DNA from: Candidatus Gastranaerophilales bacterium
Lineage (GTDB): Bacteria; Cyanobacteriota; Vampirovibrionia; Gastranaerophilales; Gastranaerophilaceae
Reading direction: 5' to 3'
NCBI GenBank assembly: GCA_944322935.1
Contig: CALUQO010000007.1
Coordinates: 1-64,000, forward strand
DNA: 64,000 nucleotides
Positions within the stretch are counted from its first letter, which is position 1. The number at the start of each line of letters is the position of its first letter. This document shows positions 1-64,000 of the stretch, one piece after another. The notes beneath the pieces were generated by a model. The model was given only the letters and a program-made list of their open reading frames with translations. It was not told the DNA's origin and did not search any database. The translations under genes were made by a program, and so were the position numbers.

Positions 1-140
1 CGATATTTACCTAAATTTCCAAGTTTTATACGGTCAAGCCTTCTATCAATAATCAACCTAACACTTTTATCTAAGGAGTTATACCATTCAAGATAAGGAC
101 ACTTCCCATTGATTGTTTTGTAATAAATTATTTCTTTCAT
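1..140 (-). CDS. Partial RelE/HigB-like toxin (N-terminal part)
   Basis: The first 46 codons run off the left edge. The peptide starts MKEIIYYKTINGKCPYLEWY and continues with LDKSVRLIIDRRLDRIKLGN. This matches the start of phage-derived Gp49-like/HigB toxins (RelE superfamily), which have a (P/F)-x-x-x-W motif followed by an arginine-rich helix ending in R-L-x-x-G-N. Family members are mRNA interferases of type II toxin-antitoxin modules in which the toxin gene comes first. The catalytic C-terminal half and any antitoxin gene lie outside the window. A perfect inverted repeat sits 9 bases upstream of the start codon, as expected for an autoregulated module. The family call is fairly secure; activity cannot be judged. 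Confidence 0.75.
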   Translation of the reverse strand, partial: MKEIIYYKTINGKCPYLEWYNSLDKSVRLIIDRRLDRIKLGNLGKY

Positions 141-148
141 ATTAATAT

Positions 149-166
149 TGTATCGAAAAAGATACA
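149..166. promoter_or_regulatory. Inverted repeat, likely toxin-antitoxin operator
   Basis: TGTATC-GAAAAA-GATACA is a perfect 6-bp inverted repeat with a 6-bp spacer. It lies directly upstream of the RelE/HigB-like start codon on the minus strand. Its position suits binding by the module's antitoxin; this is inferred from location only. Confidence 0.5.
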
Positions 167-252
167 GTGGGTCAAGTGGTAAATTATAATGTTATAACTT
201 TTACAATTTTTTTTGTTAATTGTATTGTTTCTTCTGTCTCAAGTATTTGCAA

Positions 253-299
253 TATATTTATTTCGGGTTCGGAAATAGTACCATTACCCGCCCCATTTT
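253..299 (+). repeat. Possible degenerate tRNA 3' tail
   Basis: The stretch contains GGTTCGG and then TTACCCGCCCCA followed by a T run. This resembles the T-loop and acceptor end of a tRNA-Gly, which typically ends TTACCCGCTCCA. A second GCGCCCCATTTTT lies at about 1119-1131. Both may be remnants like the clear tRNA-tail copies near 7.2 and 24.3 kb, but the parent gene is not in the window, so this is weak. Confidence 0.25.
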
Positions 300-495
300 T
301 ACTTGCTATATCTGCGTTTTAGTAGTTCGAACAAAATATCAAAATTCATATTTGCTCTATAATTGTATTTATAAATAAATCAAAACGAACTTTGAAAATT
401 TTAAACGCAGGGTAAAAGGAACTCTTTTCTACAGGTAGCTAACTAACAATATTATTATAGACTTCGGGTTGGTACCCGACTAGAAAGGGGGTCGT

Positions 496-576
496 ATGAA
501 CGATTTCAATATTAGTTTACTACTAATTTTTTTGATTTTGTGCATATTAAAAAACGGCTCTCATCATAAAAGATAA
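496..576 (+). CDS. 26-aa hydrophobic peptide, candidate type I toxin
   Basis: A 26-codon frame encodes a short acidic/polar start (MNDFN), one strongly hydrophobic segment (ISLLLIFLILCILK) and a basic tail (NGSHHKR). An excellent ribosome binding site, AGGGGG, ends about five bases before the ATG. Just upstream a CGGGT-TGGT-ACCCG hairpin is present. Overlapping the stop codon is a 10-bp hairpin, followed by a terminator-like structure. Length, single membrane segment, basic tail and structured 3' end all fit Fst/Ldr/TxpA-like membrane toxins of type I systems, whose antitoxin is an antisense RNA. No sequence-level match is claimed; a chance frame remains possible. Confidence 0.45.
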   Translation: MNDFNISLLLIFLILCILKNGSHHKR

Positions 577-636
577 GAACCGTTTAGACTTCGTACAGAG
601 TTCCCGATAGTCTGGCAAACTATCACCCTGTGTTTT
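552..636 (+). terminator. Hairpin plus terminator at 3' end of the 26-aa frame
   Basis: AAACGGCTCT (552-561) pairs with AGAACCGTTT (576-585) across the stop codon with one G-U pair. Then ACAG (595-598) and GATAGT (606-611) pair with ACTATC (619-624) and CTGT (628-631), followed by GTTTTTATT. This is a structured mRNA end that could also be the region overlapped by an antisense regulator. Confidence 0.5.
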
Positions 637-842
637 TATTATAAATTATATCTTTAAATTTTTCAATTCCATAATTACAAATTACAATATATTAACTCGA
701 TATTCTTTTATCACGGAATCAAGCAAAAGTGATTCTTTAGAATCAAAGGTATGATCTAATCTAGTGTCGCAGTTGCTGCCGGCTGACCGCAGCCAGCACC
801 TGCTCCCTTTTGTTCCCTTTTGCCTTTTTTGCCTTCTTTTTC

Positions 843-894
843 CACTCTGCCGAATAAAAGCTGACTAAATGTCAGGCTTTATTTTTATGAGGGG
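843..894. repeat. Hairpin repeat with conserved GACTAAATGTC loop (copy 1)
   Basis: The element reads CACTCTGCCGA, a stem arm, GACTAAATGTC (863-873), the matching arm, then GAGGGG. A second intact copy is at 24305-24352 with the same flanks and loop but different, still complementary, stem arms. A third copy is split by the RAYT element at 23485-24225. Changed but still pairing stems argue that the folded structure is kept. Confidence 0.6.
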
Positions 895-939
895 CTTTGA
901 TTTTGTGAAAATTGTAAAAATGGGGGCTTCACTATGTGA

Positions 940-1155
940 ACAATGTGTCACTCGCCTACACTTAACTTCGTTAAGTTCCGGTGACAGACTCACAAGTATC
1001 GCTTACGCTCTACTGTTCGCTTTGTCAAAAAATTCGTTCACGTCGCTTGGCTCCTTATCACGAATTTTTCTCGAACAAAATATAACTTTTTCAAAAAGTT
1101 CGTACAATGTCCCACAATGCGCCCCATTTTTAGACTCCTTCGGGAGTCTTTTTTA
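940..1155 (+). other. Hairpin tract ending in a terminator; possible small RNA
   Basis: This gene-free stretch holds ACTTAAC-TTC-GTTAAGT (960-976), AAAAATTCGT paired with ACGAATTTTT (1028-1069) and AACTTTTT/AAAAAGTT (1084-1100). It ends in a strong rho-independent terminator, AGACTCC-TTCG-GGAGTCT plus a T run (1132-1155). A plus-strand transcript evidently ends here, but no convincing protein frame precedes it. The rest of 170-1290 shows nothing further that I can support. Confidence 0.4.
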
Positions 1156-1290
1156 ATACGCTAATTCAATAACATGCAAAATCAAACCTAAATAGTATTA
1201 AAAAAAAAGATAAGTTTTATTAAGAATTATTCTTATTAGGGTTAAATTTTTTCCAAGTTATGTAAAAATATATAAAAAAAGGAGGTAAAG

Positions 1291-1845
1291 ATGAAAAAGA
1301 TATTTATACTTATTGCTGTTATGTTTATTTCAGCACCGGCGTTTGCGTCTATAGATACCTGGTTCAACACCAATCCGTACAAACAATATGATAAAGCAAT
1401 TACTTTGCAAAAAATTCACAATGATATTTATGACCAAAACGGCATTAAAATAGAAAAAAACATCTTTAAGTTCGAATATTCATACAAAGAAGGCGTTCCT
1501 TATGAATATGTAGTAACAAATAATACAGACAAAGACCTTGTGCTAAAAGGTATTGATTCTGACTATTATGCAAACAAAAACATAACGCGAAAAAGTCACT
1601 GGACAAGAGTAAATGTAAGGAACCTAAAATACTGGCAGACATACGTTCCATTCATTGATGACTATTACGGACTTAAAAGCACACTGGAACAAAATCCATA
1701 TCTGTATGATTTTCCGAAAGACTATACAATAAAGAAGGGTGAAAATCTCAGGATTCTCGCGATGGGTCTGTATCTAGACAAGATTCAGGATTTAACATTC
1801 ATTTTTGAAGATAACAACGGAAATGACCTAAAAATTACATTCTAG
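1291..1845 (+). CDS. Secreted protein of unknown function
   Basis: The 184-aa product begins with a clear Sec signal peptide (MKKIFILIAVMFISAPAFA, cleavage after AFA). The mature part is polar and rich in Tyr, Lys and Asn, with no motif I recognise and no further membrane segment. GGAGGT lies four bases before the ATG, so the start is secure. It is a single gene, convergent with the glycosyltransferase gene whose stop is only a few bases away. An envelope or exported location is supported; the role is unknown. Confidence 0.75.
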   Translation: MKKIFILIAVMFISAPAFASIDTWFNTNPYKQYDKAITLQKIHNDIYDQNGIKIEKNIFKFEYSYKEGVPYEYVVTNNTDKDLVLKGIDSDYYANKNITRKSHWTRVNVRNLKYWQTYVPFIDDYYGLKSTLEQNPYLYDFPKDYTIKKGENLRILAMGLYLDKIQDLTFIFEDNNGNDLKITF

Positions 1846-1846
1846 G

Positions 1847-4219
1847 TTATTTACTTCTCGAATAAATGTAAAAATCAGCAAACGAAGTTTCTTTTTGATT
1901 ATTCGCATCATAAGTATACTTGTTTGGAATAAATTTAAGAAGCTTCCAGTGAGAAACATTTGCATCAATCCAATCCGTAAATTTTCTATGTTTTACGTGG
2001 GTGCAATGTTTCTCATTTTTGTTAGAAGAATATATAATTACAAATTTGTCAGCAGAAGCAAACAATCTTTTCATATAAGAATTAAAGATCTCATCTTCAA
2101 TAAGGTGATAAACAACATCAAGCGAAAGAACAAGCTCTGCCTTATCACCTTTATACTCTTTTAGATTCTTAAATACATAATCCGGATAATTTTTAAACTT
2201 TTGTCTGCATATATCAACAACCTTATCAGAAACATCAAATCCCAAATATTGTTCGAAGTTAAATAATGACAATTGATTTCCGTCACCAAAGCCATATTCA
2301 ATAACACTTTTAACGTTATTTTCTTTAACAAAACTGTTAATTACATCTGCCTTAAATTGAGCAAGACGCCCATAGCTTCCGGCACCTGAGTTGCCATTAT
2401 TCAAATATCTTGCACACCAGTAATTTGCAGAATTAAACTTTGAACCAATAACCATTAAATCTAAACCTGAATCAAGATTTTGAGATGATATCTTAAAATC
2501 ATTTATAGAATAAATGTTTTTGTAATCAACATCTTTATTTATATTCTTTCTCACTCCATTAAAATCAGCACGGTTAGGCGCAACTCTGTCAAATTCAATA
2601 TCTAAAATTTCCTGATTTGCCGTAACACTATATATTTGATAATTTTCAAACACTTGTAAAATTTCAGCATTAAGCATTGTAGAATTATATTCTCGTAAGT
2701 GTTCCTTATTCCAAGGTTTCTGGTTTTCCGTCAGTCTGTGCGTTCTGGAGGGAGTTGTCAATATAAATTTACCCGAGTCTTTTAATACGCGTTTTATGTT
2801 ATTTAGATATAATTTTACATCGTCAACATGCTCTATTACGTGAAAAGAAAGCACAACATCAAAAGTTTTATCGCCAAATTCAAGATTCTTCCCGTCGTAA
2901 ACATAAAAATTACAATGGTCTTTTTTGTATATAGTTTGTGCCTTTTTTATTGCACTTTCTGAAATATCAACAGCATCTATTCTTTCACAATAATCAGCAA
3001 TATAATCCGTACCGTAACCGTCGCCACAGCCAATTTCAAGAACTCTGGAATTTTTATTTATGTATTGCTTCACATAGTCATATGCAAATTTATGGTCTAA
3101 AAATAAAATATAACTATAAATATCATCATTATATAATTCAAAAACATAATGATTGTTATTTAATTTGTCTTTCAGACAAGTGTACTTATTAAAAATATTT
3201 TTCAGTTGTTCATCATTACCTCCGGCCGCACCGTTTGTAGAGTAGAGTGTCTTTTCATTAAAAATTTGAAGCTCTCTAGCCGGATTTGTGTATGTAATTT
3301 GATTTATAGAATTTTCAATAACTTTAATTTTTTTATTATTTAAAACACACATTGCCCAGAACCATATGTCATCAGCACGTGGAGCAAGCTGCGTAAATAT
3401 ATCTTCATTTAAAATATCTTTATAAAAACAATTTGGAGGGTATAAAATACCACCTCCAGTTGTAGCAAAATTCAAAAAAGAACAAGTCTTATCCTCAATA
3501 CATTTTTTCCATTTTTCATAAGGCTCTATACAACCGAAAGCGTCAAAGGTAATCTTATGAGCTCTGTGACAATGGATATAGTCAGGATTTTTTAAATACG
3601 AGTTATAAAGCCTTTCCAGCCACTCAGATGGATAAAAAATATCGTCATCAGCCGACACAATAATGTCATTTGGATATTCTCTTATTGGTGGTATAAGTTT
3701 TTTATATGAACCAATGTTTTCACACCACTTTATAGTTAATCCGTTATCTTTTAGTTGCAATACCTTTTGAGGAAGGTCAGCTTCTTTATTCGGAAATTCT
3801 TCGGCTGCAAGCCACAATATCACCTCATCAGGTTTTAGAGTCTGGGTTAACAGAGAATACAAACAAAAATGCAGGTCATACATCCTCTCTGGAAAAGATG
3901 TCAACGACACAATAAGTTTTGGGGTTCTTGGCTGTTCGTTTATACCTGAATCTTTAAAATTTTCTATATCATAAATAATACGCTCTTTATTTATACCTTT
4001 TGTTAAAAGGAAATTAACTTTGTTTATAAATTCTTGCTGGGATTTTATTTTTTTATACAATGTATCTGTCTGTTTTTCGTTCTCTGTTTTTAATTCATTT
4101 ATACTTTGAATAATTCTGTTATATTTACTTTTTAGTTTTAATTTCAGGCCGCAAATTTTTACTACTTTATGTACTCCTTCATTTTTAATAGAAAATACAT
4201 TTTTAAGAAGCTTTTTCAT
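1847..4219 (-). CDS. Three-domain glycosyltransferase-methyltransferase-methyltransferase
   Basis: This 790-aa protein appears to combine three catalytic domains. After a basic start of the LPS/capsule-modifying type (MKKLLKNVFSIKNEG) and a coiled stretch, residues about 100-340 form a GT-A type glycosyltransferase with LIVSLTSFPERM and the metal-binding VSADDDIFYPSEWL. Residues about 375-560 are a class I SAM methyltransferase (VLEIGCGDGYG, then FDVVLSFHVIEHV). Residues about 610-790 are a second, shorter methyltransferase-like domain (VIEYGFGDGNQLS, ELVLSLDVVYHL). It probably builds and methylates a surface glycan from the cytoplasmic side. It stands alone, with no glycan cluster around it, and its ribosome site is weak. 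Family assignment is firm; substrates are unknown. Confidence 0.8.
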   Translation of the reverse strand: MKKLLKNVFSIKNEGVHKVVKICGLKLKLKSKYNRIIQSINELKTENEKQTDTLYKKIKSQQEFINKVNFLLTKGINKERIIYDIENFKDSGINEQPRTPKLIVSLTSFPERMYDLHFCLYSLLTQTLKPDEVILWLAAEEFPNKEADLPQKVLQLKDNGLTIKWCENIGSYKKLIPPIREYPNDIIVSADDDIFYPSEWLERLYNSYLKNPDYIHCHRAHKITFDAFGCIEPYEKWKKCIEDKTCSFLNFATTGGGILYPPNCFYKDILNEDIFTQLAPRADDIWFWAMCVLNNKKIKVIENSINQITYTNPARELQIFNEKTLYSTNGAAGGNDEQLKNIFNKYTCLKDKLNNNHYVFELYNDDIYSYILFLDHKFAYDYVKQYINKNSRVLEIGCGDGYGTDYIADYCERIDAVDISESAIKKAQTIYKKDHCNFYVYDGKNLEFGDKTFDVVLSFHVIEHVDDVKLYLNNIKRVLKDSGKFILTTPSRTHRLTENQKPWNKEHLREYNSTMLNAEILQVFENYQIYSVTANQEILDIEFDRVAPNRADFNGVRKNINKDVDYKNIYSINDFKISSQNLDSGLDLMVIGSKFNSANYWCARYLNNGNSGAGSYGRLAQFKADVINSFVKENNVKSVIEYGFGDGNQLSLFNFEQYLGFDVSDKVVDICRQKFKNYPDYVFKNLKEYKGDKAELVLSLDVVYHLIEDEIFNSYMKRLFASADKFVIIYSSNKNEKHCTHVKHRKFTDWIDANVSHWKLLKFIPNKYTYDANNQKETSFADFYIYSRSK

Positions 4220-4306
4220 TAATAAAATCCCATTTTTAATTAATATCTTAAACTTCTTTGAATTATAAATTAGAAAAGTTGCCTGTTTGTTCTAGTATCA
4301 GCACAA

Positions 4307-4326
4307 TAGTTCTAATTTTAGAACTA
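4307..4326. promoter_or_regulatory. Palindromic operator upstream of the XRE regulator
   Basis: TAGTTCTAA and TTAGAACTA form a perfect 9-bp inverted repeat with a 2-bp centre, ending 11 bases before the regulator's ATG. A related half site, GTTCTAG, lies at about 4289. This is the usual place for autoregulation by a small helix-turn-helix repressor. Confidence 0.6.
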
Positions 4327-4337
4327 ATATAAAAAAA

Positions 4338-4610
4338 ATGGTCGATAAATATTTACAAAACAGAAAAATCCTTCAAAAAGAACTTGCCCAAATAATAAAA
4401 GACAGCAGGCTCGCCAAGGACAAGTCTATATCTTTGATTTCTGCTGAAATAGGTATGACAAAATCTATGTGGGCTGATATGGAAAAAGGAATAAAAGATC
4501 CGCAGTTTTCTACCATTGTAAGAATGTCAGAGGGCCTGGATTTACCGCTTACTGTTCTTATTGAAAAGCTTATGAGCCAGCTTCCCGAAAATTTTTCTTT
4601 AATAGAATAA
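4338..4610 (+). CDS. XRE-family helix-turn-helix regulator
   Basis: The 90-aa protein is essentially one Cro/C1-type helix-turn-helix domain: LAQIIKDSRLAKDKSISLIS, the recognition region IGMTKSMWADMEKGIKDPQF, and TIVRMSEGLDLPLTVLIEKL. It probably represses its own promoter through the palindrome just upstream. The final 8 codons (ENFSLIE and stop) recur as a direct repeat at 5367-5394, on the other side of the hicAB locus, suggesting this 3' end was a duplication or insertion point. No partner toxin gene is adjacent in the same orientation. Confidence 0.85.
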   Translation: MVDKYLQNRKILQKELAQIIKDSRLAKDKSISLISAEIGMTKSMWADMEKGIKDPQFSTIVRMSEGLDLPLTVLIEKLMSQLPENFSLIE

Positions 4611-4614
4611 AAAG
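4587..4614 (+). repeat. Direct repeat flanking hicAB, copy 1 (xre 3' end)
   Basis: These 28 bases, from the last codons of the XRE gene through its stop and the following AAAAG, recur at 5367-5394 with a single mismatch. Confidence 0.75.
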
Positions 4615-4658
4615 GTCTTGTAGTTTTTAAAATAAAACGCAAGCCCCGAAAATACAAG
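4615..4658. terminator. Terminator-like inverted repeat after xre
   Basis: GTCTTGTA (4615-4622) pairs with TACAAGAC (4651-4658), followed by AAAAAG. It lies between the convergent XRE and HicB genes and could end either transcript. The loop is long, so it is a modest candidate. Confidence 0.35.
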
Positions 4659-4717
4659 ACAAAAAGCTGGGAAATCTGACCGCAATTTTTTATAATATAA
4701 AAAGTTTTGAGTTGATT

Positions 4718-5077
4718 TTATGCTGATTCAAGGTATGCATCAACTGCTTCATCAATTAATTTATTTATTGACTTAGAAGTTGCCGCTGATTTTTTTGCCA
4801 ATTTGTAATGTTTTTCAGGCGTTGTGCGATAAGGTATTTGTCCTTTATAATCAACAGGCTTTAATGGCTCCTGTATTTTTACACCGGCGTCAAGACATGC
4901 GCTTAAGTGAGAATAAAGGGCATCTTCAATCATTTTGACTGCTTCTTCGATTGTTTCGCCTTCAGACATACAGCCTTTTAACTCAACAACCGAGGCAACA
5001 TAACATTTGTCTTCATCCGACCATTCAAAACGGTATGACCAGGGTAATTTCAAATAATAATTTAAGTCTTTATCCAT
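4718..5077 (-). CDS. hicB: HicB-family antitoxin
   Basis: The 119-aa product has the HicB core in residues about 12-70 (YRFEWSDEDKCYVASVVELK, then GCMSEGETIEEAVKMIEDAL), a degenerate RNase H-like fold. A C-terminal ribbon-helix-helix-like tail follows (SKSINKLIDEAVDAYLES). In hicAB modules HicB neutralises the HicA mRNA interferase and represses the operon. It has a strong ribosome site (AAGGAGG) inside the end of hicA, and the two frames overlap by a few bases. The partner hicA is broken by a frameshift, so this antitoxin may now be an orphan acting only as a regulator. Confidence 0.88.
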   Translation of the reverse strand: MDKDLNYYLKLPWSYRFEWSDEDKCYVASVVELKGCMSEGETIEEAVKMIEDALYSHLSACLDAGVKIQEPLKPVDYKGQIPYRTTPEKHYKLAKKSAATSKSINKLIDEAVDAYLESA

Positions 5078-5299
5078 TTATAGCCTCCTTGACAAGCTTA
5101 ATTGCATATAATTTCAACGGTTTTTGAGTTTTAACAAGAGTAATCGCTGATTTATTTGATTTAGTAAAGGTTACATGTGAGCTACCACCTCTGGGGGGTC
5201 TTTCGATAAAACCAAAAGAAATCAAAACTTTTTGGGCTTCTTCAAAAGTTATAGGTTCAAGATTATTAATTTTTGAATTAATTTATCTCGTTTACTCAT
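5070..5299 (-). pseudogene. hicA: Frameshifted HicA toxin
   Basis: Translating from the ATG gives MSKRDKLIQKLI, and a one-base shift then restores LEPITFEEAQKVL, FGFIERPPRGGSSHVTFTK and LKLYAIKLVKEAING before the stop. This is HicA in order and length, including the active-site histidine in GSSHVTF. The span is 230 bases, one short of 77 codons, so a single-base deletion near codon 12-14 explains the break. The gene overlaps hicB as in intact modules. Inactivation of the toxin with retention of the antitoxin is the simplest reading; a sequencing error in the A/T-rich start is the alternative. Confidence 0.8.
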
Positions 5300-5305
5300 A
5301 TATGT

Positions 5306-5328
5306 ATGATATCATATTTTGATATCAA
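5306..5328. promoter_or_regulatory. Tandem palindromes upstream of hicA
   Basis: ATGATATCAT (5306-5315) and TTGATATCAA (5319-5328) are two perfect palindromes with a shared core, just upstream of the hicA start. They are suitable operators for the ribbon-helix-helix domain of HicB. Confidence 0.6.
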
Positions 5329-5366
5329 AATCAAGTGTTGCTATTTATAATCCTTTAATTATGCAT

Positions 5367-5394
5367 GAAAACTTTTCTTTAATAGAATAAAAAG
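5367..5394 (+). repeat. Direct repeat flanking hicAB, copy 2
   Basis: This is a 27/28 match to the 3' end of the XRE gene (4587-4614), including the in-frame ENFSLIE-stop codons, but with no gene body in front. The two copies bracket about 750 bp carrying the hicAB module. Confidence 0.75.
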
Positions 5395-5426
5395 TCCCGC
5401 CCTTTATTTTTTATAAAGACGGGACT
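5392..5426 (-). terminator. Terminator of the SIMPL-domain gene
   Basis: AGTCCCG..CTTTAT pairs with ATAAAG..CGGGACT around a T-rich loop, with A/T runs on both sides. It sits about 20 bases beyond the stop of the minus-strand SIMPL gene. Confidence 0.6.
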
Positions 5427-5447
5427 AAGTATTAATATATGTAGGTT

Positions 5448-6200
5448 TTACTTAACAAAATAAGATGCGTTAAGATTTGCAAAAAGTTTTATAACACCGC
5501 CATGAATCGGGCTTGCGCTTTCAACGGCTGCATCAGCAGAAGCACCTGCAAATGATGCATTTTTAGCAAGCATTCTATATTGCGGTCTTACAACATCATT
5601 TGTTGAACAGCTTCCGTTTACACTTTTTATACCGGCAAGGGTATTACCAGCGCTTGAGGCAAGTATCGCAGCTCTGGAATAAGCTTTTTTGCCTGCGATA
5701 GAAAGCAGTTCATCGCATTGTTTGTCATAAGATGAGATAGAAAAAGTTATATCATTAATATTTGTTGCTCCTGAGGATATAGCTTTGTCAATCATTTTGC
5801 CGGCATCTTTGATATTTTTTGTGTGTACAATTACGTTGTTAGAAACTTCATATTTGATTAAGTTCTTTTTATCATTTTTATAACTGTAAACGGGCGCTGC
5901 GTTAAAGTTTGCTGTTTTAACATAATCGCCGTTCTTAGTATTTATCATAGCAGACAGCTCGCTATAAACTTTATCGGATATTGCTTTATTTTCGTCTGTA
6001 GCTTTTTGCAAAGATTTTGCATCTTCTGTTTGTACAGCTATATTAATTTCCACGATATCAGGCGGGAGTTCTGTATTGGCTGATGTCGAAACAGATACAA
6101 AACCTCTTTCTACCGCATTGGCAGCAGCTTTCAAAGTCCCTGTAGAAATAAATCCAACTGTCAGTGCAGCAATAAGTGCAGCTGTAAAATACTTTTTCAT
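5448..6200 (-). CDS. SIMPL (DUF541) domain periplasmic protein
   Basis: The 250-aa protein has a signal peptide (KKYFTAALIAALTVGFIST) followed by one SIMPL/DUF541 domain. Typical features are RGFVSVSTSANTELPPDIVE, a central YSYKNDKKNLIKYEVSNNV and the ISSGATNINDITFSIS segment. Related proteins (BP26/OMP28, YggE) are periplasmic or outer-membrane associated and are linked to oxidative stress or envelope assembly; the exact role is not known. AAGGAGA before the ATG fixes the start. It is a single gene with its own terminator. Confidence 0.85.
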   Translation of the reverse strand: MKKYFTAALIAALTVGFISTGTLKAAANAVERGFVSVSTSANTELPPDIVEINIAVQTEDAKSLQKATDENKAISDKVYSELSAMINTKNGDYVKTANFNAAPVYSYKNDKKNLIKYEVSNNVIVHTKNIKDAGKMIDKAISSGATNINDITFSISSYDKQCDELLSIAGKKAYSRAAILASSAGNTLAGIKSVNGSCSTNDVVRPQYRMLAKNASFAGASADAAVESASPIHGGVIKLFANLNASYFVK

Positions 6201-6314
6201 TTTTTCTCCTTCTCAAAAATAATACCTACACAATTATAAACGATAATCATGAAAAAAAGTTCGTTTTTTATTTTATTTTTTGATATAAAATTTGATAAAA
6301 CATAAGAGGTGCTA

Positions 6315-7058
6315 ATGGATAATACTATTTTTATGCAGCTTCCGGTATGGCAAAAAAATCACTTAGAAGTTTGTATTGAAAAAGAGCTTTTTAAAGGAAA
6401 GAAAGTTCTTGAAGTAGGCGGGCGAACTCCGTATGAAGTTACAAAAACTCTCGAAGTAGAAAGCTGGACAGGGATAGATCCTGCTTTTAAACAAGATTGG
6501 GAGCCTTTTGATAATTACAGACTTCTTAAACGTTCAGTTCTTGACTTTGGCGACGATGACGAGTTTGACTTTATTTTCGCCACAAATTCTTTTGAACACA
6601 TAAACGGCTTTGATAAAGGCGTTCAAAACATGTATAGAATTTTGAAAAAGGGAGGCAAGCTATCTGCGCTTCTGGGGCCTATCTGGTCTTGTTATAAAGG
6701 TAGCCATACAGGATATAAAACAAAAGATAATGAAATAATTAACTTTAATAACATAAAATTGCCGCCATGGGCTCATCTTATTTATTCTCAAGAGGAAATA
6801 AAAGAAATCCTTTTAAAAAGCTACAGTCCAGAAATTGCACAGGATATAAGCAGCTGGATTTTTAACACGGATTTTTTAAACAGATTATTCTACGATGATT
6901 ACAGACAAACTATATTTTCTTCAAAATTTGAAGTTCTTGAATTCAGAGACTGGCACACATCAAAATTTCCGCCTGATGATTTACAAACTTTTTTGGAAAA
7001 CAAATATAACAAAAAAAATTTTTCCACTGTCAGCATAAAAATGCTGCTGGAAAAGTAA
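6315..7058 (+). CDS. Class I SAM-dependent methyltransferase
   Basis: The 247-aa protein shows the Rossmann methyltransferase pattern: KVLEVGGRTPYEV (motif I), WTGIDPAF, and FDFIFATNSFEHINGFDKG followed by YRILKKGGKLSALLGP. The C-terminal half (PPWAHLIYSQEEIKEILL onward) probably forms a substrate-binding extension. The ATG at 6315 is preferred because AAGAGGT lies 4-5 bases upstream; a GTG two codons earlier would overlap that site. The substrate is unknown; similar proteins act on sugars or small metabolites. It precedes the tRNA-Gly repeat region and has no operon partner. Confidence 0.75.
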   Translation: MDNTIFMQLPVWQKNHLEVCIEKELFKGKKVLEVGGRTPYEVTKTLEVESWTGIDPAFKQDWEPFDNYRLLKRSVLDFGDDDEFDFIFATNSFEHINGFDKGVQNMYRILKKGGKLSALLGPIWSCYKGSHTGYKTKDNEIINFNNIKLPPWAHLIYSQEEIKEILLKSYSPEIAQDISSWIFNTDFLNRLFYDDYRQTIFSSKFEVLEFRDWHTSKFPPDDLQTFLENKYNKKNFSTVSIKMLLEK

Positions 7059-7223
7059 CCGGAGTTTTTTTTAATTTTTGCACATCGTCATGCACCGGCA
7101 AAAATCACACTGTTATTATGAAACCGCAGACTTTTGAGGGAATTATCAATCATCCGCTAACAGCTTACGGGTTATCGTTGCCAAAAGTGTTTTCAGTTCT
7201 TGGCATTCTACAAAAAATGCAGA

Positions 7224-7263
7224 AGAAAAAAACTCTGCCATTTTTGGAGCGGACGACGGGACT
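7224..7263 (-). repeat. tRNA-Gly 3'-tail copy 1 with its own terminator
   Basis: Bases 7241-7263 repeat the last 19 bases of tRNA-Gly including encoded CCA, plus the following T/A run (23-base identity with 7678-7700). Downstream on the minus strand an AAAAATGCAGA/TCTGCCATTTTT hairpin acts as a terminator-like structure. Its arms differ from those after the real tRNA. Confidence 0.7.
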
Positions 7264-7358
7264 GTCTTGACCTGTTTGCGATAAACGTGCTTCGCTTTTT
7301 GCCTTTATATTGTTAATATACGGCAAAAACGCTTCGCACTCTGCTCACAGGTCGCTCG
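7248..7358. repeat. 111-bp direct repeat, copy 1
   Basis: Identical to 7501-7611 except for one base. It begins with the last 16 bases of the tRNA-Gly complement and contains the internal inverted repeat TTTTTGCC...GGCAAAAA. Confidence 0.9.
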
Positions 7359-7500
7359 CAACGGCAGTCTTGGCGAAGAATGAGCCATAGAGTGCCGGAG
7401 TGCTGGCGGTTTGCAGAGCAAACCGAACAGTAAACCGCAGATGTAGCAAACTTGTTTTGCGTACATATGCGAGAGAGGCAAAAAACTTGCAAAAAAAAAC

Positions 7501-7611
7501 AGCGGACGACGGGACTGTCTTGACCTGTTCGCGATAAACGTGCTTCGCTTTTTGCCTTTATATTGTTAATATACGGCAAAAACGCTTCGCACTCTGCTCA
7601 CAGGTCGCTCG
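7501..7611. repeat. 111-bp direct repeat, copy 2
   Basis: Second copy of the 111-bp unit, 253 bp after the first. It starts with AGCGGACGACGGGACT from tRNA-Gly but lacks the encoded CCA found in copy 1. Between the copies is a GGTTTGC-AGA-GCAAACC hairpin at about 7408-7424. No protein frame in this stretch is credible. Confidence 0.9.
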
Positions 7612-7646
7612 AACCCAAAAAGGGCTTCTCGTCCTTGGCATCCTTG

Positions 7647-7684
7647 CCAAAAAGGACAGTAGGAAAAACCTCTGTCCTTTTTGG
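7647..7684 (-). terminator. Terminator directly after tRNA-Gly
   Basis: CCAAAAAGGACAG (7647-7659) pairs perfectly with CTGTCCTTTTTGG (7672-7684). Read on the minus strand, the stem starts in the CCA of the tRNA and ends in a T run. Confidence 0.8.
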
Positions 7685-7756
7685 AGCGGACGACGGGACT
7701 CGAACCCGCGGCGTCGACCTTGGGAAGGTCGCATTCTACCACTGAATTACATCCGC
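7682..7756 (-). tRNA. tRNA-Gly (anticodon CCC)
   Basis: The minus strand folds as a standard cloverleaf. The acceptor GCGGATG pairs with CGTCCGC, allowing G-U; the D arm includes TTCAGTGGTAGAA; the anticodon stem CGACC/GGTCG encloses TTCCCAA, giving anticodon CCC; the T arm contains GGTTCGAGTCC. U73 is typical of tRNA-Gly, and CCA is encoded. TATAAT lies upstream at about 7770-7780. Downstream, copies of its 3' tail form an array. Confidence 0.95.
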
Positions 7757-7794
7757 ATATTTTTATTTACTCTATTATAATATCACCAAATCAT

Positions 7795-8670
7795 TTATTG
7801 AATAATATTTGTTTTTCCTGATTTTATATCAAATACAATAACCCTGTGGCTGAACATATCCGGAATATACAGCTTTTGCCCGTTTAAAGTAATATCAGCA
7901 GGAGTCATTCCGCTTTGCATAAAGACGGGTTTTTCTTCACAGGTTTCAGTATCTATGGAAATTATTGAAGATGTATGCCAGTCGGAAACATAGACAAATT
8001 TTCCGTCAGGTGACACAGCAACACCGTCATACAACCCCGGGGTCATATTCAATTTTTGTGCAACCGGATTTTTTTTATCTTTGATTACATATACAACGTT
8101 TTTTGAGGTGATGTTTTGGTAATCAGCAGGTATTGATGCAATATAAATTGTATCGCCGTACGCTGCTATACCGTTTGGGGAAGGAACGGTAAACCATTTT
8201 TGAGGTGTGGGCGTTTTATCTTTTAAATTGATTCTGTAGACACAATCCATGTCAGTTGCAGTTACATACAGCTCATCGCCTGAGAGTACAATATCATTAA
8301 GCGTTTTAACATCTGTGTCAAAGCCGATAATACCGGCTATTTTTTTGTTAGTTAAATTATAAATAACGATATTTTTTCGGTTACAAACATACAATCTGTT
8401 TTTGTAAACAGCCATTGCTGTAGGCTGATTTAATATTCCGTTTGGCTTAATAAAGGTTTTTATCTTTTTGTTTTTGTAATAAACAATATTGCCGGTGATT
8501 TCATTTTCTTTGGGTGTGTGTTCTTGTGTGCCGTAATTTGATATCAAGAGACCGTTGTTATAAGGCAAGACACTTTCATTAAACCTGAAATTTGTATTTG
8601 TTGTATCTGCAAAAGATAAACCTGTGCCTGCAAAAAGAAATGTAAACAATAAAACAATATATTTTTTCAT
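7795..8670 (-). CDS. Secreted beta-propeller (SMP-30/NHL-like) protein
   Basis: The 291-aa protein has a signal peptide (KKYIVLLFTFLFAGTGLSFA) and then repeated four-strand blades: NQPTAMAVYKNRLYVCNR, NDIVLSGDELYVTATDMDCV, SPNGIAAYGDTIYIASIPA, YDGVAVSPDGKFVYVSDWHT and TPADITLNGQKLYIPDM. These are hallmarks of NHL/SMP-30-like six-bladed propellers, found in periplasmic lactonases and binding proteins. I see no clear catalytic metal site, so a binding role is as likely as an enzyme. It lies downstream of the lipoprotein hydrolase gene but behind that gene's terminator. Confidence 0.72.
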   Translation of the reverse strand: MKKYIVLLFTFLFAGTGLSFADTTNTNFRFNESVLPYNNGLLISNYGTQEHTPKENEITGNIVYYKNKKIKTFIKPNGILNQPTAMAVYKNRLYVCNRKNIVIYNLTNKKIAGIIGFDTDVKTLNDIVLSGDELYVTATDMDCVYRINLKDKTPTPQKWFTVPSPNGIAAYGDTIYIASIPADYQNITSKNVVYVIKDKKNPVAQKLNMTPGLYDGVAVSPDGKFVYVSDWHTSSIISIDTETCEEKPVFMQSGMTPADITLNGQKLYIPDMFSHRVIVFDIKSGKTNIIQ

Positions 8671-8719
8671 TATTATAATCCCAAAAATTCTACCATCGAT
8701 GCAATTATATCATAAAACG

Positions 8720-8748
8720 ACAAGAGGAACGAAAAATGTTCCTCTTGT
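8720..8748 (-). terminator. Terminator of the lipoprotein hydrolase gene
   Basis: ACAAGAGGAAC (8720-8730) pairs perfectly with GTTCCTCTTGT (8738-8748) around a 7-base loop, followed on the minus strand by a short T-rich stretch. Confidence 0.7.
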
Positions 8749-8774
8749 TGCAATTTGTTGTGATTTTAGAGAAT

Positions 8775-9806
8775 TTATTTTAAATTTTCTTTGAAAAAAG
8801 TTTCTATCTTGTCGAACGGAATTTTTTCAAGATTGTCATACAGGTCAACATGGCTTGCTCCTTCAACTATAAGCAGTTCTTTGTTATCGCCTTTGAGCTT
8901 TTTGAACGCATCTTCTCCAAAGTATCTGCTGTGTGCTTTTTCGCCGTGGATAACGAGCACTGCACTTTTAATTTCATCACCGTAAGCAAGAATCGGCATG
9001 TTTATCAAAGAAAGTGTTGAAGTCATGTTCCAGTTGCCGTTTGAGTTAATGGAACGTTCATGGAAACCTCGGTTTGTTTTGTAATAGTTCCAGTAGTCTT
9101 TCACAAACTGTGGTTCTTCACCTGTAAGTTTTTCGGGCAGACCTGCGGCTTTAGCATAGGTTCCGTTTTTGTAATCTTCAGTTCTCTGCTTGTTCAAACT
9201 CTGTTTTAATTCGTATCTTCCCTGCTCGTCTATTGTATCGTTGTAGCCTTTGGCGCTTACTCTTGTCATATCATACATTGTTGATGCAACTGTTGCTTTG
9301 ATTCTTGTATCCATTGCCGCTGCATTGATAGCAAAACCACCAAAGCCGCAAATGCCTAAAATACCTATTTTTTCTGAATCAACATTTGCGTTGTTGCTTA
9401 GGTAATCTACTGCTGCAGAAAAGTCCTCGGTGTTTATATCGGGAGATGCAACGTTTCTTGGTGTGCCTTTGCTTTCTCCTGTATAAGAAGGATCAAAGGC
9501 TAATGTTATAAAGCCTCTTTGCGCAAGGGTTTGTGCATACAAACCCGATGCCTGTTCTTTAACTGCGCCGAATGGCCCTGACATAGCAATTGCAGGAAGT
9601 TTTTCATCCTTTTTTAAGTTTTTCGGCGTGTATAAATCTCCTACGAGAGTTATACCGTATCTGTTTGTAAATTCAACTTTTTGGACATTTACTTTGTCAC
9701 TTTTGGAAAATGTTTTATCCCATTTGTTGTTTTTTGCCATAGACATATTGCATCCTCCTATTATTAATAACAGTGTTACGAATGATAAAAGTAAATTTTT
9801 AACCAT
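8775..9806 (-). CDS. Alpha/beta hydrolase lipoprotein with cysteine nucleophile
   Basis: The 343-aa protein starts with a lipoprotein signal ending LLIIGGC (Cys19). The fold shows LPAIAMSGPFGAVKEQ, the nucleophile elbow GILGICGFGG, VASTMYDMTRV, VLVIHGEKAHSRYF and the catalytic-histidine region EGASHVDLYD. This is the YcjY-like branch of dienelactone-hydrolase-type enzymes, in which cysteine replaces serine in G-x-C-x-G. It is probably anchored at the envelope and hydrolyses an ester or lactone; the substrate is unknown. AAGGAG precedes the start, and a terminator follows the stop. Confidence 0.85.
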   Translation of the reverse strand: MVKNLLLSFVTLLLIIGGCNMSMAKNNKWDKTFSKSDKVNVQKVEFTNRYGITLVGDLYTPKNLKKDEKLPAIAMSGPFGAVKEQASGLYAQTLAQRGFITLAFDPSYTGESKGTPRNVASPDINTEDFSAAVDYLSNNANVDSEKIGILGICGFGGFAINAAAMDTRIKATVASTMYDMTRVSAKGYNDTIDEQGRYELKQSLNKQRTEDYKNGTYAKAAGLPEKLTGEEPQFVKDYWNYYKTNRGFHERSINSNGNWNMTSTLSLINMPILAYGDEIKSAVLVIHGEKAHSRYFGEDAFKKLKGDNKELLIVEGASHVDLYDNLEKIPFDKIETFFKENLK

Positions 9807-9841
9807 TTTTTAACTCCTTGTTGAAAATTATGTTTTTTAAT

Positions 9842-10426
9842 CTATTTGTGCTGATTTATCGTTTCTATTTCTTTTATAATTACTGCCGGATTGCCGGCAA
9901 CTATAGTATTTTGGGGAACACTCTTTGTTACAACACTGCCTGCGCCTATTATGGCACCGTCTCCTATTGTGACACCCGGCAAGATTGTACAATCGGAGCC
10001 TATCCACACTTTTTCTCCTATAACAACAGGTTTAGGGGTAATGTTAGCACGACAATCCGGATTAAAATCGTGATTGAGGGTTACAATTGTTGTGTTATGC
10101 CCGATTAATGTATTGTCACCAATAGTAATACCGCCTTGATCCTGAAAACGGCAGCAGGCGTTTATAAAAACATTTTTACCTACTGTTATATTCTTCCCGC
10201 AGTCAGTATAAAAAGGCGGAAACATCCTAAACGATGCATCTATTTCTTTTCCGGTAAGTTCTGAAAATAGTTTGATTATTTCTTCCGGCGTGTTGTATTG
10301 GTTATTTATTTTTGCAGTGATTTTTAATGCCTCCTGACTAAGCTTATGGAATATTTCCATAAGCTTAGATCCGGCGACAACGGGTTGTTGTTCTTTCATT
10401 GCTTTTAAAAATTCATTCATATCCAT
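9842..10426 (-). CDS. Sugar O-acetyltransferase (maltose/galactoside type)
   Basis: The 194-aa protein has the N-terminal Mac helical domain followed by left-handed beta-helix hexapeptide repeats ([52 protein letters not shown]). The catalytic histidine lies in TLNHD. This is the LacA/Maa family, acetyl-CoA-dependent cytoplasmic enzymes that acetylate the 6-hydroxyl of sugars. Its length is normal. It ends close to the start of the downstream lipoprotein hydrolase gene (about 35 bp) in the same direction, so the two may be cotranscribed. Confidence 0.88.
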
Positions 10427-10585
10427 AAGGTTATTATTTACTATTATTTAAAAAATAGCAAATACCTATATTGAATATTAAAATATGCCTTATACACATA
10501 AATGTTTTTGACCAGTAAATTAATTCGGAATTTAGTGTGTTCCTTCAGTTGCTCTTAGGTTATGATTCGCCGAAAATGTTTTAAT

Positions 10586-11710
10586 TTAATTTTTTGTAAC
10601 CGTAATATACAAATTATTTGAAAAATAGTTTATAGCCGCAGAGTAAAATTCCGGTTGTCTCTCTGACGGTATATCGTCAACAAAGCTTTTTCCCAATTTT
10701 TTAATAGCTTTATACAATTCCAGTATAAATTTTCCGTCTTGGGTCTGTGAGGCTGCTACAGCGTTATATTCATCATTTTTAGTATTACCTGAATAAACTT
10801 TATTATTCAGTATTTTTTCATCTTGCTGAGTGTAAAATCTATAAGCATATGAATCGTTGCCGTCGTAATAATCTTTCTCTGCGATTGATGTGATATGTAT
10901 GCCGGAAATTGCAAGATTTTTATCGAACATAAACATAACCTGTATTACATATCCGGAAGGAAATTTTACATTTTGTGATAAATAATTTTTTAGTGCCGAC
11001 TCAACATTATCGGATTTTAAAACATCTGTTGTCTGTGTTTTCGTTGTAGAAGCAGTTTTAGGCTGCTGCGTTTTTGTTGTTGTCTGAGTTTTGGTTATTT
11101 TTGATTGCTGTGTTGGCTTTTTAGGTGTTGAAACAGTTTTTTGCTGCTGTGGTGTTCGAGTTGTTGTTTGTACTTTAGGTTTTTCTGCCGGGGCCGGTTT
11201 TACATTGCTTTCTGTTTTTGTATATTTTTGTGGCGCTGTTTGTTTTGTTGTTTGTGTTTTTGGGGTATATATTTCTACCTGGGGTTTATAGCCAGAGGTT
11301 GTTGTATGTTGTGTTTTTGTTTCTTTTGAAACTTCACTTTCATAAGATTCTCTTGCTTTTTGCTCTTTTTGTTTGTTTTTTAAAAATTCCGCATATTTGC
11401 TTTGTGCACGTTCTTTCAGCTGCTGCATATATTCATCCCTGCTGACAGGTTGAGGTTGATCCTGTATTGTTAAATCAGTTTGAGACAAATTATCAATGTT
11501 TTTTGTTTCAATTTCTTTGTTTGCAACAGTTTCGGTGTTTTCGAGATGTTCGTTTTTATTTTTTATATTATTTTCAATTGTTAATAAAATATTAGATGAT
11601 GAAAAAATATTGATATTTTTGCTTAATTGAGGATTTTGTAAAACCACAACAATCGTTATAAGAATGATAAAAACTACCCCAATTACCACTGCCGCTATAT
11701 TGTTTTTCAT
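10586..11710 (-). CDS. Membrane-anchored TonB-like protein of unknown function
   Basis: The 374-aa protein has one N-terminal membrane anchor (IAAVVIGVVFIILITIVVVL), a long low-complexity region rich in Lys, Thr, Gln and Pro (residues about 100-240), and a folded C-terminal domain of about 130 residues (LSQNVKFPSGYVIQVMFMF, AISGIHITSIA). The anchor, stiff Pro/Lys linker and small C-terminal domain resemble TonB, but I cannot confirm a TonB box-binding fold. No ExbB/ExbD genes are nearby. A periplasm-spanning role is inferred from architecture only. Confidence 0.65.
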   Translation of the reverse strand: MKNNIAAVVIGVVFIILITIVVVLQNPQLSKNINIFSSSNILLTIENNIKNKNEHLENTETVANKEIETKNIDNLSQTDLTIQDQPQPVSRDEYMQQLKERAQSKYAEFLKNKQKEQKARESYESEVSKETKTQHTTTSGYKPQVEIYTPKTQTTKQTAPQKYTKTESNVKPAPAEKPKVQTTTRTPQQQKTVSTPKKPTQQSKITKTQTTTKTQQPKTASTTKTQTTDVLKSDNVESALKNYLSQNVKFPSGYVIQVMFMFDKNLAISGIHITSIAEKDYYDGNDSYAYRFYTQQDEKILNNKVYSGNTKNDEYNAVAASQTQDGKFILELYKAIKKLGKSFVDDIPSERQPEFYSAAINYFSNNLYITVTKN

Positions 11711-11856
11711 ATTTTATCCACATTTTTTCTGATTTTACATAAAAAATTATATAGTATGCTTTTAAAAATAATCAATACTGTTGTTATTGTATTTGTATAT
11801 AAGTTTTGTTAGTTGTGACAGATATTTTTGTATTAATAATGTGTTAACATTGATTT

Positions 11857-12270
11857 ATGCACTACAAAAAATTTAATGCCATAAACGATGATATTGTATC
11901 AATCAGAGAATCTGTTTTTGTTAAAGAACAGGGCTTTCAAAATGAATTTGACGATACTGACAAAGTCTGTACGCATATTGTATTTGATGACCAAGCTGAG
12001 CCCGTTGCAGTGTGCAGGTATTTTAAAGAAAACGGGATTTACCATCTTGGCAGAGTTGCAATAATAAAAGAGTATCGTGGCAAGCATCTGGGAAATTATA
12101 TTTTGCAAACAGCGGAAAATGAAATAAGACAAGAAGGCGGAACTTGTATTGTTGTATCCGCACAGCTTAGGGTAAAGGACTTTTACACAAAGAACGGGTA
12201 TAAAGAATCAGGCGAAATATACTTTGACGAATACTGTGAGCACATAAATATGATGAAACTTTTAACATAA
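11857..12270 (+). CDS. GNAT-family N-acetyltransferase
   Basis: The 137-aa protein is a single GNAT domain of the YjcF/ElaA type. The N-terminal RESVFVKEQGFQNEFDDTDK is a hallmark of this branch. The acetyl-CoA loop is VAIIKEYRGKHLGNYILQ (R/Q-x-x-G-x-G/A motif), and the end shows FYTKNGYKESGEIYFDE. It transfers acetyl groups from acetyl-CoA to an unknown amine in the cytoplasm. It is a single gene; the sequence after its stop contains a degraded peptidase fragment on the other strand. Confidence 0.85.
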   Translation: MHYKKFNAINDDIVSIRESVFVKEQGFQNEFDDTDKVCTHIVFDDQAEPVAVCRYFKENGIYHLGRVAIIKEYRGKHLGNYILQTAENEIRQEGGTCIVVSAQLRVKDFYTKNGYKESGEIYFDEYCEHINMMKLLT

Positions 12271-12273
12271 AAG

Positions 12274-12331
12274 GTATGTGCAAACGTAGGAAAAGGATGT
12301 ATACAGCCTATGACTGTTTACACATATTGAA
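12274..12331 (-). pseudogene. Degraded fragment of a calpain-like peptidase gene
   Basis: About 56 bases on the minus strand align to 15601-15656, the catalytic-histidine region of the calpain-like gene 3 kb away. The readable frame gives ICVNSHR, matching ICVNSHR of that gene, then diverges, with a frameshift near the histidine. Nothing else of the gene is recognisable nearby. It appears to be the relic of a second, lost paralogue. Confidence 0.6.
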
Positions 12332-12498
12332 TATGTCCTATTCATTAATTACGTTTTTTGCAAACTTCAAGTATGCAACCCCTCTCACCTACAGGCACAC
12401 TTATTCAAGTACGGCTATAATGTATTTAGATGATTATAAACTAATGGAAACATGATACAAAGAATATTTGTAAATATTATTTAACATGGAAAATTTGA

Positions 12499-13440
12499 AT
12501 GAGTATAAAAGCAAAATCATATTCACAAAATAAAGAATTTTGGGATTTGTATCAAAATAAGATTGCACCTTGTGTAACAAAATTCGATAAACAACGTATA
12601 GTTAAGCTGTGTTTTGCGATTATTGGTACAATATTTTTCTTTGTGCTTGGATTATTATTCTCATATTGGCTTGCGACTATGTTTCCAAAAGGTGTTGAAC
12701 TGTATTTTCTTAATTTGCTTGTATATCTTATCGGCTTGGTTTTTTATAGTGCTGTTAAAAAGGATTTTGAATGTTCAATAAAAGAAAAAATTATGCCGGT
12801 TGTTTGTCAGAGTTTTGGAACAATAAAATGGATGGACGGCTTGAAAGAACCTTACAACCCCGGACAAATTTATGAACAATCAGGTTTAATTCCGTTTTAT
12901 AATAAGGTTGAATGTTGGGATGATAATTTTTGCGGTACATACAAAGATGTTGCCATTGAACTCCTTGAAGCAGAATTTACTAACTTTTCATTTTTTCTTC
13001 ACTTCAATAAATGGCAAAGAGTATTTAAGGGGATTGTAGTAAAATTTGCCTTGAATAAAACATTTAATTCACATACCGTTATTTTTTCTAATTCTTCATG
13101 GTTCTGTCTTGAACCACCGCATTTAAAACGTATGCTTATTGAAGATGTTGTATTTGAGAAAAAGTATAGTGTATTTACGGATAATGAAGCAAATGCGAGG
13201 GACTTAATTACACCATTATTTATAGAACGACTAAAGCAAATAAAATTGGCATTTAAGACTGAAAATATATCCTGTGCATTCTATAATGATTTATTTTTGA
13301 TAGCCATTCCTACAAACAAAGATTTGTTTTCTATTGGTTCTCTTGTAAAACCGGTGAATGATCCAAAACAATATTATAATATGTATGAAGAAATGGAATC
13401 AATTATAAAACTTATAGATTATTTTAAAGCAGCTAAGTAG
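12499..13440 (+). CDS. DUF3137 membrane protein
   Basis: The 313-aa protein has two adjacent membrane segments (LCFAIIGTIFFFVLGLLFSYW and a second at about 75-95) near the N-terminus, then a large soluble domain with DUF3137 features: FKGIVVKFALNKTFNSHTVI, MLIEDVVFEKKYSVFTDNEA, ARDLITPLFIERL. This family is widespread but uncharacterised; the soluble domain is expected on the cytoplasmic side. The terminal TAG codon is part of a degenerate REP-like sequence (GTAG plus imperfect palindrome), so the gene end abuts a RAYT-element remnant. Confidence 0.82.
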   Translation: MSIKAKSYSQNKEFWDLYQNKIAPCVTKFDKQRIVKLCFAIIGTIFFFVLGLLFSYWLATMFPKGVELYFLNLLVYLIGLVFYSAVKKDFECSIKEKIMPVVCQSFGTIKWMDGLKEPYNPGQIYEQSGLIPFYNKVECWDDNFCGTYKDVAIELLEAEFTNFSFFLHFNKWQRVFKGIVVKFALNKTFNSHTVIFSNSSWFCLEPPHLKRMLIEDVVFEKKYSVFTDNEANARDLITPLFIERLKQIKLAFKTENISCAFYNDLFLIAIPTNKDLFSIGSLVKPVNDPKQYYNMYEEMESIIKLIDYFKAAK

Positions 13441-13530
13441 AGTGTGATTTCAGCTCAACAGGAATTAATAGAACACTAATTGGACTTGAAATTTTTTCTG
13501 ATTTTGGAAGTTTATAGCAAAATTTAAAAA
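13437..13530. repeat. Remnant of the RAYT element left end
   Basis: From 13449 to about 13530 the sequence matches 23519 to about 23600, the left interior of the RAYT element, at roughly 80-85% identity by eye (shared AATTAATAG, ACACTAAT, TGATTTTGGAAG, TTATAGC). In front lies GTAG and a decayed REP palindrome with the preserved centre TTTCAGC. It contains no transposase gene. Confidence 0.65.
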
Positions 13531-13725
13531 TATTTTTTGTGATTTTGTGTCCAACAAAGTCCGATTCCGTCAGGGGTATTTTTTATAATCAAACAGCTTC
13601 ATACTCCTGTGATTTAGTATTGTTTGTTTGGTATGCCGACCGACAAGCCGGATGGCATTCAAAAATCTTGCTTTGTAAAACAAATACTATATAATTAAGT
13701 ATTATATAAATTGGAAATTATAAAA

Positions 13726-15444
13726 ATGAAAAAATTTTTATCATTAATTATTTTATTATTATTATCGGTAAATTTTTCATTTGCAGTTGATGCAAACATT
13801 TTGAACAGTAACAAGCCCGAAAGCGATAATATAGCAATGTCAAATAAAGAAATTGTAACAGCCGGTTTAACCAAAGACATGTCTGTCAAGCAAAAGAAAA
13901 AGAAATTTGCCAAATTTTGCGATAAAAATGATTTGCACTACATAAAAGCCCATATTGAGGAAATTGATTGGACAAATGTAGAGTCTGATTTTCCTGATGA
14001 GTTCTATGAGTTGGTATCGAACGAGGCTTTATATAATGTATTTTTAAATCCTAAATATATAACCGACGAGAAAGAATTAAGAAAAATTATCAATTTTGTG
14101 GAATTGCTGCAAAAAAACGGTTATAAAGACAATCCCGGTGAGATAATAGGCGGCATAGACTGGGAAAATGTTCCGGAAGAAGGTTGTTCCAATCTGTTTG
14201 TAACATTTGTGGAAAACCACTGGCTTTATTACATTCCGGACGCGAAGTATTTTTTTGATAATGATGCCTTAACAAAACTAAAAAATTTTATAGAGACAAA
14301 TAACATAGAAAAAATACGTGAAAGCTACATTTTAACAAATAAAAATGTTGGCGAAGCTATAATAAAAGGAACTCTTTCTGAAAAATTCGTTTATGCATTT
14401 GATAAAAATTATTTAAAATATCAAAAAGAATATCAAAATGAAGCTTTTATTAAGGCTTGTGACAATGATGAATTATTAAATAAATATATTTTCTATATTG
14501 AAAAGATGAAAGCCGAAAATTATTCCGATAAAGAAATAACGGAATTTTTTAAATTTGTTGTTGATGTAATTCAAAAATCTGTTGATAGTGAAAAGTATTT
14601 GGCACCATTCATTGAAAAAAACTATGTAAAAGATTTTATATATGATGAAAGTCTTGTAGATGCAATTAGAGACGGTTACTCAATAGAGGCTCAATGGGCG
14701 CCCAAATTTGATTTTGTATTTAAAATGTATGAGAAAGGCTATAAAAGGAATACTATTTCAGAGTATGAACCGAGTTACGATAATGATAAGCGCAAATATA
14801 TATTTGTTTTGCCCCAAAACAGCAATGTCGCCGTAGAAGTTATAGATACAATGTTAAAAAACGGTTATACTGTTGATGATACAAAAATTTGCTTAAAAGG
14901 TATAAGCGGTACAGATATCAGTGTCATACCGGACGAATTTTATTCCGCTGTTAGAAAACACTTAATCATTAATACGCTGGACAAAGATGCACTGTTATAC
15001 GTTATTAATGCCAGTGAGGATACTGCTTCTGCCATAAACCTTTTGGCAAAACTTGGTATTCAATATAACGAAATAACAAAAGAGACCTTTATCTTTATAG
15101 AAAATAAAGAGAATGCGAAAGAATTAATAAAGGCAGCAAATAATAAGCCTGTCGATGGAGATATCCTTATAAAGGTTTTGAATAGCAACGAGGTTAAGGA
15201 TTCAAAAAAGCTTAAGACAGCTGCAAAAATACAGGCGGTAAGAAACCACAACGAAAAACATAAAGAACATATGGAATTTGCCGGTAATTTGACTGCTTTT
15301 TCTTGTTTTGCTCCAATATTAATAGTAGTGACTTGGCCTGCAGCCCTTATATATGCGGTTCCTTCAGCAATAGCAGATAAAGTAAGAAAGATTTATTACA
15401 TACCCAGATACATACAGGCGAAAAAACTCGGGATTGAAATTTAA
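13726..15444 (+). CDS. Large secreted protein of unknown function
   Basis: The product is about 572 aa with a signal peptide (KKFLSLIILLLLSVNFSFA). The ATG at 13726 is preferred over a TTG five codons earlier because it places the signal peptide correctly. The body is made of acidic/aromatic helical stretches with loosely repeated segments (FVELLQKNGYKDNPGEIIG, FVFKMYEKGYKRNTIS, MLKNGYTVDDTKICLKG), suggesting a helical-repeat solenoid. A hydrophobic segment near the C-terminus (CFAPILIVVTWPAALIYAV) followed by basic residues could be a membrane anchor. I recognise no family. It is convergent with the calpain-like gene. Confidence 0.65.
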   Translation: MKKFLSLIILLLLSVNFSFAVDANILNSNKPESDNIAMSNKEIVTAGLTKDMSVKQKKKKFAKFCDKNDLHYIKAHIEEIDWTNVESDFPDEFYELVSNEALYNVFLNPKYITDEKELRKIINFVELLQKNGYKDNPGEIIGGIDWENVPEEGCSNLFVTFVENHWLYYIPDAKYFFDNDALTKLKNFIETNNIEKIRESYILTNKNVGEAIIKGTLSEKFVYAFDKNYLKYQKEYQNEAFIKACDNDELLNKYIFYIEKMKAENYSDKEITEFFKFVVDVIQKSVDSEKYLAPFIEKNYVKDFIYDESLVDAIRDGYSIEAQWAPKFDFVFKMYEKGYKRNTISEYEPSYDNDKRKYIFVLPQNSNVAVEVIDTMLKNGYTVDDTKICLKGISGTDISVIPDEFYSAVRKHLIINTLDKDALLYVINASEDTASAINLLAKLGIQYNEITKETFIFIENKENAKELIKAANNKPVDGDILIKVLNSNEVKDSKKLKTAAKIQAVRNHNEKHKEHMEFAGNLTAFSCFAPILIVVTWPAALIYAVPSAIADKVRKIYYIPRYIQAKKLGIEI

Positions 15445-15464
15445 AAAATTAAAATTCAATAATT

Positions 15465-17720
15465 TTACGGTATAAATAAGACCGTATCCCCGTAATTATA
15501 GGTTTTTAAAAAGTCTTCGTAAGAGTAGGTTACTATGTTCTCTGTATTGTTTGGCTCTTTAACGTCAACACTGTTTTGATTTATATTTTTAACATAAAAA
15601 GCATGTGCAACACCGGAAAAGGCTGAATCCTGCCTATGGCTGTTTACGCATATTGCAACATCGGTTTTTAATGCGGCAAGAGTTCGTAAATCATCTTCTG
15701 TTAAGGAGCTTACACATATCGGAATATGACGTAATTTATTCAGGTTGTCTTTTGTAAGCGCTACAAATTCATTATTTATATTAACACCGATAATACCGTC
15801 TTCTTTGCGAGCATCAACCGCATCATTTCCGCTAAGTATAGATAAAGCAACCTTTTCCCAATTACCGGCGTCTATGTTGTCGGTGCCGTCAGGTTTGTAT
15901 TCTTGAAAATATTTTGCAAAAGCAAGTTCCAATGCTCTTAAATCAATATCTCCGTTAGATAGATTATCTGCATTTTCCAATTCTTTTCTTGTTAATACAT
16001 ATTCTTTTTTGCCGCCCAGCAGTTGCACTGTCACATCTCTGTTTTCTGTATTCACGGAGATACAATCTTTTAGATATTTTTGACCGGCTTCATTTGTTTC
16101 ATTTATCGAGTTTATTGAAGCTAAAAGCCAGCAGTCGCCGGTTTGACCTTGATAAGTAACACTGTCTATTTTTCCGTCGGAAACATCCTTTTTTGTGTAC
16201 AAATTCGGTACAAAAGTCGGCAGGTTTTGTAGTTTTTCATTTGCTCTTTCTGCTATTTTTACCATATCCTCCAAATTGTCTGCTTCTGCAGCATTTTTTA
16301 ATATACCGCTTATTATACCGTGAGCTTCTTCCAGCATTTTTTTGTTGTCTAAATTCCAAATTTCATTTGGGTCAATAGTCAAACTTTCCAGTTTTCCGGT
16401 TAAAATTTCTTTTAATAATTCAGCGGCTTTGGGATTGTCTTTGTAATCGGAAATTGTCTTTAAAACAGTGTTTAAATCAAGATTGTTTATAATCCTTTCT
16501 ACAGATTGTTTGTTACCGTCCAGAGCAGTATTAAAAAGGCGGCTTAAATACTCATGAAAGCTGTAAGACTCTTCCTTTTCTATCAGATTTCCCTTTGCGT
16601 CATATTCTTTTTCTTCGCCGCCGAGTTCGTATACAGTCGTTTTTTGAAGTCTGTTGTCCGCGTCAAAAAGTTTTATTTGCTTTAACACAGGTAAATTATC
16701 GTGGTACTCTCTCAGCTCATAACTCGTAAGTTCTTCATTTTCGTTAAACTGTTGAATCTTAATCTTTTGACCTCTGTCATTAAAATCGTAAATACAAGAA
16801 ATTTTGCCTGTGGATAAGTCAAAAACGCTTTCTTGAATTTTATCTCCGTTCGGGTTAAAACGTCTGTTGTATAAAGCTTTTTCATCGACATAACAAGTTT
16901 CACTAATAATAGCTGTCCTGTCAAAATTTAATTCCGCAATAGAGTGGCTTCCGTAATCTGGATAAAAATTTGTGCGAATCCATTTATCATCGCTCAATAC
17001 ATCTACTTTTTCAATATCTCCTTTATCAGTATAATCAATTATACAAACAGGAGTTTTTGTGCCGGATTTATAAAAAATTTTGCTTTTTATTTTGTTATCA
17101 TCGTTGTATTCTGCTTCGGCAATAATGTTTTCTTTGCCGTAACGTTGGATAATTTCTGATTCGGCATTGATTAATACAGATTGTTCCTGTATCAAGTCAA
17201 TATCCTGTTGTTTCTTTTTGGCGTCACTAATATAATGAAATGTTATATCCATTTTAAAACTGTCTTTTAAAGAATCGTCTTTAGATTCTTTAGACCTGCT
17301 TATTTTTGTTCCGTCAGCAAGGAATTCTTCCGAGTGTCCTTCATTGTATTCAATAACCGTTGAATTGTTTTGCTCATTCTGTGATATTGATTTTATCTGT
17401 TTGGATTTTTCGTCTAATATATCCATAAGTGATTTTAAGTCATTATAATCTCCTTCAATGCCGTAGGAATTCAGCAATGAATCGGCTTCTTTTTTTGACA
17501 AATTACTGTTGCCGGCAAATTTTTTTAATACTTTATTAAAAAGACTAACTTCACCGACATCAATAAAACCGTCCCTGTGACCGTTCTTTTCGGTATCCAG
17601 TTTTTCAAAAATCATTATCAGTTTAGGATTTTTCTCTAGATCTTTTCGGGTTATACCACCTTTTAATGCGTTAAGATCATATGTTTTCCCGAGAAATTCT
17701 ATTTTATTTTCTTCATTCAC
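15465..17720 (-). CDS. Calpain-like (family C2) cysteine peptidase with EF-hand
   Basis: The C-terminal about 230 residues form a calpain-type papain-fold peptidase. Catalytic Cys is at about 530 in GQTGDCWLLASINS, His at about 706 in SGVAHAFYV, and Asn at about 724 in DVKEPNN. The N-terminus has an EF-hand-like loop, DTEKNGHRDGFIDVGEV. The middle (about 130-390) consists of repeats of the type FNPNGDKIQESVFDLSTG and YDAKGNLIEKEESY, like MORN/YwqK-type hairpin repeats. There is no signal peptide, so export, if any, would use another route. GTG start with AAGGTG upstream. Calpain domains are rare in bacteria; calcium regulation is suggested but unproven. Confidence 0.82.
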   Translation of the reverse strand: MNEENKIEFLGKTYDLNALKGGITRKDLEKNPKLIMIFEKLDTEKNGHRDGFIDVGEVSLFNKVLKKFAGNSNLSKKEADSLLNSYGIEGDYNDLKSLMDILDEKSKQIKSISQNEQNNSTVIEYNEGHSEEFLADGTKISRSKESKDDSLKDSFKMDITFHYISDAKKKQQDIDLIQEQSVLINAESEIIQRYGKENIIAEAEYNDDNKIKSKIFYKSGTKTPVCIIDYTDKGDIEKVDVLSDDKWIRTNFYPDYGSHSIAELNFDRTAIISETCYVDEKALYNRRFNPNGDKIQESVFDLSTGKISCIYDFNDRGQKIKIQQFNENEELTSYELREYHDNLPVLKQIKLFDADNRLQKTTVYELGGEEKEYDAKGNLIEKEESYSFHEYLSRLFNTALDGNKQSVERIINNLDLNTVLKTISDYKDNPKAAELLKEILTGKLESLTIDPNEIWNLDNKKMLEEAHGIISGILKNAAEADNLEDMVKIAERANEKLQNLPTFVPNLYTKKDVSDGKIDSVTYQGQTGDCWLLASINSINETNEAGQKYLKDCISVNTENRDVTVQLLGGKKEYVLTRKELENADNLSNGDIDLRALELAFAKYFQEYKPDGTDNIDAGNWEKVALSILSGNDAVDARKEDGIIGVNINNEFVALTKDNLNKLRHIPICVSSLTEDDLRTLAALKTDVAICVNSHRQDSAFSGVAHAFYVKNINQNSVDVKEPNNTENIVTYSYEDFLKTYNYGDTVLFIP

Positions 17721-17977
17721 GTTTCTGCACCTTAACTGATAATAAACTGCTGTTTTGTAATATCGGCACTATTTTAAATAAACTTTAACAAATACCGCAG
17801 AAATATTAAGATTTATTAATACACCGGTATTTTTGTTGTGCTGCGTCGGATGATTTACAATAGCAACTGTAAGTTGTGCTTTCTGATGTGTCCCCCAAAA
17901 AAACGTGATTGACGAGAGGACAATTAATTAATTTATAAAAAATGTTAGATAAACAAATAAAGATTTATACTTTATTT

Positions 17978-18014
17978 GCACCCCATTCTTTTCAAAGGTC
18001 GGCTTTTGAGGTGC
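17978..18014. terminator. Terminator-like hairpin
   Basis: GCACC (17978-17982) pairs with GGTGC (18010-18014), with an inner TCAAA/TTTGA pairing and TTTT after the plus-strand arm. It marks the left edge of the hairpin-dense tract. Confidence 0.4.
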
Positions 18015-18039
18015 TTTTCGTATGAATAGAAATACGCTC

Positions 18040-18660
18040 ATTATAACGGCTCACAAAGTGAGCCGTAGGGGGTTGCCTTCTTTTGCCGTTGAGCTGTGGC
18101 GAAACGTGCAAAATGGCTTCACGACTTCATTATGATATTGCAAATACGCTTGTTCTTTTAATAGTGAACTGGGGCGTAGCCCTGATGGAATACAGTTAGA
18201 GATTTTTAACGAAGGAATGAAAATTTACCGTACCGATTTTATCATTTTGTGAGTGGACGGAAATTTTCGTTTCTGAGTTTTAAAATCTCTTTTGTACAGC
18301 GCCGGTTTTTCTTTTCTTGCTTGAGTCAAGAACTCTACATAAAAGATGCCTGTGGCATGTTTTATGTAGAGGGAAGCAAAGTCAGAAGCGAAGCTTCTGC
18401 TTGCTGTATAACAATTAATACGAGCCGTACGAATCAGGATGCCCTTTAGGGTATGGTTCGTTTTAATTTTTATACTGCACGCAGATACTTCGTATCTGAC
18501 TTAGCATACCTCTATTCAAAATGATACTTAATCATTTTGAACAGAGTTCTTGCAACACAAAAGAAAAGAAATGAACATATAAAAACATAAAAAATAAAAC
18601 GTATTATACGCAACAAACAAAAACAGATTCCACCGTTGCTCAGATTCTGAACAACGTTCT
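18040..18660. other. Hairpin-dense intergenic tract, possible structured RNA
   Basis: No credible protein gene lies between 17721 and 18790. Instead there are many near-perfect hairpins with tiny loops: CGGCTCAC-AAA-GTGAGCCG (18047-18065); GGGC-GTA-GCCC near 18172; a 39-base near-palindrome with a 3-base loop (18333-18371); CAGAAGC-GAA-GCTTCTG (18383-18399); CAGATAC-TTC-GTATCTG (18482-18498); a 15-bp stem with one mismatch (18510-18546); and nested CGTTG/CAACG with TCAGA/TCTGA (18634-18656). No promoter or family could be assigned. It could be one large structured RNA or accumulated small palindromic repeats. Confidence 0.5.
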
Positions 18661-18790
18661 TCGTTATATTACATTATTGGCATTTTGTTGGGAAGGTATT
18701 ATCTGTCCCAAAATCTAAAAGAAATATACCGATACATTACAAAAATATAAAATACTAGCAAAAAATTTTTTTCAGCTGTTTTACCAAAAT

Positions 18791-19378
18791 ATGATTAATG
18801 CATCTTATAATTTCAATACACCATCATTTGGCGGATATAAAAAGGTTTCAATCTCCAAATTGGAAAATTATCTTAAAGAGGGAAAAAACGTTAAAGAAAT
18901 TGCCGCTTTGTTCAATGTCAGTGACGGAACAATTTATAATTTAATGAAAAATTTTAATATAAAAAAACCACAGACCAGAAATGTGGATAACGTTGACAAT
19001 ATTATGAGAAATATTGTCAATCAAAATCTGACACTTGCACAAATGATTAGAATAACAGGGCTAACCAAATATGCAATAGTAAAATGGTATAAAGAACATT
19101 TTGCCGCAACCCCAAAAATATTACAAAAACAAGAAATGCTTACATTGCTGCAAAGCGATCTTACAAATAAAGAAATAGCACAGCAGCTGGATATTTGTAT
19201 CAATACAATAAAGGCTAACCGCCAAAAATATAAACTCGGCAGCCAGAAACGTAAAAGAGAATCTTTAATGAATAAAATACTGGAAAAACTGCATCAGGGA
19301 TTAAACAGATTCCAGATTGCCGAAGAAATCGGTGTTTCATATTCAACTGTTAACAAGTATCTGAGAACACAAAAATAA
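18791..19378 (+). CDS. Protein with four tandem helix-turn-helix units
   Basis: The 195-aa protein appears to be built of four similar helix-turn-helix units of about 40 residues: VKEIAALFNVSDGTIYNLM, LAQMIRITGLTKYAIVKWY, NKEIAQQLDICINTIKANR and RFQIAEEIGVSYSTVNKYL. Each has the I-A-x-x-L/I-x-V-S-x-x-T-I/V pattern of resolvase/transposase-type DNA-binding domains. There is no catalytic domain. The N-terminus carries NTPSFGGYKK, the S-F-x-G motif seen in several proteins of this window. It probably binds a long, repeated or multi-site DNA target. It lies beside the hairpin tract, with no operon partner. Confidence 0.75.
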   Translation: MINASYNFNTPSFGGYKKVSISKLENYLKEGKNVKEIAALFNVSDGTIYNLMKNFNIKKPQTRNVDNVDNIMRNIVNQNLTLAQMIRITGLTKYAIVKWYKEHFAATPKILQKQEMLTLLQSDLTNKEIAQQLDICINTIKANRQKYKLGSQKRKRESLMNKILEKLHQGLNRFQIAEEIGVSYSTVNKYLRTQK

Positions 19379-19491
19379 ATTTGTGTATTTGATATGTAGT
19401 TGGACTTTATGCCGTCAGCATCTTTTTTGATTGCGTATTTTTTTTTGCTTAGTTCATTGATGAGTTTCAATTCAAAAAAAACACGCTGTCG

Positions 19492-19728
19492 TTAACGCTT
19501 AATGAATTTTAGCGCAAGCAAAGAAATTGCGGAAACAGCTGCACCTACAATCGGCCATGTGTAATTGGGTTTTTCTTCCGAGGTCAAATGTCCGAATGTT
19601 TTTGCAATGTTGTTTCTTTGCGTATCGTAACAATAACTTGCTATATCTTTTGTAACCTTTGTTGCGCCGACGGCGTTTGTAGGATAACCTTGATACGGAA
19701 TTTGAGATGCATAAATACAATGAACCAT
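19492..19728 (-). CDS. Small tail-anchored protein
   Basis: A 78-aa frame ends in a single hydrophobic segment and two basic residues (WPIVGAAVSAISLLALKFIKR region), typical of a tail anchor. The N-terminal 55 residues are polar (YPTNAVGATKVTKDIASYCY, NNIAKTFGHLTSEE). The ribosome site is weak (AAGG about 13 bases upstream). Composition looks like a real protein, but I recognise no family, so it remains a moderate call. Confidence 0.5.
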   Translation of the reverse strand: MVHCIYASQIPYQGYPTNAVGATKVTKDIASYCYDTQRNNIAKTFGHLTSEEKPNYTWPIVGAAVSAISLLALKFIKR

Positions 19729-19885
19729 AATAAATATAACCTTACTTTACTACCTATATTTATAAAAACAAATTGTAAAAAAAAATTGCCTAAATTGTAA
19801 CATTTGCGTTATTTTTGTTATTTTTTGCAATTTTTGGGAATTATTAATATAATAAGGTAATAGTATTATAGGAGTTAACCTGCAT

Positions 19886-21037
19886 ATGATTCAAAAAAAT
19901 AAAGTTAAAAAATTTGCCTTTACTATGGCAGAGGCCCTTTTGACAATAACTATTTTGGGTGTTATAGCAACTTTAATGATACGTTCAATTAACCGTATAA
20001 ATCCGGATAAGGACAAAGTTTTGTTCCTTCGCGGATTCCATGCGATGGAAGCTGCAGCAAGCAATGCTGTTAATAACACTTCCTACTACGACCCTGATAT
20101 AAATTCCGTAGGCAGAGATAAAGACTACAGTGATTTTGCAGGGAATCCTCTTCCCAGCGCAAAAATAGAAATAAGCACAAGCGGCGCCGCAACACCTGCT
20201 TTATGTTCAACTGATTCAACACTGACAAATTGCAGCAAAAAAATTAGCAAAACAAATGCTGTGTGCTACTTTACGGCAGCAGAAATGAGCCTTGCCGGGC
20301 CTGCAAATTGTACTGACGGTGAACAGGTAATGAACTACCGCAGCGGCAACGGAAGCTGTTACTACGGCTTGGCAGGTCGAGTTCCTCCGTTTGACTTTGT
20401 ACTTGATCCGTCCTGTAAAGGTATAGAATACGGTTATGCGGTAACAGTTTACCCGTCGGGTAATTTGACTGTACCTTCAGCCTCCGCAACGTATGAATCA
20501 ATTTTCAAAAAAGAAGACCAGCAGAAAAAAGCATATGTTTGGATGAGCGAACAAACTGACGTTAAGAAAAGAGAATACAAATTTGTTGAAGAAGGCTCAT
20601 CCGGCGGCACATCGGGCATTGGTGGCGGCACATCTGGTAGTACGTCGGGCGGCACTTCAGGCAGCACGTCAGGATCTTCAGGCAGCACATCCGGTTCATC
20701 CGGCAGTACGTCAGGTAGTACTTCAGGCAGCACGTCCGGTTCATCCGGCAGTACGTCAGGTAGTACTTCAGGCAGCACGTCCGGTTCATCCGGCAGTACG
20801 TCAGGTAGTACTTCAGGCAGCACGTCAGGAAGCACTTCCGGCAGTACCTCCGGTAGCACATCAGGCAGCTCAGGATCATCTGGCAGCACATCGGGTTCTT
20901 CTGGTAACTCAGGTAGCATAGATGTTCAAGATCCGACTCTTGACTTAGATAAAGGCAACGGCGGTAATGGGGGATATAGTCGCCCGTCACGTCCTGTAGA
21001 TGACAAATTACAAGGTGATATGGAAGTAATACAATAG
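19886..21037 (+). CDS. Pilin-like protein with Gly/Ser/Thr-repeat tail
   Basis: The 383-aa protein begins with a type IV prepilin leader: VKKFA then FTMAEALLTITILGVIATLM, with Glu at position 5 after the expected cleavage site. The extracellular domain has paired cysteines (TNCSKKISKTNAVCYF, GNGSCYYGL, DPSCKGIEYGYAVTVYPSG). Residues about 242-345 are almost only Gly, Ser and Thr (SGSTSGSSGSTSGST units), encoded by an imperfect DNA tandem repeat. A short charged end follows. It lies 9 bp upstream of a paralogue without the repeat. Export and assembly by a type IV pilus or type II secretion machine is inferred from the leader; the machinery genes are elsewhere. Confidence 0.82.
   Translation: MIQKNKVKKFAFTMAEALLTITILGVIATLMIRSINRINPDKDKVLFLRGFHAMEAAASNAVNNTSYYDPDINSVGRDKDYSDFAGNPLPSAKIEISTSGAATPALCSTDSTLTNCSKKISKTNAVCYFTAAEMSLAGPANCTDGEQVMNYRSGNGSCYYGLAGRVPPFDFVLDPSCKGIEYGYAVTVYPSGNLTVPSASATYESIFKKEDQQKKAYVWMSEQTDVKKREYKFVEEGSSGGTSGIGGGTSGSTSGGTSGSTSGSSGSTSGSSGSTSGSTSGSTSGSSGSTSGSTSGSTSGSSGSTSGSTSGSTSGSTSGSTSGSTSGSSGSSGSTSGSSGNSGSIDVQDPTLDLDKGNGGNGGYSRPSRPVDDKLQGDMEVIQ
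20620..20915. repeat. Minisatellite inside the pilin-like gene
   Basis: A tandem repeat encodes Gly/Ser/Thr. Two perfect 45-bp units lie at 20723-20767 and 20768-20812, with diverged units on both sides. It is in frame (15 codons per unit), so copy number could change without breaking the gene. Confidence 0.85.
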
Positions 21038-21046
21038 GAGATAATA

Positions 21047-21712
21047 ATGAATAAAGAAACTATAAAAAAGACGGCATTTACCTTGGCAGAAACGCTTCTG
21101 ACATTGACTATCATCGGTGTTTTGATGGCGTTGATGCTCAGATCCATAAGCCGTGTTAACCCTGATAAAGATAAAATTTTGTTCATAAAATCTTATCACT
21201 CAATAGAATCAGCTGTTGCAAATATTATCACGGATGCTTCCAAATACGACCAGAACACGGAAGATAACGGAGACTTTTCCAACGATCCGTTAAACACTGC
21301 CTACGCAAAAATTAACGGAACAGTATACTGCACCAAAGACTGGCCGACACCTAAGCCTGGTGAAACAGCAAGCATAACCTGCAATGACTCATCTATAAAA
21401 CAGGGCAATGCTCTTTGCTATTTTCTTGCCGAACAAATTAACTTTGTCGGCGGTTTCAGCTGCAACGGTGGCAGTGACGAGCTCAACTTTAAAACAACAA
21501 ACGGTGTTTGCTTCTATGGATGGGGCAATTTTGGCAACGGTGCGGATTCAATTACCGGCCGTGTAGACCCGACTTGTAATGATCAAGGTTACGGCATAAC
21601 CGTTTACAAAGAAGGAAAAATGACTGTTCCGTCCTCTGCAACAGGCGTTGATGCCGACATGCAGGCTGATGCGGTAAGATGGATTGAAGACCAGACACAA
21701 ATCAAAAATTAA
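21047..21712 (+). CDS. Pilin-like protein, paralogue of the upstream gene
   Basis: The 221-aa protein starts with the prepilin leader IKKTA then FTLAETLLTLTIIGVLMALM. It shares with the preceding gene RSISRVNPDKDK, ILFIKSYHSIESAVANI and a cysteine-rich domain (NALCYFLAEQI, TNGVCFYGWG, DPTCNDQGYGITVYKEGK), but ends before any Gly/Ser/Thr repeat. AGGAGA lies 6 bases before the ATG and the gap to the upstream gene is 9 bp, so they form an operon ended by the terminator at 21719-21758. Probably a minor pilin of the same fibre; the function is inferred. Confidence 0.85.
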   Translation: MNKETIKKTAFTLAETLLTLTIIGVLMALMLRSISRVNPDKDKILFIKSYHSIESAVANIITDASKYDQNTEDNGDFSNDPLNTAYAKINGTVYCTKDWPTPKPGETASITCNDSSIKQGNALCYFLAEQINFVGGFSCNGGSDELNFKTTNGVCFYGWGNFGNGADSITGRVDPTCNDQGYGITVYKEGKMTVPSSATGVDADMQADAVRWIEDQTQIKN

Positions 21713-21718
21713 CGCGAT

Positions 21719-21758
21719 AAAAAGCTCTAAGTATTGCACTGCTTTACTTAGAGCTTTT
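21719..21758 (+). terminator. Terminator of the pilin-like operon
   Basis: AAAGCTCTAAG (21721-21731) pairs with CTTAGAGCTTT (21747-21757) and is followed by TATTTAT. It lies 8 bases after the stop of the second pilin-like gene. Confidence 0.75.
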
Positions 21759-21817
21759 ATTTATACAATGTTTGTTGTATATAATATAAAAAATAGCAAA
21801 TTTGGGGAGAATATAAA

Positions 21818-22621
21818 ATGCAAAATAAAAAGTTGGCAGATATCGGGGTATTCGGAGGTTCAGGGTTTTACAAATTTTTGGATAAGATAGAAGAAGTAAA
21901 AGTTGAAACTCCGTATGGTTTGCCTTCAGACAGCGTATTTATCGGCGAAATAGGAAAACACAAAGTGGCTTTTATGCCAAGACACGGCAGAACACACACA
22001 CTTCCGCCTCATTTAATCAATTACAGAGCTAATGTCTGGGCAATGAAATCAATAGGCTGTACAAGGGTAATTTCGCCATGCGCTGCGGGGAGTTTGCAAA
22101 AACACGTTGCTCCGGGACATTTTGTAATATGCGACCAGTTTGTTGACTGGACAGACGGCAGAAAATCTACATTTTATGACGGCCCGATTGTTACACACGT
22201 TAGCGCCGCTAACCCGTATTGCGAAGAAATGCGCCAACTGGCTGTTGAAACAGCCAAAGAACTGGGTATTACTGTACATGAAACCGGCACCGTTGTTGTA
22301 ATAAACGGCCCGAGATTTTCAACAAAAGCGGAATCCAAATTCTTTACATCTCAAGGTTGGGAAGTTATCAACATGACTCAATTCCCCGAAGCATACCTTG
22401 TTAAAGAAATGGATATGTGCCCGCTTAACATTTCATTGATAACAGACTACGATGCAGGGCTTGTCGGTGAGGTTCCGCCTGTGCAACATGCCGAAGTTAT
22501 CAAGGTGTTTAATGACAACAATGAAAAATTAAAGGCACTGTTGTTTAATCTTATAGAAAAACTTCCGTTAGAAAGAGAACGCTGCAATTGCGCCAACACG
22601 GTTGCATCTTCAAGAGCTTAG
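21818..22621 (+). CDS. mtnP: S-methyl-5'-thioadenosine phosphorylase
   Basis: The 267-aa protein belongs to the trimeric purine nucleoside phosphorylase family. It shows the phosphate loop IGVFGGSGFYKFL, MPRHGRTHTLPPHLINYRAN, the family signature HVSAANPYCEEMR, VVVINGPRFSTKAE, NMTQFPEAYLVKEM and SLITDYDAGL. The Asp pair in TDYDAG favours 6-aminopurine substrates, hence methylthioadenosine rather than guanosine. It cleaves MTA with phosphate to adenine and 5-methylthioribose-1-phosphate in methionine salvage. It is followed after 15 bp by yggT in the same direction. Confidence 0.9.
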   Translation: MQNKKLADIGVFGGSGFYKFLDKIEEVKVETPYGLPSDSVFIGEIGKHKVAFMPRHGRTHTLPPHLINYRANVWAMKSIGCTRVISPCAAGSLQKHVAPGHFVICDQFVDWTDGRKSTFYDGPIVTHVSAANPYCEEMRQLAVETAKELGITVHETGTVVVINGPRFSTKAESKFFTSQGWEVINMTQFPEAYLVKEMDMCPLNISLITDYDAGLVGEVPPVQHAEVIKVFNDNNEKLKALLFNLIEKLPLERERCNCANTVASSRA

Positions 22622-22636
22622 GGAGACAAATATCAA

Positions 22637-22903
22637 GTGAGTATAGCTTATTTAGTAAATAATTTATTTAACTTTTATTTCTGGTTTGTACTGGTCAGGA
22701 TTTTCCTTACATGGATTCCGTCAATAAACTGGTACAGCCAGCCGTTTAAAACGGTTGCAATTATTGCGGATATTGTTTTAAATCCGTTTAGAAAAATCAT
22801 CCCGCCGCTGGGCGGGCTGGATTTTTCGCCCATAATTGCACTGCTGTTCTTACAGATTGTACAGTTTTGTACTGTAAGGTTGCTTTTAATACTAGGATTG
22901 TAA
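22637..22903 (+). CDS. YggT-family membrane protein
   Basis: The 88-aa protein has two membrane segments (LFNFYFWFVLVRIFLTWIP and a C-terminal one ending LLLILGL) joined by SQPFKTVAIIADIVLNPFRK and IIPPLGGLDFSPI. This is the YggT/Ycf19 signature R-x-x-x-P-P-x-G-G-x-D-x-S-P. In cyanobacteria and plastids homologues affect membrane or nucleoid organisation; in other bacteria they are linked to osmotic shock tolerance. The start is GTG, with AGGGAG upstream overlapping the end of mtnP. Confidence 0.85.
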   Translation: MSIAYLVNNLFNFYFWFVLVRIFLTWIPSINWYSQPFKTVAIIADIVLNPFRKIIPPLGGLDFSPIIALLFLQIVQFCTVRLLLILGL

Positions 22904-23056
22904 TACATTTACATCAAAAGGTCGATGTAAAAAAATGTTAATATACATTAAAATAATAAATGAGAACTAGCAAAATTTTTTTTGTTGGGCTTTAAAATAA
23001 TATGAGGCATTTTATATGTCTTTTTGTGTAAGAGAGTAAACACAGGAGAATCCAAA

Positions 23057-23434
23057 GTGGTTGACAACCGTTCAGCAGGTTTTTTCGGAATCGGTGGCAG
23101 CTTTAATTTTAAAAGCGGCGACATATCCGGCACTGCCGCAAAAACGGCTGATGACCGCCAAAGTCCCGGCATGGAATACTTCCAACAGGGTGAATATCAG
23201 GAAGACGGCTCTTTTTCGGAATCTCAATTTGTGGACAGAAGCGCACAGCTTAGTGCCACGCTTAACTCTCTTGCGATGATGAATGTTGCAAATTTAATTA
23301 AAAAAAATAAAGAAGAAAAGACCAAGACCGAAGAGAACAAAAAGGACAAAGAAAAAGACAAAAATCTTGATGCAAAAATACCGGTGTGGGAGGATTATCA
23401 GGATGAAAACGAAGACTTTTTGTATGTAGATTAG
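23057..23434 (+). CDS. Small charged protein of unknown function
   Basis: The product is about 125 aa. I place the start at GTG 23057 because AGGAG lies 8 bases upstream; longer in-frame starts lack such a site. It has a Gly/Phe-rich beginning (SAGFFGIGGSFNFKSGDISG), a helical middle (SAQLSATLNSLAMMNVANLI) and a highly charged Lys/Glu stretch (KKNKEEKTKTEENKKDKEKD) before an acidic C-terminus. No signal peptide or membrane segment. I do not recognise a family. Confidence 0.6.
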   Translation: MVDNRSAGFFGIGGSFNFKSGDISGTAAKTADDRQSPGMEYFQQGEYQEDGSFSESQFVDRSAQLSATLNSLAMMNVANLIKKNKEEKTKTEENKKDKEKDKNLDAKIPVWEDYQDENEDFLYVD

Positions 23435-23470
23435 TCTGGTTTACAATATTTTAAAGCGTGTTTTTTAAAG

Positions 23471-23484
23471 TGGTGCCGCGTCTC
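23471..23484 (-). repeat. Degenerate tRNA-Phe 3' tail
   Basis: TGGTGCCGCGTCTC is the complement of the tRNA-Phe acceptor end with encoded CCA, with one change. It continues directly into the left half of the split hairpin repeat (CACTCTGCCGAG). Confidence 0.7.
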
Positions 23485-23507
23485 ACTCTGCCGAGAAAAA
23501 CAAGTTT

Positions 23508-23530
23508 GTAGGTTGGGCTTTCAGCCCAAC
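23508..23530 (+). repeat. Left REP palindrome
   Basis: GTAG followed by GTTGGGCT-TTC-AGCCCAAC, a perfect 8-bp stem with a 3-base loop. The GTAG tetranucleotide before the palindrome is the mark of REP sequences processed by RAYT transposases. Confidence 0.8.
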
Positions 23531-23621
23531 AAAATTAATAGGACACTAATCGGATCCGGAATTTTCTTTGATTTTGGAAGCTTATAGCCTAATTTAAAAT
23601 GATAAGCAACAGAGAGAATAA

Positions 23622-24152
23622 CTATTCAAAATCTATATCTTTAATATTTTCAATATCTTCCGAGCTCCCCCAGTCATTATCATATAAACCCTGTTTTACA
23701 AATTTGTGAAAAGAAGAATACCGCCAGTCCTTTACTTTATTTACAAGTCCGTGCTTCAGTGGATTGTAATGAATGTAATTAATTTGATTGTTTAATTCTT
23801 CTTGATCTTTAATTGTATGTTCAAAAAATCTTCTCTGAAATAAACCTTTTTCCCCTTTATTAACATAACCGTAGGTTGGGGTTTCCACCTCAACATTATA
23901 ATTTTTAGAGAAGTAATATTTTATTGATGTAATAATTTTGGGATATTCTTCAATATTCTCAGGATTTAGTATTACATGTATATGGTCGGGCAAAACACAG
24001 ATTGCAATAATTTCAAAACAAAAGAATTGTTTTGCATTTTTAAAGGCATGTCTTAGTAGTTCGATATTATCCACAAATATACTTTTTCTTTCATAAGAAA
24101 CAACAATTAAATGTACATAACTGTTTTTAATAAAAGCACGTCTGTAGTTCAT
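23622..24152 (-). CDS. REP-associated tyrosine transposase (RAYT, Y1_Tnp)
   Basis: The 176-aa protein is an IS200-like Y1 transposase domain: SYVHLIVVSYERKSIF, then the HUH metal site as LPDHIHVILNPEN, and the C-terminal LFQRRFFEHTIKDQEELNN with HYNPLKHGLVNKVKDWRYSS. These are hallmarks of RAYTs, single-strand endonucleases that bind REP hairpins. The catalytic tyrosine is probably in the C-terminal helical part; I could not fix it with certainty. Oddly, the segment VEVETPTYGY is encoded by a REP palindrome inside the gene (23871-23894). The domestic, non-mobile behaviour of RAYTs is known for the family. Confidence 0.9.
   Translation of the reverse strand: MNYRRAFIKNSYVHLIVVSYERKSIFVDNIELLRHAFKNAKQFFCFEIIAICVLPDHIHVILNPENIEEYPKIITSIKYYFSKNYNVEVETPTYGYVNKGEKGLFQRRFFEHTIKDQEELNNQINYIHYNPLKHGLVNKVKDWRYSSFHKFVKQGLYDNDWGSSEDIENIKDIDFE
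23871..23894 (+). repeat. REP palindrome inside the transposase gene
   Basis: GTAG followed by GTTGGGGT-TTCC-ACCTCAAC, an 8-bp stem with one G-T pair. It keeps the RAYT reading frame open on the minus strand, adding a VEVETPTYG-type peptide. Confidence 0.75.
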
Positions 24153-24181
24153 TTTTTAATTTTATAACAAATATTTTTTTT

Positions 24182-24205
24182 GTTGGGGTAGAAACCCCAA
24201 CCTAC
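24182..24205 (-). repeat. Right REP palindrome, inverted
   Basis: GTTGGGGT-AGAA-ACCCCAAC followed by CTAC, the complement of GTAG. It is the inverted counterpart of the left REP, and the inverted similarity extends outward into CAAACTTGTT. Confidence 0.8.
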
Positions 24206-24231
24206 AAACTTGTTTTCCGAGAGGGGAGAAC

Positions 24232-24259
24232 CAAGGACACAAAGGGATTTTTAGTAAAA
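24232..24259 (-). repeat. Degenerate internal tRNA-Phe segment
   Basis: GAACCAAGGACACA and GGGATTTT are shared with the tRNA-Phe complement at 24428-24450 (variable loop to anticodon arm), with one insertion and a change. It is not a functional tRNA. Confidence 0.6.
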
Positions 24260-24288
24260 AAAAGACTCATAAACTGAGTCTTTTTTCT
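24255..24288. terminator. Terminator in the tRNA-Phe tail array
   Basis: AAAAAAGACTCA pairs with TGAGTCTTTTTT around TAAAC. On the minus strand it directly follows the tRNA-tail copy at 24292-24305. Confidence 0.65.
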
Positions 24289-24291
24289 AAA

Positions 24292-24352
24292 TGGTGCCAC
24301 GTCTCACTCTGCCGAGAAAAACAAGACTAAATGTCTTGTTTTTTGAGAGGGG
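24292..24352 (-). repeat. tRNA-Phe 3'-tail copy joined to intact hairpin repeat
   Basis: TGGTGCCACGTCTC (24292-24305) is identical to the tRNA-Phe acceptor end at 24408-24421. It runs into CACTCTGCCGAG, a hairpin with ACAAG/CTTGT arms and the ACTAAATGT loop (24326-24334), then GAGAGGGG. This is the uninterrupted form of the repeat split by the RAYT element. A short inverted tRNA T-arm piece (GGTTCGATTCCGAG, 24361-24374) follows. Confidence 0.7.
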
Positions 24353-24379
24353 AGAACCAAGGTTCGATTCCGAGCAATA

Positions 24380-24406
24380 AAAAAACACCCGAAGGTGTTT
24401 TAAAAA
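24380..24406 (-). terminator. Terminator of tRNA-Phe
   Basis: AAAACACC-TTCG-GGTGTTTT (minus strand) with T runs on both sides lies directly after the encoded CCA of tRNA-Phe. Confidence 0.8.
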
Positions 24407-24407
24407 G

Positions 24408-24483
24408 TGGTGCCACGTCTCGGAATCGAACCAAGGACACAGGGATTTTCAGTCCCTTGCTCTACCAACTGAGCTAACGTGGC
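24408..24483 (-). tRNA. tRNA-Phe (anticodon GAA)
   Basis: The minus strand gives acceptor GCCACGT paired with ACGTGGC, a D arm with GCTCAGTTGGTAGAGC, anticodon stem GGGAC/.CCC with loop CTGAAAA (anticodon GAA), a T arm with GGTTCGATTCC, A73 and encoded CCA. Upstream, TTGACT (24579-24584) and TTATAA form a promoter. An 8-bp hairpin TTTGTAGA/TCTACAAA (24516-24538) lies in the leader. Confidence 0.96.
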
Positions 24484-24554
24484 GCGTGGCATATATTATT
24501 CAATTGTCTATGGAGTTTGTAGAGCCTTGTTCTACAAATTATCTCCTCGTTACT

Positions 24555-24584
24555 TTATAATAACAAAAGAATATTCAGAGTCAA
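24555..24584 (-). promoter_or_regulatory. Promoter of tRNA-Phe
   Basis: On the minus strand TTGACT is followed after about 18 bases by TTATAA. No other minus-strand start lies between it and the tRNA. Confidence 0.5.
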
Positions 24585-24620
24585 TAATTTTTTATTAAAT
24601 TTATTAATCTGGTATATTAA

Positions 24621-24649
24621 TTGACTTTTTGCTAAAATTACATTATACC
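24621..24649 (+). promoter_or_regulatory. Promoter of trxA
   Basis: TTGACT (24621-24626), 17-base spacer, TATACC (24644-24649). A TATAAT at 24652-24657 could be an alternative -10 box. Confidence 0.5.
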
Positions 24650-24678
24650 TTTATAATATGGTTTAAGGAGGAGACGGT

Positions 24679-25002
24679 ATGTCAAACGCATTAGATATCA
24701 ATGATTCAACTTTTGAATCGGAAGTTATAAATTCTTCTGAATTAACAGTTGTTGATTTTTGGGCACCATGGTGCGGCCCATGCAGAAAACTCGGCCCGGT
24801 GTTGGACGAAGTTGCACAGGATTATGAAGGAAAGCTCAAAATCGTAAAACTCAATACTGACGAAAATCTTAAAACAGCAAAAGAATACTCCGTAAGCGGC
24901 TTGCCGACTTTATTGATTTTCAAAGACGGAAAAGCTGTTGAACGTCTTGTAGGGCTTGTTCCGAAATCAACAATCACATCTAATATAGAAAAACACTTAT
25001 AA
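24679..25002 (+). CDS. trxA: Thioredoxin
   Basis: The 107-aa protein is a classical thioredoxin: VVDFWAPWCGPCRKLGPVLD with the WCGPC redox motif at about residue 33, KLNTDENLKTAKEYSVSGLP with the cis-proline, and LLIFKDGKAVERLVGLVP. It reduces cytoplasmic disulfides, using electrons from thioredoxin reductase. There is no signal peptide. AAGGAGG lies 8 bases before the ATG. Single gene with its own promoter. Confidence 0.95.
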   Translation: MSNALDINDSTFESEVINSSELTVVDFWAPWCGPCRKLGPVLDEVAQDYEGKLKIVKLNTDENLKTAKEYSVSGLPTLLIFKDGKAVERLVGLVPKSTITSNIEKHL

Positions 25003-25095
25003 TCTGTTTTTAAAAAATTCTTCAAGAAGATTGTAATGTTGTGCCGGTTTGATAACTTCAGCATTTTGCGGCATCATCATTGCAATCTTTTTGTT

Positions 25096-25273
25096 TTACT
25101 CATGGCGTGTTTTATAGTTACTCATATTTTCAATGTTTGCAAACTTTTGCGCAATACGAACAGTTTGGATTAATTCCGTAAGGGGTTTTGTGTTACTAAA
25201 GATGTTCTAAATTGTCTTTGGTACTGCCTTTGTTATAATATACAAGCGCATAATCTTTATTTCCGTACGGTAG
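25096..25273 (-). pseudogene. Decayed gene fragment of unknown family
   Basis: Two protein-like pieces in different frames follow each other on the minus strand: LPYGNKDYALVYYNKGST..NLEHL (25196-25273) and KPLTELIQTVRIAQKFANIE..KTRHE (25096-25196). They join across a frameshift and stop. Composition looks coding but no start or family is recognisable. It lies just after the stop of the TPR-like gene on the same strand. Confidence 0.4.
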
Positions 25274-25280
25274 TCCCCTA

Positions 25281-25958
25281 TTATTCCCAACTCTCTTCGG
25301 GAATTTCGTTATATATCAGCGCTGTAAAATATAAATATTTCATTAATTGATATTCGTTTTCAGAAAAATATTGATAAATATCATTGTACTTAATCATATC
25401 CTTCAAAGAATAACGAGATTTCAACCCTTTTGAATTACCGCATTTTACGACGTGATGTTTAATATCCAACAATTGGGCAAGTATGCTGGGATCATACCAC
25501 TCAGTTAGTCCAAAATTTACTATGCTTGCAAAATAGGAATTTATACCATATTCTAATACTTCCCGGTAAACTTTCTTTACTTTATTTGAATAATCTAACA
25601 AATCTATATCCGGTCTGTTTGGTGTTTCATAAAGCTCATCAAATTCAGCATTTATTATCAGTTTATTTTGTAATTGATATAACAATTCTTCATAATGCTT
25701 CTTTATATCCAAATCCCGTGTTTTTGTGTGTCTTATATATAAATCATAACAACTTGCTGCCAGATTATATAATTTATATTCTTCTGATAATTTTGCTAAT
25801 TTTAAATACACATCACAAAGATCCCAATGTAAACAAAGTGCATAAACGAAATTACGAATGGCTTCTTTGTCGTTTTTTTGTTCCAGTTCACTTTGTCCGA
25901 TTTTATAATATTCTGTTCCTAAACTTTCTCTTTGTTCCTGCAATTCATTATTTTCCAT
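25281..25958 (-). CDS. TPR-like protein of unknown function
   Basis: The 225-aa protein starts with helical repeats of TPR type (LGTEYYKIGQSELEQKNDKE, VYLKLAKLSEEYKLYNLAAS), then has a specific C-terminal half (YREVLEYGINSYFASIVNFG, ENEYQLMKYLYFTALIYNEI). There is no signal peptide. The family is not recognised; a protein-protein interaction role is inferred. The ribosome site is weak. A decayed fragment follows, and 230 bp of sequence without recognisable features separates it from the zeta-toxin gene. Confidence 0.65.
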   Translation of the reverse strand: MENNELQEQRESLGTEYYKIGQSELEQKNDKEAIRNFVYALCLHWDLCDVYLKLAKLSEEYKLYNLAASCYDLYIRHTKTRDLDIKKHYEELLYQLQNKLIINAEFDELYETPNRPDIDLLDYSNKVKKVYREVLEYGINSYFASIVNFGLTEWYDPSILAQLLDIKHHVVKCGNSKGLKSRYSLKDMIKYNDIYQYFSENEYQLMKYLYFTALIYNEIPEESWE

Positions 25959-26190
25959 AAACTCATCATTTTTGCTGAAGATTTTTGATATATTTTTTTA
26001 AAGCTCTTATTATCAGCCTTTCTTTAAGTGTAAAAAGCGGATTACACAACATTTTTGCCACTTATCGAGGGTTTACCGCCTTTTTTATCAGTTTTTTGTC
26101 TGAAATTTTTTAAGTTCCCGAATCTCTAAAAGTTTATCGTAATTTCCCTATTTAATCAAGTTTTTTCAGAAGCCTATTTATAACAACGCA

Positions 26191-28035
26191 TTACAATTTG
26201 ATTTTTTTGCCGAACTTTTGCCCTTCTTTAACCGGTTGAAGTTTTCCGTTTTCGTAGATATAGGCATTTCTTATATCTTTATGGTGAGAAAATACTTTTG
26301 CGGAAAAAACCTTTTCGTTATTGTTACTATTAAAAATCATCATAGTGACATAAGGGTCAATAAATCTGCCCGTAGCATCAAATCTGGCAACTGAACGTTC
26401 AACAGAAAGATGTTTTGGCGTGGCAATATGTATAAAATCCACATCATACCCGTGTTGTTTTGCCTGTTGAATTATTTTGTTGATGTTTAGCGAGCCGCCT
26501 GTTGTTTGGTAAATAAAATTTTTACCCTGCTGCAGCACGTGCGGAATCAGCTCTTGCTTTAAAATATGACTCGATGCCTTGTGTACAAGCGGTGCGCCTT
26601 CTCCATTTTTATAAACTTCTTTAAACATGGCCTTTATGTCATCGGAATCCGGTGTATAATATGCATTTTTATCTTTTTTTAAAATTTTGTTTATTATTGT
26701 AGACTTTCCGGCCCCCGGCAGTCCGTCCACAACTATCATTTTTCTTTCCGCTTTAATATTCTGCAGCTTTTGTTTTTCGTTTTGCATTACCTCAGACAAC
26801 ACTTTGTTATAATAGTCCGAGCCGATTTTAACACGTGATTTCAAAACATTGTTGCGTCTGATTTCTAGATATTTTTCATTATCATATGGTGTAATTTTGA
26901 TTTTATTCAAAGCAAAATACTTGTAATCACTGTCATGAATCATTCCTGCATTTTCACAGAAAATATTAATCAAGTCGTCTTGTGAAACAGCACCTTTTTT
27001 CCAATAATCAACAATCAAATTTTTCGGCAACCTTATGTCGGGCTCGTAAAAGCGTCCGTTACCGGTGTGCAGCACATAAAAGTTATGTTTGTATGTTCTC
27101 AAATACAGCTGTTTTAAATAGTCAGCTTTTTCTTTTACTTCATCAAGTGCATATAAATTTTCTTGCGCAGAAACACGTAAATTGTCGTTTTTTATTTGTG
27201 TTTTATGGACAAAATATGCTCTTTTAAAGGGATTTAGACGTTTTAAAATACTCTTTTCTTTAAAACATTCGTTGTAAAAATCCACATTGGATTTGTATTT
27301 CGTTGCCGGAGGAAATTTATCGTCAAATACATATTTATGAGTTTTAAAGTCATTTTTCGAAGTTATTGAAACTACATAATCATTTCCGTATTTGTTTACC
27401 CCAAATTCGTAAATATCCTGCCCGTATAGGTCGTTAAGAGTATTGAGCCTGTCTTTTAATGCCGAGGCATCCGCATTTTTATCTTTAACTATTGCAATCA
27501 AATCTTTTGCCGGCAGTTTAAACTTGAAAAGCTTTATTGCTCTTACCCTTTCTTCCTCAGAAAACTTTGTAAGCTGCAAAATGTCTTTATGCTTGTAGTT
27601 AAAAACATCAGCACTGTTTTTCTGACGGGCAAAGGGTTTTATAAACTTTAGCGTATCGTCAGAGTATGTTGAAATATGCAGCAATTCTTCCGGAGAAAAC
27701 CTAACCATGCCTGTCATATCTTTTTCAAAAGCAATCATAAACAGGGATTTTAGTTTTTCTAAAGAAAATGATTTTAATTCAAACAAATTACATATATTGT
27801 ACAAAAGATTGTAATGCTCATTCAGGTTTGCAAATTTATGCAAAGATGTGCGTTTTGCAGGAGGAACATCAGCAAAGTTTTTACTAAAAATATCACGGGG
27901 AAATCTCGGTGTTTCTATAAAAAGCGGCTGGAAAGCCGATAATATGTTTTTAGTCACGTGCGCAGGACTTTTGTATATTACTGATTTAAAATTAATTTGT
28001 TTGTTGTTATAGTGTATACGGTTATCAACTTTCAT
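26191..28035 (-). CDS. Large protein with C-terminal zeta-toxin kinase domain
   Basis: The 614-aa protein ends in a zeta-toxin P-loop domain (about residues 415-600): MIVVDGLPGAGKSTIINKIL (Walker A), PDSDDIKAMFKEVY, NFIYQTTGGSLNINKI and SVERSVARFDATGRFI. Zeta toxins phosphorylate UDP-N-acetylglucosamine and block wall synthesis; related domains phosphorylate other targets. The N-terminal 400 residues have no family I know, and begin with KQINFKSVIYK, the short motif shared by several proteins here. There is no epsilon-type antitoxin gene beside it. Its size and lack of antitoxin suggest an effector or regulatory kinase rather than a plasmid-type toxin. Confidence 0.75.
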   Translation of the reverse strand: MKVDNRIHYNNKQINFKSVIYKSPAHVTKNILSAFQPLFIETPRFPRDIFSKNFADVPPAKRTSLHKFANLNEHYNLLYNICNLFELKSFSLEKLKSLFMIAFEKDMTGMVRFSPEELLHISTYSDDTLKFIKPFARQKNSADVFNYKHKDILQLTKFSEEERVRAIKLFKFKLPAKDLIAIVKDKNADASALKDRLNTLNDLYGQDIYEFGVNKYGNDYVVSITSKNDFKTHKYVFDDKFPPATKYKSNVDFYNECFKEKSILKRLNPFKRAYFVHKTQIKNDNLRVSAQENLYALDEVKEKADYLKQLYLRTYKHNFYVLHTGNGRFYEPDIRLPKNLIVDYWKKGAVSQDDLINIFCENAGMIHDSDYKYFALNKIKITPYDNEKYLEIRRNNVLKSRVKIGSDYYNKVLSEVMQNEKQKLQNIKAERKMIVVDGLPGAGKSTIINKILKKDKNAYYTPDSDDIKAMFKEVYKNGEGAPLVHKASSHILKQELIPHVLQQGKNFIYQTTGGSLNINKIIQQAKQHGYDVDFIHIATPKHLSVERSVARFDATGRFIDPYVTMMIFNSNNNEKVFSAKVFSHHKDIRNAYIYENGKLQPVKEGQKFGKKIKL

Positions 28036-28096
28036 TGTAATTTGCTAAAAACTCGTAAATAAATAATGTTGCTATTTATGATAGAATAATTTTACT

Positions 28097-29207
28097 ATGA
28101 TAGACATCGAACAAAAACAAAAATTAGAAGAACTTGCTTTGAAAATAAACAAAGCGAAGGAGTGTCTTTGACCTGCCGAAACTTGAGCAAAAGGTTAAAG
28201 AAATAGATACAATGCTGCAAAGCGAAGATATTTGGTCAGACCCCCAAAAGGCGTCTAAAATGTCTCAGGAGTTGACTGAGTATAAATCCGAAATCGAGCA
28301 GGCAAAAAACTGGGACAAGACGATTGAGGACTGCAACCTTCTTGTTGAACTTTACGAGGAAACTGAAGATGAGTCTTTGTGGGAAGAATTGCAAAACGAT
28401 ATAGAAGCACTTGAAAAAGAGCTTAACGATTGGGAAATTAAGATGACGCTCTCGGGCGAGTACGATTCTTACGATGCAATTTTGACTGTTAATGCCGGAG
28501 CCGGCGGCACGGACGCACAGGATTGGGCGCAGATGCTTTTGAGAATGTACACCCGCTGGGCAGAATCAAAAGGCTGGAAAGTAGAACTTTTGGACAAGTC
28601 AGACGGGGATGAGGCTGGTATTAAGTCTGCTACAATCAAAGTCAGCGGCAAATATGCCTTCGGGCTTGCAAAAGCGGAAAGAGGCGTGCACCGTCTTGTA
28701 AGAATTTCACCTTTTAACGCAAACGGCAAACGCCAGACGAGTTTTGCTTCGTTAGAGGTCAGCCCGGTTATAGAAGATTTTGAAAAAGTAATCACCATTG
28801 CGCCCGAGGACATCGAGGTGGATACAATGCGCTCCGGCGGTGCGGGCGGACAAAACGTCAACAAGGTGGAAACAGCAGTAAGAATATTGCACAAACCGAC
28901 CGGTATTGTTATAAAATGCCAACAGCAGCGCTCACAGCTTCAAAACAAAGAAACGGCAATGCAAATGCTTGCTTCAAAACTGCTTGCAATAAGGCAGGCG
29001 GAGCATGACAAAAAGCTGGCTGAGCTTAAAGGCGAGAATTTTGACATAAACTTCGGCTCGCAGATACGCTCTTACGTCTTTCACCCGTACAAAATGGTGA
29101 AAGACCACAGAACAGGCTACGAGGTCGGCAATGTCGACGCCGTTATGGACGGCGAGATTGACGGATTTATTGATGCTTATCTAAAGCAGCAAATTTCAAA
29201 AACTTAG
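28097..29207 (+). CDS. prfB: Peptide chain release factor 2 with programmed +1 frameshift
   Basis: Translation starts at ATG 28097 and reads 24 codons to CTT followed by TGA (28166-28171). An internal Shine-Dalgarno-like AAGGAG lies just upstream. A +1 shift at CTT-T continues as [13 protein letters not shown] and the rest of RF2, for 369 aa. The second part has the anticodon-like SPF in [14 protein letters not shown] and the peptidyl-hydrolysis GGQ in [16 protein letters not shown]2 ends translation at UGA and UAA; the frameshift at its own in-frame UGA autoregulates it. Start, slippery codon and context match the classical arrangement. Confidence 0.96.
28158..28172 (+). promoter_or_regulatory. 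prfB frameshift site
   Basis: AGGAGTGTCTTTGAC: Shine-Dalgarno-like AGGAG, then CTT-TGA-C. Low RF2 lets the ribosome slip forward by one base, making full-length RF2. Confidence 0.92.
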
Positions 29208-29415
29208 CCGGACTGAATTTACCTTCAAGGTTCATTTGTACCACGGCAAGCGTTTTTACGATATCTGCGTATTCCTTTGTTATTCTGTCATATTGAGGCA
29301 AAGATATGTTGTTACGTATTATCGGGGTTGTTACATACAAATCTTGCTCGTTATTTTGTTCACCGGTCTGTTGAAATTGTTGGGAATAACCGGATTGATT
29401 ATACATATTTTCCAT
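29167..29415 (-). CDS. Small protein of unknown function overlapping the prfB end
   Basis: The 82-aa frame has a Gln/Asn-rich start ([20 protein letters not shown]) and a helical second half ([33 protein letters not shown]). Its last about 40 bases overlap the 3' end of prfB on the opposite strand. The second half looks like a genuine amphipathic helix pair, but the ribosome site is poor and no family is recognised. Confidence 0.45.
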
Positions 29416-29515
29416 TTTTTACACACTACATTATTACTTACCTTGTTTATATAAAAACATTTTTGTTAACAAAATTGCCCCGAATATTAAAAAACTTTAC
29501 AATTTAAATATAAAT

Positions 29516-30475
29516 ATGCTAAACACAATGGATTTACAGATACAATACCTGCTTATGCTCCAGCATTTCAGAGAGGCAACAAACGGGCTGTTTGACGGTT
29601 TTTTCCTCGGCGTTACAATGCTCGGGGAACTTATGATTCCTTTTATGATAACAGCCGTAATATACTGGGGTATAAACAAAAGAGCGGGGCAGCTGATACT
29701 GTTTGCTTACGGCATAACCCTTTATGTAAACGTATTTTTAAAGATGACTGCCTGCATAAAACGCCCTTGGCTTTTGAATCCTTCCGTTAAACCTATAGAA
29801 AGCGCCCTTCCTGCTGCGGACGGATACTCTTTTCCCAGCGGACATACCGCAGGGGCAGCGGCAGTGTGGGGCAGTATTGCTTTTAACTGGTGGAAAAACA
29901 AATTAATACGCTATTGTGCACTATTGATAATATTCGCGGTCGCATTTTCCCGTAACTACATAGGTGTGCACACCCCTCAGGATGTTATTGTTTCCATGGT
30001 TTTGGGGATATTTATTATTCTCGGTGCGGACGCACTGCTCATACAAATTGAAAAAAGCAAAAATGCTGATTGGATTTTTTATGCTTCGGCAATGATTTTG
30101 ACATTTTTGCTTGTTGCTTATTTACAAATAAAATGCGGCTGCCAAATGCAAAGCTACAATCCGTTGACCGACAACGTTAATCCTCTTGCGATGAAACACA
30201 GCGCTTATCCTAAAATTACGTTTTTAGCCGGAATCTTTACAGGCTGGATTTTAGAAAAACGTTTTGTAAACTACAGGGTTCCTGACGGCTACAGCCGTAA
30301 AAAAGTTGTATGGCTAATCGCAGGCATTGCTGTTTTGTATTTGATTATGAAACATTTATGCACGCTGTTTATGCTTTTTGTACCCGCATATGTTGCACAT
30401 TCGCTTCTGGCGTTTGTTTGTACGCTTTTTATTACCGCAATATATCCGCTCGTATTAAAAAAGGTCTTTTCTTAA
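29516..30475 (+). CDS. PAP2-family membrane phosphatase
   Basis: The 319-aa integral membrane protein carries the three PAP2 acid-phosphatase motifs: KMTACIKRPW (K-x6-RP), GYSFPSGHTAG (PSGH) and SRNYIGVHTPQDV (SR-x5-H-x3-D). The active site faces the outside of the inner membrane. The C-terminal 140 residues add four to five more membrane segments beyond the core domain. Members dephosphorylate undecaprenyl pyrophosphate or other lipid phosphates; which one is not determinable here. Confidence 0.88.
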   Translation: MLNTMDLQIQYLLMLQHFREATNGLFDGFFLGVTMLGELMIPFMITAVIYWGINKRAGQLILFAYGITLYVNVFLKMTACIKRPWLLNPSVKPIESALPAADGYSFPSGHTAGAAAVWGSIAFNWWKNKLIRYCALLIIFAVAFSRNYIGVHTPQDVIVSMVLGIFIILGADALLIQIEKSKNADWIFYASAMILTFLLVAYLQIKCGCQMQSYNPLTDNVNPLAMKHSAYPKITFLAGIFTGWILEKRFVNYRVPDGYSRKKVVWLIAGIAVLYLIMKHLCTLFMLFVPAYVAHSLLAFVCTLFITAIYPLVLKKVFS

Positions 30476-30523
30476 TACCTACAAAAGATTTTTATATGCT
30501 ATAATCCGATAAAGAAGGCAGCT

Positions 30524-30943
30524 ATGAAAAAATCAGAACTAAATCTTTTTATTTTAAAAAAAAGCTTTAATACTCTAAAAGAATGCTATGCGGATTTTTC
30601 AGCACAGCAGGACGATAAATTGAAAAATTATATTAAAGATTCTTGCATAAAACGGTTTGAATACACATACGAAACCGCTAAAAAGATAATGAACAAATTT
30701 TTAAAAAAGGAATACGATAAAACAGAAAAAGAACTTTCTATAAACAATATTTTTCGTGAAATGTTTGCACTCAGGCTTATAAAAAATTTTGAAAACTGGG
30801 TGGATTATCGAGAAAAAAGAAACCTCTCTTCACATGAATACAGTGAAGAAAAAATATATACAATTATTGATATAATTCCTCAATTTATTGACGATGTTGA
30901 CTTTTTGATACAACATCTTGAAGAGGTTCTTGTTAATGATTAG
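30524..30943 (+). CDS. HEPN-domain protein of a HEPN-MNT toxin-antitoxin pair
   Basis: The 139-aa helical protein belongs to the HI0074 nucleotidyltransferase substrate-binding family (HEPN): LKKSFNTLKECYADFSAQQ, SCIKRFEYTYETAKKIMNKF and YREKRNLSSHEYSEEK. The R-x4-H motif (RNLSSH) is the RNase site of active HEPN toxins. AAGAAGG precedes the start. Its stop overlaps the start of the MNT gene, as is usual for these modules, in which MNT neutralises HEPN by nucleotidylation or binding. Confidence 0.87.
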   Translation: MKKSELNLFILKKSFNTLKECYADFSAQQDDKLKNYIKDSCIKRFEYTYETAKKIMNKFLKKEYDKTEKELSINNIFREMFALRLIKNFENWVDYREKRNLSSHEYSEEKIYTIIDIIPQFIDDVDFLIQHLEEVLVND

Positions 30944-31223
30944 CGGTGTTAATGAAAATGAAGAAAAAATCATAAAAGAGATATTAAATAAATATCCGTA
31001 TGATTTTTATTATTACGGCTCACGGGTAAAAGGTGATTATACAGCAGGCTCGGATTTAGACATACTCGTTGAAAGCAATGAAGAAATTCCTGTCGGAATT
31101 ATTGAAAAAATAGAGCTTGAATTTAATGAAAGCAAAATTCCATATATAGTAAAGCTTGCAGACAGAAAAAGACTTGAGGATTATTTTTACGATTTAATAA
31201 AAGCTTCGCTGATAAAAATATAG
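30936..31223 (+). CDS. MNT-domain nucleotidyltransferase, antitoxin of the HEPN pair
   Basis: The 95-aa protein is a minimal nucleotidyltransferase (HI0073/MntA type) with the signature YYGSRVKGDYTAGSDLDILV (G-S-x10-D-x-D). ATG 30936 is chosen because AAGAGG lies about 10 bases upstream and the 8-base overlap with the HEPN stop is typical. Family antitoxins transfer AMP to the HEPN toxin to silence it. Both partners look intact. Confidence 0.87.
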   Translation: MISGVNENEEKIIKEILNKYPYDFYYYGSRVKGDYTAGSDLDILVESNEEIPVGIIEKIELEFNESKIPYIVKLADRKRLEDYFYDLIKASLIKI

Positions 31224-31259
31224 AAATTATTTTATCAAATTTATGTTAAAATAACACCT

Positions 31260-32885
31260 ATGAGTTTTCAGCAAACATTAAAAAACAAATTCCCGATTTT
31301 TTTAGGTGATATCTGTGGCGGAATAAATTCAGCAATCATAACACTTCCTCAGGCTTTAGCATTTGGTGTTGCAACGGGATTTGGAGCAAGTGCGGGTATC
31401 TGGGGAGCTGTTATTCTTTGCTTTGTTGCAGGTATAATAGGACCGCGTGTGCCTATTGTTTCCGGAACAACCGGGCCTGTGGCTATAGTTGTTACATCAA
31501 TGATGCTGGCTCTCGGAAACAATATGCAGGCAGCTGCAACTGTCCTTTTATGCGCGGCATTATTGCAATTTTTTGCTTCTTTAACAAACTTACCGGCACT
31601 TGTAAAATATATTCCTTATCCTGTTATATCGGGTTTTATGAACGGTGTAGGCGTAATCATTATAATATTGCAGATTAATCCTCTGCTTGGGCATAGCGCA
31701 ATGCCTTCCACCGTCTCGACTATATTGAATTTGCACACAGGCATACTCACTCTAAACCGCCATGCTTTGTTTATAGGTCTTGTTACTTTGGCAATAGTTC
31801 TTTTTACTCCCAAAAAAATTAATAAAATAGTTCCGTCACAAATTATTGCGCTTGTTTTTTGCACATGGCTTTCGATTAAGATGGGACTTGGTGTTGAACG
31901 AATAAACGAAGTATCCTTTAATTTCCCGGGTTTTATTGCGCCATATTTTGACATAAACCATATAATAGAATATTTGCCGTATGCTTTTACTATTGCAATC
32001 GTGTTTTCTGCTGAAACTATGTTAACAGGGCTTGTTGTGGACTCATTGACAAAAACAAGACATAATCCGAAATTGCTGCTTGCCTCGCAAGGTGCCGGCA
32101 ATATGCTTTGTGCATTAACGGGTTCACTCGGTGGAACGGCGGCGACAATGAGAACTGTTGCGGCAATAAACTCTGGTGCAACAACAAAAATCTGTGCAAT
32201 AATCAATCCGTTATTATTGATTCTTCTTTTATTTAAGTGTTCAAATTTTGTTGCACAGATTCCGCTTGCTGTACTTGCGGCAATTTTGATAAAAATCGGG
32301 TATGATATAATTGATTTTAAACTTTTAAAAGTATTAAAATATGCACCTAAGGACGATTTTTATGTTTTAATGCTTGTTTTTGCATTAACGGTTTTTTACA
32401 ACTTGATTTTTGCCGTAGGGGCAGGTATTACACTAGCTGCACTTTTGTACGCCAAACGTGTTGCTGATAAAGCAAAACTTGTGCAAAAAGTTGTTTATGA
32501 CGAAGATATACTGGAACTGGAAAAAGCATTGGAGCAAGATTATCAACACAAAATAAGGGTTGTGCATATAAGCGGACAATTCTTTTTCGGTTCTGCAACC
32601 CAATTAATTTCAAAATTTGAGGATGTGCTTGGTACAAAATATATTATTATAAACTACGACGCTGATGACCTGCTGGATATTTCTGCTATATTTGCACTTG
32701 AAGACATTATATTAAGATTGCAGTCACAAGATGTAAATATAATACTTGTGATTAAAAACAAAAGTGTTGCAAAACAATTGCACGATCACAAAATAGTCAG
32801 CCAAATAGGAGAAAAACAAATGTTTTTTAAAGAAACAGATGCTATTGATTTTGCAAAACAACAGTTAAAGGATGACACCGATTGA
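31260..32885 (+). CDS. SulP-family anion transporter with STAS domain
   Basis: The 541-aa membrane protein has the SulP/SLC26 start (LGDICGGINSAIITLPQALA), followed by about ten to twelve membrane segments (IVSGTTGPVAIVVTSMM, YPVISGFMNGVGVIIIILQI). A cytoplasmic STAS domain occupies residues about 440-535 (HKIRVVHISGQFFFGSATQL). Family members move sulfate, bicarbonate or dicarboxylates. The substrate is not predictable, and there are no sulfur-metabolism neighbours. Its 3' end converges with radA with only 6 bp between the stops. Confidence 0.87.
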   Translation: MSFQQTLKNKFPIFLGDICGGINSAIITLPQALAFGVATGFGASAGIWGAVILCFVAGIIGPRVPIVSGTTGPVAIVVTSMMLALGNNMQAAATVLLCAALLQFFASLTNLPALVKYIPYPVISGFMNGVGVIIIILQINPLLGHSAMPSTVSTILNLHTGILTLNRHALFIGLVTLAIVLFTPKKINKIVPSQIIALVFCTWLSIKMGLGVERINEVSFNFPGFIAPYFDINHIIEYLPYAFTIAIVFSAETMLTGLVVDSLTKTRHNPKLLLASQGAGNMLCALTGSLGGTAATMRTVAAINSGATTKICAIINPLLLILLLFKCSNFVAQIPLAVLAAILIKIGYDIIDFKLLKVLKYAPKDDFYVLMLVFALTVFYNLIFAVGAGITLAALLYAKRVADKAKLVQKVVYDEDILELEKALEQDYQHKIRVVHISGQFFFGSATQLISKFEDVLGTKYIIINYDADDLLDISAIFALEDIILRLQSQDVNIILVIKNKSVAKQLHDHKIVSQIGEKQMFFKETDAIDFAKQQLKDDTD

Positions 32886-32891
32886 ATTTTG

Positions 32892-34274
32892 CTAATCAAC
32901 AGTTTTACTGACACACGCGGTAATTGCATCAAGCAGTCTTGCAACCTGCACAATTTCAATATCATTAAACTGCTTTTTATCAATTTTATCTGAAGCAGGA
33001 ACAATAATTTTTTTAAATCCCAGTTTTTCCGCCTCTTTAATCCTTTTATCTATATTATTAACAGCTCGAATCTCACCGGACAAACCGATCTCTCCTACAA
33101 TAACCGTGTCTGCGCTTACAACAACATCTCTTGCGCAGGTTGCAACAGCCAGCGCTACACCCAAATCAGCAGCAGGTTCGTCAATTTCAAGTCCACCTAT
33201 AACATTTACATATACATCCTGTTTGCTGAGGTTAAGTCCTATTCTTTTTTCCAATACTGCAAGAATTTGCAACAATCTGTTGTAGTCTATGCCGTTGGAA
33301 ACTCTCCTCGGAGAGGGATAAGGTGTTGTCCCGACAAGCGCCTGAATTTCTATCAACAAGGGTCTTGTCCCCTCATTTGTTGCAATAATCACACTTCCGG
33401 GTGTATTATTTTTTGTTCTTTCGTTTAAAAACATCTCGCTTGGATTGGAGATTTCATGCAGACCGTCATCACACATATTGAACACGCCTACTTCATTTGT
33501 TGTGCCGAAACGGTTTTTCATACATCTTAAAAGCCTGTAAGATTTATAACGGTCTCCCTCAAAATAGATAACTGTGTCCACCATGTGCTCAAGCACCTTC
33601 GGACCGGCAATATTTCCTTCTTTTGTAACGTGCCCGACAACAACAACAGTGATATTTTTATTCTTAGCAATATCAAGAAGAATATTTGTACACTCTCTTA
33701 TTTGAGAAACACTTCCCGGGGAACTTGTGACATCATTGCTGTACACGGCCTGAATACTGTCTATAATTAAAATTTCCGGTTTAAGCTCATCTATTTGCCT
33801 TTTTATGGCCTCAAAATTAGTTTGAGAATATATGTATAAAGAATCAGATTTTACCCCCAGCCTTTGTGCCCGCAATTTTACCTGAGAGGCGGATTCTTCC
33901 GCAGAAACATACAAAGCCTTTCTCCCGCCTTTGCAAATAGCCTTTCCTGTTTGCAAAAGAATCGTTGATTTGCCGATACCCGGGTCACCTGCAATCAAAA
34001 CAATGGAGCCCTGTACAAGTCCGCCGCCTAATACCCTGTCAAATTCTTCTATCCCCGTAGAAAATCTTATGGAGTTGTCTATAGCTATTTCATTAATCAA
34101 ACACGGAGCTGTATCATTCAGCACAATATCTATCGCACTCTTTGAAGAATTGTTTTCGGAGAATGTTTCCTCAACAAGCGTTCCCCACTGTCCGCAATCA
34201 GGGCATTTGCCTATATATTTTACAGTTTCGTATCCGCAGTTTTGACAGACCCATTTTGATTTAATTTTTGGCAT
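32892..34274 (-). CDS. radA: DNA repair protein RadA
   Basis: The 460-aa protein has all RadA parts: a four-cysteine zinc finger (WVCQNCGYET and GKCPDCGQWG, residues 9-35), RecA-like ATPase with Walker A IAGDPGIGKSTIL, the RadA-specific KNRFGTTNEVGVF, and a C-terminal Lon-protease-like domain (DVYVNVIGGLEIDEPAADLG). RadA helps branch migration of recombination intermediates. Length is standard. Single gene, convergent with the SulP gene. Confidence 0.95.
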   Translation of the reverse strand: MPKIKSKWVCQNCGYETVKYIGKCPDCGQWGTLVEETFSENNSSKSAIDIVLNDTAPCLINEIAIDNSIRFSTGIEEFDRVLGGGLVQGSIVLIAGDPGIGKSTILLQTGKAICKGGRKALYVSAEESASQVKLRAQRLGVKSDSLYIYSQTNFEAIKRQIDELKPEILIIDSIQAVYSNDVTSSPGSVSQIRECTNILLDIAKNKNITVVVVGHVTKEGNIAGPKVLEHMVDTVIYFEGDRYKSYRLLRCMKNRFGTTNEVGVFNMCDDGLHEISNPSEMFLNERTKNNTPGSVIIATNEGTRPLLIEIQALVGTTPYPSPRRVSNGIDYNRLLQILAVLEKRIGLNLSKQDVYVNVIGGLEIDEPAADLGVALAVATCARDVVVSADTVIVGEIGLSGEIRAVNNIDKRIKEAEKLGFKKIIVPASDKIDKKQFNDIEIVQVARLLDAITACVSKTVD

Positions 34275-34461
34275 ATTCTCTCCTGTTTAATATGTGGATT
34301 ATATATTAAATTATTTGTTGTAGCAAACCCGCTTTAACGGAGTTGGACTTAAAGTGCACAGACAGCCAGAATAAAAATATTACTATCCTATATAAGGCCG
34401 GTAAATATATCGTTTATCACATATTACAAAAAAGTTTTACCTGCTAGTTTTTATGAAGAAA

Positions 34462-35844
34462 TTATTTTAACCTAGTTGGTTGACTGTCTGAAATGTTTAT
34501 AAATCTATGTATAACTTCAGAGGTTCTGTCCAGTTCATTTTCCGTTAAAGCAGGAAATACCCCGACCCAGAATGTGTTATTCATAATAAATTCGGTATTT
34601 GGCAACAGGTCATAGTGCTCCTGCGTTAAGTTCTTAGAAGACATTAAATTGCCGTTACCGATTCTTAACGGAATATCATTTTCAACAATCATAGGCTGGC
34701 GAAGAATATTCCCAGCAAAAAGCTGGCGCGTACCTATATTGTTTTTCTCAAGGTATTCCACAAGCTCCTGCTTGCTAAAAGGAGCATTTTCTTTTACTGA
34801 TATTAAATACCCGAACCATGAAGGTTTGCAGCCATTTTCTATCTGAGGTAAAATCAAATATTCTTTTAAATCGGATAACTTTTCTGTCAGATATTTTGCA
34901 TTGTGTTCCCTGATTTGCAAGAACTTATTGAGCTTATCAATTTGTGAACAGCCGATAGCCGCCTGCCAGTCTGTAATTTTTAGGTTATAACCAATATGAG
35001 AATATGTGTATTTGTGGTCATAACCATACGGAAGCCTGCCAAGCTGCTGTGAAAATCTTTTGCCGCATACACCGTCTTTACCCGGAGGGCAGCAGCAATC
35101 ACGTCCCCAATCTCTGAAAGACATCAGGATTTTATGTAACTCAGGGTTGTTTGTAACAACAGCGCCACCCTCCCCCATTGTCAAATGATGGGCGGGATAA
35201 AAGCTAAATGTTCCGATATCACCTATTGTTCCGGCTTTTTGTCCGTTGTATTGAGCACCCAGAGCGTCGCAGGAATCTTCTATAAGCCATAGGTTATACT
35301 TTTTGCATAACGATTTAACCTTATCCATATCAAACATGTTGCCAAGTGTATGAGCAATAAAAACAGCTTTGGTTTTGGATGACACTGCCTCTTCTATCTT
35401 TTCCGAATCTATATTGTAAGTTCCGACCTTACAATCAACAAAAACCGGCACAAGCCCGTTTTGTATGATTGGATTCACCGTCGTGGGAAATCCGGCAGCA
35501 ACTGTAATAACTTCATCTCCTTTTTTTATTGCTTTTTCTCCAAGCTTGTATGAGGTTAAAGTTGATATCGCAAGCAAATTTGCGCTGGAACCGGAATTAA
35601 CAGACAGGGCGTATTTTACCCCGAGATATTTTGCAAATTTTGTCTCAAACTCTCTGTTAAAGCGCCCTGCCGTAAGCCACATATCCATTGACGCATCAAT
35701 CATATTTTCAAGCTCTTCTATCCCGAGCAGCTTACCAGAAGCAGGAATATAATCAATTTTTCGTCTACCGCCTAATATGGTCTCAAAATATTCTTTTGCA
35801 GCGGCTTTTACTTTGTTCCTTAATTCCGATTCTTTATCAGTCAT
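34462..35844 (-). CDS. rfbH: CDP-4-keto-6-deoxy-D-glucose 3-dehydrase (E1)
   Basis: The 460-aa protein is a fold-type I PLP enzyme in which the usual Schiff-base lysine is replaced by His220 (YPAHHLTMGEGG), the diagnostic feature of E1 (DdhC/AscC/RfbH). The iron-sulfur ligands appear as RDCCCPPGKDGVCGKRF (Cys250-252, 260) with Cys192. It removes the C3 hydroxyl of CDP-4-keto-6-deoxyglucose, needing a reductase (E3, DdhD/AscD). Its ATG overlaps the stop of rfbG (TAATG), so they are coupled. No E3 or finishing enzyme gene is present in this window. Confidence 0.94.
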   Translation of the reverse strand: MTDKESELRNKVKAAAKEYFETILGGRRKIDYIPASGKLLGIEELENMIDASMDMWLTAGRFNREFETKFAKYLGVKYALSVNSGSSANLLAISTLTSYKLGEKAIKKGDEVITVAAGFPTTVNPIIQNGLVPVFVDCKVGTYNIDSEKIEEAVSSKTKAVFIAHTLGNMFDMDKVKSLCKKYNLWLIEDSCDALGAQYNGQKAGTIGDIGTFSFYPAHHLTMGEGGAVVTNNPELHKILMSFRDWGRDCCCPPGKDGVCGKRFSQQLGRLPYGYDHKYTYSHIGYNLKITDWQAAIGCSQIDKLNKFLQIREHNAKYLTEKLSDLKEYLILPQIENGCKPSWFGYLISVKENAPFSKQELVEYLEKNNIGTRQLFAGNILRQPMIVENDIPLRIGNGNLMSSKNLTQEHYDLLPNTEFIMNNTFWVGVFPALTENELDRTSEVIHRFINISDSQPTRLK

Positions 35845-36911
35845 TAGTATTTATCTCCGCAAAGATTTTGATAATCAGTAATTTGTTTCAGTGTATAATC
35901 AAACACGGGTTCGTTATTATAAAAACGCCTGTACCATTCAACAGTGTTTTTAAGTGCGTCATCAGCATTCAAAGAAGGTGACCAGCCAAGCTCTTTTTGG
36001 GCTTTTGAAATATCAAGCGTAAGCAAACCGGCCTCGTGCAATGGATTTTTTTCACCAACCTCCACATGGCCTTTACCATAGTATTGCACAATTCTTTTTG
36101 CAACATCGGCAACAGTCAAAACATTGTCAGTACAAGGACCAAAATTGTAGCTTTTGGCATATGGTTTGCCATACTCGAAAAGCTTTTGCCCAAGCAGTAA
36201 ATAACCGCTTAAAGGTTCAAGGACATGCTGCCACGGGCGCACGGCTGCGGGATTTCTTATCTCTACAGGTGTATTGTTGTTAATTGCTTTTATGCAGTCC
36301 GGCACAAGCCTATCCAAAGCCCAATCCCCCCCGCCGATAACATTGCCTGCACGTGCTGTTGCAAGAGCAAAAGAGTTCGCTTCTGTTAAAAAAGAGCGCC
36401 TGAAAGAAGCTGACATAATTTCAACACACCCCTTTGAAGAAGAATACATATCATATCCTCCCATAGGGTCGTCCTCTTTATAACCGGTGATTACTTCTTT
36501 GTTTTCATAACATTTGTCAGTGGTAACATTAACAAATGCCTTAACCGAATCACAACTTTTGGCTGCCATCAAGACATTTAATGTGCCCATAACATTTGTT
36601 TCATAGGTCAAAACAGGTTCCTTGTAAGAACGCAGCACCAACGGCTGTGCAGCAAGATGAAAAACAATTTCCGGTTTAAAATCATTAAATGTTTTATTTA
36701 AGGTTTCTTTATCAAGAATATTCGCAAAAACAGTATGTATTCTTTTGCGCAGCTCCAGTATATTAAACATTGACGGCTCTGTATCTGGCTCAAGAGCGTA
36801 TCCCAGAACCTCTGCCCCGATGGCTTGCAGCCACAATGACAACCAGCATCCTTTAAAGCCTGTATGGCCGGTTATCAGAACTCTTTTATTTTTGTAAATA
36901 TTATTAAACAT
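35844..36911 (-). CDS. rfbG: CDP-glucose 4,6-dehydratase
   Basis: The 355-aa short-chain dehydrogenase/reductase starts VLITGHTGFKGCWLSLWLQ (NAD-binding G-x-x-G-x-x-G). It carries VFHLAAQPLVLRSYKEP, VNVTTDKCYEN and the YxxxK pair in YDMYSSSKGCVE, with the substrate stretch ARAGNVIGGGDWALDRLVP. It converts CDP-glucose to CDP-4-keto-6-deoxyglucose. It overlaps rfbF by 8 bases upstream and rfbH by one base downstream, forming a tight operon. Confidence 0.95.
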   Translation of the reverse strand: MFNNIYKNKRVLITGHTGFKGCWLSLWLQAIGAEVLGYALEPDTEPSMFNILELRKRIHTVFANILDKETLNKTFNDFKPEIVFHLAAQPLVLRSYKEPVLTYETNVMGTLNVLMAAKSCDSVKAFVNVTTDKCYENKEVITGYKEDDPMGGYDMYSSSKGCVEIMSASFRRSFLTEANSFALATARAGNVIGGGDWALDRLVPDCIKAINNNTPVEIRNPAAVRPWQHVLEPLSGYLLLGQKLFEYGKPYAKSYNFGPCTDNVLTVADVAKRIVQYYGKGHVEVGEKNPLHEAGLLTLDISKAQKELGWSPSLNADDALKNTVEWYRRFYNNEPVFDYTLKQITDYQNLCGDKY

Positions 36912-37698
36912 TAACGGAATCCTTTAGCCACAAAGCCCATGGAGCTTTATTATTCAACCACATTTCAGTAAGCAATTTTTTGTCCCTAACCGTATCCATT
37001 GGCTGCCAGAAGCCTTTATGTTTGTAAGCATTTAGCTGACCGTCTTTGGCAAGATTTTCAAGAGGCTCCTGTTCAAAAATTCTGTCTTCCGAATCATCGA
37101 TGTAATCAAAAATTCCTGAATTACAAACAAAGAACCCGCCGTTAACCCATGAGCCGTCGCCTTTGAGTTTTTCTCTAAAGGAATTGACACGGTTATTGTT
37201 ATCTATATCAAGAGCGCCGAACCTGCCTGAAGGCTGTACTGCGGTGACTGTGACAATTTTTCCGGATTGGTTATGAGATTTTATTATTTCATTGATATTA
37301 ACATCTGCCACGCCATCACCGTATGTTAAAAGAAATTGCTCATCCCCAACATAATTTTTCGCCTTTTTAATTCTGCCGCCTGTTTGTGTATGCTGGCCCG
37401 TATAAAGCATTGTAACTTTCCAGGGTTCGTTATGGGTTTTATGTACTTCAACAGAGTTATTTGACATATCAACAGTAATATCTGAATACCTGTTGTAATA
37501 GTTAATAAAATAGTCCTTTATTACGTGCGATTTGTAGCCTGTAAGAACAATAAAATCATTAAAACCATAGTATGAATATATCTTCATAATATGCCACAAA
37601 ATAGGTTTGCCGCCTATTTCCACCATGGGTTTTGGCTTTAAATCAGTTTCTTCGCTTAACCTTGTTCCGTAACCCCCGGCAAGAATCAGAACTTTCAT
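36904..37698 (-). CDS. rfbF: Glucose-1-phosphate cytidylyltransferase
   Basis: The 264-aa nucleotidyltransferase shows MKVLILAGGYGTRLSEETD, KPKPMVEIGGKPILWHIM, LLTYGDGVADVNI and GFWQPMDTVRDKKLL, typical of RfbF/DdhA/AscA. It makes CDP-glucose from CTP and glucose-1-phosphate, the first step of 3,6-dideoxyhexose (and related CDP-deoxysugar) synthesis for LPS O-antigen. GAGG precedes the ATG. First gene of the rfbF-rfbG-rfbH operon. Confidence 0.95.
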   Translation of the reverse strand: MKVLILAGGYGTRLSEETDLKPKPMVEIGGKPILWHIMKIYSYYGFNDFIVLTGYKSHVIKDYFINYYNRYSDITVDMSNNSVEVHKTHNEPWKVTMLYTGQHTQTGGRIKKAKNYVGDEQFLLTYGDGVADVNINEIIKSHNQSGKIVTVTAVQPSGRFGALDIDNNNRVNSFREKLKGDGSWVNGGFFVCNSGIFDYIDDSEDRIFEQEPLENLAKDGQLNAYKHKGFWQPMDTVRDKKLLTEMWLNNKAPWALWLKDSVNV

Positions 37699-37910
37699 AT
37701 TAACCTCGTAACTTCTTCTACTCCTTTATCATAGAGGATATTTGAGCATATTACAATAAATAATTTATTGTAAGTCGGATTTGCAATCAAAAACTCTGAT
37801 AAAAAAGACATAGTCGGCCATTTTCTAATAACGGTTCGTTTTCTAAAACAAAGAAACCATCAACAGTGAATATTTGACGAAATTTTATTCTTAATTTAAC
37901 CGAAATATTT

Positions 37911-37930
37911 TCATCACGTTGTTGTGATGA
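37911..37930 (-). terminator. Hairpin after the aminotransferase-GNAT gene
   Basis: TCATCAC-GTTGTT-GTGATGA, a perfect 7-bp stem, abuts the minus-strand stop. The following run is AAAATATTT rather than a clean T tract, so it is a moderate terminator. The rest of 37699-37930 shows nothing else. Confidence 0.45.
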
Positions 37931-40078
37931 TTAAAAACTCAAATTTATCTGGAACAGGTTCAAATATTTTTCCATAGACTCTTTATCAAAGGTCAAGACT
38001 GTATTTTTTACGCCGTTAAAGTATCTTACCCCGTCCTCTTTCATGCCTATAGATTTGTAAAAAGCAATATTGTACGGCTTGTCAGTTGCAAATTTTAACG
38101 TGTAATTTCCTGTTTCAAGACAATAGCTTACCATTCTTGCTATAACAGCTTTTGCGCTGTTTTTTATCGTACGTTCTTTGCCCTGATTCCAGGGGGCCGT
38201 GTTAAGGCTTCTCCCCCATATACAGCCGTCGTCTTGTACCTCTATATTTGCCAGTGCCTGTATTTTGTCATCGGCTTTGAGCACAAAATATACAGCATCA
38301 GGGTACAATCTGCCGGACGTGTACGGCGGAAGTATTTCTGCATCCGGATATTTATCCTGTTTCCATTCCCTTTTTAATTCCTGTGCAAGCTGTTTGTATT
38401 CGTTCTCTTCGCTGTATGGTAAAATATCTTTTATTTCGCCAAACACAGAGTGCCCCTCTTTTATATTTTGAAGGTAGACACTTTGACCGTCCTTTAAAAT
38501 ATTCCACGGAAGTTTTATGTTTTCTTGCGGAACAAATTTCAAAAGTTTGGGGTCTTTGTCTTTTAAACGTTCAAGCAGCACAGCTCTTCTTTTTGGCAAA
38601 AGATTCATATATTGCTCAAAATCCCTATCCTCTTTAGGTGTAATTGTGTAGGTGCCGTCAGCCATTGAGGCAATTTCTTTTTGCAGGTCATCGGGCAAAT
38701 CAAGTTTTGAAACATCAAACCGTATGCCCGCTTTTTTAATTCTGTCAAAAGCTTCATTAATCTGTTTTTCTGTTGCCGACATAACTATGCGTACATATCC
38801 GTCACCGTTTTCACCGAATACATCACCCGGAGTGAATGCTATTTGCGATTTATGCAAAACGTATTTAAAAAACTCATCAGAATTAAAATCCGGCGGAATC
38901 TTCGCCCACAGGTAATACGTTCCCTGCGTCGGCTTTGCATCGCTGCCAAGTTCCTGCAGACGTTTGATTGCCGTGTTTTTACGCTTTCTGTAAATTTTAT
39001 TGACTTTTTGAATATACCCCTCTTCATCCTTCAGTGCCTCTGCAGCAGCTGTTTGTACCGGGATATAGACACTTCCTCCGGAAAGATATTTTGCATTCAA
39101 GAGGTTGTCAATATTTTCTTTGGAACTGACAGCAAAAGCTACCCTTAGTCCCGGCATGCTCTGTGCTTTAGAAAACGTATGAACCTCAAAAGCCACATCT
39201 TTTGCACCTTTTATCTGCATAATTCCCGCAGGTTTTTTGCCGCTGTGAGTTATTTCGCTGTTATCCATGTCGTGGATAATCAGTATTCCGTTTTCTTTTG
39301 CAAATTTTACAGCGTCTTCAAACATTTTTTTTGGTGCAAAGGAGCCCGTCGGGTTGTGAGGATAATTTAAAATTATTATCTTGGCATCTTTGGGCATTGT
39401 TGAAAAATCGGGAAGATAACCGTTTTGCGGATAAAGTTTGTAGGGCACTTTGATTAAATCGTGTCTGGTGATTAAATCATCGTACAGCGAATACCCAGGA
39501 TCCGGCACAAGAACTTTATCTCCGTATTCTGCGTAAGCGCTAAATATGTGGTCAATCGCATCGGAAGAACCTGATGTGATCATGATTTCTTTTCTCGGGT
39601 CAATAGTTACGCCGAAACGTCTTTTAAACCACTCTGCAGCTGTATGGAAAAAATAGCCGTCACCTTTTGGATTGTTGTATCTGTGCGACCACAGGTCGTT
39701 AACTTTATCTTTTAGCGCCTGTTTAGCTTTTTCCGGCGGGGTTAAATCAGGATTGCCCATGGAAAGGTCCATAACAGCCCTGTCTCCGTGCAGATAACGG
39801 GCTTTGCCTATTTCGGCAATGTATTTTGATATTTTGTAATCACCGGAAGAAAGTCTCTTTGCCGGTTTTATTGTTTTGTGTTCTTCGTGCTCGTTGTTTT
39901 TACGTGTACCATAAAAACTGACCAGAGCAAGCTTTGCACTTACTGGCGGATTTTGCTGCAGTAAAGAAACCTGTGTAGACACCGGATTTGCTGATATATG
40001 TTTAGGTGTTTTATTTTTATATTCCCCGTAGCGGGAATTTGCAAATGATGCAAATGGAATAATTGTCTGTATATTCAT
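37931..40078 (-). CDS. Fusion of class I/II aminotransferase and GNAT-like domain
   Basis: In this 715-aa protein residues about 70-460 form a PLP aminotransferase of the class I/II (aspartate/LL-diaminopimelate type) family: MDLSMGNPDLTPPEKAKQAL, ITSGSSDAIDHIFSAY, LNYPHNPTGSFAPKKMF and the lysine in VHTFSKAQSMPGLRVAF. The C-terminal about 190 residues (VYFVLKADDKIQALANIEV, SAKAVIARMVSYCLETGN, AFYKSIGMKEDGVRYF) look like a GNAT acetyltransferase. The N-terminal 60 residues are an unusual extension containing ALVSFYGTRKNN. The fusion suggests amination followed by acylation of one substrate; this is inference. Confidence 0.8.
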   Translation of the reverse strand: MNIQTIIPFASFANSRYGEYKNKTPKHISANPVSTQVSLLQQNPPVSAKLALVSFYGTRKNNEHEEHKTIKPAKRLSSGDYKISKYIAEIGKARYLHGDRAVMDLSMGNPDLTPPEKAKQALKDKVNDLWSHRYNNPKGDGYFFHTAAEWFKRRFGVTIDPRKEIMITSGSSDAIDHIFSAYAEYGDKVLVPDPGYSLYDDLITRHDLIKVPYKLYPQNGYLPDFSTMPKDAKIIILNYPHNPTGSFAPKKMFEDAVKFAKENGILIIHDMDNSEITHSGKKPAGIMQIKGAKDVAFEVHTFSKAQSMPGLRVAFAVSSKENIDNLLNAKYLSGGSVYIPVQTAAAEALKDEEGYIQKVNKIYRKRKNTAIKRLQELGSDAKPTQGTYYLWAKIPPDFNSDEFFKYVLHKSQIAFTPGDVFGENGDGYVRIVMSATEKQINEAFDRIKKAGIRFDVSKLDLPDDLQKEIASMADGTYTITPKEDRDFEQYMNLLPKRRAVLLERLKDKDPKLLKFVPQENIKLPWNILKDGQSVYLQNIKEGHSVFGEIKDILPYSEENEYKQLAQELKREWKQDKYPDAEILPPYTSGRLYPDAVYFVLKADDKIQALANIEVQDDGCIWGRSLNTAPWNQGKERTIKNSAKAVIARMVSYCLETGNYTLKFATDKPYNIAFYKSIGMKEDGVRYFNGVKNTVLTFDKESMEKYLNLFQINLSF

Positions 40079-40081
40079 TAT

Positions 40082-40435
40082 TTATTCAAAATAGTGTTTG
40101 GGGCCTTCTTCGAAGGCTTTTTTCATAAATTTGACGGGGCTTCTTAAACCTAATTTAGCCATAAGATTGTTTTTATCTATTGCATGTGCAAGTACAAATC
40201 CGTTGCCCTCACGAAAAACGGATGCCAAAAGATCCTTTTTGTTAAGTTTGGAAACCTTAACTTCGTACTTAGAATTTATTACTTTACGTATAAATTGGTC
40301 ATATTCCTGAAGAGCTTTGGTTCTCAATTTGTCAGGTATTTTTGCAATTCTTTCATTTAAAATATTGTCTGCTGCGCGTGTCAGTATTAATTTTCCTTGA
40401 AATGAAGGTTGGTTGTTTGAAATCTTTTGTATCAT
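40082..40435 (-). CDS. Small protein of unknown function with SFQG motif
   Basis: About 117 aa from ATG 40435; a TTG ten codons earlier is less likely. The N-terminus is MIQKISNNQPSFQGKLILTR, the same short motif found in neighbouring genes. The body is basic and helical (DKLRTKALQEYDQFIRKVIN), with a conserved-looking GNGFVLAHAIDKNNLMAKLG. It ends 4 bases before the aminotransferase-GNAT start, so the two are probably one operon. I recognise no family. Confidence 0.65.
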   Translation of the reverse strand: MIQKISNNQPSFQGKLILTRAADNILNERIAKIPDKLRTKALQEYDQFIRKVINSKYEVKVSKLNKKDLLASVFREGNGFVLAHAIDKNNLMAKLGLRSPVKFMKKAFEEGPKHYFE

Positions 40436-40512
40436 AATTTTTTCTCTTACTTGTTTTTTATACAATCAAAATTTTATATTGCAACGCTATTGTTTGCAAT
40501 GCTAAACACAAT

Positions 40513-42906
40513 TTATTCAGGACGGCCCGTTCTGATAAGGTTAATGTACTTATCAATAGCTCCGCCTTCTTTATCCCAGCTAAAGTCGTTTTCCATTGCA
40601 GCTTTTTGCATTTCTTTAAACTTAGCAGGATTATTGTAGTAAGTATCAAGGCCCCTTTCGAGCACTTCAAGGAAGGCATCGTAGTTGTTGGAATATCCGC
40701 CGCCGTACAGCAGTTTTTTGTCGCCAGATTCGTCATAGAAGGCTTTTGTCCTGAAACCGTCCACACCATCTTTAATTGTATCGACAAGACCGCCTGTTGA
40801 AGTTGCAAGCGGAAGAGCACCTTTTGCCATTGCTTCGAGCTGGGTCAAGCCGCAAGGCTCAAACACTGACGGAACAAGGAACATATCCGCAGCCGTTGCC
40901 ACAAGGTTTGTGTTAAGGAAGCCATGGAGAAGAATAATCCTATGGCCGACATTAGGAAAGTATTCGGTCATGTAATATTTGAATTCTTTAAGTCTGTCAT
41001 AAGCTTCTTTTTGCGTAATTTTGCCGCCTAAGATAAATACGGGAAGCTTTTCTTCAGGTGTATTTCTGTTGCGTTCGGCAAATTTCCACATAGCCTCTTT
41101 AAAGATAGAATCCAGGCCCTTTTGCGAATCAACACGGCCGGAGTACGCAATTACCGGGGTATGAGAGAAATCATCTTCTTTAATAAATGTTTTATCCGCT
41201 TCGAACACAAGGTATTTTCTTACAGGTTTTGTATCTTCGTCGTAGCCAAGTTGTCTTTCTCTTTCCAGTAGTTGTTTGAAGAGTCTCATTATGGTGTTTT
41301 TGTTTTGTACTTTTACGTTGAGAGAATTCCCGTCGTATGCTTTAAGCTTAAATTTTGAAAAATCAATTTTTGGGGCATTTGCATCACCAAGGGTCATATC
41401 TTCTATTGTTTTATCAACAATTTCCTTCATATTCTTTTTGTTTGGAATAATCAACGATTTTGAATAACCGTTTGTGATAGGTGTAAGAGTGTGTCCTGGG
41501 CCGTAGTATCTAGCTTTTAACAAATCCATAAGCCCGTTGGCTTTAACGTTGGAATGAACAAGTTCCTGTCCGTAGTTTTCCGAAACCGGAACAACCCTGT
41601 CTACAAGCGCCATACCAGTTTTTAATGAGTTGTAGTTTGTGTAGCGCATAAGTGCGTTTTGTTCTTCTTTAAAGGCTTCATTCCAGCTCTTTGCGTTGGG
41701 GATAATATCCACACCGTAAGCACCAAACAATGTTCCGAAGATATTTGTTCTCAGATTGTCATTTCCGTCTGATGCGCCCTGATGTTCACAGTTGTGCGCA
41801 ATGTATATTGTTGGTGTTTCGTCAAAGTATCTTCCAGTTTCTTTTGAAATTGCTCCGGTGTCAGCCTCTGCATTGGCTGTGTAGTGCATCATTGCTGCCA
41901 GAGAACCTGCATGCCAGTCATTGAGCAGTACTGCGTTAGGTGCTTCAATCCCCTTAAAGTCGCCTTCTTTTATGCTCTTCATCAATTCGTAAACACCTTT
42001 TGAGAAGAAAGCCATTCTGAAAACAGGATCGCTGAATTCCGAATTTGCATAAGGCGTGTTGTTGTTTGTTGCCTTAGGATTTCTGTCTAAAATGTTAAAG
42101 AACTGGTTGAATGTTGTGTAATGTCCGTTTGCATCGTCTCCGTATTCCGGAATTTCCAAAAAGATATGCGGGGTCGGTTTTGGTTTATCAGACTGTAATG
42201 CTGTGGTAAATATTCTTACATCAATGTCTTTGAGCCTTGTGTTGTGCGGTGCACCGACATAAATAGGAACGTTAATTTTACCTTTGTATTCAACATTTAT
42301 CGTCTTTTTACCTTCTTTTCCGTAACGGTATACAAATTTGTCTTTGGCCTTGTCGTACTCCAGCTTGTATTCTTTGCCGTTAACGTACATAGGTGTAATT
42401 ACGGACATAAGGTTTTCTTTATCCTTGTTAAATTTTTTGTTAAAGCTGTTGGGAAGGTCTGCCGCTACTTTACCAAGTCCGCCGTCAGATTTAAACTCAT
42501 CGGTTTCTGCTGTAACCATCCAGGCGTTTATTTGGTCAATTTTAGGCCATGGGCGTGTACCGTTGATTCTGGAAGAAGCCTCATCTCTGATTTTGCTTTT
42601 TGCATAATCCGACAGAGTTGGTGCGAACGTGTTTACGTCAAAATCTTGTCCGTAAGGTCTTGCCAGAGTTTCGTTCATAGGAATGTACGGAACAAACTGT
42701 TTATCCTCTGTTCCGTGTTTTGTAGGCGCATAGCCGAAAGATATAACGGATTTATTATTATGTGCCATCAAATCAAGAAAATTTTCAAGAAGATTCGGGC
42801 TGTATGCATTTAATTGCATTAAATTGATTTTAGCCTGTTGTTTTTTTGCTTTTGGTAATTGTTTGGAGTCTAAATTAACAGGCGATACTTGATTGATTGA
42901 TGCCAT
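40513..42906 (-). CDS. glgA: Glycogen/starch synthase (GT5), unusually long
   Basis: The 797-aa protein is a GT5 synthase: nucleotide-sugar site FKSDGGLGKVAADLP near residue 135, PTIYIAHNCEHQGASDGND, PVIAYSGRVDSQKGLDSIF, and the GT-B C-terminal signature PSVFEPCGLTQLEAMAKGAL with ATSTGGLVDTIKDGVDG. It elongates alpha-1,4-glucan from ADP- or UDP-glucose in the cytoplasm. Typical GlgA is about 480 residues; here an N-terminal extension of about 110 residues (ASINQVSPVNLDSKQLPKAK) and insertions make up the difference. No other glycogen genes are adjacent. Confidence 0.85.
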   Translation of the reverse strand: MASINQVSPVNLDSKQLPKAKKQQAKINLMQLNAYSPNLLENFLDLMAHNNKSVISFGYAPTKHGTEDKQFVPYIPMNETLARPYGQDFDVNTFAPTLSDYAKSKIRDEASSRINGTRPWPKIDQINAWMVTAETDEFKSDGGLGKVAADLPNSFNKKFNKDKENLMSVITPMYVNGKEYKLEYDKAKDKFVYRYGKEGKKTINVEYKGKINVPIYVGAPHNTRLKDIDVRIFTTALQSDKPKPTPHIFLEIPEYGDDANGHYTTFNQFFNILDRNPKATNNNTPYANSEFSDPVFRMAFFSKGVYELMKSIKEGDFKGIEAPNAVLLNDWHAGSLAAMMHYTANAEADTGAISKETGRYFDETPTIYIAHNCEHQGASDGNDNLRTNIFGTLFGAYGVDIIPNAKSWNEAFKEEQNALMRYTNYNSLKTGMALVDRVVPVSENYGQELVHSNVKANGLMDLLKARYYGPGHTLTPITNGYSKSLIIPNKKNMKEIVDKTIEDMTLGDANAPKIDFSKFKLKAYDGNSLNVKVQNKNTIMRLFKQLLERERQLGYDEDTKPVRKYLVFEADKTFIKEDDFSHTPVIAYSGRVDSQKGLDSIFKEAMWKFAERNRNTPEEKLPVFILGGKITQKEAYDRLKEFKYYMTEYFPNVGHRIILLHGFLNTNLVATAADMFLVPSVFEPCGLTQLEAMAKGALPLATSTGGLVDTIKDGVDGFRTKAFYDESGDKKLLYGGGYSNNYDAFLEVLERGLDTYYNNPAKFKEMQKAAMENDFSWDKEGGAIDKYINLIRTGRPE

Positions 42907-43184
42907 AAAAATATTCCTTTATATATACTATCTCTGATATTATGCAGTCCTGTTTGTTGTAAAATCCCTAAAAATAAATTTTGTTATCTCTCCCGAATAT
43001 GAAAGACAGAAACTTTACAAAAATTAATACTGTTGCAGTAAAAAACTAATGCTTTTTAGCATATATAATCGTAACATAAACAAAATACTTTTTTCGATTT
43101 TTAAAAATTATTTTACAAATGGTTTACGTTAAATATTACCTGTCCGGGGTTTGTTATAAAATCTAGAAAAAGAGAGAATATAAA

Positions 43185-44546
43185 ATGACAACAAAAGAAG
43201 AATGGATTGAAAAAGATTTAAAATATGTCTGGCACCCTGACACACAGATGAAACAGTATGAGGACAAAGACTTTAAGCCTACATTGATTGAGAGAGGCGA
43301 GGGAATATACCTTTATGACATAGACGGACACAAATACATAGACGGTGTTTCTTCGTGGTGGGTAAATACACTGGGGCATTCAAACCCAAAGCTTAACAGC
43401 GTGTTAACACAACAAGCGCAAAAAATAGAACACGTGCTGCTTGCAGATTTTACTCATATTCCTGCTATCGAGCTTGCTGAAAAACTTGTAAAACTTGCCG
43501 GGGAACCTTTTTCTAAAGTCTTTTATTCGGATGACGGTTCAACAGCTGTGGAAGTTGCTTTAAAAATGGCTTACCAGTATTGGTATCAAAAAGGAAAACC
43601 CGAGAAAAAGTATTTTGTTTCAATGACCGATTCTTACCACGGTGACACCTTAGGCTCAGTTTCTGTCGGGGGAATAGATATTTACAAAAAAATCTTTAAT
43701 CCGCTTGTGTTTGAAACATTGAAAGTTCGCGCGCCGTATTGTTACAGATGCCCTGAAAATAAAGTCAGGGATTGCTGTCGCATTGATTGCATTAAAGATG
43801 TTGAAAAACTTTTTAAAACACGGCATAACGAAATTGCGGCTATGATAGTTGAACCGCTTGTACAGGGGGCAGCAGGAATGAGAATGTATCCGGCAAGTTA
43901 CCTGACAAAACTGAGAGAACTTTGCAATGAATATGATATTTTGCTTATTGATGATGAAGTTGCAATGGCGTTTGGAAGAACGGGTAAATACTTTGCTTTT
44001 GAACATGCCTGCATAAAACCCGATATTTTTTGTGTTGCAAAAGGCATCACTGCAGGGTATATTCCGCTTGCGGCAACAATTACAACAGACAAAATATACG
44101 ATGCGTTTTATGATGATTTTTCTTCATTAAAAACCTTTTACCACGGTCATAGCTTTACGGGGAACCCTGTTGCCTGTGCTGTTGCAGTTGAAAATTTAAA
44201 AATAATGGAGCAAGAACATGTTATTGATAACTTGCAGTCAAAAATAGAAAAACTTAAACAGTGCCTTAAAAAATTTACAACTCTTGAACATGTCGGTGAT
44301 GTAAGGCAAACAGGCATGATAGGTGCTGTTGAGATGGTGAAAAATAAATCCTCAAAAGAACCTTATCCGTTTGAGGAAAGAACCGGACACAGGGTCTTTA
44401 AAGAAGCGTTAAAAAACGGTGCATTGCTGCGACCGATAGGAAACGTAATCTATTTTATGCCTCCTTATGTTATAAAGAATGAAGAAATTGAAAAACTCAC
44501 AGAAATAGCGTATAATGCAATCAAAATAGTTACGGAACAGAATTGA
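43185..44546 (+). CDS. bioA: Adenosylmethionine-8-amino-7-oxononanoate aminotransferase
   Basis: The 453-aa class III aminotransferase has the BioA start YVWHPDTQMKQYED, GVSSWWVNTLGHSNPKLN, SMTDSYHGDTLGSVSVGG, IDDEVAMAFGRTGKYFAF and the PLP lysine in FCVAKGITAGYIPLAAT. It converts KAPA to DAPA in biotin synthesis, normally with SAM as donor. It carries a cysteine-rich insertion (APYCYRCPENKVRDCCRIDC), common in BioA of this type. No other biotin genes lie nearby, and I see no clear BirA operator in the 278 bp upstream. A pilin-like gene starts 7 bp after its stop. Confidence 0.9.
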   Translation: MTTKEEWIEKDLKYVWHPDTQMKQYEDKDFKPTLIERGEGIYLYDIDGHKYIDGVSSWWVNTLGHSNPKLNSVLTQQAQKIEHVLLADFTHIPAIELAEKLVKLAGEPFSKVFYSDDGSTAVEVALKMAYQYWYQKGKPEKKYFVSMTDSYHGDTLGSVSVGGIDIYKKIFNPLVFETLKVRAPYCYRCPENKVRDCCRIDCIKDVEKLFKTRHNEIAAMIVEPLVQGAAGMRMYPASYLTKLRELCNEYDILLIDDEVAMAFGRTGKYFAFEHACIKPDIFCVAKGITAGYIPLAATITTDKIYDAFYDDFSSLKTFYHGHSFTGNPVACAVAVENLKIMEQEHVIDNLQSKIEKLKQCLKKFTTLEHVGDVRQTGMIGAVEMVKNKSSKEPYPFEERTGHRVFKEALKNGALLRPIGNVIYFMPPYVIKNEEIEKLTEIAYNAIKIVTEQN

Positions 44547-44553
44547 GGAAAAT

Positions 44554-45234
44554 ATGAATAAAAGAAGTATTAAGGCTTTCACTCTTGCAGAAGTACTTGT
44601 AACATTGACGATTATTGGTGTTATTGCGGCATTGACAATTCCTACGTTAAACCAGAATACAAAAAATAATGAAATGGTTTCAGGTTGTTTAAAAGCATAC
44701 TCAACTCTTGCAGGTGCAGTTGACAGAATGAAAGTTGATTACGGCCCTGTCGGTTTCGGCAACAAATGGAACAACGCGGCTATATTCTGGAAAGGAGAAA
44801 ACGGAGATTACAAAGAAGGTTTTGTTGCACAGTTGAATACTGTTAAGGTCTGTGATACAGGAGAAAAAGGATGTTTTTGGGACGGTATACCCAAACAGCT
44901 CGGCGGCGGCGCGCATTCAAATAGCTATGACGGATATAAATACACTGTCAGAACGACTGACGGCATGAGCTTTAATTATTCCACAACGGATTGCGGCAGC
45001 AAAGGTCTGTCTGCTGAAAGAGCTGCAAAATGTATGGGAAGATTTGTTGTTGACGTAAACGGAGACAAAGGCCCTAACAGATTTGGTTATGATATGTTCT
45101 TTTTTGCTTTGATTAAAGGTGAAGGTGTTATCCCTGCCGGAGCAGATGACGGCTCTTCTGATTGTAAAAAAGGCGGTGCCGGTGTAACTTGCGCAGCAAA
45201 AGTTATCAATGAAAAGAAAATTGATATAAAATAA
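44554..45234 (+). CDS. Type IV pilin-like protein
   Basis: The 226-aa protein has a prepilin leader (MNKRSIKA then FTLAEVLVTLTIIGVIAALT, Glu at position 5) and a cysteine-containing extracellular domain (VCDTGEKGCFWDGIP, DCGSKGLSAERAAKCMG, VDVNGDKGPNRFGYDMF). It belongs to the group of Vampirovibrionia-type pseudopilins found in many copies per genome. Its ribosome site (TGAGGA) overlaps the bioA stop codon, so it is probably cotranscribed with bioA although no functional link is evident. Confidence 0.85.
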   Translation: MNKRSIKAFTLAEVLVTLTIIGVIAALTIPTLNQNTKNNEMVSGCLKAYSTLAGAVDRMKVDYGPVGFGNKWNNAAIFWKGENGDYKEGFVAQLNTVKVCDTGEKGCFWDGIPKQLGGGAHSNSYDGYKYTVRTTDGMSFNYSTTDCGSKGLSAERAAKCMGRFVVDVNGDKGPNRFGYDMFFFALIKGEGVIPAGADDGSSDCKKGGAGVTCAAKVINEKKIDIK

Positions 45235-45285
45235 ATATACTGCGATTCGTATATATGATGATGAGCATTAAAACTACACTACAAA

Positions 45286-47133
45286 CTATGTATTGGATTT
45301 ATTCATAAAATCCAATACATTTTTATAATTTGTTATTAAACTGTTATTGCCGGATTGTTCTTTTAGTTTGTCTTTTTGTACTGAATGTCTTAAAAATTTG
45401 TTTAAAAAGTGCGGAACGCTAAAACCTAAAACAGCCATATTTGTTATTAAAGATACCCAATACAGCGCCGCACCGAGGTTTCTTGTACGTTTCAGCACTT
45501 CGGGCGAAACATTTTTCATGTTGTTAATTTTCCGAAATCTTCGTGTCGGAAGCAAAAAGCTTTTGAAAAAGCCTATCTTTTTGCCGTTGTACTTATCCGT
45601 GTTCATAATTTTTGTGCCCAAAAATTTGTCGGATAATCTGCCTAAGATGTTGTTTATTAAAAAATCTCCGCCAAAAAACATAACAAAAGTTGCGCCTTCT
45701 CTTGCAGTTCTGTCACGCAGCTCGTACTTGTCACGAGATGAAGGGAGTTTTGCAAGAAAACCTGTAAAAGCCCATTTTAGCGCATTTACGGTTTTTGACA
45801 TGCTCACACCCGAGGTATAATTAAAATTCTGTGCGTTGTTTTTGATAAAATTGGCAGTCTTAGCGCTCAGACCTTTTGTTACTGCTCTGGATATTATAAC
45901 CCCAGGTATAAAAGCAAAAGCTAATGTTCCGGCAAGGCGTTTAAGCTTGCTTTTTGCGTGGTCTTTTTTGGAGACCTCTTTTTCCTCAAGCATATTAAAG
46001 GTTGCGGAAAACCCTTTGCGTCCGGTTTTGTACTCCGTAATCCCCGTTGCAATCCACGGAATACTGCCCATCAAAAGCCCTGTGGACATAAAATCCGAGC
46101 GCAAAATCTGTTCGTGTGCCTTCAGTAATTTTGCTTTAAGCTCGTCTTCTCTGCCTTTAAAATGCTCAAGAATATTTTCAAAATCCTTCTCCGCTTTTAA
46201 CTGTTTTGCGGATTCTCTGATACCGTCCGTCATTGTTTTGGCGTCTTTTGTTAAGTATTCTTTTGACACCTGAATAATTTTCTTTTCGTTGTTGGCAAAG
46301 TTTTTTACAATCCCGTTTTTGGCAAGGAAAAATTTGTTATACCTGGGCAGCAAAAACAGCGGCATTATAAAGGCAAATGTCACGCTCAGCGTGGACATTC
46401 CTATTCTTTCAAGCGCTTCTTCCTTTGTGTTGGACATTATGGCGTTTGGAATAGCGCACCCGCCAATGTTTGTAAGACCTCTGTTTAAAAGTGTATGTGC
46501 CTGAATGAATGCCGTTGCGTCGTAAAAACCGCCTTTAAAACTCGGCTGAGCTTGATTTCTTTTGTTCATATAAAGCACATCAAGCTTTTTGTCCAGTTCT
46601 TTGTACATTTGCGGGGTCATGTTGTCTGTATAAAACTGCTTTTCGTAATCAATTCCTCTTGGAAAAACCTTTTGTTTAAGCAGATTATAAGCGGTTTTGG
46701 GGTCATCAATATTGAGCACTGTTTTTTCAAGCGGGCATTTGATTTTTGAGTTTTTATCCAGCACGCTGTCTGTGACTTCATCAGCTTTGCAGTTTATCCC
46801 CAGTTTTTGGAAAAATTCTTTGGCAGATTTTGTCATTATCGGTGTTCTGATATTTTTTGCGTTACCGTAGGCAAAAAGTATTGCCGAAGCTTTGCTGATT
46901 CTTCTGTCTGCAATATAACAGTCTTTGAGGTCGTTGTTAAAATCCTCGAGCGCAAGAAATACGGGCTTAAGATTGCGCTGCTCGTAATATTTTATTTTCC
47001 CGTTTTTATAAATTGCAAGAGTATGTTTGTCGAGGTTTTTGAGCATCTCCTGTTCAACCTGCGCTGACGGTTCTTTTTGAATCCGATTTTTGTATGAAAA
47101 AGTTGTGTTTGGGTTCAGGGCTGATATTTTCAT
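45286..47133 (-). CDS. DUF1893-like domain fused to a multi-spanning membrane region
   Basis: Residues about 30-165 of this 615-aa protein match the DUF1893 pattern (TLAIYKNGKIKYYEQRNLKP, CYIADRRISKASAILFAYGN, CPLEKTVLNIDDPKTAYNLL), a small cytidine-deaminase-like fold of unknown function. The remaining 450 residues contain about five hydrophobic segments (STLSVTFAFIMPLFLLP, GLLMGSIPWIATGI, AGTLAFAFIPGVIIS, ATFVMFFGGDFLINNIL, YWVSLITNMAVLGFSVP) with basic linkers. The N-terminus has NTTFSYKNRI, close to the S/N-F-x-G motif. It overlaps the upstream nucleotidase gene by four bases (ATGA), so they are cotranslated. The function is unknown. Confidence 0.72.
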   Translation of the reverse strand: MKISALNPNTTFSYKNRIQKEPSAQVEQEMLKNLDKHTLAIYKNGKIKYYEQRNLKPVFLALEDFNNDLKDCYIADRRISKASAILFAYGNAKNIRTPIMTKSAKEFFQKLGINCKADEVTDSVLDKNSKIKCPLEKTVLNIDDPKTAYNLLKQKVFPRGIDYEKQFYTDNMTPQMYKELDKKLDVLYMNKRNQAQPSFKGGFYDATAFIQAHTLLNRGLTNIGGCAIPNAIMSNTKEEALERIGMSTLSVTFAFIMPLFLLPRYNKFFLAKNGIVKNFANNEKKIIQVSKEYLTKDAKTMTDGIRESAKQLKAEKDFENILEHFKGREDELKAKLLKAHEQILRSDFMSTGLLMGSIPWIATGITEYKTGRKGFSATFNMLEEKEVSKKDHAKSKLKRLAGTLAFAFIPGVIISRAVTKGLSAKTANFIKNNAQNFNYTSGVSMSKTVNALKWAFTGFLAKLPSSRDKYELRDRTAREGATFVMFFGGDFLINNILGRLSDKFLGTKIMNTDKYNGKKIGFFKSFLLPTRRFRKINNMKNVSPEVLKRTRNLGAALYWVSLITNMAVLGFSVPHFLNKFLRHSVQKDKLKEQSGNNSLITNYKNVLDFMNKSNT

Positions 47134-48572
47134 TGAACAACCCTTTCTTCAATTTCGTAGCAAGGATATAGCGAGCCTTTGGGATACTCAAGAGCTGTCA
47201 CTTTCAGTGAGTGTTTAAATGCTTCGTCGATTTTAAGCGTGGTGTCCTCTTTTGGAATTTGTTTTAACATTTCAAAACCCTGACCACCGTTAGACAGGTA
47301 TTCATCTATTGCACATGAGATTTTTTTGTCCGTATTTAATATCGGTTCGTTATTTATGTAAATTTCTTCAACCGTGTATTTGTTGTTTGTTTTATCACAG
47401 ATTCCTTTTACTTTAAGGTTTGAGGACGCCTGCAAAAACTTTGCGTTGCCGGGGATATCAGTTGTTCTGTTTTTGAACGAGTGTTCAAACATTTGTTTAA
47501 GCACTTCAGGCGTAAGCTCTACTTTTTTTATCGGAAGTTTTGCCATCATGGCTTTTTGAAAATCATAGTTTGTTAACGGGGTATCTTTATACGGCAGTGG
47601 CTTAACAAGCAAACCCGTTGAAAAAACGCAAATATCCGTGTCCAGTGTGTTTTTTATTTCGTCAGCAAGGAACGAGCCTAAAGAGCACGGGTTGGAGTAT
47701 TCTTTTGTGAATTTTATTCTGCAAGGTGCTATAGGTTCAAGAAGTTCCCGTTCGTATTTTGAAAGATTGCCAATCATTTCTTTTGAAGGCGTCAAATCTT
47801 CTTCTTTAATAAGTTTAAGGTTCTGTACCCGCTTAAAATCTCCCTGCTTGTTTATTTTAAAATGAACAATGCCTTCGCTGAAGGCAGGCGGATAGTAGAT
47901 GTGCTCTTCGGGATGAAGGTGCCCCATCGGCTTGTGGTCGTGTCCGCCTATGATTATATCTGCGGGGAAATCCAGTTCTTTTGCTTTGTTTAAAATATCT
48001 TTGCTTGAGGGTAAATAGTCGTGGTTCAGTATTATTACATTGTCAGGTTTTTCTTCTTCAATCGCTGTTTTGATTTCTTCAAGCACTTTCGCCTGAGGCT
48101 TTGGCGTGATTTCTTTTGAATTTATGTTGTTGATACAAAAGCCGGTGACAAAATTTTTATCGCCGTCACGCTCTACTATTGCATAAGGCTTTATCCAGTC
48201 GGGGCGTTTGCCTGTTTTGGCATCAAAAATATTTGCACATACGGTTTTGATTCCGGCATCGGCAAATTTTTTAACGGTGTTTATAAGGTATTGCAGGCTG
48301 TCGCCGTTAAAGCCGAAATCATTGTTACCGAGTGTCATAACCATTTCAAGATTTGGGGCAAGCTCTTTTGCTTTTACAAAACTGTCGGCTTCGAGTTCTT
48401 TGGGGTATATGCCTTTGAACATGTCGCCGCAGTTTAAAAGCAGCACATTGTCGTTTTTTTGTGCGGTTTTAACAGCTTCCGACAAAATTGTGCGTGTTTT
48501 TCTTGTGTCCTGATGCGTGTCGGACAGAGCGTATATGTCTGTTATCCCTTTAAAATTTACTGTTGATTTCAT
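47130..48572 (-). CDS. 5'-nucleotidase/metallophosphoesterase without signal peptide
   Basis: The 480-aa protein has the calcineurin-like metal motifs YALSDTHQD, LLNCGDMFKG, LGNNDFGF (a GNHE variant), ILNHDYLPSS and IIGGHDHKPMGHLH, followed by a 5'-nucleotidase C-terminal domain (SLGSFLADEIKNTLDTDICV, FEHSFKNRTTDIPGNAKFLQ). UshA/CD73-type relatives are exported and hydrolyse nucleotides outside the cytoplasm. Here there is no Sec or Tat signal; instead it begins MKSTVNFKGITDIY, carrying the N-F-x-G motif. It is the first gene of a two-gene operon with the DUF1893 fusion. Confidence 0.85.
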   Translation of the reverse strand: MKSTVNFKGITDIYALSDTHQDTRKTRTILSEAVKTAQKNDNVLLLNCGDMFKGIYPKELEADSFVKAKELAPNLEMVMTLGNNDFGFNGDSLQYLINTVKKFADAGIKTVCANIFDAKTGKRPDWIKPYAIVERDGDKNFVTGFCINNINSKEITPKPQAKVLEEIKTAIEEEKPDNVIILNHDYLPSSKDILNKAKELDFPADIIIGGHDHKPMGHLHPEEHIYYPPAFSEGIVHFKINKQGDFKRVQNLKLIKEEDLTPSKEMIGNLSKYERELLEPIAPCRIKFTKEYSNPCSLGSFLADEIKNTLDTDICVFSTGLLVKPLPYKDTPLTNYDFQKAMMAKLPIKKVELTPEVLKQMFEHSFKNRTTDIPGNAKFLQASSNLKVKGICDKTNNKYTVEEIYINNEPILNTDKKISCAIDEYLSNGGQGFEMLKQIPKEDTTLKIDEAFKHSLKVTALEYPKGSLYPCYEIEERVVQ

Positions 48573-48615
48573 ATTTTATCGCTAGTATAAATGATGACGA
48601 CTTTAGTGTACTATT

Positions 48616-48681
48616 TGATAGTTGCTATCAGTCAATAGCGGATTTTTAAAAACTTGACTTAGAGTAACTATCAAGTGATAG
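48616..48681 (+). promoter_or_regulatory. Promoter with two TGATAG/CTATCA palindromes for the Tat-redox operon
   Basis: TGATAG-TTG-CTATCA (48616-48630) and CTATCA-AG-TGATAG (48668-48681) are built from the same half site. Between them TTGACT (48654-48659) is a -35 candidate, and the second palindrome covers the -10 region. A dimeric repressor binding both sites would block transcription of the operon that starts at 48724. Confidence 0.6.
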
Positions 48682-48723
48682 CATATTAATTAAATAGTAT
48701 AGGGAACATAATCAGAGGTAAAT

Positions 48724-49959
48724 ATGAATAGAAGAGAATTTATAAAAAATTCATTGTTAGCGGCAAGCGGCGCTGTATTGTTGAGCGGATGCACGTTTAA
48801 AACTACGGGCGGTTCTTCCGCTGCCAAAGTTACCACAACAAAATTTAAAAACCTTGAGGTTTCCATGCTCGGGTTCGGCGCAATGAGGCTGCCTACCAAA
48901 AACGGTGCAATAGATGATGCCTTGAATAAAAAAATGGTGCAAAGAGCCATTGACTGCGGAATAAACTATTTTGATACCGCATATATGTATATGGGCGGAA
49001 AAAGTGAAAAGGCTATGGGCGATGCGCTTAAAAAATATGACAGAGCCTCCTTTAACCTCACAACAAAAATGCCTGTAATGATGCTTGAAATAGAAGAGGA
49101 CGTTGAAAGAATCTTTAACGAACAGCTGGAAAGATGCCAGACCGAATACTTTGACTTTTATCTTGTACACTGCCTGAATAAACACAACTGGGAAAATACT
49201 AAAAAATATAATGTAATCCCCTTTCTTGAAAAAATGAAAAAAGAAGGTAAGATAAAGCACCTCGGATTTTCTCATCATGACACTCCCGAGCTTTTGCAGG
49301 AGATTGTCGACTATTACGACAAATGGGAATTTGTTCAGCTTCAAATTAACAAAATGGATTGGAAAACGACAAGGGGCGAAGAACAGTATAATATTGTAAG
49401 AAAAGCAAAACTCCCCGTTGTTGTTATGGAACCTTTAAGAGGAGGGTCGCTTGCTAACCTTAATGCTGAAGCAACAAAAATATTAAAGGATTACAACCCC
49501 GAGGCAAGTGCAGCTTCATGGGCATTCAGATGGCTTGCGGGTCTTGACGGCATTTTAACAATGCTGAGCGGTATGACGTCGCCTGACCATCTTGAGGACA
49601 ACATAAAAACCTTTACTAACCTCAAACCTCTGTCGGAAGAAGAACTGCAGGTTTATGACAGAGCAATGGCGGCTCACCTTAAAACAATGGCTATCGGCTG
49701 TACTGCTTGCAGATACTGCGAATGTCCGGTAGGTGTTAATATTGCCGGCTTGTTCTCTTTGTATAACCAGTATATGTACGATGACAGAGATAACAAAGCA
49801 ATGAGTTTTATAAACCATTACGAAGCCTTGAAAGAGTCAGAGCGTGCGGATAAATGTATAAAATGCGGTCTTTGCAAATCCAAATGCCCGCAGCAGCTGG
49901 ATATTCCGAAACTTCTTGTTCAGGTGGACAAGGCTTATAAAGACGTAAAAAAAGGATAA
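48724..49959 (+). CDS. Tat-exported aldo/keto reductase lipoprotein with 4Fe-4S domain
   Basis: The 411-aa protein starts with a twin-arginine signal (MNRREFIKNSLLAASG) ending in a lipobox, LLSGC (Cys23). The aldo/keto reductase barrel shows LGFGAMRLPT, INYFDTAYMYMGG (Asp and Tyr), LTTKMPVM (Lys) and DFYLVHCLNKH (His). The C-terminus carries cysteine clusters CTACRYCECPVGV and CIKCGLCKSKCPQ, expected to bind Fe-S centres. AGAGGT precedes the ATG. It is the first gene of an operon with the NapH-NapG fusion and tatA-tatC, so it is probably a folded, cofactor-loaded enzyme exported by that translocase. The substrate is unknown. Confidence 0.88.
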   Translation: MNRREFIKNSLLAASGAVLLSGCTFKTTGGSSAAKVTTTKFKNLEVSMLGFGAMRLPTKNGAIDDALNKKMVQRAIDCGINYFDTAYMYMGGKSEKAMGDALKKYDRASFNLTTKMPVMMLEIEEDVERIFNEQLERCQTEYFDFYLVHCLNKHNWENTKKYNVIPFLEKMKKEGKIKHLGFSHHDTPELLQEIVDYYDKWEFVQLQINKMDWKTTRGEEQYNIVRKAKLPVVVMEPLRGGSLANLNAEATKILKDYNPEASAASWAFRWLAGLDGILTMLSGMTSPDHLEDNIKTFTNLKPLSEEELQVYDRAMAAHLKTMAIGCTACRYCECPVGVNIAGLFSLYNQYMYDDRDNKAMSFINHYEALKESERADKCIKCGLCKSKCPQQLDIPKLLVQVDKAYKDVKKG

Positions 49960-49974
49960 TGCGGGGCATAAGCA

Positions 49975-51306
49975 ATGTTTAAAAAATTCAGAGGCAATAA
50001 AAAACCTTATTTGATAAGGCTTGGATTTGCTGCAATATTTTTTGTAATTACGATTGCGGCGTTTCTATGTAGCTGTAAGCCGTTGGCTTATATTATGTCG
50101 TTCAGCTTCGGGCCTGCGCTGGCAAAAGTTATTGTGGATTTTTCCTTGATTACACTCGTTATTGTGCTGGTCAATCTTTTGCTTGCGTTTGCCTTCGGAA
50201 GGTTCTACTGCTCCGTATTTTGTCCGTTCGGCATTTTGCAGGATATTATAGGCTCGATATTCAGAAGGAAAAGCGGCAAGGCTCCGAACCTGTTTTATAT
50301 AAGATACACGGTGCTTGCTTTGACTCTCGGATTAATGGCAGTCGGCGTAACCGCTGTTTTGAGATATCTTGACCCTTATTCAAATTTTGGAAATCTTGTG
50401 ACGGGCTTTGCTCATTTTAAAGAAGTATCACTGTTTACTTTTGCTCCGCTTGTTATACTTGCGGTGCTTGTTGTATGGAAAAATAGAATATTTTGCACAA
50501 CAATTTGTCCTGTCGGTACAATTCTCGGTCTGTGCTCAAAATTCGGCTTTTATAAAATGTACATCTCTCAGGACATCTGCAAAAAGTGCGGTCAGTGCGA
50601 AAAAGACTGCCCGACGGGTGCAATAGATTCCGATAAAAAATTTCTCGATAACGAAAGATGCATACGCTGTATGCGCTGCGTTGCAAAGTGTCCGGGGCAC
50701 GGAATTTTGTTTGGCAGACAGAAAAATGAAATAAAATTTGAACCCTCAAGAAGAAACTTTATCACAACAGGCGTTGTAATTGCTGTTGCGGCAGGAGTTC
50801 TTGCCAAAGGCAAAGATGTTGCCAAAACTGTAGTTGAAGCTTTCAAAAAAAGACCGATACTTCCGCCGGGGGCATCATCGCCTGAGGATTTTGCTCAAAA
50901 ATGTACAAACTGCGGACTTTGCGTTGAACACTGCAAGGGAAAAATTCTTAAAAAGCCGGATGCGGATTATGAAACCGTACACATCGATTTTGCAAATCCA
51001 AACAGCACAGGCAAATGCGAATTTGACTGCAAAAACTGTTCTGATGTTTGCCCGACGGGTGCAATAAGAAAGATGACTTTAGAAGAGAAACAAAATTGCA
51101 GAATAGGGCTGGTTAAACTTGACAGAGAAGTCTGCTCAAAATGCGGGCTGTGCGCACATATCTGTCCCAAAGGAGCACTTGAACATACGACAGGTCAGGT
51201 ACCGGAATATTTGCCGGCAAAATGCATAGGCTGCGGCGCGTGCCAGAAGATTTGCCCTGTACATGCAATTGAAATTATTTCCATAAATAAACAAAGTCAG
51301 ATATAA
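49975..51306 (+). CDS. NapH-NapG-like fusion: membrane quinol dehydrogenase plus exported ferredoxin
   Basis: The 443-aa protein has an N-terminal NapH-like half with membrane segments and two C-x3-C-P motifs (FYCSVFCPFG, Cys79/83; FCTTICPVG, Cys174/178), then two cytoplasmic 4Fe-4S clusters (CKKCGQCEKDCP, CIRCMRCVAKCP). At residues 258-280 an internal twin-arginine signal appears (SRRNFITTGVVIAVAAGVL). After it comes a NapG-like ferredoxin part with about four cluster motifs (CTNCGLCVEHC, CKNCSDVCP, CSKCGLCAHICP, CIGCGACQKICP). It likely passes electrons from quinol to the exported reductase encoded upstream. In nap operons these are two proteins; the fusion is unusual. Confidence 0.85.
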   Translation: MFKKFRGNKKPYLIRLGFAAIFFVITIAAFLCSCKPLAYIMSFSFGPALAKVIVDFSLITLVIVLVNLLLAFAFGRFYCSVFCPFGILQDIIGSIFRRKSGKAPNLFYIRYTVLALTLGLMAVGVTAVLRYLDPYSNFGNLVTGFAHFKEVSLFTFAPLVILAVLVVWKNRIFCTTICPVGTILGLCSKFGFYKMYISQDICKKCGQCEKDCPTGAIDSDKKFLDNERCIRCMRCVAKCPGHGILFGRQKNEIKFEPSRRNFITTGVVIAVAAGVLAKGKDVAKTVVEAFKKRPILPPGASSPEDFAQKCTNCGLCVEHCKGKILKKPDADYETVHIDFANPNSTGKCEFDCKNCSDVCPTGAIRKMTLEEKQNCRIGLVKLDREVCSKCGLCAHICPKGALEHTTGQVPEYLPAKCIGCGACQKICPVHAIEIISINKQSQI

Positions 51307-51337
51307 TAGTTATAAGATAAAATATAGGAGAAGGTTA

Positions 51338-51574
51338 ATGTCTATAGGTTTTACAGAAATATTTTTAATTATAGTAGTTATACTGCTGCTTTTTGGTTCA
51401 AAGCGTATCCCCGAACTGGCAAAGGCAATGGGCAGAGCTGCATACGAGTTTAAAAATGCAAAAGAAACTTTGAAAAAAGAAGCTCAGGAGCTTACGGAGA
51501 GTGCCCAGAAGGCTGCAGAATCCGAGGCTAAATCACAACAAACCGAACAACAGACAGAAGTTTCTTCAAAATGA
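51338..51574 (+). CDS. tatA: Twin-arginine translocase subunit TatA
   Basis: The 78-aa protein has the N-terminal membrane helix FTEIFLIIVVILLLFG, the FGSKRIPELAKAMGRA hinge and amphipathic helix, and a charged Glu/Gln-rich tail. AGGAG precedes the ATG. It overlaps tatC by four bases (ATGA). TatA forms the pore for folded Tat substrates, two of which are encoded just upstream. Confidence 0.95.
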   Translation: MSIGFTEIFLIIVVILLLFGSKRIPELAKAMGRAAYEFKNAKETLKKEAQELTESAQKAAESEAKSQQTEQQTEVSSK

Positions 51575-52326
51575 CGGATAACCTTGAAAAACAGGAAGAA
51601 GAACAAACTTTTTTACAGCATCTTGAAGCGTTAAGAAGCATGCTGATAAAGTCTATCGTTTCTGTGGTTGTACTCTCGCCGCTCGGGTTCTGGGCGGCAC
51701 CGAAATTTATTGATTTTTTGATAAAAAAATCGCTGCCGCAGGGGATTGCAAAACTACACTATTTTTCACCGATGGAGGTTTTTATAATACAGCTTAAGGC
51801 GGGCTTAATCATCGCCTTTGTTCTTGCGTTTCCTTACATTGTTGTTCAGGTGCGAAAGTTTGTTCTGCCTGCGCTGTACGAGCACGAGCGTAAGTTTCTC
51901 GGCTGGCTTGTCGTGCTTGCAACTTTTTTGTTTGTTTTAGGGGCTGCATTTTGCGTGTTTGTGATAATGCCTTTGATTATGAACTTTTCAGCTGCTTTTG
52001 CTACATCGCAGCTTGAAGCAACACTCGGACTGGAAAGCTTTATTAACCTTGCAGCCGGCATGATGCTTGCTTTCGGGCTTATGTTTCAGGTGCCGCTGGT
52101 TGTGCTGATAGGTATAAAGTTCGGGCTTGTGAGTGTAGAGGTGTTGGAAAAAGCCCGCCCGTACGTGATAGTTGGGATACTTATCCTTGCTGCAATTTTT
52201 ACCCCGCCGGATGTGGTCAGCCAGCTAATGCTCGGGGTGCCTACGTGGCTTTTGTTTGAGGCAGGAGTTTTTGCGGCAAGATTTATTGAAAAGAAACCGG
52301 ATAAAAACATAAGCAAAGTAAATTAG
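51571..52326 (+). CDS. tatC: Twin-arginine translocase subunit TatC
   Basis: The 251-aa protein has six membrane segments. TatC hallmarks are FLQHLEALRSMLIKSI near the N-terminus, YFSPMEVFIIQLKAGLI, the conserved FAFGLMFQVPLVV-like AFGLMFQVPLVVLI, and PPDVVSQLMLGVPTWLLFE. It recognises twin-arginine signals. Last gene of the redox-Tat operon; no clear terminator is seen in the 225 bp downstream. Confidence 0.95.
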   Translation: MTDNLEKQEEEQTFLQHLEALRSMLIKSIVSVVVLSPLGFWAAPKFIDFLIKKSLPQGIAKLHYFSPMEVFIIQLKAGLIIAFVLAFPYIVVQVRKFVLPALYEHERKFLGWLVVLATFLFVLGAAFCVFVIMPLIMNFSAAFATSQLEATLGLESFINLAAGMMLAFGLMFQVPLVVLIGIKFGLVSVEVLEKARPYVIVGILILAAIFTPPDVVSQLMLGVPTWLLFEAGVFAARFIEKKPDKNISKVN

Positions 52327-52551
52327 TTTATCGAATAAACGATTGATAAAGACTATACAATACATTTTTATGCGCTAACTTACAGATTTAGCGCATCCGG
52401 ACAGACTGTCAATCCTTTGTAAAGCACTTTGCATTTGATAAAAGATAATGCGTAGTTTTTGTTTATTTTGCAAATATCCTTTAAACTGATGATTCAAAAT
52501 TTGAAATATTTTTTTATACTTTAGTAGGATATAAATAGAGGGGATATTATC

Positions 52552-53460
52552 TTGGCAGTAAAAAAAAGTAATTTAAAAACCAAACCTCAGGCTAAACCTG
52601 ATTTGCGTGTTGCACAGGTGCCCAAAAAGCCTTTAACAAAACCTTATAACGACATTGATTTGAATAATTGGAAAAATTATCCTCACATTTTAACTGATAC
52701 TTTGTGGGAGTTTCACTCTCGCGACAAAAACAACGGGCACTCTTATGATTATCATGGAAATTATATTCCGCAAATTGCCCAGCAGTTATATGAAAGATTT
52801 ACCCAAAAGGGTGATATTGTGCTTGACATGTTTTTTGGTTCAGGTACTTCCGGTATTGAAGCGGTTAATATGCAAAGACGTTGTATCGGTGTTGAATTAA
52901 AGCAGGATTTAGTTGATTACGTCAGCCAAAAATTTGATGCAAAGACTCTTGTTACTGATGTGAACATTATTTGCGGTGATAGTGCTTCTTCTGATATAGG
53001 AATAAAAATTCAAGACAGGCTTGCTGTTATGGGAGCGAAAAAAGCACAGTTTCTTATACTGCATCCACCATATGATGATATTATCCAATTTTCTGACAAA
53101 AAGGAGGATCTTTCTAACTGTGCGTCAACTGAAGAATTTTATGACTTGTTTGAAGAAGTAGCCAGAAACGGTTATGAACAACTTGAAAAAGGCAGATTTG
53201 CCGCATTGATTATAGGTGACAAGTATTCTAAGGGTGAGTATTATCCTTTGAGTTTTGGCTGCCTTGAAAGGATGAACAGAGCAGGTTTCAGAACAAAGGC
53301 TATCATTGTAAAAAATATTGAAGGCAATGAGAAAGCTAAAGGTAAAAATGCAAATTTATGGCGTTACAGAGCCTTATACGGCGGTTTTTATATTTTCAAA
53401 CATGAATATATAATAATATTTCAAAAACCAAAGGTGTCGCACAGGATAGTGAGAAAATAA
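52552..53460 (+). CDS. Orphan DNA methyltransferase (N6-A/N4-C type)
   Basis: The 302-aa protein has a SAM-binding motif DMFFGSGTSGIEAVNM near residue 100 and the catalytic motif LILHPPYDDIIQFS, in which the usual D/S-PPY is HPPY. The order, with the FxGxG motif before PPY in the primary sequence, and the TLWEFHSRDKNNGHSYDYHG stretch fit a DNA N-methyltransferase. The start is TTG 52552, with AGAGGGG 8 bases upstream. There is no restriction endonuclease or specificity gene nearby, so it may be regulatory. Its stop overlaps the next gene's ATG (TAATG). Confidence 0.82.
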   Translation: MAVKKSNLKTKPQAKPDLRVAQVPKKPLTKPYNDIDLNNWKNYPHILTDTLWEFHSRDKNNGHSYDYHGNYIPQIAQQLYERFTQKGDIVLDMFFGSGTSGIEAVNMQRRCIGVELKQDLVDYVSQKFDAKTLVTDVNIICGDSASSDIGIKIQDRLAVMGAKKAQFLILHPPYDDIIQFSDKKEDLSNCASTEEFYDLFEEVARNGYEQLEKGRFAALIIGDKYSKGEYYPLSFGCLERMNRAGFRTKAIIVKNIEGNEKAKGKNANLWRYRALYGGFYIFKHEYIIIFQKPKVSHRIVRK

Positions 53461-54317
53461 TGAAAAAGATTATAGCTTTTTTGCTTACGGTATTTGCCGT
53501 TACGGGTTGTTTATTGCAGACTGCAGAAGCAAAATACACTGAAGATGCATCATTGTATATGTATTATTCAGTATTAACAGATGACGGTAAGGAAAAGAAA
53601 AAATTAGAGGATAAAACTTTTACCGCATTAAAAAATGCTTTTAAACATGAGGAAAGCATCCAATATATTGCTATGGTGCTTGAAACAGTCGAAAATCCTA
53701 AAGCTGTTGAAAAATTTGCAGATGAGATTGTAAAAGAAAATCCTGAATCTCCGAGAGCATATGAATTAAAATATCATGCCCAGAATATTTTATACAAACC
53801 GGATAAAGAAATACTTAAAAATTTGACAACAGCTAACGAGATGTGTCCCGATAATCCCAAAATATTAAAACTAATTGCTGATGTTAAAAATAAAATGGGC
53901 GATACAAAAGGCGCAAATAAAGCATTGGAGCAGATGAACAAAAACCTCTCTACTTCACAACTCGGCGATAAAGCGTTAAGCGAAGGCGATACGGAAAAAG
54001 CCGTAGAATACTATAAAAAAGCTCTTGCCGAAGGTGATAACGTAAACGAGATAAGTTATAAATTAACGGCAGTATATGTTAGCGAACAGGAGCTGTCATC
54101 CTGTGCCCCGTATTTAAAAGGAGCTATTCTTTATTTGGATGAACAGGTCGAAAAATATCCCGGCGAACCTATGCTTTTAATCCGCAGAGCTCAACTGAAA
54201 AAACTGAACGGCGATATTGATGGTTGTAATAAAGATGTAAAAAAAGCTAAATCCGCCTTCTGGGGAGATACAAGATTTATAGATGAAGCAGTAGATATGA
54301 TTCCGACTATACAATAA
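53460..54317 (+). CDS. Exported TPR protein
   Basis: The 285-aa protein has an N-terminal export signal (KKIIAFLLTVFAVTGCLLQT). VTGC fits a lipobox, but AEA-K would also suit signal peptidase I. The body has TPR-type helical pairs (AYELKYHAQNILYKPDKEIL, GDKALSEGDTEKAVEYYKKA, LLIRRAQLKKLNGDIDGCNK). It is coupled to the DNA methyltransferase by a one-base overlap and followed by a strong terminator. Role unknown; TPRs usually bind protein partners. Confidence 0.8.
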   Translation: MKKIIAFLLTVFAVTGCLLQTAEAKYTEDASLYMYYSVLTDDGKEKKKLEDKTFTALKNAFKHEESIQYIAMVLETVENPKAVEKFADEIVKENPESPRAYELKYHAQNILYKPDKEILKNLTTANEMCPDNPKILKLIADVKNKMGDTKGANKALEQMNKNLSTSQLGDKALSEGDTEKAVEYYKKALAEGDNVNEISYKLTAVYVSEQELSSCAPYLKGAILYLDEQVEKYPGEPMLLIRRAQLKKLNGDIDGCNKDVKKAKSAFWGDTRFIDEAVDMIPTIQ

Positions 54318-54337
54318 TGATTTTGCGCAATTTTTTA

Positions 54338-54369
54338 AACCCCTGTGTTTTTATATATACACAGGGGTT
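54338..54369 (+). terminator. Terminator after the methyltransferase-TPR operon
   Basis: AACCCCTGTGT (54338-54348) pairs perfectly with ACACAGGGGTT (54359-54369). The loop is T/A rich and the spacing suits the operon ending at 54317. Confidence 0.75.
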
Positions 54370-54390
54370 AATGTTAGCGCAGGTTGTATA

Positions 54391-55620
54391 ATGAATATTA
54401 ATACGGTCAAAAGTGTTTTAAACAGAATAAATTCAAAGGGTGCATCGCTTATTCGCAAAGATACAGGTTTAGATATATCTAAAGCCATCAAAGAAGGTAT
54501 ATACGTACCGGAGGGAGCAAAATCTTTTGATGCTGTACGTGTGGGAAAAAACTTTAACCCGAAAGAGTGCTATACTGATGTATTTACTTTTCGTGATGAA
54601 AACGGCAAGATTGCAAGTCGTTTTATAAAAAATGTTGACGGCAAAAATGTTACGGAAACCCAAAAATGGTATGAAAATTTATACCCCTGGGAAAAAGATT
54701 TAGACGAGTTTGGCAATGAGGTAATGGAAATTTCGGCAAGAAAAGTTCGTTCTTTTACAAGAGACAACGGAAAAATAGCCAAAATAAACGAAGAGGTTTT
54801 TGCTGTAACGGGTGAAGCAAAACCGTTTTTAACTCATTTTAAAAAAGAAATTACACCGGATGCAAAGCCTCATTTTCCAAGAGCAAACAAAGAAAAGATA
54901 CTGCTTGAAGAAAGACGAAACGGAACAAGCCCCAAAATTATAGAAAACGAATACAGTGTTGATATGTACAACACAGGTCATTTCTATCTTGAAAGCTCAA
55001 AAGCATCAAGCCCTGAACTCAGAGCAATAGCACAAAACAGCTATTTCTTGCCATTCGTCAGCCCGAATACAAAATTTGCATACAGAATGGCTGATGCTTG
55101 TGTTCAAGACGCAAAGTTTATGTCTGACCCGGATATTTCTTTATACAAACGGGCGTCGAACCTTAATGGTTATTTCTCAGGAGACGGCATTGTCAGCATA
55201 AATTTAAAAAGTTCAAAGGATTTGGCCAGAACACGTGAATCATTAACTGAAACAATCGGTCATGAGGTTGGACACGCAAAATGGGATGAAAAATGTATGT
55301 TTTATGATTTCTATAAAGCCGGCGTTGATCAGGGGGACTTTTTGAGAAACTATTCAAAAAAAGAAATACCCAATATTGAACGCTACAAATACTCTATAGA
55401 GCATTACATTACGCCCGGTGCCGATAAAAAAGGATATTACAATCAATTTTGTGAAAAAGTTGCCAGAGAAGAAGGCACAAAGGCTGTAAAAAAATACGTT
55501 GATTTAGAAAATCAAATTAAAGAACAGTTCCCGAATCAACACGGGTTCCAGTTTTTTAAACCGAATACAATGGAAGACGATTTACAAGGTCTGTTCAGCC
55601 TTTTTAGAGCCTGGTCATAA
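54391..55620 (+). CDS. Putative HEVGH zinc metallopeptidase
   Basis: The 409-aa protein has a zincin-type motif LTETIGHEVGHAKWDE at about residues 285-300 (H-E-V-G-H). A third ligand is not certain; CEKVAREEG about 70 residues later is a candidate. The N-terminal 190 residues (FTFRDENGKIASRFIKNVDG, FGNEVMEISARKVRSFTRDN) form a beta-rich region of repeated D-E-N-G-K-type turns. No signal peptide. Lysine-rich and single. I do not recognise the family beyond the metal motif; an effector-like protease is a guess. Confidence 0.65.
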   Translation: MNINTVKSVLNRINSKGASLIRKDTGLDISKAIKEGIYVPEGAKSFDAVRVGKNFNPKECYTDVFTFRDENGKIASRFIKNVDGKNVTETQKWYENLYPWEKDLDEFGNEVMEISARKVRSFTRDNGKIAKINEEVFAVTGEAKPFLTHFKKEITPDAKPHFPRANKEKILLEERRNGTSPKIIENEYSVDMYNTGHFYLESSKASSPELRAIAQNSYFLPFVSPNTKFAYRMADACVQDAKFMSDPDISLYKRASNLNGYFSGDGIVSINLKSSKDLARTRESLTETIGHEVGHAKWDEKCMFYDFYKAGVDQGDFLRNYSKKEIPNIERYKYSIEHYITPGADKKGYYNQFCEKVAREEGTKAVKKYVDLENQIKEQFPNQHGFQFFKPNTMEDDLQGLFSLFRAWS

Positions 55621-55818
55621 CAGGATAATGATTTATCGATATTGAATCATTTATTTGGCAATATAACAGCATATAAGGCAGGTGGTCGCTTCCGAAATAT
55701 CAATGTCATAGGAAATTTTATTGACAAAATACCGGAAAATTTAATTTATTATATTCTATTATAATAAAAAGGAAAGCTTTGAGCTTTCCTGTATAATATA
55801 TTGTGATGATTTAAAATT

Positions 55819-58287
55819 TTATTTTGCCGCTTCAGCTTCTTGTTTCTCTCCAACTTTCTCAAAAATAATCTTTTTATCTTCGAGTTTGGCTGAAATAACA
55901 TCGCCGGCTTTGTATTTACCGTTGAGGATTTCTTCGGCAAGAGTATCTTCAATTTTCTTTTGAATAACTCTTCTAAGCGGTCTTGCACCGTATGCTTCCG
56001 AGTATCCTTCATCAGCAAGATAATCTTTAACCTCATCAGATACTTCAATAGTGAAGTCATGTGACTGAATACGTTTAACAAGGTCTTTAAACATAAGGTC
56101 AACGATTTCTCTGATTTCGGGCTTGCTGAGGTGAGAGAATACGATAATATCATCGATTCTGTTAAGGAATTCAGGTCTGAATGCCTTTTTCATTTCTTCC
56201 ATAACAGTATCTTTGAGGTGTTCGTATTTGTCTTTTGACTCATCAGAAGCAACAGAGAAGCCGAGTCTTGATGTAGTCGTAATCATGCTAGCACCAACGT
56301 TACTTGTCATAATAATGATAGTATTTTTAAAGTTGATGTGTCTGCCTTTTGCATCAGTCAAACGACCGTCATCAAGGATTTGTAACATGATGTTAAATAC
56401 ATCCGGGTGTGCTTTTTCTATTTCGTCAAACAAGACAACTGAATACGGTTTTTTACGTATTGTTTCAGTTAAGTGTCCGCCGTCGTCATAGCCGACATAA
56501 CCCGGAGGAGAGCCGATAAGTTTTGCTGTAGAATGTTTTTCCATAAATTCTGACATATCTACTCTTATCATGTTCTCTTCGGAGCCAAATACGGCTTCTG
56601 CAAGAGCTTTTGCAAGTTCTGTTTTACCAACACCGGTAGGCCCGGCAAAGATAAAGCTTCCGATAGGTCTGTTCGGTGATTTTAAACCGACTCTTGCACG
56701 TCTGATAGCTTTTGCCAGTGATACAACAGCCTGATCCTGACCGATAACTCTCTGGTGAAGTGTTTCTTCAAGCTTTAAGAGTCTTTCTGATTCTTTTTCC
56801 GTTATCTTGGTTGTCGGGATACCGGTCATTGTGCTGACAACTTCAGCAACATGTTCTGCTGTTACAACAGGTTTATTTGCGTCATGCTCTTCTTTCCATT
56901 GCTGTGACATCTCTCTGATTTTTTCTTTTAAATCAGCTTCTTTATCTCTCAGGTTGGAGGCATGCTCAAATTCCTGATTTCTGATAGCATCTTCTTTTTG
57001 TTTGATGATATTTTTAAGCTCTTTTTCCAGCTCTTTGCCTTCCGGCGGTAATGAGCTAACGTTTAAACGAACTTTAGAGCTTGCTTCATCAATAATATCA
57101 ATAGCTTTGTCAGGCAGGAATCTGTCTGTAATATATTTATCAGACAGTGATACCGCTGCAATTATTGCTTCGTCAGAGATTTGCAGTCTGTGGTGTTCTT
57201 CATATTTTGATTTTAAGCCTCTGATTATTTCAATAGACTCATCAATAGAAGGTTCTTCAATTATTACAGGCTGGAATCTTCTTTCCAATGCTGCATCTTT
57301 TTCTACATACTTTCTGTATTCATCAAGAGTTGTTGCACCGATAACCTGAATTTCTCCTCTTGATAAAGCAGGCTTTAATATGTTTGCTGCATCGATAGCT
57401 CCTTCTGCAGCACCTGCACCTATCAAGGTATGCATTTCATCGATAACAAGAATTACATTACCGGCCTGTCTGATTTCGTCCATGATTTTTTTCAGGCGTT
57501 CTTCAAATTCACCTCTGTATTTTGTGCCGGCAACAAGCAAGCCCATGTCGAGCTGAATAATCTTTTTGCCTTCTAAAATATCAGGTACGTCAGAGTTTAC
57601 AATTCTTATTGCAAGACCTTCCGCAACAGCAGTTTTACCTACACCCGGCTCACCTATAAGTACCGGATTGTTTTTGGTTCTTCTTGCAAGAATTTGTATT
57701 ACACGTTCAATTTCTTTTTCTCGGCCTACAACGGGGTCAAGTCTTTGCTCCTGTGCAGCAAGCGTCAAATCAGTACCGAATTCGTCAAGTGACGGTGTTT
57801 TTGTTTTTCCACCAGATGCTGTGCCTGCTGTTGCTGTTTGAGCTGCCGGTTTTGATTCTCCCAGCATTTTTATGATATTGCTTCTGAGCTTGTTAAGGTC
57901 AACGCCAAGGTTTTCCAAAACTCTTGCTGCAACGCCTTCACCCTCTCTTATAAGACCTAAGAGCAGGTGTTCTGTACCAATGTAGTTGTGGCCCAGTTGT
58001 CTTGCTTCGTCCCATGACAATTCAAGAACTCTCTTGGCTCTCGGGGTAAAAGGGATTTCAACAGCAACAAAGCCTGAGCCGCGTCCAATAATTTTTTCTA
58101 CTTCGGCTCTGGCATCTTTAAGTGTTATTCCCATTGATTTTAGCGTTTTAGAAGCAACACCCGTTCCTTCGCCGATAAGACCCAACAATACTTGTTCCGT
58201 TCCGACGAAGTTATGACCTAATCTTCTTGCTTCTTCTTGAGCAAGCATGATTACTTTTATCGCTTTCTCTGTAAAACGTTCAAACAT
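55819..58287 (-). CDS. clpC: ATP-dependent Clp protease ATPase subunit ClpC
   Basis: The 822-aa protein has two Clp N-terminal repeats ([20 protein letters not shown] and [20 protein letters not shown]), AAA domain 1 with [15 protein letters not shown], a UVR-like middle domain ([20 protein letters not shown]), and AAA domain 2 with [20 protein letters not shown] and a D2-small domain. The middle domain and length identify ClpC rather than ClpA or ClpB. It unfolds proteins for ClpP. AGGAG before the ATG fixes the start. clpP is not in this window. Confidence 0.95.
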
Positions 58288-58412
58288 TTATTAACTCCTG
58301 TCCGTATATATTTAATATTCATCAAGTTATTTTAAAACTTGATTACTCAGGTTCTTAATTATTGTACCTCATATAATACTTATGTTTCAACTTAAATTTT
58401 CTACAATTTTGT

Positions 58413-59090
58413 TTAATTTGTTATTTCTTTTAGCAATTTTTTTGCCGGGAAATAGCCATAACCTTTGTCAATACTGATTTTTAAGGCGTCTTTTGCTCGT
58501 TTTATGTCGTTTTTATATATATAGCACTTTGCCAGCAGAAAATGTACTTCAGGGTCAACATAACAGACATCTTTTGCTTTTTTAAGGAACAATTCGGCTA
58601 GTTCAAAATATTTATTGTTTACAAATACTCTGCCTATAAATTTGTAACTTTCAGGATTGTTTTGCGCAAAAAGGTGGGCCCCGTTAACTATGTTTTCACA
58701 GTAAGTGATTAAATCAGCCCGCAGCAGTGCATCTAAGTCAACTTCTAAAAAGGCACGTATCTGGAAAAATGTTGGGATATGCATTACATATAGGTCTATA
58801 AACTCCAACAATGAACATCCCCAGTGCACGGCGGGATTGTCATCTTTAATTTTGTGCCAGATGTGCTTAGTTTCTTCTAAATTTCCGCATAAAAGCTGAC
58901 ATCGGCCGTATTCATACAGCATGCCCGCTTTAAAATATATTTCTGCTGCGGTGTCATAGTTTTTTTCTTCTATAAAAATTCTTGCAAGAATATCTTGTTC
59001 ACCTATATCTTGAGAATTCATCAAACATGCCTTCAAGTTCTCATAGTCCTTTTGAACATAAAATCTTGTCAATAATTCTTTTCGATTCAT
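58413..59090 (-). CDS. TPR-like protein downstream of csrA
   Basis: The 225-aa protein is all helical with TPR-type pairs (YDTAAEIYFKAGMLYEYGRC, YFELAELFLKKAKDVCYVDP, EVHFLLAKCYIYKNDIKRAK). It has no signal peptide. It starts 4 bases after the csrA stop in the same direction, so fliW, csrA and this gene are one operon. A role in the same control circuit is possible but only inferred from position. Confidence 0.7.
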   Translation of the reverse strand: MNRKELLTRFYVQKDYENLKACLMNSQDIGEQDILARIFIEEKNYDTAAEIYFKAGMLYEYGRCQLLCGNLEETKHIWHKIKDDNPAVHWGCSLLEFIDLYVMHIPTFFQIRAFLEVDLDALLRADLITYCENIVNGAHLFAQNNPESYKFIGRVFVNNKYFELAELFLKKAKDVCYVDPEVHFLLAKCYIYKNDIKRAKDALKISIDKGYGYFPAKKLLKEITN

Positions 59091-59094
59091 ATGG

Positions 59095-59373
59095 TTAATC
59101 AGATATTTTGTTTGTCAGTTTTTGAACAATGTTTAAAGTGTTCTCTTTGGGTATAAGCAATTGAGCCAGTTCATTGACTGAACTTTCAGATACATTTTGA
59201 CTGCTAATATTGTTTTGTTTAATTTCTCTGTATAATTCTTCTCTATATACGGAAACATTTTTAGGAGCATTAATACCTAATTTTACCGAATTTTGATTGG
59301 AATCAAGTACAATAACTTCTATATTATCATTTAATATGATTTTTTCACCTATTTTTCTTGCCAATACTAGCAT
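59095..59373 (-). CDS. csrA: Carbon storage regulator CsrA
   Basis: The 92-aa protein is Csr[41 protein letters not shown], followed by a longer than usual tail of about 30 residues ([20 protein letters not shown]). The ATG at 59373 is chosen because GGGAGA lies just upstream and the MLVLxRK start is invariant in the family. CsrA binds GGA in mRNA leaders and blocks translation. FliW, its protein antagonist, is encoded directly upstream. Confidence 0.95.
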
Positions 59374-59395
59374 TTGTTCTCCCTGTATATTTAAG

Positions 59396-59839
59396 TTATT
59401 TGACTGCCGCCGAGTCAGCAAAAAGTGAATATTTGACCGGATAATTGGAATTAGACAGAATAATTTGCATACCCTGCTTATTAGCAGCATTTATTATAAT
59501 TGGCGCAAGCAAATTTATAGTTGCTTTCTGCGGATTTGCAGCCGGTATTGTTACAATATTCAATGAAATTAGAGAATCCGCAGAAGTAAGTTCTATTTGT
59601 TCAGCCATTTCCGTAGGTATTTCAAACTGATAATCTATATTGAAAAACGCCGGTGATGTAACTGGAAATGCCAGAGCAGGATCTTCTATTGATTGCAGCC
59701 ATTTAAAAGCAGAATTTTCCTTGTGTTCTATCAAAACATACTTGCTTAATTTATTATAACCAATGATTGGCTGTACAAAATCAAATATTAAATTATCGTC
59801 TATTACGATTTCCCCAAATCTAGTTGTTGTTATTTGCAT
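59396..59839 (-). CDS. fliW: Flagellar assembly factor FliW
   Basis: The 147-aa protein has FliW features: [39 protein letters not shown] and [20 protein letters not shown] with [16 protein letters not shown]. In other bacteria FliW binds CsrA until flagellin captures it, linking CsrA activity to flagellin export. It is 22 bp upstream of csrA in one operon. No flagellin or flagellar structural gene is in the window, so motility cannot be concluded. Confidence 0.92.
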
Positions 59840-59862
59840 AGTATAATACCATTTTATTTAGT

Positions 59863-60624
59863 TTAGTATGTAGGTGCCATTTGATTCATCATCATTGTTT
59901 CCAATAACTCTGGAGACAGGTTTTTTGCATTATTTTGATTCATCATTAAAAAAGGAAGCATGTTCATCCCGTTGTTGGTCTGAGTATTGTTTCCTAAAAG
60001 CATACTCATTTGCATCATTTCAGGATTTTGATAAGCAGCGGGCTGCATCATATTTCCCATAGGATTAATACCTAATTTTGCAAGCGTCTTGACGGCAGTT
60101 GCAATTTCTTCATTTGTTGGCATTTCAGACTTTTGTTCCTGTGGATTTTTGACACTGTCATTGATATTTTCTCTGATTCTGTCAAGTTTCTTTTTATTTA
60201 CTTCAGCTTGAACAGGTGTATCAAAGAATTTTTTTGATTCAACAAACTTATCAAGATCTGTTTTGTTACCTTCTGCATAAACAGCGCATGCTTCGGGTGT
60301 TGCAATACATGCTTTTGCTCTTTGTGCATATTCTACTAATGTTGCATTTGAATTCAGGTTTTCAACATTTGTGAATGCCTCTGTAGCCTGTGTCTGTTGC
60401 CCTAATTGGTAATAAGACAAGCCTTTGTAATAATATGCATAAATATTAGACGGATCATCTTTTAAAATTTTATTTGTATCTTGTATGCAGCCAAGATAAT
60501 TTTGTTTTTTGTATTTTGCAACCATTGCTCTGATAGTGGAATCAGATGTCTGAGCAATAGCGCCGGCCTGTATTGCCATAAATGATAATAAAGCTAATCC
60601 TAAAACAAATTTTTTCAATTTCAT
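59863..60624 (-). CDS. Exported TPR protein with Met/Asn-rich tail
   Basis: The 253-aa protein has a signal peptide (KKFVLGLALLSFMAIQAGA), a TPR region (YKKQNYLGCIQDTNKILKDD, YAYYYKGLSYYQLGQQTQAT) and a Met/Asn/Gln-rich C-terminus (PEMMQMSMLLGNNTQTNNGM). GAGGT precedes the ATG. It lies upstream of fliW on the same strand but 23 bp away, so it may belong to that operon. Function unknown; periplasmic scaffold is a plausible guess. Confidence 0.75.
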   Translation of the reverse strand: MKLKKFVLGLALLSFMAIQAGAIAQTSDSTIRAMVAKYKKQNYLGCIQDTNKILKDDPSNIYAYYYKGLSYYQLGQQTQATEAFTNVENLNSNATLVEYAQRAKACIATPEACAVYAEGNKTDLDKFVESKKFFDTPVQAEVNKKKLDRIRENINDSVKNPQEQKSEMPTNEEIATAVKTLAKLGINPMGNMMQPAAYQNPEMMQMSMLLGNNTQTNNGMNMLPFLMMNQNNAKNLSPELLETMMMNQMAPTY

Positions 60625-60728
60625 ACCTCTATATCCTTTTTGTTTATATTTAATTATTTTTATTTGTAAGTCAATACATTTTAATTATATATTACTTTAG
60701 TTTTATTTGCCTAATGTATTTGGTCTAA

Positions 60729-62078
60729 TTACAATTTATAAATTTCATTAATTAAATCATCCTCAAGTTTTTTTACACTTTCGGGAGATTGGTTATAATT
60801 TTGAATAAATATTGCAAATGTATATTTTTTATCATTTTTAGTGTCAATATACCCGGCAATAGAACTGATTCCGCTTGCTGTACCGGTTTTGGCTCTCAGA
60901 CGTAAACTTATGTTAATCAACCTGTCCCGCAATGTACCTTCCATGGGTTTGGGTAAAAGTACGGCAAATTTATCAAATTCAGGGGCATTGTATATTTTAT
61001 TTAAAGCATCTGTAGCCCAATCAGCCGACATAAGATCGTTTCTGGAAATTCCGCATGCATCTACAATAACCATGCCTGTAGTAGATTTTATGTCATTATA
61101 GTATTTTTTGAACATGTCCACTGCTTTTTGTGTTGTTCCCTGTTGTTGTGAGTAATGTGCGGCAGCAACTTTGAATATCATTTCAGAATAAAGATTATTG
61201 CTATTTTTTAGGGTTTCTGCAATAAGATTTTCAAGGCTATCACTTGAATACTTGGTTATTAGTGTTGCATTGCCGGGGACAGGTGCTGTTTTTATTTGGC
61301 CGGAATATTTTAGGCCTGCCGCGGATATTGCTTTTCTTAATTCAATAGTAAAGTAGGATTGCGGAGAATTTATCGGCAATTTTTTTGAGACTGCACTATT
61401 TATAGAGCCGGTTACATATGTCATATCAGAAGATTGCCAAGGCATTCTTTCTAACACAACATTGTTTGATGTTCCGCTTTTGAGCAGATTAACAAACATC
61501 ATATGGTAATTACTTTTGTTTTTTATTTCTGCAATACCGTTTTTGCCGGGTGTAATTGTTATATCTATTTTGTTTTCATTGATTGTGTATGGGGAATATT
61601 TCGGAAGCAATTCATTTGTGTCATCATCCCACATCCAGCCTATACCCCACTGTTTGTCATCAATAATGGACGCATCAATTACTATATCGTTAAAAGGCTT
61701 TTTATACAGCTCTTTTACATCTTTCAAAATGTTTTTAAGGTTGTTAGTTGTAAGTGACGGGTCACCTGAGAGTTTTATATATAAATTGTTGTTTTTATCT
61801 GCATAAAACTGGGTATCAAATGTATATTCCGGCTTAAGTTCATCATATGCAGCTTTCATTGTAAATATTTTTTGAACTGATGCCGGATTCATAAGTTTGT
61901 TTTCATTATACTCATATATTACTTTTCCTGATTTTGCATCTTTTACTGAAACAGCAATTGTCGATGTTTTATCTAAAGAAGATTTTTTTATTATTGAATC
62001 CATACCTGCACTGAATGCTGAATTTACGCTCAATGCTATAAGGCCAACAAAAATAATGGCTGCTTTAATTTTGTTCAT
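60729..62078 (-). CDS. dacB: D-alanyl-D-alanine carboxypeptidase/endopeptidase (PBP4 type)
   Basis: The 449-aa protein has a signal peptide (KIKAAIIFVGLIALSVNSAF) and the class C penicillin-binding motifs: Ser-x-x-Lys in MNPASVQKIFTMKAAYDEL, Ser-x-Asn in KNSNNLYSEMIFK, and Lys-Thr-Gly in RAKTGTASGISSIAG. The large insertion between the first two motifs is typical of PBP4/DacB. It trims peptide crosslinks and terminal D-Ala in the periplasm. AAGGAG lies inside the end of the nitrilase gene, which it overlaps by 14 bases. Confidence 0.93.
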   Translation of the reverse strand: MNKIKAAIIFVGLIALSVNSAFSAGMDSIIKKSSLDKTSTIAVSVKDAKSGKVIYEYNENKLMNPASVQKIFTMKAAYDELKPEYTFDTQFYADKNNNLYIKLSGDPSLTTNNLKNILKDVKELYKKPFNDIVIDASIIDDKQWGIGWMWDDDTNELLPKYSPYTINENKIDITITPGKNGIAEIKNKSNYHMMFVNLLKSGTSNNVVLERMPWQSSDMTYVTGSINSAVSKKLPINSPQSYFTIELRKAISAAGLKYSGQIKTAPVPGNATLITKYSSDSLENLIAETLKNSNNLYSEMIFKVAAAHYSQQQGTTQKAVDMFKKYYNDIKSTTGMVIVDACGISRNDLMSADWATDALNKIYNAPEFDKFAVLLPKPMEGTLRDRLINISLRLRAKTGTASGISSIAGYIDTKNDKKYTFAIFIQNYNQSPESVKKLEDDLINEIYKL

Positions 62079-62901
62079 ACAGGTTTATCTCCTTATAATT
62101 AAAAGTTTTAAAATCAGTATCTCTTCTATCCGAAATAAGCGGAAAGTTTTTCCTTAACTCTTTTACTTTATCAGTATCAATTTCATAAAGCAAACAGCTT
62201 TCTTCTGACTGTAGCGAAGCCTCTATATCGCCCCACGGATTAATAACCATAGAGTTGCCGAGGTTATACTCTTTATCCGTGATTTTTCCTGTCTGGTCAA
62301 CGGTAATCATATAGCACTGGTTTTCTATGGCTCTTGCTCTGTGCATAATTTCCCAGTGCTCCGGCTTTTTATTTGACCATGCCGCCATATTTACAAATAT
62401 TTCTACACCATGCTTTGAGTATTCTCTGTAAATTTCAGGAAACCTTATGTCATAGCATATTGTAAGCCCTATTTTTGTGTTTTTGTAATTTAATATCTTT
62501 AGTTCGTTCCCTGTTGTTATGTATTTATTTTCTTCAGAACCTTTGTGAGAAAATAGATGCATTTTGTCATAAGTCGTTATTAGTTGGCCTTTTTTTGAAA
62601 TAACAGGACAGGTATTTGTGAAGCCTTTTTTATGTTGTAGAATTAAACTTCCGCCTATGATATTTGATTTATAGCTGATGGCAATATCTTTTAGTACATT
62701 TATAGTGGGACTGTTTTCTAATGTTTCTGCTTCTTTGGGAAAATTGGAACAATACCAACCTATAGACCATACTTCTGAGAATATTATCAGGTCAATTTTT
62801 TCTCCTTCGTGTTGTTTTAAAAGAGAATATACATTTTCAAATGTAGCTTTTTTGTTCCCTATAATCGCGCTGTTTTGTACCAATAAGACTTTTAATTTCA
62901 T
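62065..62901 (-). CDS. Carbon-nitrogen hydrolase (nitrilase superfamily)
   Basis: The 278-aa protein has the Glu-Lys-Cys triad of the nitrilase superfamily: Glu in LIIFSEVWSIGWYCSN, Lys in LITTYDKMHLFSHKGSEENK, Cys in IGLTICYDIRFPEIYREY. The overall layout fits the Nit2/omega-amidase or YafV branch, which hydrolyse alpha-keto amides of glutamine or methionine salvage, but the exact substrate is uncertain. ATG 62901 is preferred over a TTG six codons upstream, although neither has a strong ribosome site. It lies between mtaB and dacB in one operon. Confidence 0.85.
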   Translation of the reverse strand: MKLKVLLVQNSAIIGNKKATFENVYSLLKQHEGEKIDLIIFSEVWSIGWYCSNFPKEAETLENSPTINVLKDIAISYKSNIIGGSLILQHKKGFTNTCPVISKKGQLITTYDKMHLFSHKGSEENKYITTGNELKILNYKNTKIGLTICYDIRFPEIYREYSKHGVEIFVNMAAWSNKKPEHWEIMHRARAIENQCYMITVDQTGKITDKEYNLGNSMVINPWGDIEASLQSEESCLLYEIDTDKVKELRKNFPLISDRRDTDFKTFNYKEINLYEQN

Positions 62902-62939
62902 TCTAAAATTATAGTACAAAACATCAAATGAGGCATAAG

Positions 62940-64000
62940 TTAATATATTTTGCCAAAAAGTTTTTCAGAACCATTTTTTTGAGTTATTTCAATATTTTGT
63001 ATGGTATTACACAATGTTTTGTCTTTGTTGTTAAGGTAAATTGTCAAATAATTCGGGGTCACACCTTTTAGCAGACCTGTTTTCTTGTCCGGATTTTTTT
63101 CTATAAGTATTTGCGTTTTTGTTCCTATATTTTTAGTGATAAATTTGTTTAATTTTTCATTTGCAACTTTGTGGAGCAAGTCAGCTCTTTGATGTTTAAT
63201 TTTTTCGGGTATTTGGTTGGTCATTTCCGCTGCTTTGGTGTTTTTTCTTACCGAGTAGGGGAAAACGTGTATGCAAGAAAGCTTTGATTCTATTGCGTTT
63301 TTATATGTAATTTCGAAATCTGTTTCGTTTTCGTCGGGAAACCCAACAATAATATCGCTCCCTATAAAAGGAAGTTTGAACATTTCACCAATTTGGTTTA
63401 TCAAATCAAGACAGGTTTGTGCGCTGTAGTGTCTGTTCATGTTTTTTAGCGTTTTGTCGCATAATGATTGCAACGACAAATGAAAATGAGGGCAAAATTT
63501 ACTTGATTGTGACAAGAAGTTAAGCATTTTATCATCAACTTCAAGCGGGTTTAAAGAACCGAGCCTGTATCTTTGTATCTCCGTGTTTTCTATAGCTTCA
63601 AGCAGAGTTATAAGTTTTTGAGGGTCAGAAAAATCTTCGCCCCACTGGCCTATATGAATGCCAGTTAAAACTACTTCTTTTATATCGGAATCGGTATAAA
63701 TTTTTATTTGTTCAAGAATATTTTCTATGCTGTTGCTTCGACTCTTGCCTCTTGCTAAAGGTATTGTGCAGTAGCTGCAGTAATTGTTACAGCCGTCTTG
63801 GATTTTCAAATAACCTCTGGTTTTTGAGTATGTGTGTATTAGTTGGTTGTTAAATTCTTCAACCGTAAAAATATCCTGTACATTGCTTTTTTGGTGTTTT
63901 AATGCTTCAACAACCGTAAATTTATCGTTGTTGCCCAGAATTATATCCACAAAATCCATATCTGAAATCTTTTCTGCGTTAATCTGTGCGCTGCAGCCTG
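62940..64000 (-). CDS. mtaB: Threonylcarbamoyladenosine tRNA methylthiotransferase MtaB (partial)
   Basis: The frame is open to the right edge, so the N-terminal part is missing. The visible 353 residues begin GCSAQINAEKI from the UPF0004 domain, then the radical-SAM cysteines in QDGCNNYCSYCTIPLARG, EVVLTGIHIGQWGEDF, HFHLSLQSLCDKTLKNMNR, IIVGFPDENETDF, and a C-terminal TRAM-like domain. MtaB adds a methylthio group to t6A37 of tRNAs reading ANN codons. HIGQWG and the HLSLQS pattern fit MtaB rather than MiaB or RimO. First gene of the mtaB-nitrilase-dacB operon. Confidence 0.9.
   Translation of the reverse strand, partial: GCSAQINAEKISDMDFVDIILGNNDKFTVVEALKHQKSNVQDIFTVEEFNNQLIHTYSKTRGYLKIQDGCNNYCSYCTIPLARGKSRSNSIENILEQIKIYTDSDIKEVVLTGIHIGQWGEDFSDPQKLITLLEAIENTEIQRYRLGSLNPLEVDDKMLNFLSQSSKFCPHFHLSLQSLCDKTLKNMNRHYSAQTCLDLINQIGEMFKLPFIGSDIIVGFPDENETDFEITYKNAIESKLSCIHVFPYSVRKNTKAAEMTNQIPEKIKHQRADLLHKVANEKLNKFITKNIGTKTQILIEKNPDKKTGLLKGVTPNYLTIYLNNKDKTLCNTIQNIEITQKNGSEKLFGKIY

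What the first reader, a model, noticed from the sequence alone, without database searches (positions are those of the whole stretch)
17960..18660. Gene-free tract with at least seven near-perfect, tiny-loop hairpins
About 700 bp contain stacked hairpins with 7-17 bp stems and mainly 3-base loops, far denser than in other intergenic regions. Smaller examples lie at 940-1155 and 7380-7500. It could be a large structured non-coding RNA or a landing site for palindromic repeats. It lies beside a protein with four helix-turn-helix units, which could bind such DNA.
Basis: partly seen in the sequence, partly recalled or inferred. Interest (0 to 1): 0.6.

Follow-up and report, generated by a model that had tools for sequence, protein, structure and literature searches.

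The report
Nested mobile hairpin repeats between genes
The hairpin-rich stretch is one copy of a large family of small, gene-less, palindromic repeats that have inserted into one another throughout the genomes of one genus of gut cyanobacterial relatives, and it carries one module whose fold is conserved as if it works as a folded single strand.

Summary
The hairpins are real: 6 where 0.3 are expected, and none of 300 shuffles matches. The tract (about 17889-18709) is not unique. About 109 partial copies lie in the same genome (Candidatus Gastranaerophilales), shuffled as modules and often at contig ends; related copies occur in 20 of 23 genomes of the genus. Orthologous loci in sister species show discrete gains: the 96-bp module C inserted cleanly, hairpin tips replaced, whole tracts inverted. 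I read it as a nested mosaic of non-autonomous foldback elements. The window copy begins with one end of a MITE (terminal repeat TGTCCCCCAAAAAACGTAAT; a complete copy elsewhere duplicates its 4-bp target). It carries a conserved module B, interrupted by C and by a hairpin unit D-E-D'. Module B (18164-18300) covaries, keeps fixed G-U wobbles on one strand, and is found only in this genus (17/23 genomes, 1-25 copies; 0 of 95 others). So one part of the tract looks like a folded RNA or single-stranded DNA; the 3' hairpin shows no strand bias. RAYT/REP and the neighbouring HTH protein do not explain it. Other copies are bounded by inverted dif-like (Xer) sites and have flipped. No transcription data exist. 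What moves module B remains unsolved.

The parts
17889..17997 (.). One end of a MITE-like element ('MITE1'): terminal repeat TGTCCCCCAAAAAAACGTGATTG plus its AT-rich subterminal part
   Evidence: Matches the ends of complete copies L036, L241, L242, L243; 35 such ends in the genome
18046..18066 (+). P1 hairpin ACGGCTCAC-AAA-GTGAGCCGT, 5' hairpin of module A/B
   Evidence: stem covaries (CTCAC/GTGAG with CTTAC/GTAAG); loop reads AAA or TTT in different copies
18075..18170 (+). Unit C, 96 bp (GCCTTC...GTGAACT), inserted between P1 and P2
   Evidence: Absent at the same place in at least six other copies and at the orthologous locus L076 versus L014; found at several other sites
18164..18300 (+). 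Module B core: P2 hairpin (GGGGC-GTA-GCCC) and long P3 stem with tandem GA/GA and fixed G-U wobbles
   Evidence: Covariance model hit, 147.9 bits, E 1.7e-33; covariation counts
18306..18319 (+). 5' arm of module B's 3' hairpin (shortened)
   Evidence: Comparison with uninterrupted copies L018, L056, L074
18320..18555 (.). Unit D-E-D', a large inverted repeat of hairpins inserted in the loop region of module B's 3' hairpin
   Evidence: 18308-18571 matches its own reverse complement at 70%; the hairpin is uninterrupted in other copies
18333..18371 (.). Hairpin, 18-bp stem, loop 3 (in D)
18383..18399 (.). Hairpin, 7-bp stem, loop 3 (in D)
18422..18460 (.). Imperfect hairpin E (GAGCCGTACGAATC...GGTTCG), the recurrent 52-61-bp unit type
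18482..18498 (.). Hairpin, 7-bp stem, loop 3 (in D')
18510..18546 (.). Hairpin, 16-bp stem, loop 5 (in D')
18556..18576 (+). 3' arm of module B's 3' hairpin (CACAAAAGAAAAGAAATGAAC), followed by an A-rich tail
18597..18709 (.). Remnant of another dispersed repeat (CAGATTCC...TCAGATTCTGAACAACG...GTTGGGAAGGTATTATCTGTCCC), including hairpin 18634-18656
   Evidence: Matches L013, L017, L019, L024, L028, L037, L038

Best explanation
The tract is a nested mosaic of small, non-coding, non-autonomous mobile foldback (MITE-like) repeats specific to one Gastranaerophilales genus. Units of about 45-270 bp, each carrying palindromes, repeatedly insert into tracts that already hold such units, so gene-free patches grow, swap hairpins and flip. 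Shown here: copy number, mosaic order, discrete presence/absence and inversion of units at orthologous loci, and one complete MITE copy with an exact 4-bp target duplication. Inferred: (1) the MITE ends were moved by an IS3-family transposase acting in trans; (2) hairpin arms stay complementary mainly through DNA-level correction such as template switching between arms; (3) module B, the only part with a one-strand signature, is an end structure or RNA of the element that is recognised as a folded single strand.
For: About 109 partial matches in the own genome, many at contig ends; 20/23 genus genomes match. Mosaic and indel maps. Orthologous filled/empty pairs: L014 versus L076 differ by C alone, in 87-88% identical flanks; L035 versus L199, L200, L201, L202, L204 show units gained and a hairpin tip replaced, in flanks of mostly 88-95% identity. 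Inversions of whole tracts: L025 versus L086, L026 versus L082, L049 versus L083, and part of the tract in L034 versus L096. MITE1: L243 sits in the loop of hairpin GCCGGCTG-CGGT-CAGCCGGC with CGGT duplicated; the uninterrupted hairpin is in the window near 757-800 and in dozens of other places; 35 ends in G000. Its ends resemble an intact IS3-type element in G004, TGAAGTGTACCC. Module B: 98.6% of cells paired, 4 pairs changed on both sides, 37-59% when slid; G-T versus A-C cells 114:6, or 27:6 without two fixed wobble columns.
Against: No transposase that moves module B, C or D was found. G000 holds no rve-type transposase. The window copy has a recognisable MITE end only on its left, and its flanking genes gave no orthologous locus in six close genomes, so this copy has no empty site of its own. 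All data come from short-read metagenome assemblies, in which repeats can be misjoined.
Confidence: 0.72

Rival explanations
1. Module B is a functional structured RNA (host or selfish) and the rest of the tract is hitchhiking repeats. It would be transcribed from the + strand here and act in trans or as part of the element's movement.
For: Covariation and strongly conserved unpaired bases; fixed G-U pairs (62-119 in 34/36, 65-116 in 36/36); tandem GA/GA; diverged subfamilies with unrelated stem sequences but the same layout; multi-copy in 17/23 genus genomes. Orientation relative to neighbouring genes flips between species, so a cis-regulatory role is unlikely.
Against: No expression data; promoter-like sites no more frequent than in shuffles (3 found, 3.0 expected); no Rfam family; a one-strand signature could equally come from single-stranded DNA handled by a recombinase.
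Confidence: 0.35
2. The elements are Xer-exploiting foldback cassettes: inverted dif-like sites pair when the element is single-stranded and XerCD integrates or inverts it, as for the CTX-phi attP hairpin or dif modules.
For: 28-bp dif-like sites with central TATTTA or TATGTA in close inverted pairs (26 counted, 128-861 bp apart, median 499), against a single-copy TATATA site per genome that looks like dif. Arms are exchanged in the inverted L025/L086 pair. Module B lies as an inverted pair just inside the sites in L026, L254, L126. CTX-phi attP is the stem of an ssDNA hairpin (PMC4439123).
Against: The window tract has no such sites; many B copies sit in elements with other ends; Xer proteins were not examined.
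Confidence: 0.2
3. REP/BIME-type repeats moved by the RAYT encoded about 5 kb away (23622-24152).
For: A genuine RAYT flanked by inverted GTAGGTTGGG REPs is in the window.
Against: The tract hairpins lack that REP; it is absent from the held tract loci of this genome. RAYT-type genes occur in 8/23 genus genomes, while module B is abundant in several without one (G005, G006, G011, G017, G019).
Confidence: 0.04
4. Operator array for the adjacent multi-HTH protein (18791-19378).
For: Adjacency only.
Against: The gene is almost confined to this species while the repeats are genus-wide.
Confidence: 0.03

Closest known systems
BOX / RUP / SPRITE repeats of Streptococcus pneumoniae (PMC3049150)
   Same: Genus-limited, gene-less, modular intergenic repeats with strong predicted folding, MITE features and, for BOX, transcription in some cases
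   Different: No sequence relation tested or seen; here different unit types insert into one another, whole tracts flip, and one module keeps a covarying fold with a one-strand bias
BIMEs / REPINs with RAYT (PMC2817692)
   Same: Mosaics of palindromes in intergenic DNA; a RAYT lies nearby
   Different: No GTAG-headed REP of the RAYT's type in the tract and no co-distribution with RAYT
IS3-family MITEs and palindrome-targeting IS (IS1397, ISKpn1; PMC1525189)
   Same: TGT...-type ends, short target duplication, insertion in the loop of a repeated hairpin (L243)
   Different: Loop targeting is not general here: 10 of 118 insertion events against 13% expected
dif / pdif modules (PMC12907356, PMC13141974) and IMEX such as CTX-phi (PMC4439123)
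   Same: Inverted dif-like sites around modules; inversion at those sites
   Different: Those held here carry hairpins and module B instead of obvious genes; chromosomal; not present at the window copy

Membership tests
MITE | Terminal inverted repeats | tested here: inconclusive
   Met for L036, L241, L242, L243; the window copy shows the repeat on the left only
MITE | Target-site duplication | tested here: inconclusive
   CGGT duplicated in L243, with paralogous uninterrupted sites; not demonstrable for the window copy
MITE | No coding capacity, high copy number | tested here: met
MITE | Related autonomous IS | tested here: inconclusive
   IS3-type element with similar tips only in G004
REP/BIME with RAYT | Tract hairpins match the REPs flanking the RAYT | tested here: not met
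   GTAGGTTGGG only at the RAYT itself; none in own tract loci
REP/BIME with RAYT | Co-occurrence of RAYT and repeats | tested here: not met
dif/pdif module | Inverted dif-like sites at both ends | tested here: not met
   Not at the window tract; met at other tracts of the family
dif/pdif module | Recombination by XerCD | not testable with these tools
   Only sequence evidence of inversion with exchanged arms
Structured RNA family | Covariation supporting a consensus fold | tested here: met
   Module B only
Structured RNA family | Match to a described Rfam family | tested here: not met
Structured RNA family | Transcription | not testable with these tools
   No RNA data; promoter scan uninformative

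The most novel reading that the evidence does not exclude
A new class of gene-less mobile element in which a conserved folded end module (B), present as an inverted pair inside inverted dif-like sites, lets the host's Xer recombinases capture the element as a single-stranded foldback: a chromosome-borne, coding-free counterpart of integron attC or CTX-phi attP.
Probability: 0.15. Interest if true: 0.8.

Novelty: new variant of a known kind. Interest (0 to 1): 0.52.

Why it matters
It shows that intergenic DNA in an uncultured gut lineage is filled with an undescribed, actively reshuffling system of nested palindromes. It also warns that these tracts break assemblies and mimic large non-coding RNAs.

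Tried and rejected
General insertion into hairpin loops: tested on 118 distinct insertion events, 10 in loops against 13% at shifted control positions, so rejected as a rule although single cases exist. RAYT as the mover: distribution and REP sequence do not fit. Known RNA families: no gathering-level hit in the tract; the weak hits were mostly microRNA models that match long hairpins. Viral origin: no exact match of a module B 26-mer in viral contigs. Cis-regulation by module B: orientation flips relative to neighbouring genes. HTH protein as binding partner: no co-distribution. dif-like sites at the ends of the window tract: searched, not found. A literature search for repeats in Gastranaerophilales gave nothing relevant, and one for Melainabacteria with insertion sequences gave nothing that was followed up.

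Full report
OBSERVATION. The hairpins are present and far beyond chance: six in 701 bp against 0.31 expected, none of 300 dinucleotide shuffles and no other window of the 64 kb reaching that number; folding z-score -11.3. The tract has no ORF of 80 aa or more.

IT IS A DISPERSED REPEAT. Searching the own genome (2.3 Mb, 76 contigs) with the tract gave 109 partial matches in both orientations. Many lie at the very end of contigs (for example C16, C20, C27, C36, C48, C64), as expected of repeats that break assemblies. Among 23 genomes of the genus, 20 have related copies. Named records with an exact module B 26-mer are Candidatus Gastranaerophilales MAGs; viral contigs gave none.

ANATOMY OF THE WINDOW COPY. 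From left to right: an end of a MITE-like element (17889-17997), hairpin P1 (18046-18066), the 96-bp unit C (18075-18170), the core of module B (18164-18300), the two arms of module B's 3' hairpin (18306-18319 and 18556-18576) held apart by an inverted-repeat unit D-E-D' (18320-18555), an A-rich stretch, and a remnant of another repeat (18597-18709). C is absent from the same place in at least six other copies in the same genome.

UNITS MOVE. At orthologous loci with 87-88% identical flanks, G000 (L014) carries C and G006 (L076) does not, with no other large difference in the tract. At another locus (L035, G000) five sister genomes show graded states: nearly empty (L199), other contents (L201, L202, L204), and one with three further units (L200), among them a C unit at a different target; left flanks are 89-95% identical and right flanks 80-95%. 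In L035 versus L199 the tip of one hairpin is replaced by an unrelated palindrome on an unchanged base. An unbiased list of insertion differences contains 118 distinct events with recurring units.

TRACTS FLIP. Between G000 (L025) and G011 (L086) the flanks are 95% identical and the 570-bp tract (97% identical) is inverted; the crossover lies in an inverted repeat whose arms are exchanged. L026 versus L082 and L049 versus L083 also differ by orientation, and part of the tract in L034 versus L096 does too. The L025 inverted repeat is GATAA-TATTTA-TTATGT within a 28-bp site that closely resembles a site, GATAA-TATATA-TTATGT, seen once in each of most genomes with conserved arms; the latter is presumably the chromosomal dif (inference from the site and its copy number). 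Twenty-six close inverted pairs were counted from the listed matches, 128-861 bp apart. The window tract lacks these sites.

A MITE FAMILY WITH A TARGET DUPLICATION. The left end of the window tract is an end of a MITE found as 35 ends in G000. The copy in L243 is complete and sits in the loop of GCCGGCTG-CGGT-CAGCCGGC with CGGT repeated on both sides; the uninterrupted hairpin occurs in the window near 757-800 and at dozens of places. L241 sits in the centre of another palindrome. The ends resemble an intact IS3-type element in G004; G000 itself has no rve-type transposase. IS1397 and ISKpn1 are known IS3-family elements that insert into REPs (PMC1525189). Loop insertion is not a general rule for the tract units.

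MODULE B LOOKS LIKE A FOLDED STRAND. Thirty-six copies aligned on a 39-pair structure give 98.6% paired cells (37-59% when slid), four pairs with changes on both sides, and two G-U pairs that are nearly invariant. On 54 copies, G-T outnumbers A-C 114 to 6, or 27 to 6 without the two fixed columns. Related subfamilies keep the layout with different stem sequences. The 3' hairpin also covaries but with G-T 34 and A-C 35, as expected if arms are kept complementary at the DNA level; template switching in quasipalindromes is a known process (PMC7202029, listed; not read further). Loop flips AAA/TTT of P1 fit this too. The covariance model finds module B in 17 of 23 genus genomes (1-25 copies) and in none of 95 genomes outside the genus. 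In three dif-bounded elements two B modules lie in opposite orientation just inside the sites. G-T tolerance would serve RNA or single-stranded DNA; I cannot tell which.

WHAT DOES NOT EXPLAIN IT. The RAYT at 23622-24152 is a real RAYT/REP unit, but its REP is absent from the held own tract loci and RAYT genes do not follow the repeats. The HTH gene is nearly species-specific.

CONCLUSION. Best reading: a nested mosaic of non-autonomous foldback elements, with one conserved folded module whose role (RNA, or single-stranded end structure) is open. The kind (interspersed mosaic / MITE-like repeats such as BOX or BIME) is known; these families appear undescribed (no Rfam hit and nothing in the literature searches made), and the combination with a strand-specific module and dif-like ends is unusual. 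Main weaknesses: short-read assemblies, no RNA data, no identified recombinase, no empty site for the window copy itself.

Noticed in passing
L025, L026, L251, L253-L258 and listings: Inverted pairs of dif-like sites (central TATTTA or TATGTA) are multi-copy on chromosomes throughout the genus, always with the TTATGT arms inside in the pairs counted; the modules read contain hairpins rather than obvious genes.
   Followed up: partly
window 23508-24230: A RAYT gene flanked by inverted GTAGGTTGGG REPs appears inserted in the loop of hairpin AAAAACAAG-ACTAAATGT-CTTGTTTTT, an intact copy of which lies at 24317-24343.
   Followed up: partly
window 7240-7756: The 3' end of the tRNA gene at 7685-7756 (GAGCGGACGACGGGACT) is repeated at about 7246 and 7503 with attached 110-bp direct repeats, like nested integration scars at a tRNA gene.
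   Followed up: no
L014 1128-1246 and 1835-1954; L076: A tract sits directly after a hexapeptide acetyltransferase-like gene, and 120 bp of that gene's 3' end is repeated directly on the far side of the tract, in two species.
   Followed up: no
G000 tracts versus relatives: For many tracts only one flank is found next to the orthologous place in sister species, as if tracts coincide with rearrangement breakpoints; no control was run.
   Followed up: no
window 757-1150: A second dispersed repeat (GTGTCGCAGTTGCTGCCGGCTG... to ...GTTCGAGAAAAATTCGTGATAAG) with its own hairpins; dozens of copies in G000 and G011.
   Followed up: partly
window 18791; L036; L024: Unrelated proteins beside tracts begin with a short tail containing PSFGG, PSFG or SFKG (for example MINASYNFNTPSFGGYKK), perhaps a lineage-specific N-terminal signal.
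   Followed up: no
L091 7580-7754; L142 511-778: A further unit (TGTCTGAGTGGGACC...) has inserted into the P3 stem of a module B copy with a 3-4-bp overlap, breaking the fold.
   Followed up: no

What the first reader, a model, noticed from the sequence alone, without database searches (positions are those of the whole stretch)
23471..24374. RAYT-REP element sits exactly in the loop of a hairpin repeat derived beside tRNA-Phe tails
The intact repeat at 24292-24352 and the split copy at 23471-23504 plus 24209-24236 have the same flanks on both sides. Where the intact copy has only ACTAAATGT, the split copy has about 704 bp with two inverted GTAG-REPs and a RAYT gene. This gives an empty-site/filled-site pair within one locus and suggests that the element targets, or replaces, hairpin loops. 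RAYTs are usually considered immobile, so a readable insertion event is unusual.
Basis: seen in the sequence. Interest (0 to 1): 0.72.

Follow-up and report, generated by a model that had tools for sequence, protein, structure and literature searches.

The report
RAYT-REP unit inside a hairpin's loop
In a gut cyanobacterium-relative, a small mobile-DNA unit normally thought not to jump as a whole sits exactly in the tip of a DNA hairpin that belongs to a repeat family embedded in broken tRNA copies, and related genomes show that the tip of this hairpin is repeatedly where foreign DNA joins.

Summary
At 23485-24224 a 45-nt hairpin is split at its tip by 704 bp (23505-24208): two inverted GTAG-REPs around an intact RAYT (NCBIfam REP_Tyr_transpos, 131 bits against a cut-off of 80; PDB relative 4er8). 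The neighbouring unit (24306-24350) is the same hairpin unfilled. It is a tandem-array neighbour, not an orthologous empty site. The array consists of tRNA-Phe 3'-end copies.

The hairpin (HP) is a family of about 40 copies in this genome, spread through Gastranaerophilales. About half of 199 HPs lie in the D- or T-loop of truncated tRNA copies in tandem beside the intact tRNA.

Relatives: G020 has another HP tip filled by 1.3 kb carrying a different RAYT remnant (split ACT / CTAAATGT). G007 has a REP-like end abutting AAATGT. But most tip junctions carry non-RAYT DNA, some in genomes without a detectable Y1 transposase, and other REP-bounded units here do not sit in hairpins. So the tip is a preferred acceptor in general. 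RAYT catalysis at the loop's CT is plausible (RAYTs cleave at CT) but unproven. REPs inside palindromes are published; a whole REPtron in a hairpin with unfilled siblings is a new variant.

The parts
23470..23484 (+). tRNA-Phe 3'-end copy (GTGGTGCCGCGTCTC, antisense), start of the split array unit
   Evidence: matches the tRNA-Phe 3' end at 24408-24483
23485..23504 (+). 5' half of the split HP hairpin (ACTCTGCCGAGAAAAACAAG)
23505..23532 (+). GTAG-REP A (TTTGTAGGTTGGGCTTTCAGCCCAACAA), end of the inserted unit
   Evidence: DNA fold z -4.0
23622..24152 (-). RAYT (REP-associated tyrosine transposase, 176 aa; PDHIH HUH motif and YIHYNP tyrosine motif intact)
   Evidence: Pfam Y1_Tnp; NCBIfam NF047646 131.4 bits, cut-off 80; PDB 4er8 E 7e-24
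23871..23893 (+). third, intragenic GTAG-REP translated as part of the RAYT ORF
   Evidence: also present inside the RAYT ORFs of relatives
24181..24208 (-). GTAG-REP B (GTAGGTTGGGGTTTCTACCCCAAC plus AAA), other end of the inserted unit
24209..24224 (+). 3' half of the split HP hairpin (CTTGTTTTCCGAGAGG)
24225..24254 (+). tRNA-Phe interior copy (GGAGAACCAAGGACACAAAGGGATTTTTAG)
24255..24289 (.). terminator-like inverted repeat between array units
   Evidence: I8
24292..24305 (+). tRNA-Phe 3'-end copy of the unfilled unit
24306..24350 (+). intact HP hairpin (tip ACTAAATGT at 24326-24334)
   Evidence: DNA fold z -5.1
24351..24374 (+). tRNA-Phe T-arm copy following the intact HP
   Evidence: I9
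24408..24483 (-). intact tRNA-Phe(gaa) at the end of the array

Best explanation
A complete REPtron (REP-RAYT-REP, 704 bp) entered, as one unit, the tip of a pre-existing HP hairpin in the outermost unit of a tandem array of tRNA-Phe 3'-end copies. SHOWN: the unit boundaries, the hairpin on both sides, unfilled siblings, and recurrence of HP-tip junctions in relatives. INFERRED: when the array is single-stranded (lagging strand) the HP folds and presents ACTAAATGT as a loop; the RAYT, which in known cases cleaves single-stranded DNA at CT next to a REP, joins REP-bounded DNA at the loop's CT (ACT|AAATGT). The few remaining loop bases were then lost, perhaps by template switching that perfected the new inverted repeat. 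The HP tip is a preferred acceptor in general rather than a sequence recognised only by RAYTs.
For: Exact tip position, 11-bp complementary arms and inverted REPs flush with the junctions. Bona fide RAYT. Second HP in G020 split as ...GTGACT / CTAAATGTCAC... by 1.3 kb with a different RAYT remnant (its fragment is 73% identical to the window RAYT, against 87% for the other G020 copy), both halves kept. G007 right junction CAACCTACG|AAATGTC. TnpA-REP cleaves at CT next to a REP, with GTAG as guide (PMC8266576). RAYTs look mobile in this genus: 12 Y1 places in 8 of 23 genomes, the RAYT loci read lie in different surroundings, and in G003 a REP-RAYT-REP unit lies inside another RAYT locus. Tip clustering of 14 independent 3'-half junctions: mean distance from the apex 5.5 nt, P 0.007.
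Against: In the window the loop bases, including the CT, are gone, so cleavage at CT cannot be read directly. [quoted passage not shown] Only 7 of 71 REPs in the loci read have CT immediately before GTAG, near the 1-in-16 expected by chance. Other REP-bounded units do not lie in hairpins. Most tip junctions carry non-RAYT DNA. No orthologous empty site was found; relatives have rearranged arrays.
Confidence: 0.5

Rival explanations
1. The HP tip is a fragile site. The hairpin or cruciform is cut at its tip by a structure-specific nuclease (SbcCD-like) or stalls replication, and any nearby DNA is joined there by illegitimate recombination. The RAYT unit is only one passenger.
For: Tip or near-tip junctions with unrelated DNA: GNAT gene in G016, a 160-bp segment in G000's tRNA-Leu array, other repeat ends in G005, G009, G010, G018 and other species. 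Genomes G005, G007, G009, G010, G018 have no Y1_Tnp hit. Several keep only one hairpin half, i.e. replacement with deletion rather than insertion.
Against: Window and G020 keep both halves; the window insert ends exactly at REPs on both sides, as expected for a transposition product and not for random joining. RAYT fragments exist in some of the Y1-negative genomes.
Confidence: 0.35
2. The arrangement arose by recombination among repeats: a REP-bounded segment was copied into the array by gene conversion or template switching between inverted repeats, without transposition.
For: The array is tandemly repetitive; the REP A side is partly similar to a dispersed REP-ended sequence lacking a RAYT (G000 C58); the left edge of the array is a lineage-specific synteny breakpoint.
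Against: No donor containing HP-half+REP was found in 383 family genomes apart from one doubtful case; homology at both junctions would have to be very short.
Confidence: 0.1
3. Assembly artefact: a contig mis-joined in repeats.
For: Many contigs in this genome and its relatives end in these arrays.
Against: Both junctions carry hairpin halves that fit each other; the RAYT is single copy; G020 shows a comparable structure independently; obgE was truly relocated, not just broken off at a contig end.
Confidence: 0.05

Closest known systems
REPtrons (RAYT/TnpA-REP with flanking GTAG-REPs)
   Same: RAYT passes the NCBIfam REP_Tyr_transpos cut-off, HUH and Tyr motifs, inverted GTAG hairpins on both sides
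   Different: here the whole unit lies inside another repeat's hairpin tip; [quoted passage not shown]
REP dimers inserted in palindromes (Anabaena variabilis GTAG-15, T. roseum GTAG-23, H. neapolitanus CGTC-1; PMC3733652)
   Same: REP-type DNA inside a longer palindrome
   Different: there REPs without a RAYT, and for A. variabilis and H. neapolitanus no unfilled palindromes were found; here a RAYT-bearing unit with many unfilled siblings
IS200/IS605 elements (HUH single-strand transposition)
   Same: related Y1 transposase and hairpin ends; expected to act on single-stranded DNA
   Different: scores below the IS200 family cut-off (31 against 55 bits); no tnpB, GTAG-REP ends
tRNA-end tandem repeats such as E. 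coli tyrT/rtT (from memory) and att-site remnants of tRNA-integrating elements
   Same: tandem units each carrying a copy of a tRNA end next to the intact tRNA gene
   Different: each unit here carries a hairpin element replacing about 5 nt of the D- or T-loop; both 5'-end and 3'-end types occur

Membership tests
RAYT / TnpA-REP | protein matches the RAYT family model above its cut-off | tested here: met
   NF047646 131.4 bits, cut-off 80; PDB 4er8 E 7e-24
RAYT / TnpA-REP | HUH and catalytic Tyr motifs | tested here: met
   PDHIH and NYIHYNP in the ORF 23622-24152
REPtron | RAYT flanked by GTAG-tagged REP hairpins | tested here: met
   REPs at 23508 (+) and 24205 (-)
REPtron | REPs also dispersed as a family in the genome | tested here: met
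   13 sites within 3 mismatches in G000 including the window's, against 3 for the reversed control: low copy
IS200/IS605 | TnpA above the IS200 model cut-off | tested here: not met
   31.2 bits against 55
REP-in-palindrome insertion (Di Nocera 2013) | REP unit within a longer palindrome that also exists unfilled | tested here: met
   split and intact HPs in the window; about 40 intact HPs in G000
RAYT-catalysed insertion | junction at the CT dinucleotide | tested here: inconclusive
   G020 left junction at ACT; G007 right junction at AAATGT; CT lost in the window
RAYT-catalysed insertion | cleavage and strand transfer on single-stranded HP | not testable with these tools
   needs biochemistry

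The most novel reading that the evidence does not exclude
HP arrays beside tRNA and tmRNA genes in Gastranaerophilales are a cassette-collecting system not described before: hairpin elements sit in the D- or T-loops of tandem tRNA-end copies, and the hairpin tip serves as the acceptor into which foreign DNA, including REPtrons and genes, is inserted next to tRNA genes.
Probability: 0.15. Interest if true: 0.85.

Novelty: new variant of a known kind. Interest (0 to 1): 0.55.

Why it matters
Whether RAYTs, seen as domesticated transposases, still move REPtrons as a unit is open. This locus gives a readable product with unfilled siblings, and a second HP-tip insertion with a RAYT remnant, which makes a direct cleavage and strand-transfer test possible. 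The hairpin family in tRNA D- and T-loops, with recurrent foreign-DNA joins at its tip, is a further puzzle that could be tested across many genomes.

Tried and rejected
Simple allelic empty site: rejected, the two copies are array units, and the closest relative read (G012) has intact HPs but a displaced array behind an element with an integrase-like gene at tRNA-Phe. 'RAYTs generally target hairpins': rejected for this genus. Contig chimera at the hypothetical-gene/array join: unlikely, since obgE sits elsewhere in G000 behind another gene. HP mobilised by its own Y1 transposase: no support, the only full Y1 in G000 is the window RAYT. Clean empty site for the RAYT copy in G020 C25: relatives lack the RAYT there but the flank is not alignable. 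Literature searches for HP-like arrays gave nothing.

Full report
What is there. The window belongs to a bacterium whose HP hairpins are shared with MAGs labelled Candidatus Gastranaerophilales. Behind tRNA-Phe (24408-24483, minus strand) lie two tandem units built from copies of the tRNA 3' part. Each carries the hairpin HP = ACTCTGCCGA-stem-ACTAAATGT-stem-GAGAGG. The inner unit is intact. The outer one is split at the hairpin tip by 704 bp: REP A, a RAYT on the minus strand, REP B. Both REPs point inward, with their GTAG feet three bases from the hairpin arms. The RAYT is intact and bona fide.

Is it chance? The two hairpin halves match the neighbour over 44 and 28 nt (91% and 93%). The arms facing each other across the insert are perfectly complementary over 11 bp; among all cross-pairs of REP flanks from this genus 0.26% reach 11, and other REP-bounded units reach 2 to 7. 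The HP itself folds far better than shuffled sequence (z -5.1).

What HP is. Searching the genome for ACTCTGCCGA gives 47 hits against 2 for the reversed control; about 40 are intact hairpins. Among 74 distinct 45-nt HPs the stems differ but stay complementary: 85% paired over the arms, against 62% (maximum 66%) when 3' arms are dealt out at random. Loop conservation in the multi-genome set is partly by construction, because that scan asked for CTAAATG; in the G000 set, found by the 5' motif alone, most intact copies also carry CTAAATG. Of 199 distinct HPs with flanks, 97 lie in truncated tRNA copies. The left flank is the tRNA terminus, the HP replaces mostly 4 to 6 nt of the D-loop (GCAGT, GCAGC, GGAAT, GTAGC) or T-loop (GGAAT, GGATTC, GGAGTC), and the tRNA interior continues behind it. 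Arrays of 90-135 bp units run into the intact tRNA, or in L237 into what looks like tmRNA.

Empty and filled. It is not allelic. The left edge of the array is a rearrangement point: in relatives the gene at 23024-23434 is followed by obgE, which in this genome sits on another contig behind another gene.

Do RAYTs aim at the tip? In G020 the outermost tRNA-Phe HP is split between GTGACT and CTAAATGTCAC by 1.3 kb that begins with the 3' part of a RAYT, truncated at its internal REP. That fragment is 73% identical to the window RAYT, while another G020 RAYT copy is 87% identical, so the two insertions look independent. In G007 a REP-like end (CAACCTACG) abuts AAATGTC. TnpA-REP enzymes cleave at CT beside a REP (PMC8266576), and ACT|AAATGT would fit. 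Against specificity: 14 independent right-hand junctions in HPs cluster near the tip (P 0.007 for mean distance; 9 of 14 within 11 nt, P 0.017; without the window 8 of 13, P 0.035), but most carry unrelated DNA, and several of the genomes involved have no Y1 hit. Across 383 genomes of the family only the window and one doubtful hairpin in G002 show HP 5' half plus REP. These P values rest on small numbers and on junction positions that chance matches can shift by a few bases.

Conclusion. Insertion of a whole REPtron into the tip of an HP is the best reading. That the RAYT did it is somewhat more likely than that the tip simply breaks and joins, because both ends are REPs and both halves remain, but the evidence does not decide. 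REPs in palindromes are known (PMC3733652) and REPtrons are said not to move as units (PMC6006769), so this is a new variant of a known kind. The hairpin family in tRNA loops is the more unusual thing, and I found no description of it in the papers searched.

Noticed in passing
window 24292-24483 and loci L276, L290, L228, L110, L108, L115, L113, L237: Tandem arrays of truncated tRNA (and apparently tmRNA) ends, each with an HP replacing about 5 nt of the D- or T-loop, next to the intact gene; tRNA 5'-end type and 3'-end type both occur, HP always oriented with the tRNA terminus on its 5' side.
   Followed up: partly
window 23871-23893; same place in L096, L097, L100, L107: A GTAG-REP lies inside the RAYT coding sequence and is translated; it is kept at the same place in RAYTs of relatives.
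   Followed up: no
window 23434-23470: Lineage-specific synteny breakpoint: MTAP-yggT-hypothetical is followed by obgE in relatives but by the tRNA-Phe array here; obgE sits at G000 C15:37111.
   Followed up: partly
L348 1254-1943 (G003 C64): A 621-bp REP-RAYT-REP unit lies within another RAYT locus, just after the start of its ORF and in opposite orientation; the older RAYT's interior is missing.
   Followed up: partly
L171 about 3043, L176 rc about 1439, L237 rc about 4905: A repeat end CCTTGTGAACG(C/T)CAATAATC(C/A)AA joins directly at GAC in three places, two of them HP tips (GACTAAATGTC): possibly another element with a preference for this site.
   Followed up: no
L084, L163, L237: Another shared repeat end (GGACATTAAAATACA) joins tRNA-tail arrays at three different positions, so not all foreign DNA goes to the HP tip.
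   Followed up: no
L076 (G012 C32) and L163 (G012 C17): In G012 an element with an integrase-like gene sits at tRNA-Phe and appears to have displaced the array, leaving a partial tRNA copy (47 nt of the 3' part) at its far side.
   Followed up: partly
L078 rc 4423-5085 and L163 2688-3350: The same 220-aa gene (start MNIITPVNLSHNPYKHPSF) is found in tRNA-Phe arrays of G016 and G012, as if carried between genomes as cargo.
   Followed up: no
L215 rc 2370-2510 and L279 rc 7620-7770: Longer HP variants (ACTCTGCCGAGCGGATTT...) with about 100 bp of nested palindromic content, in D-loops of tRNA copies.
   Followed up: no
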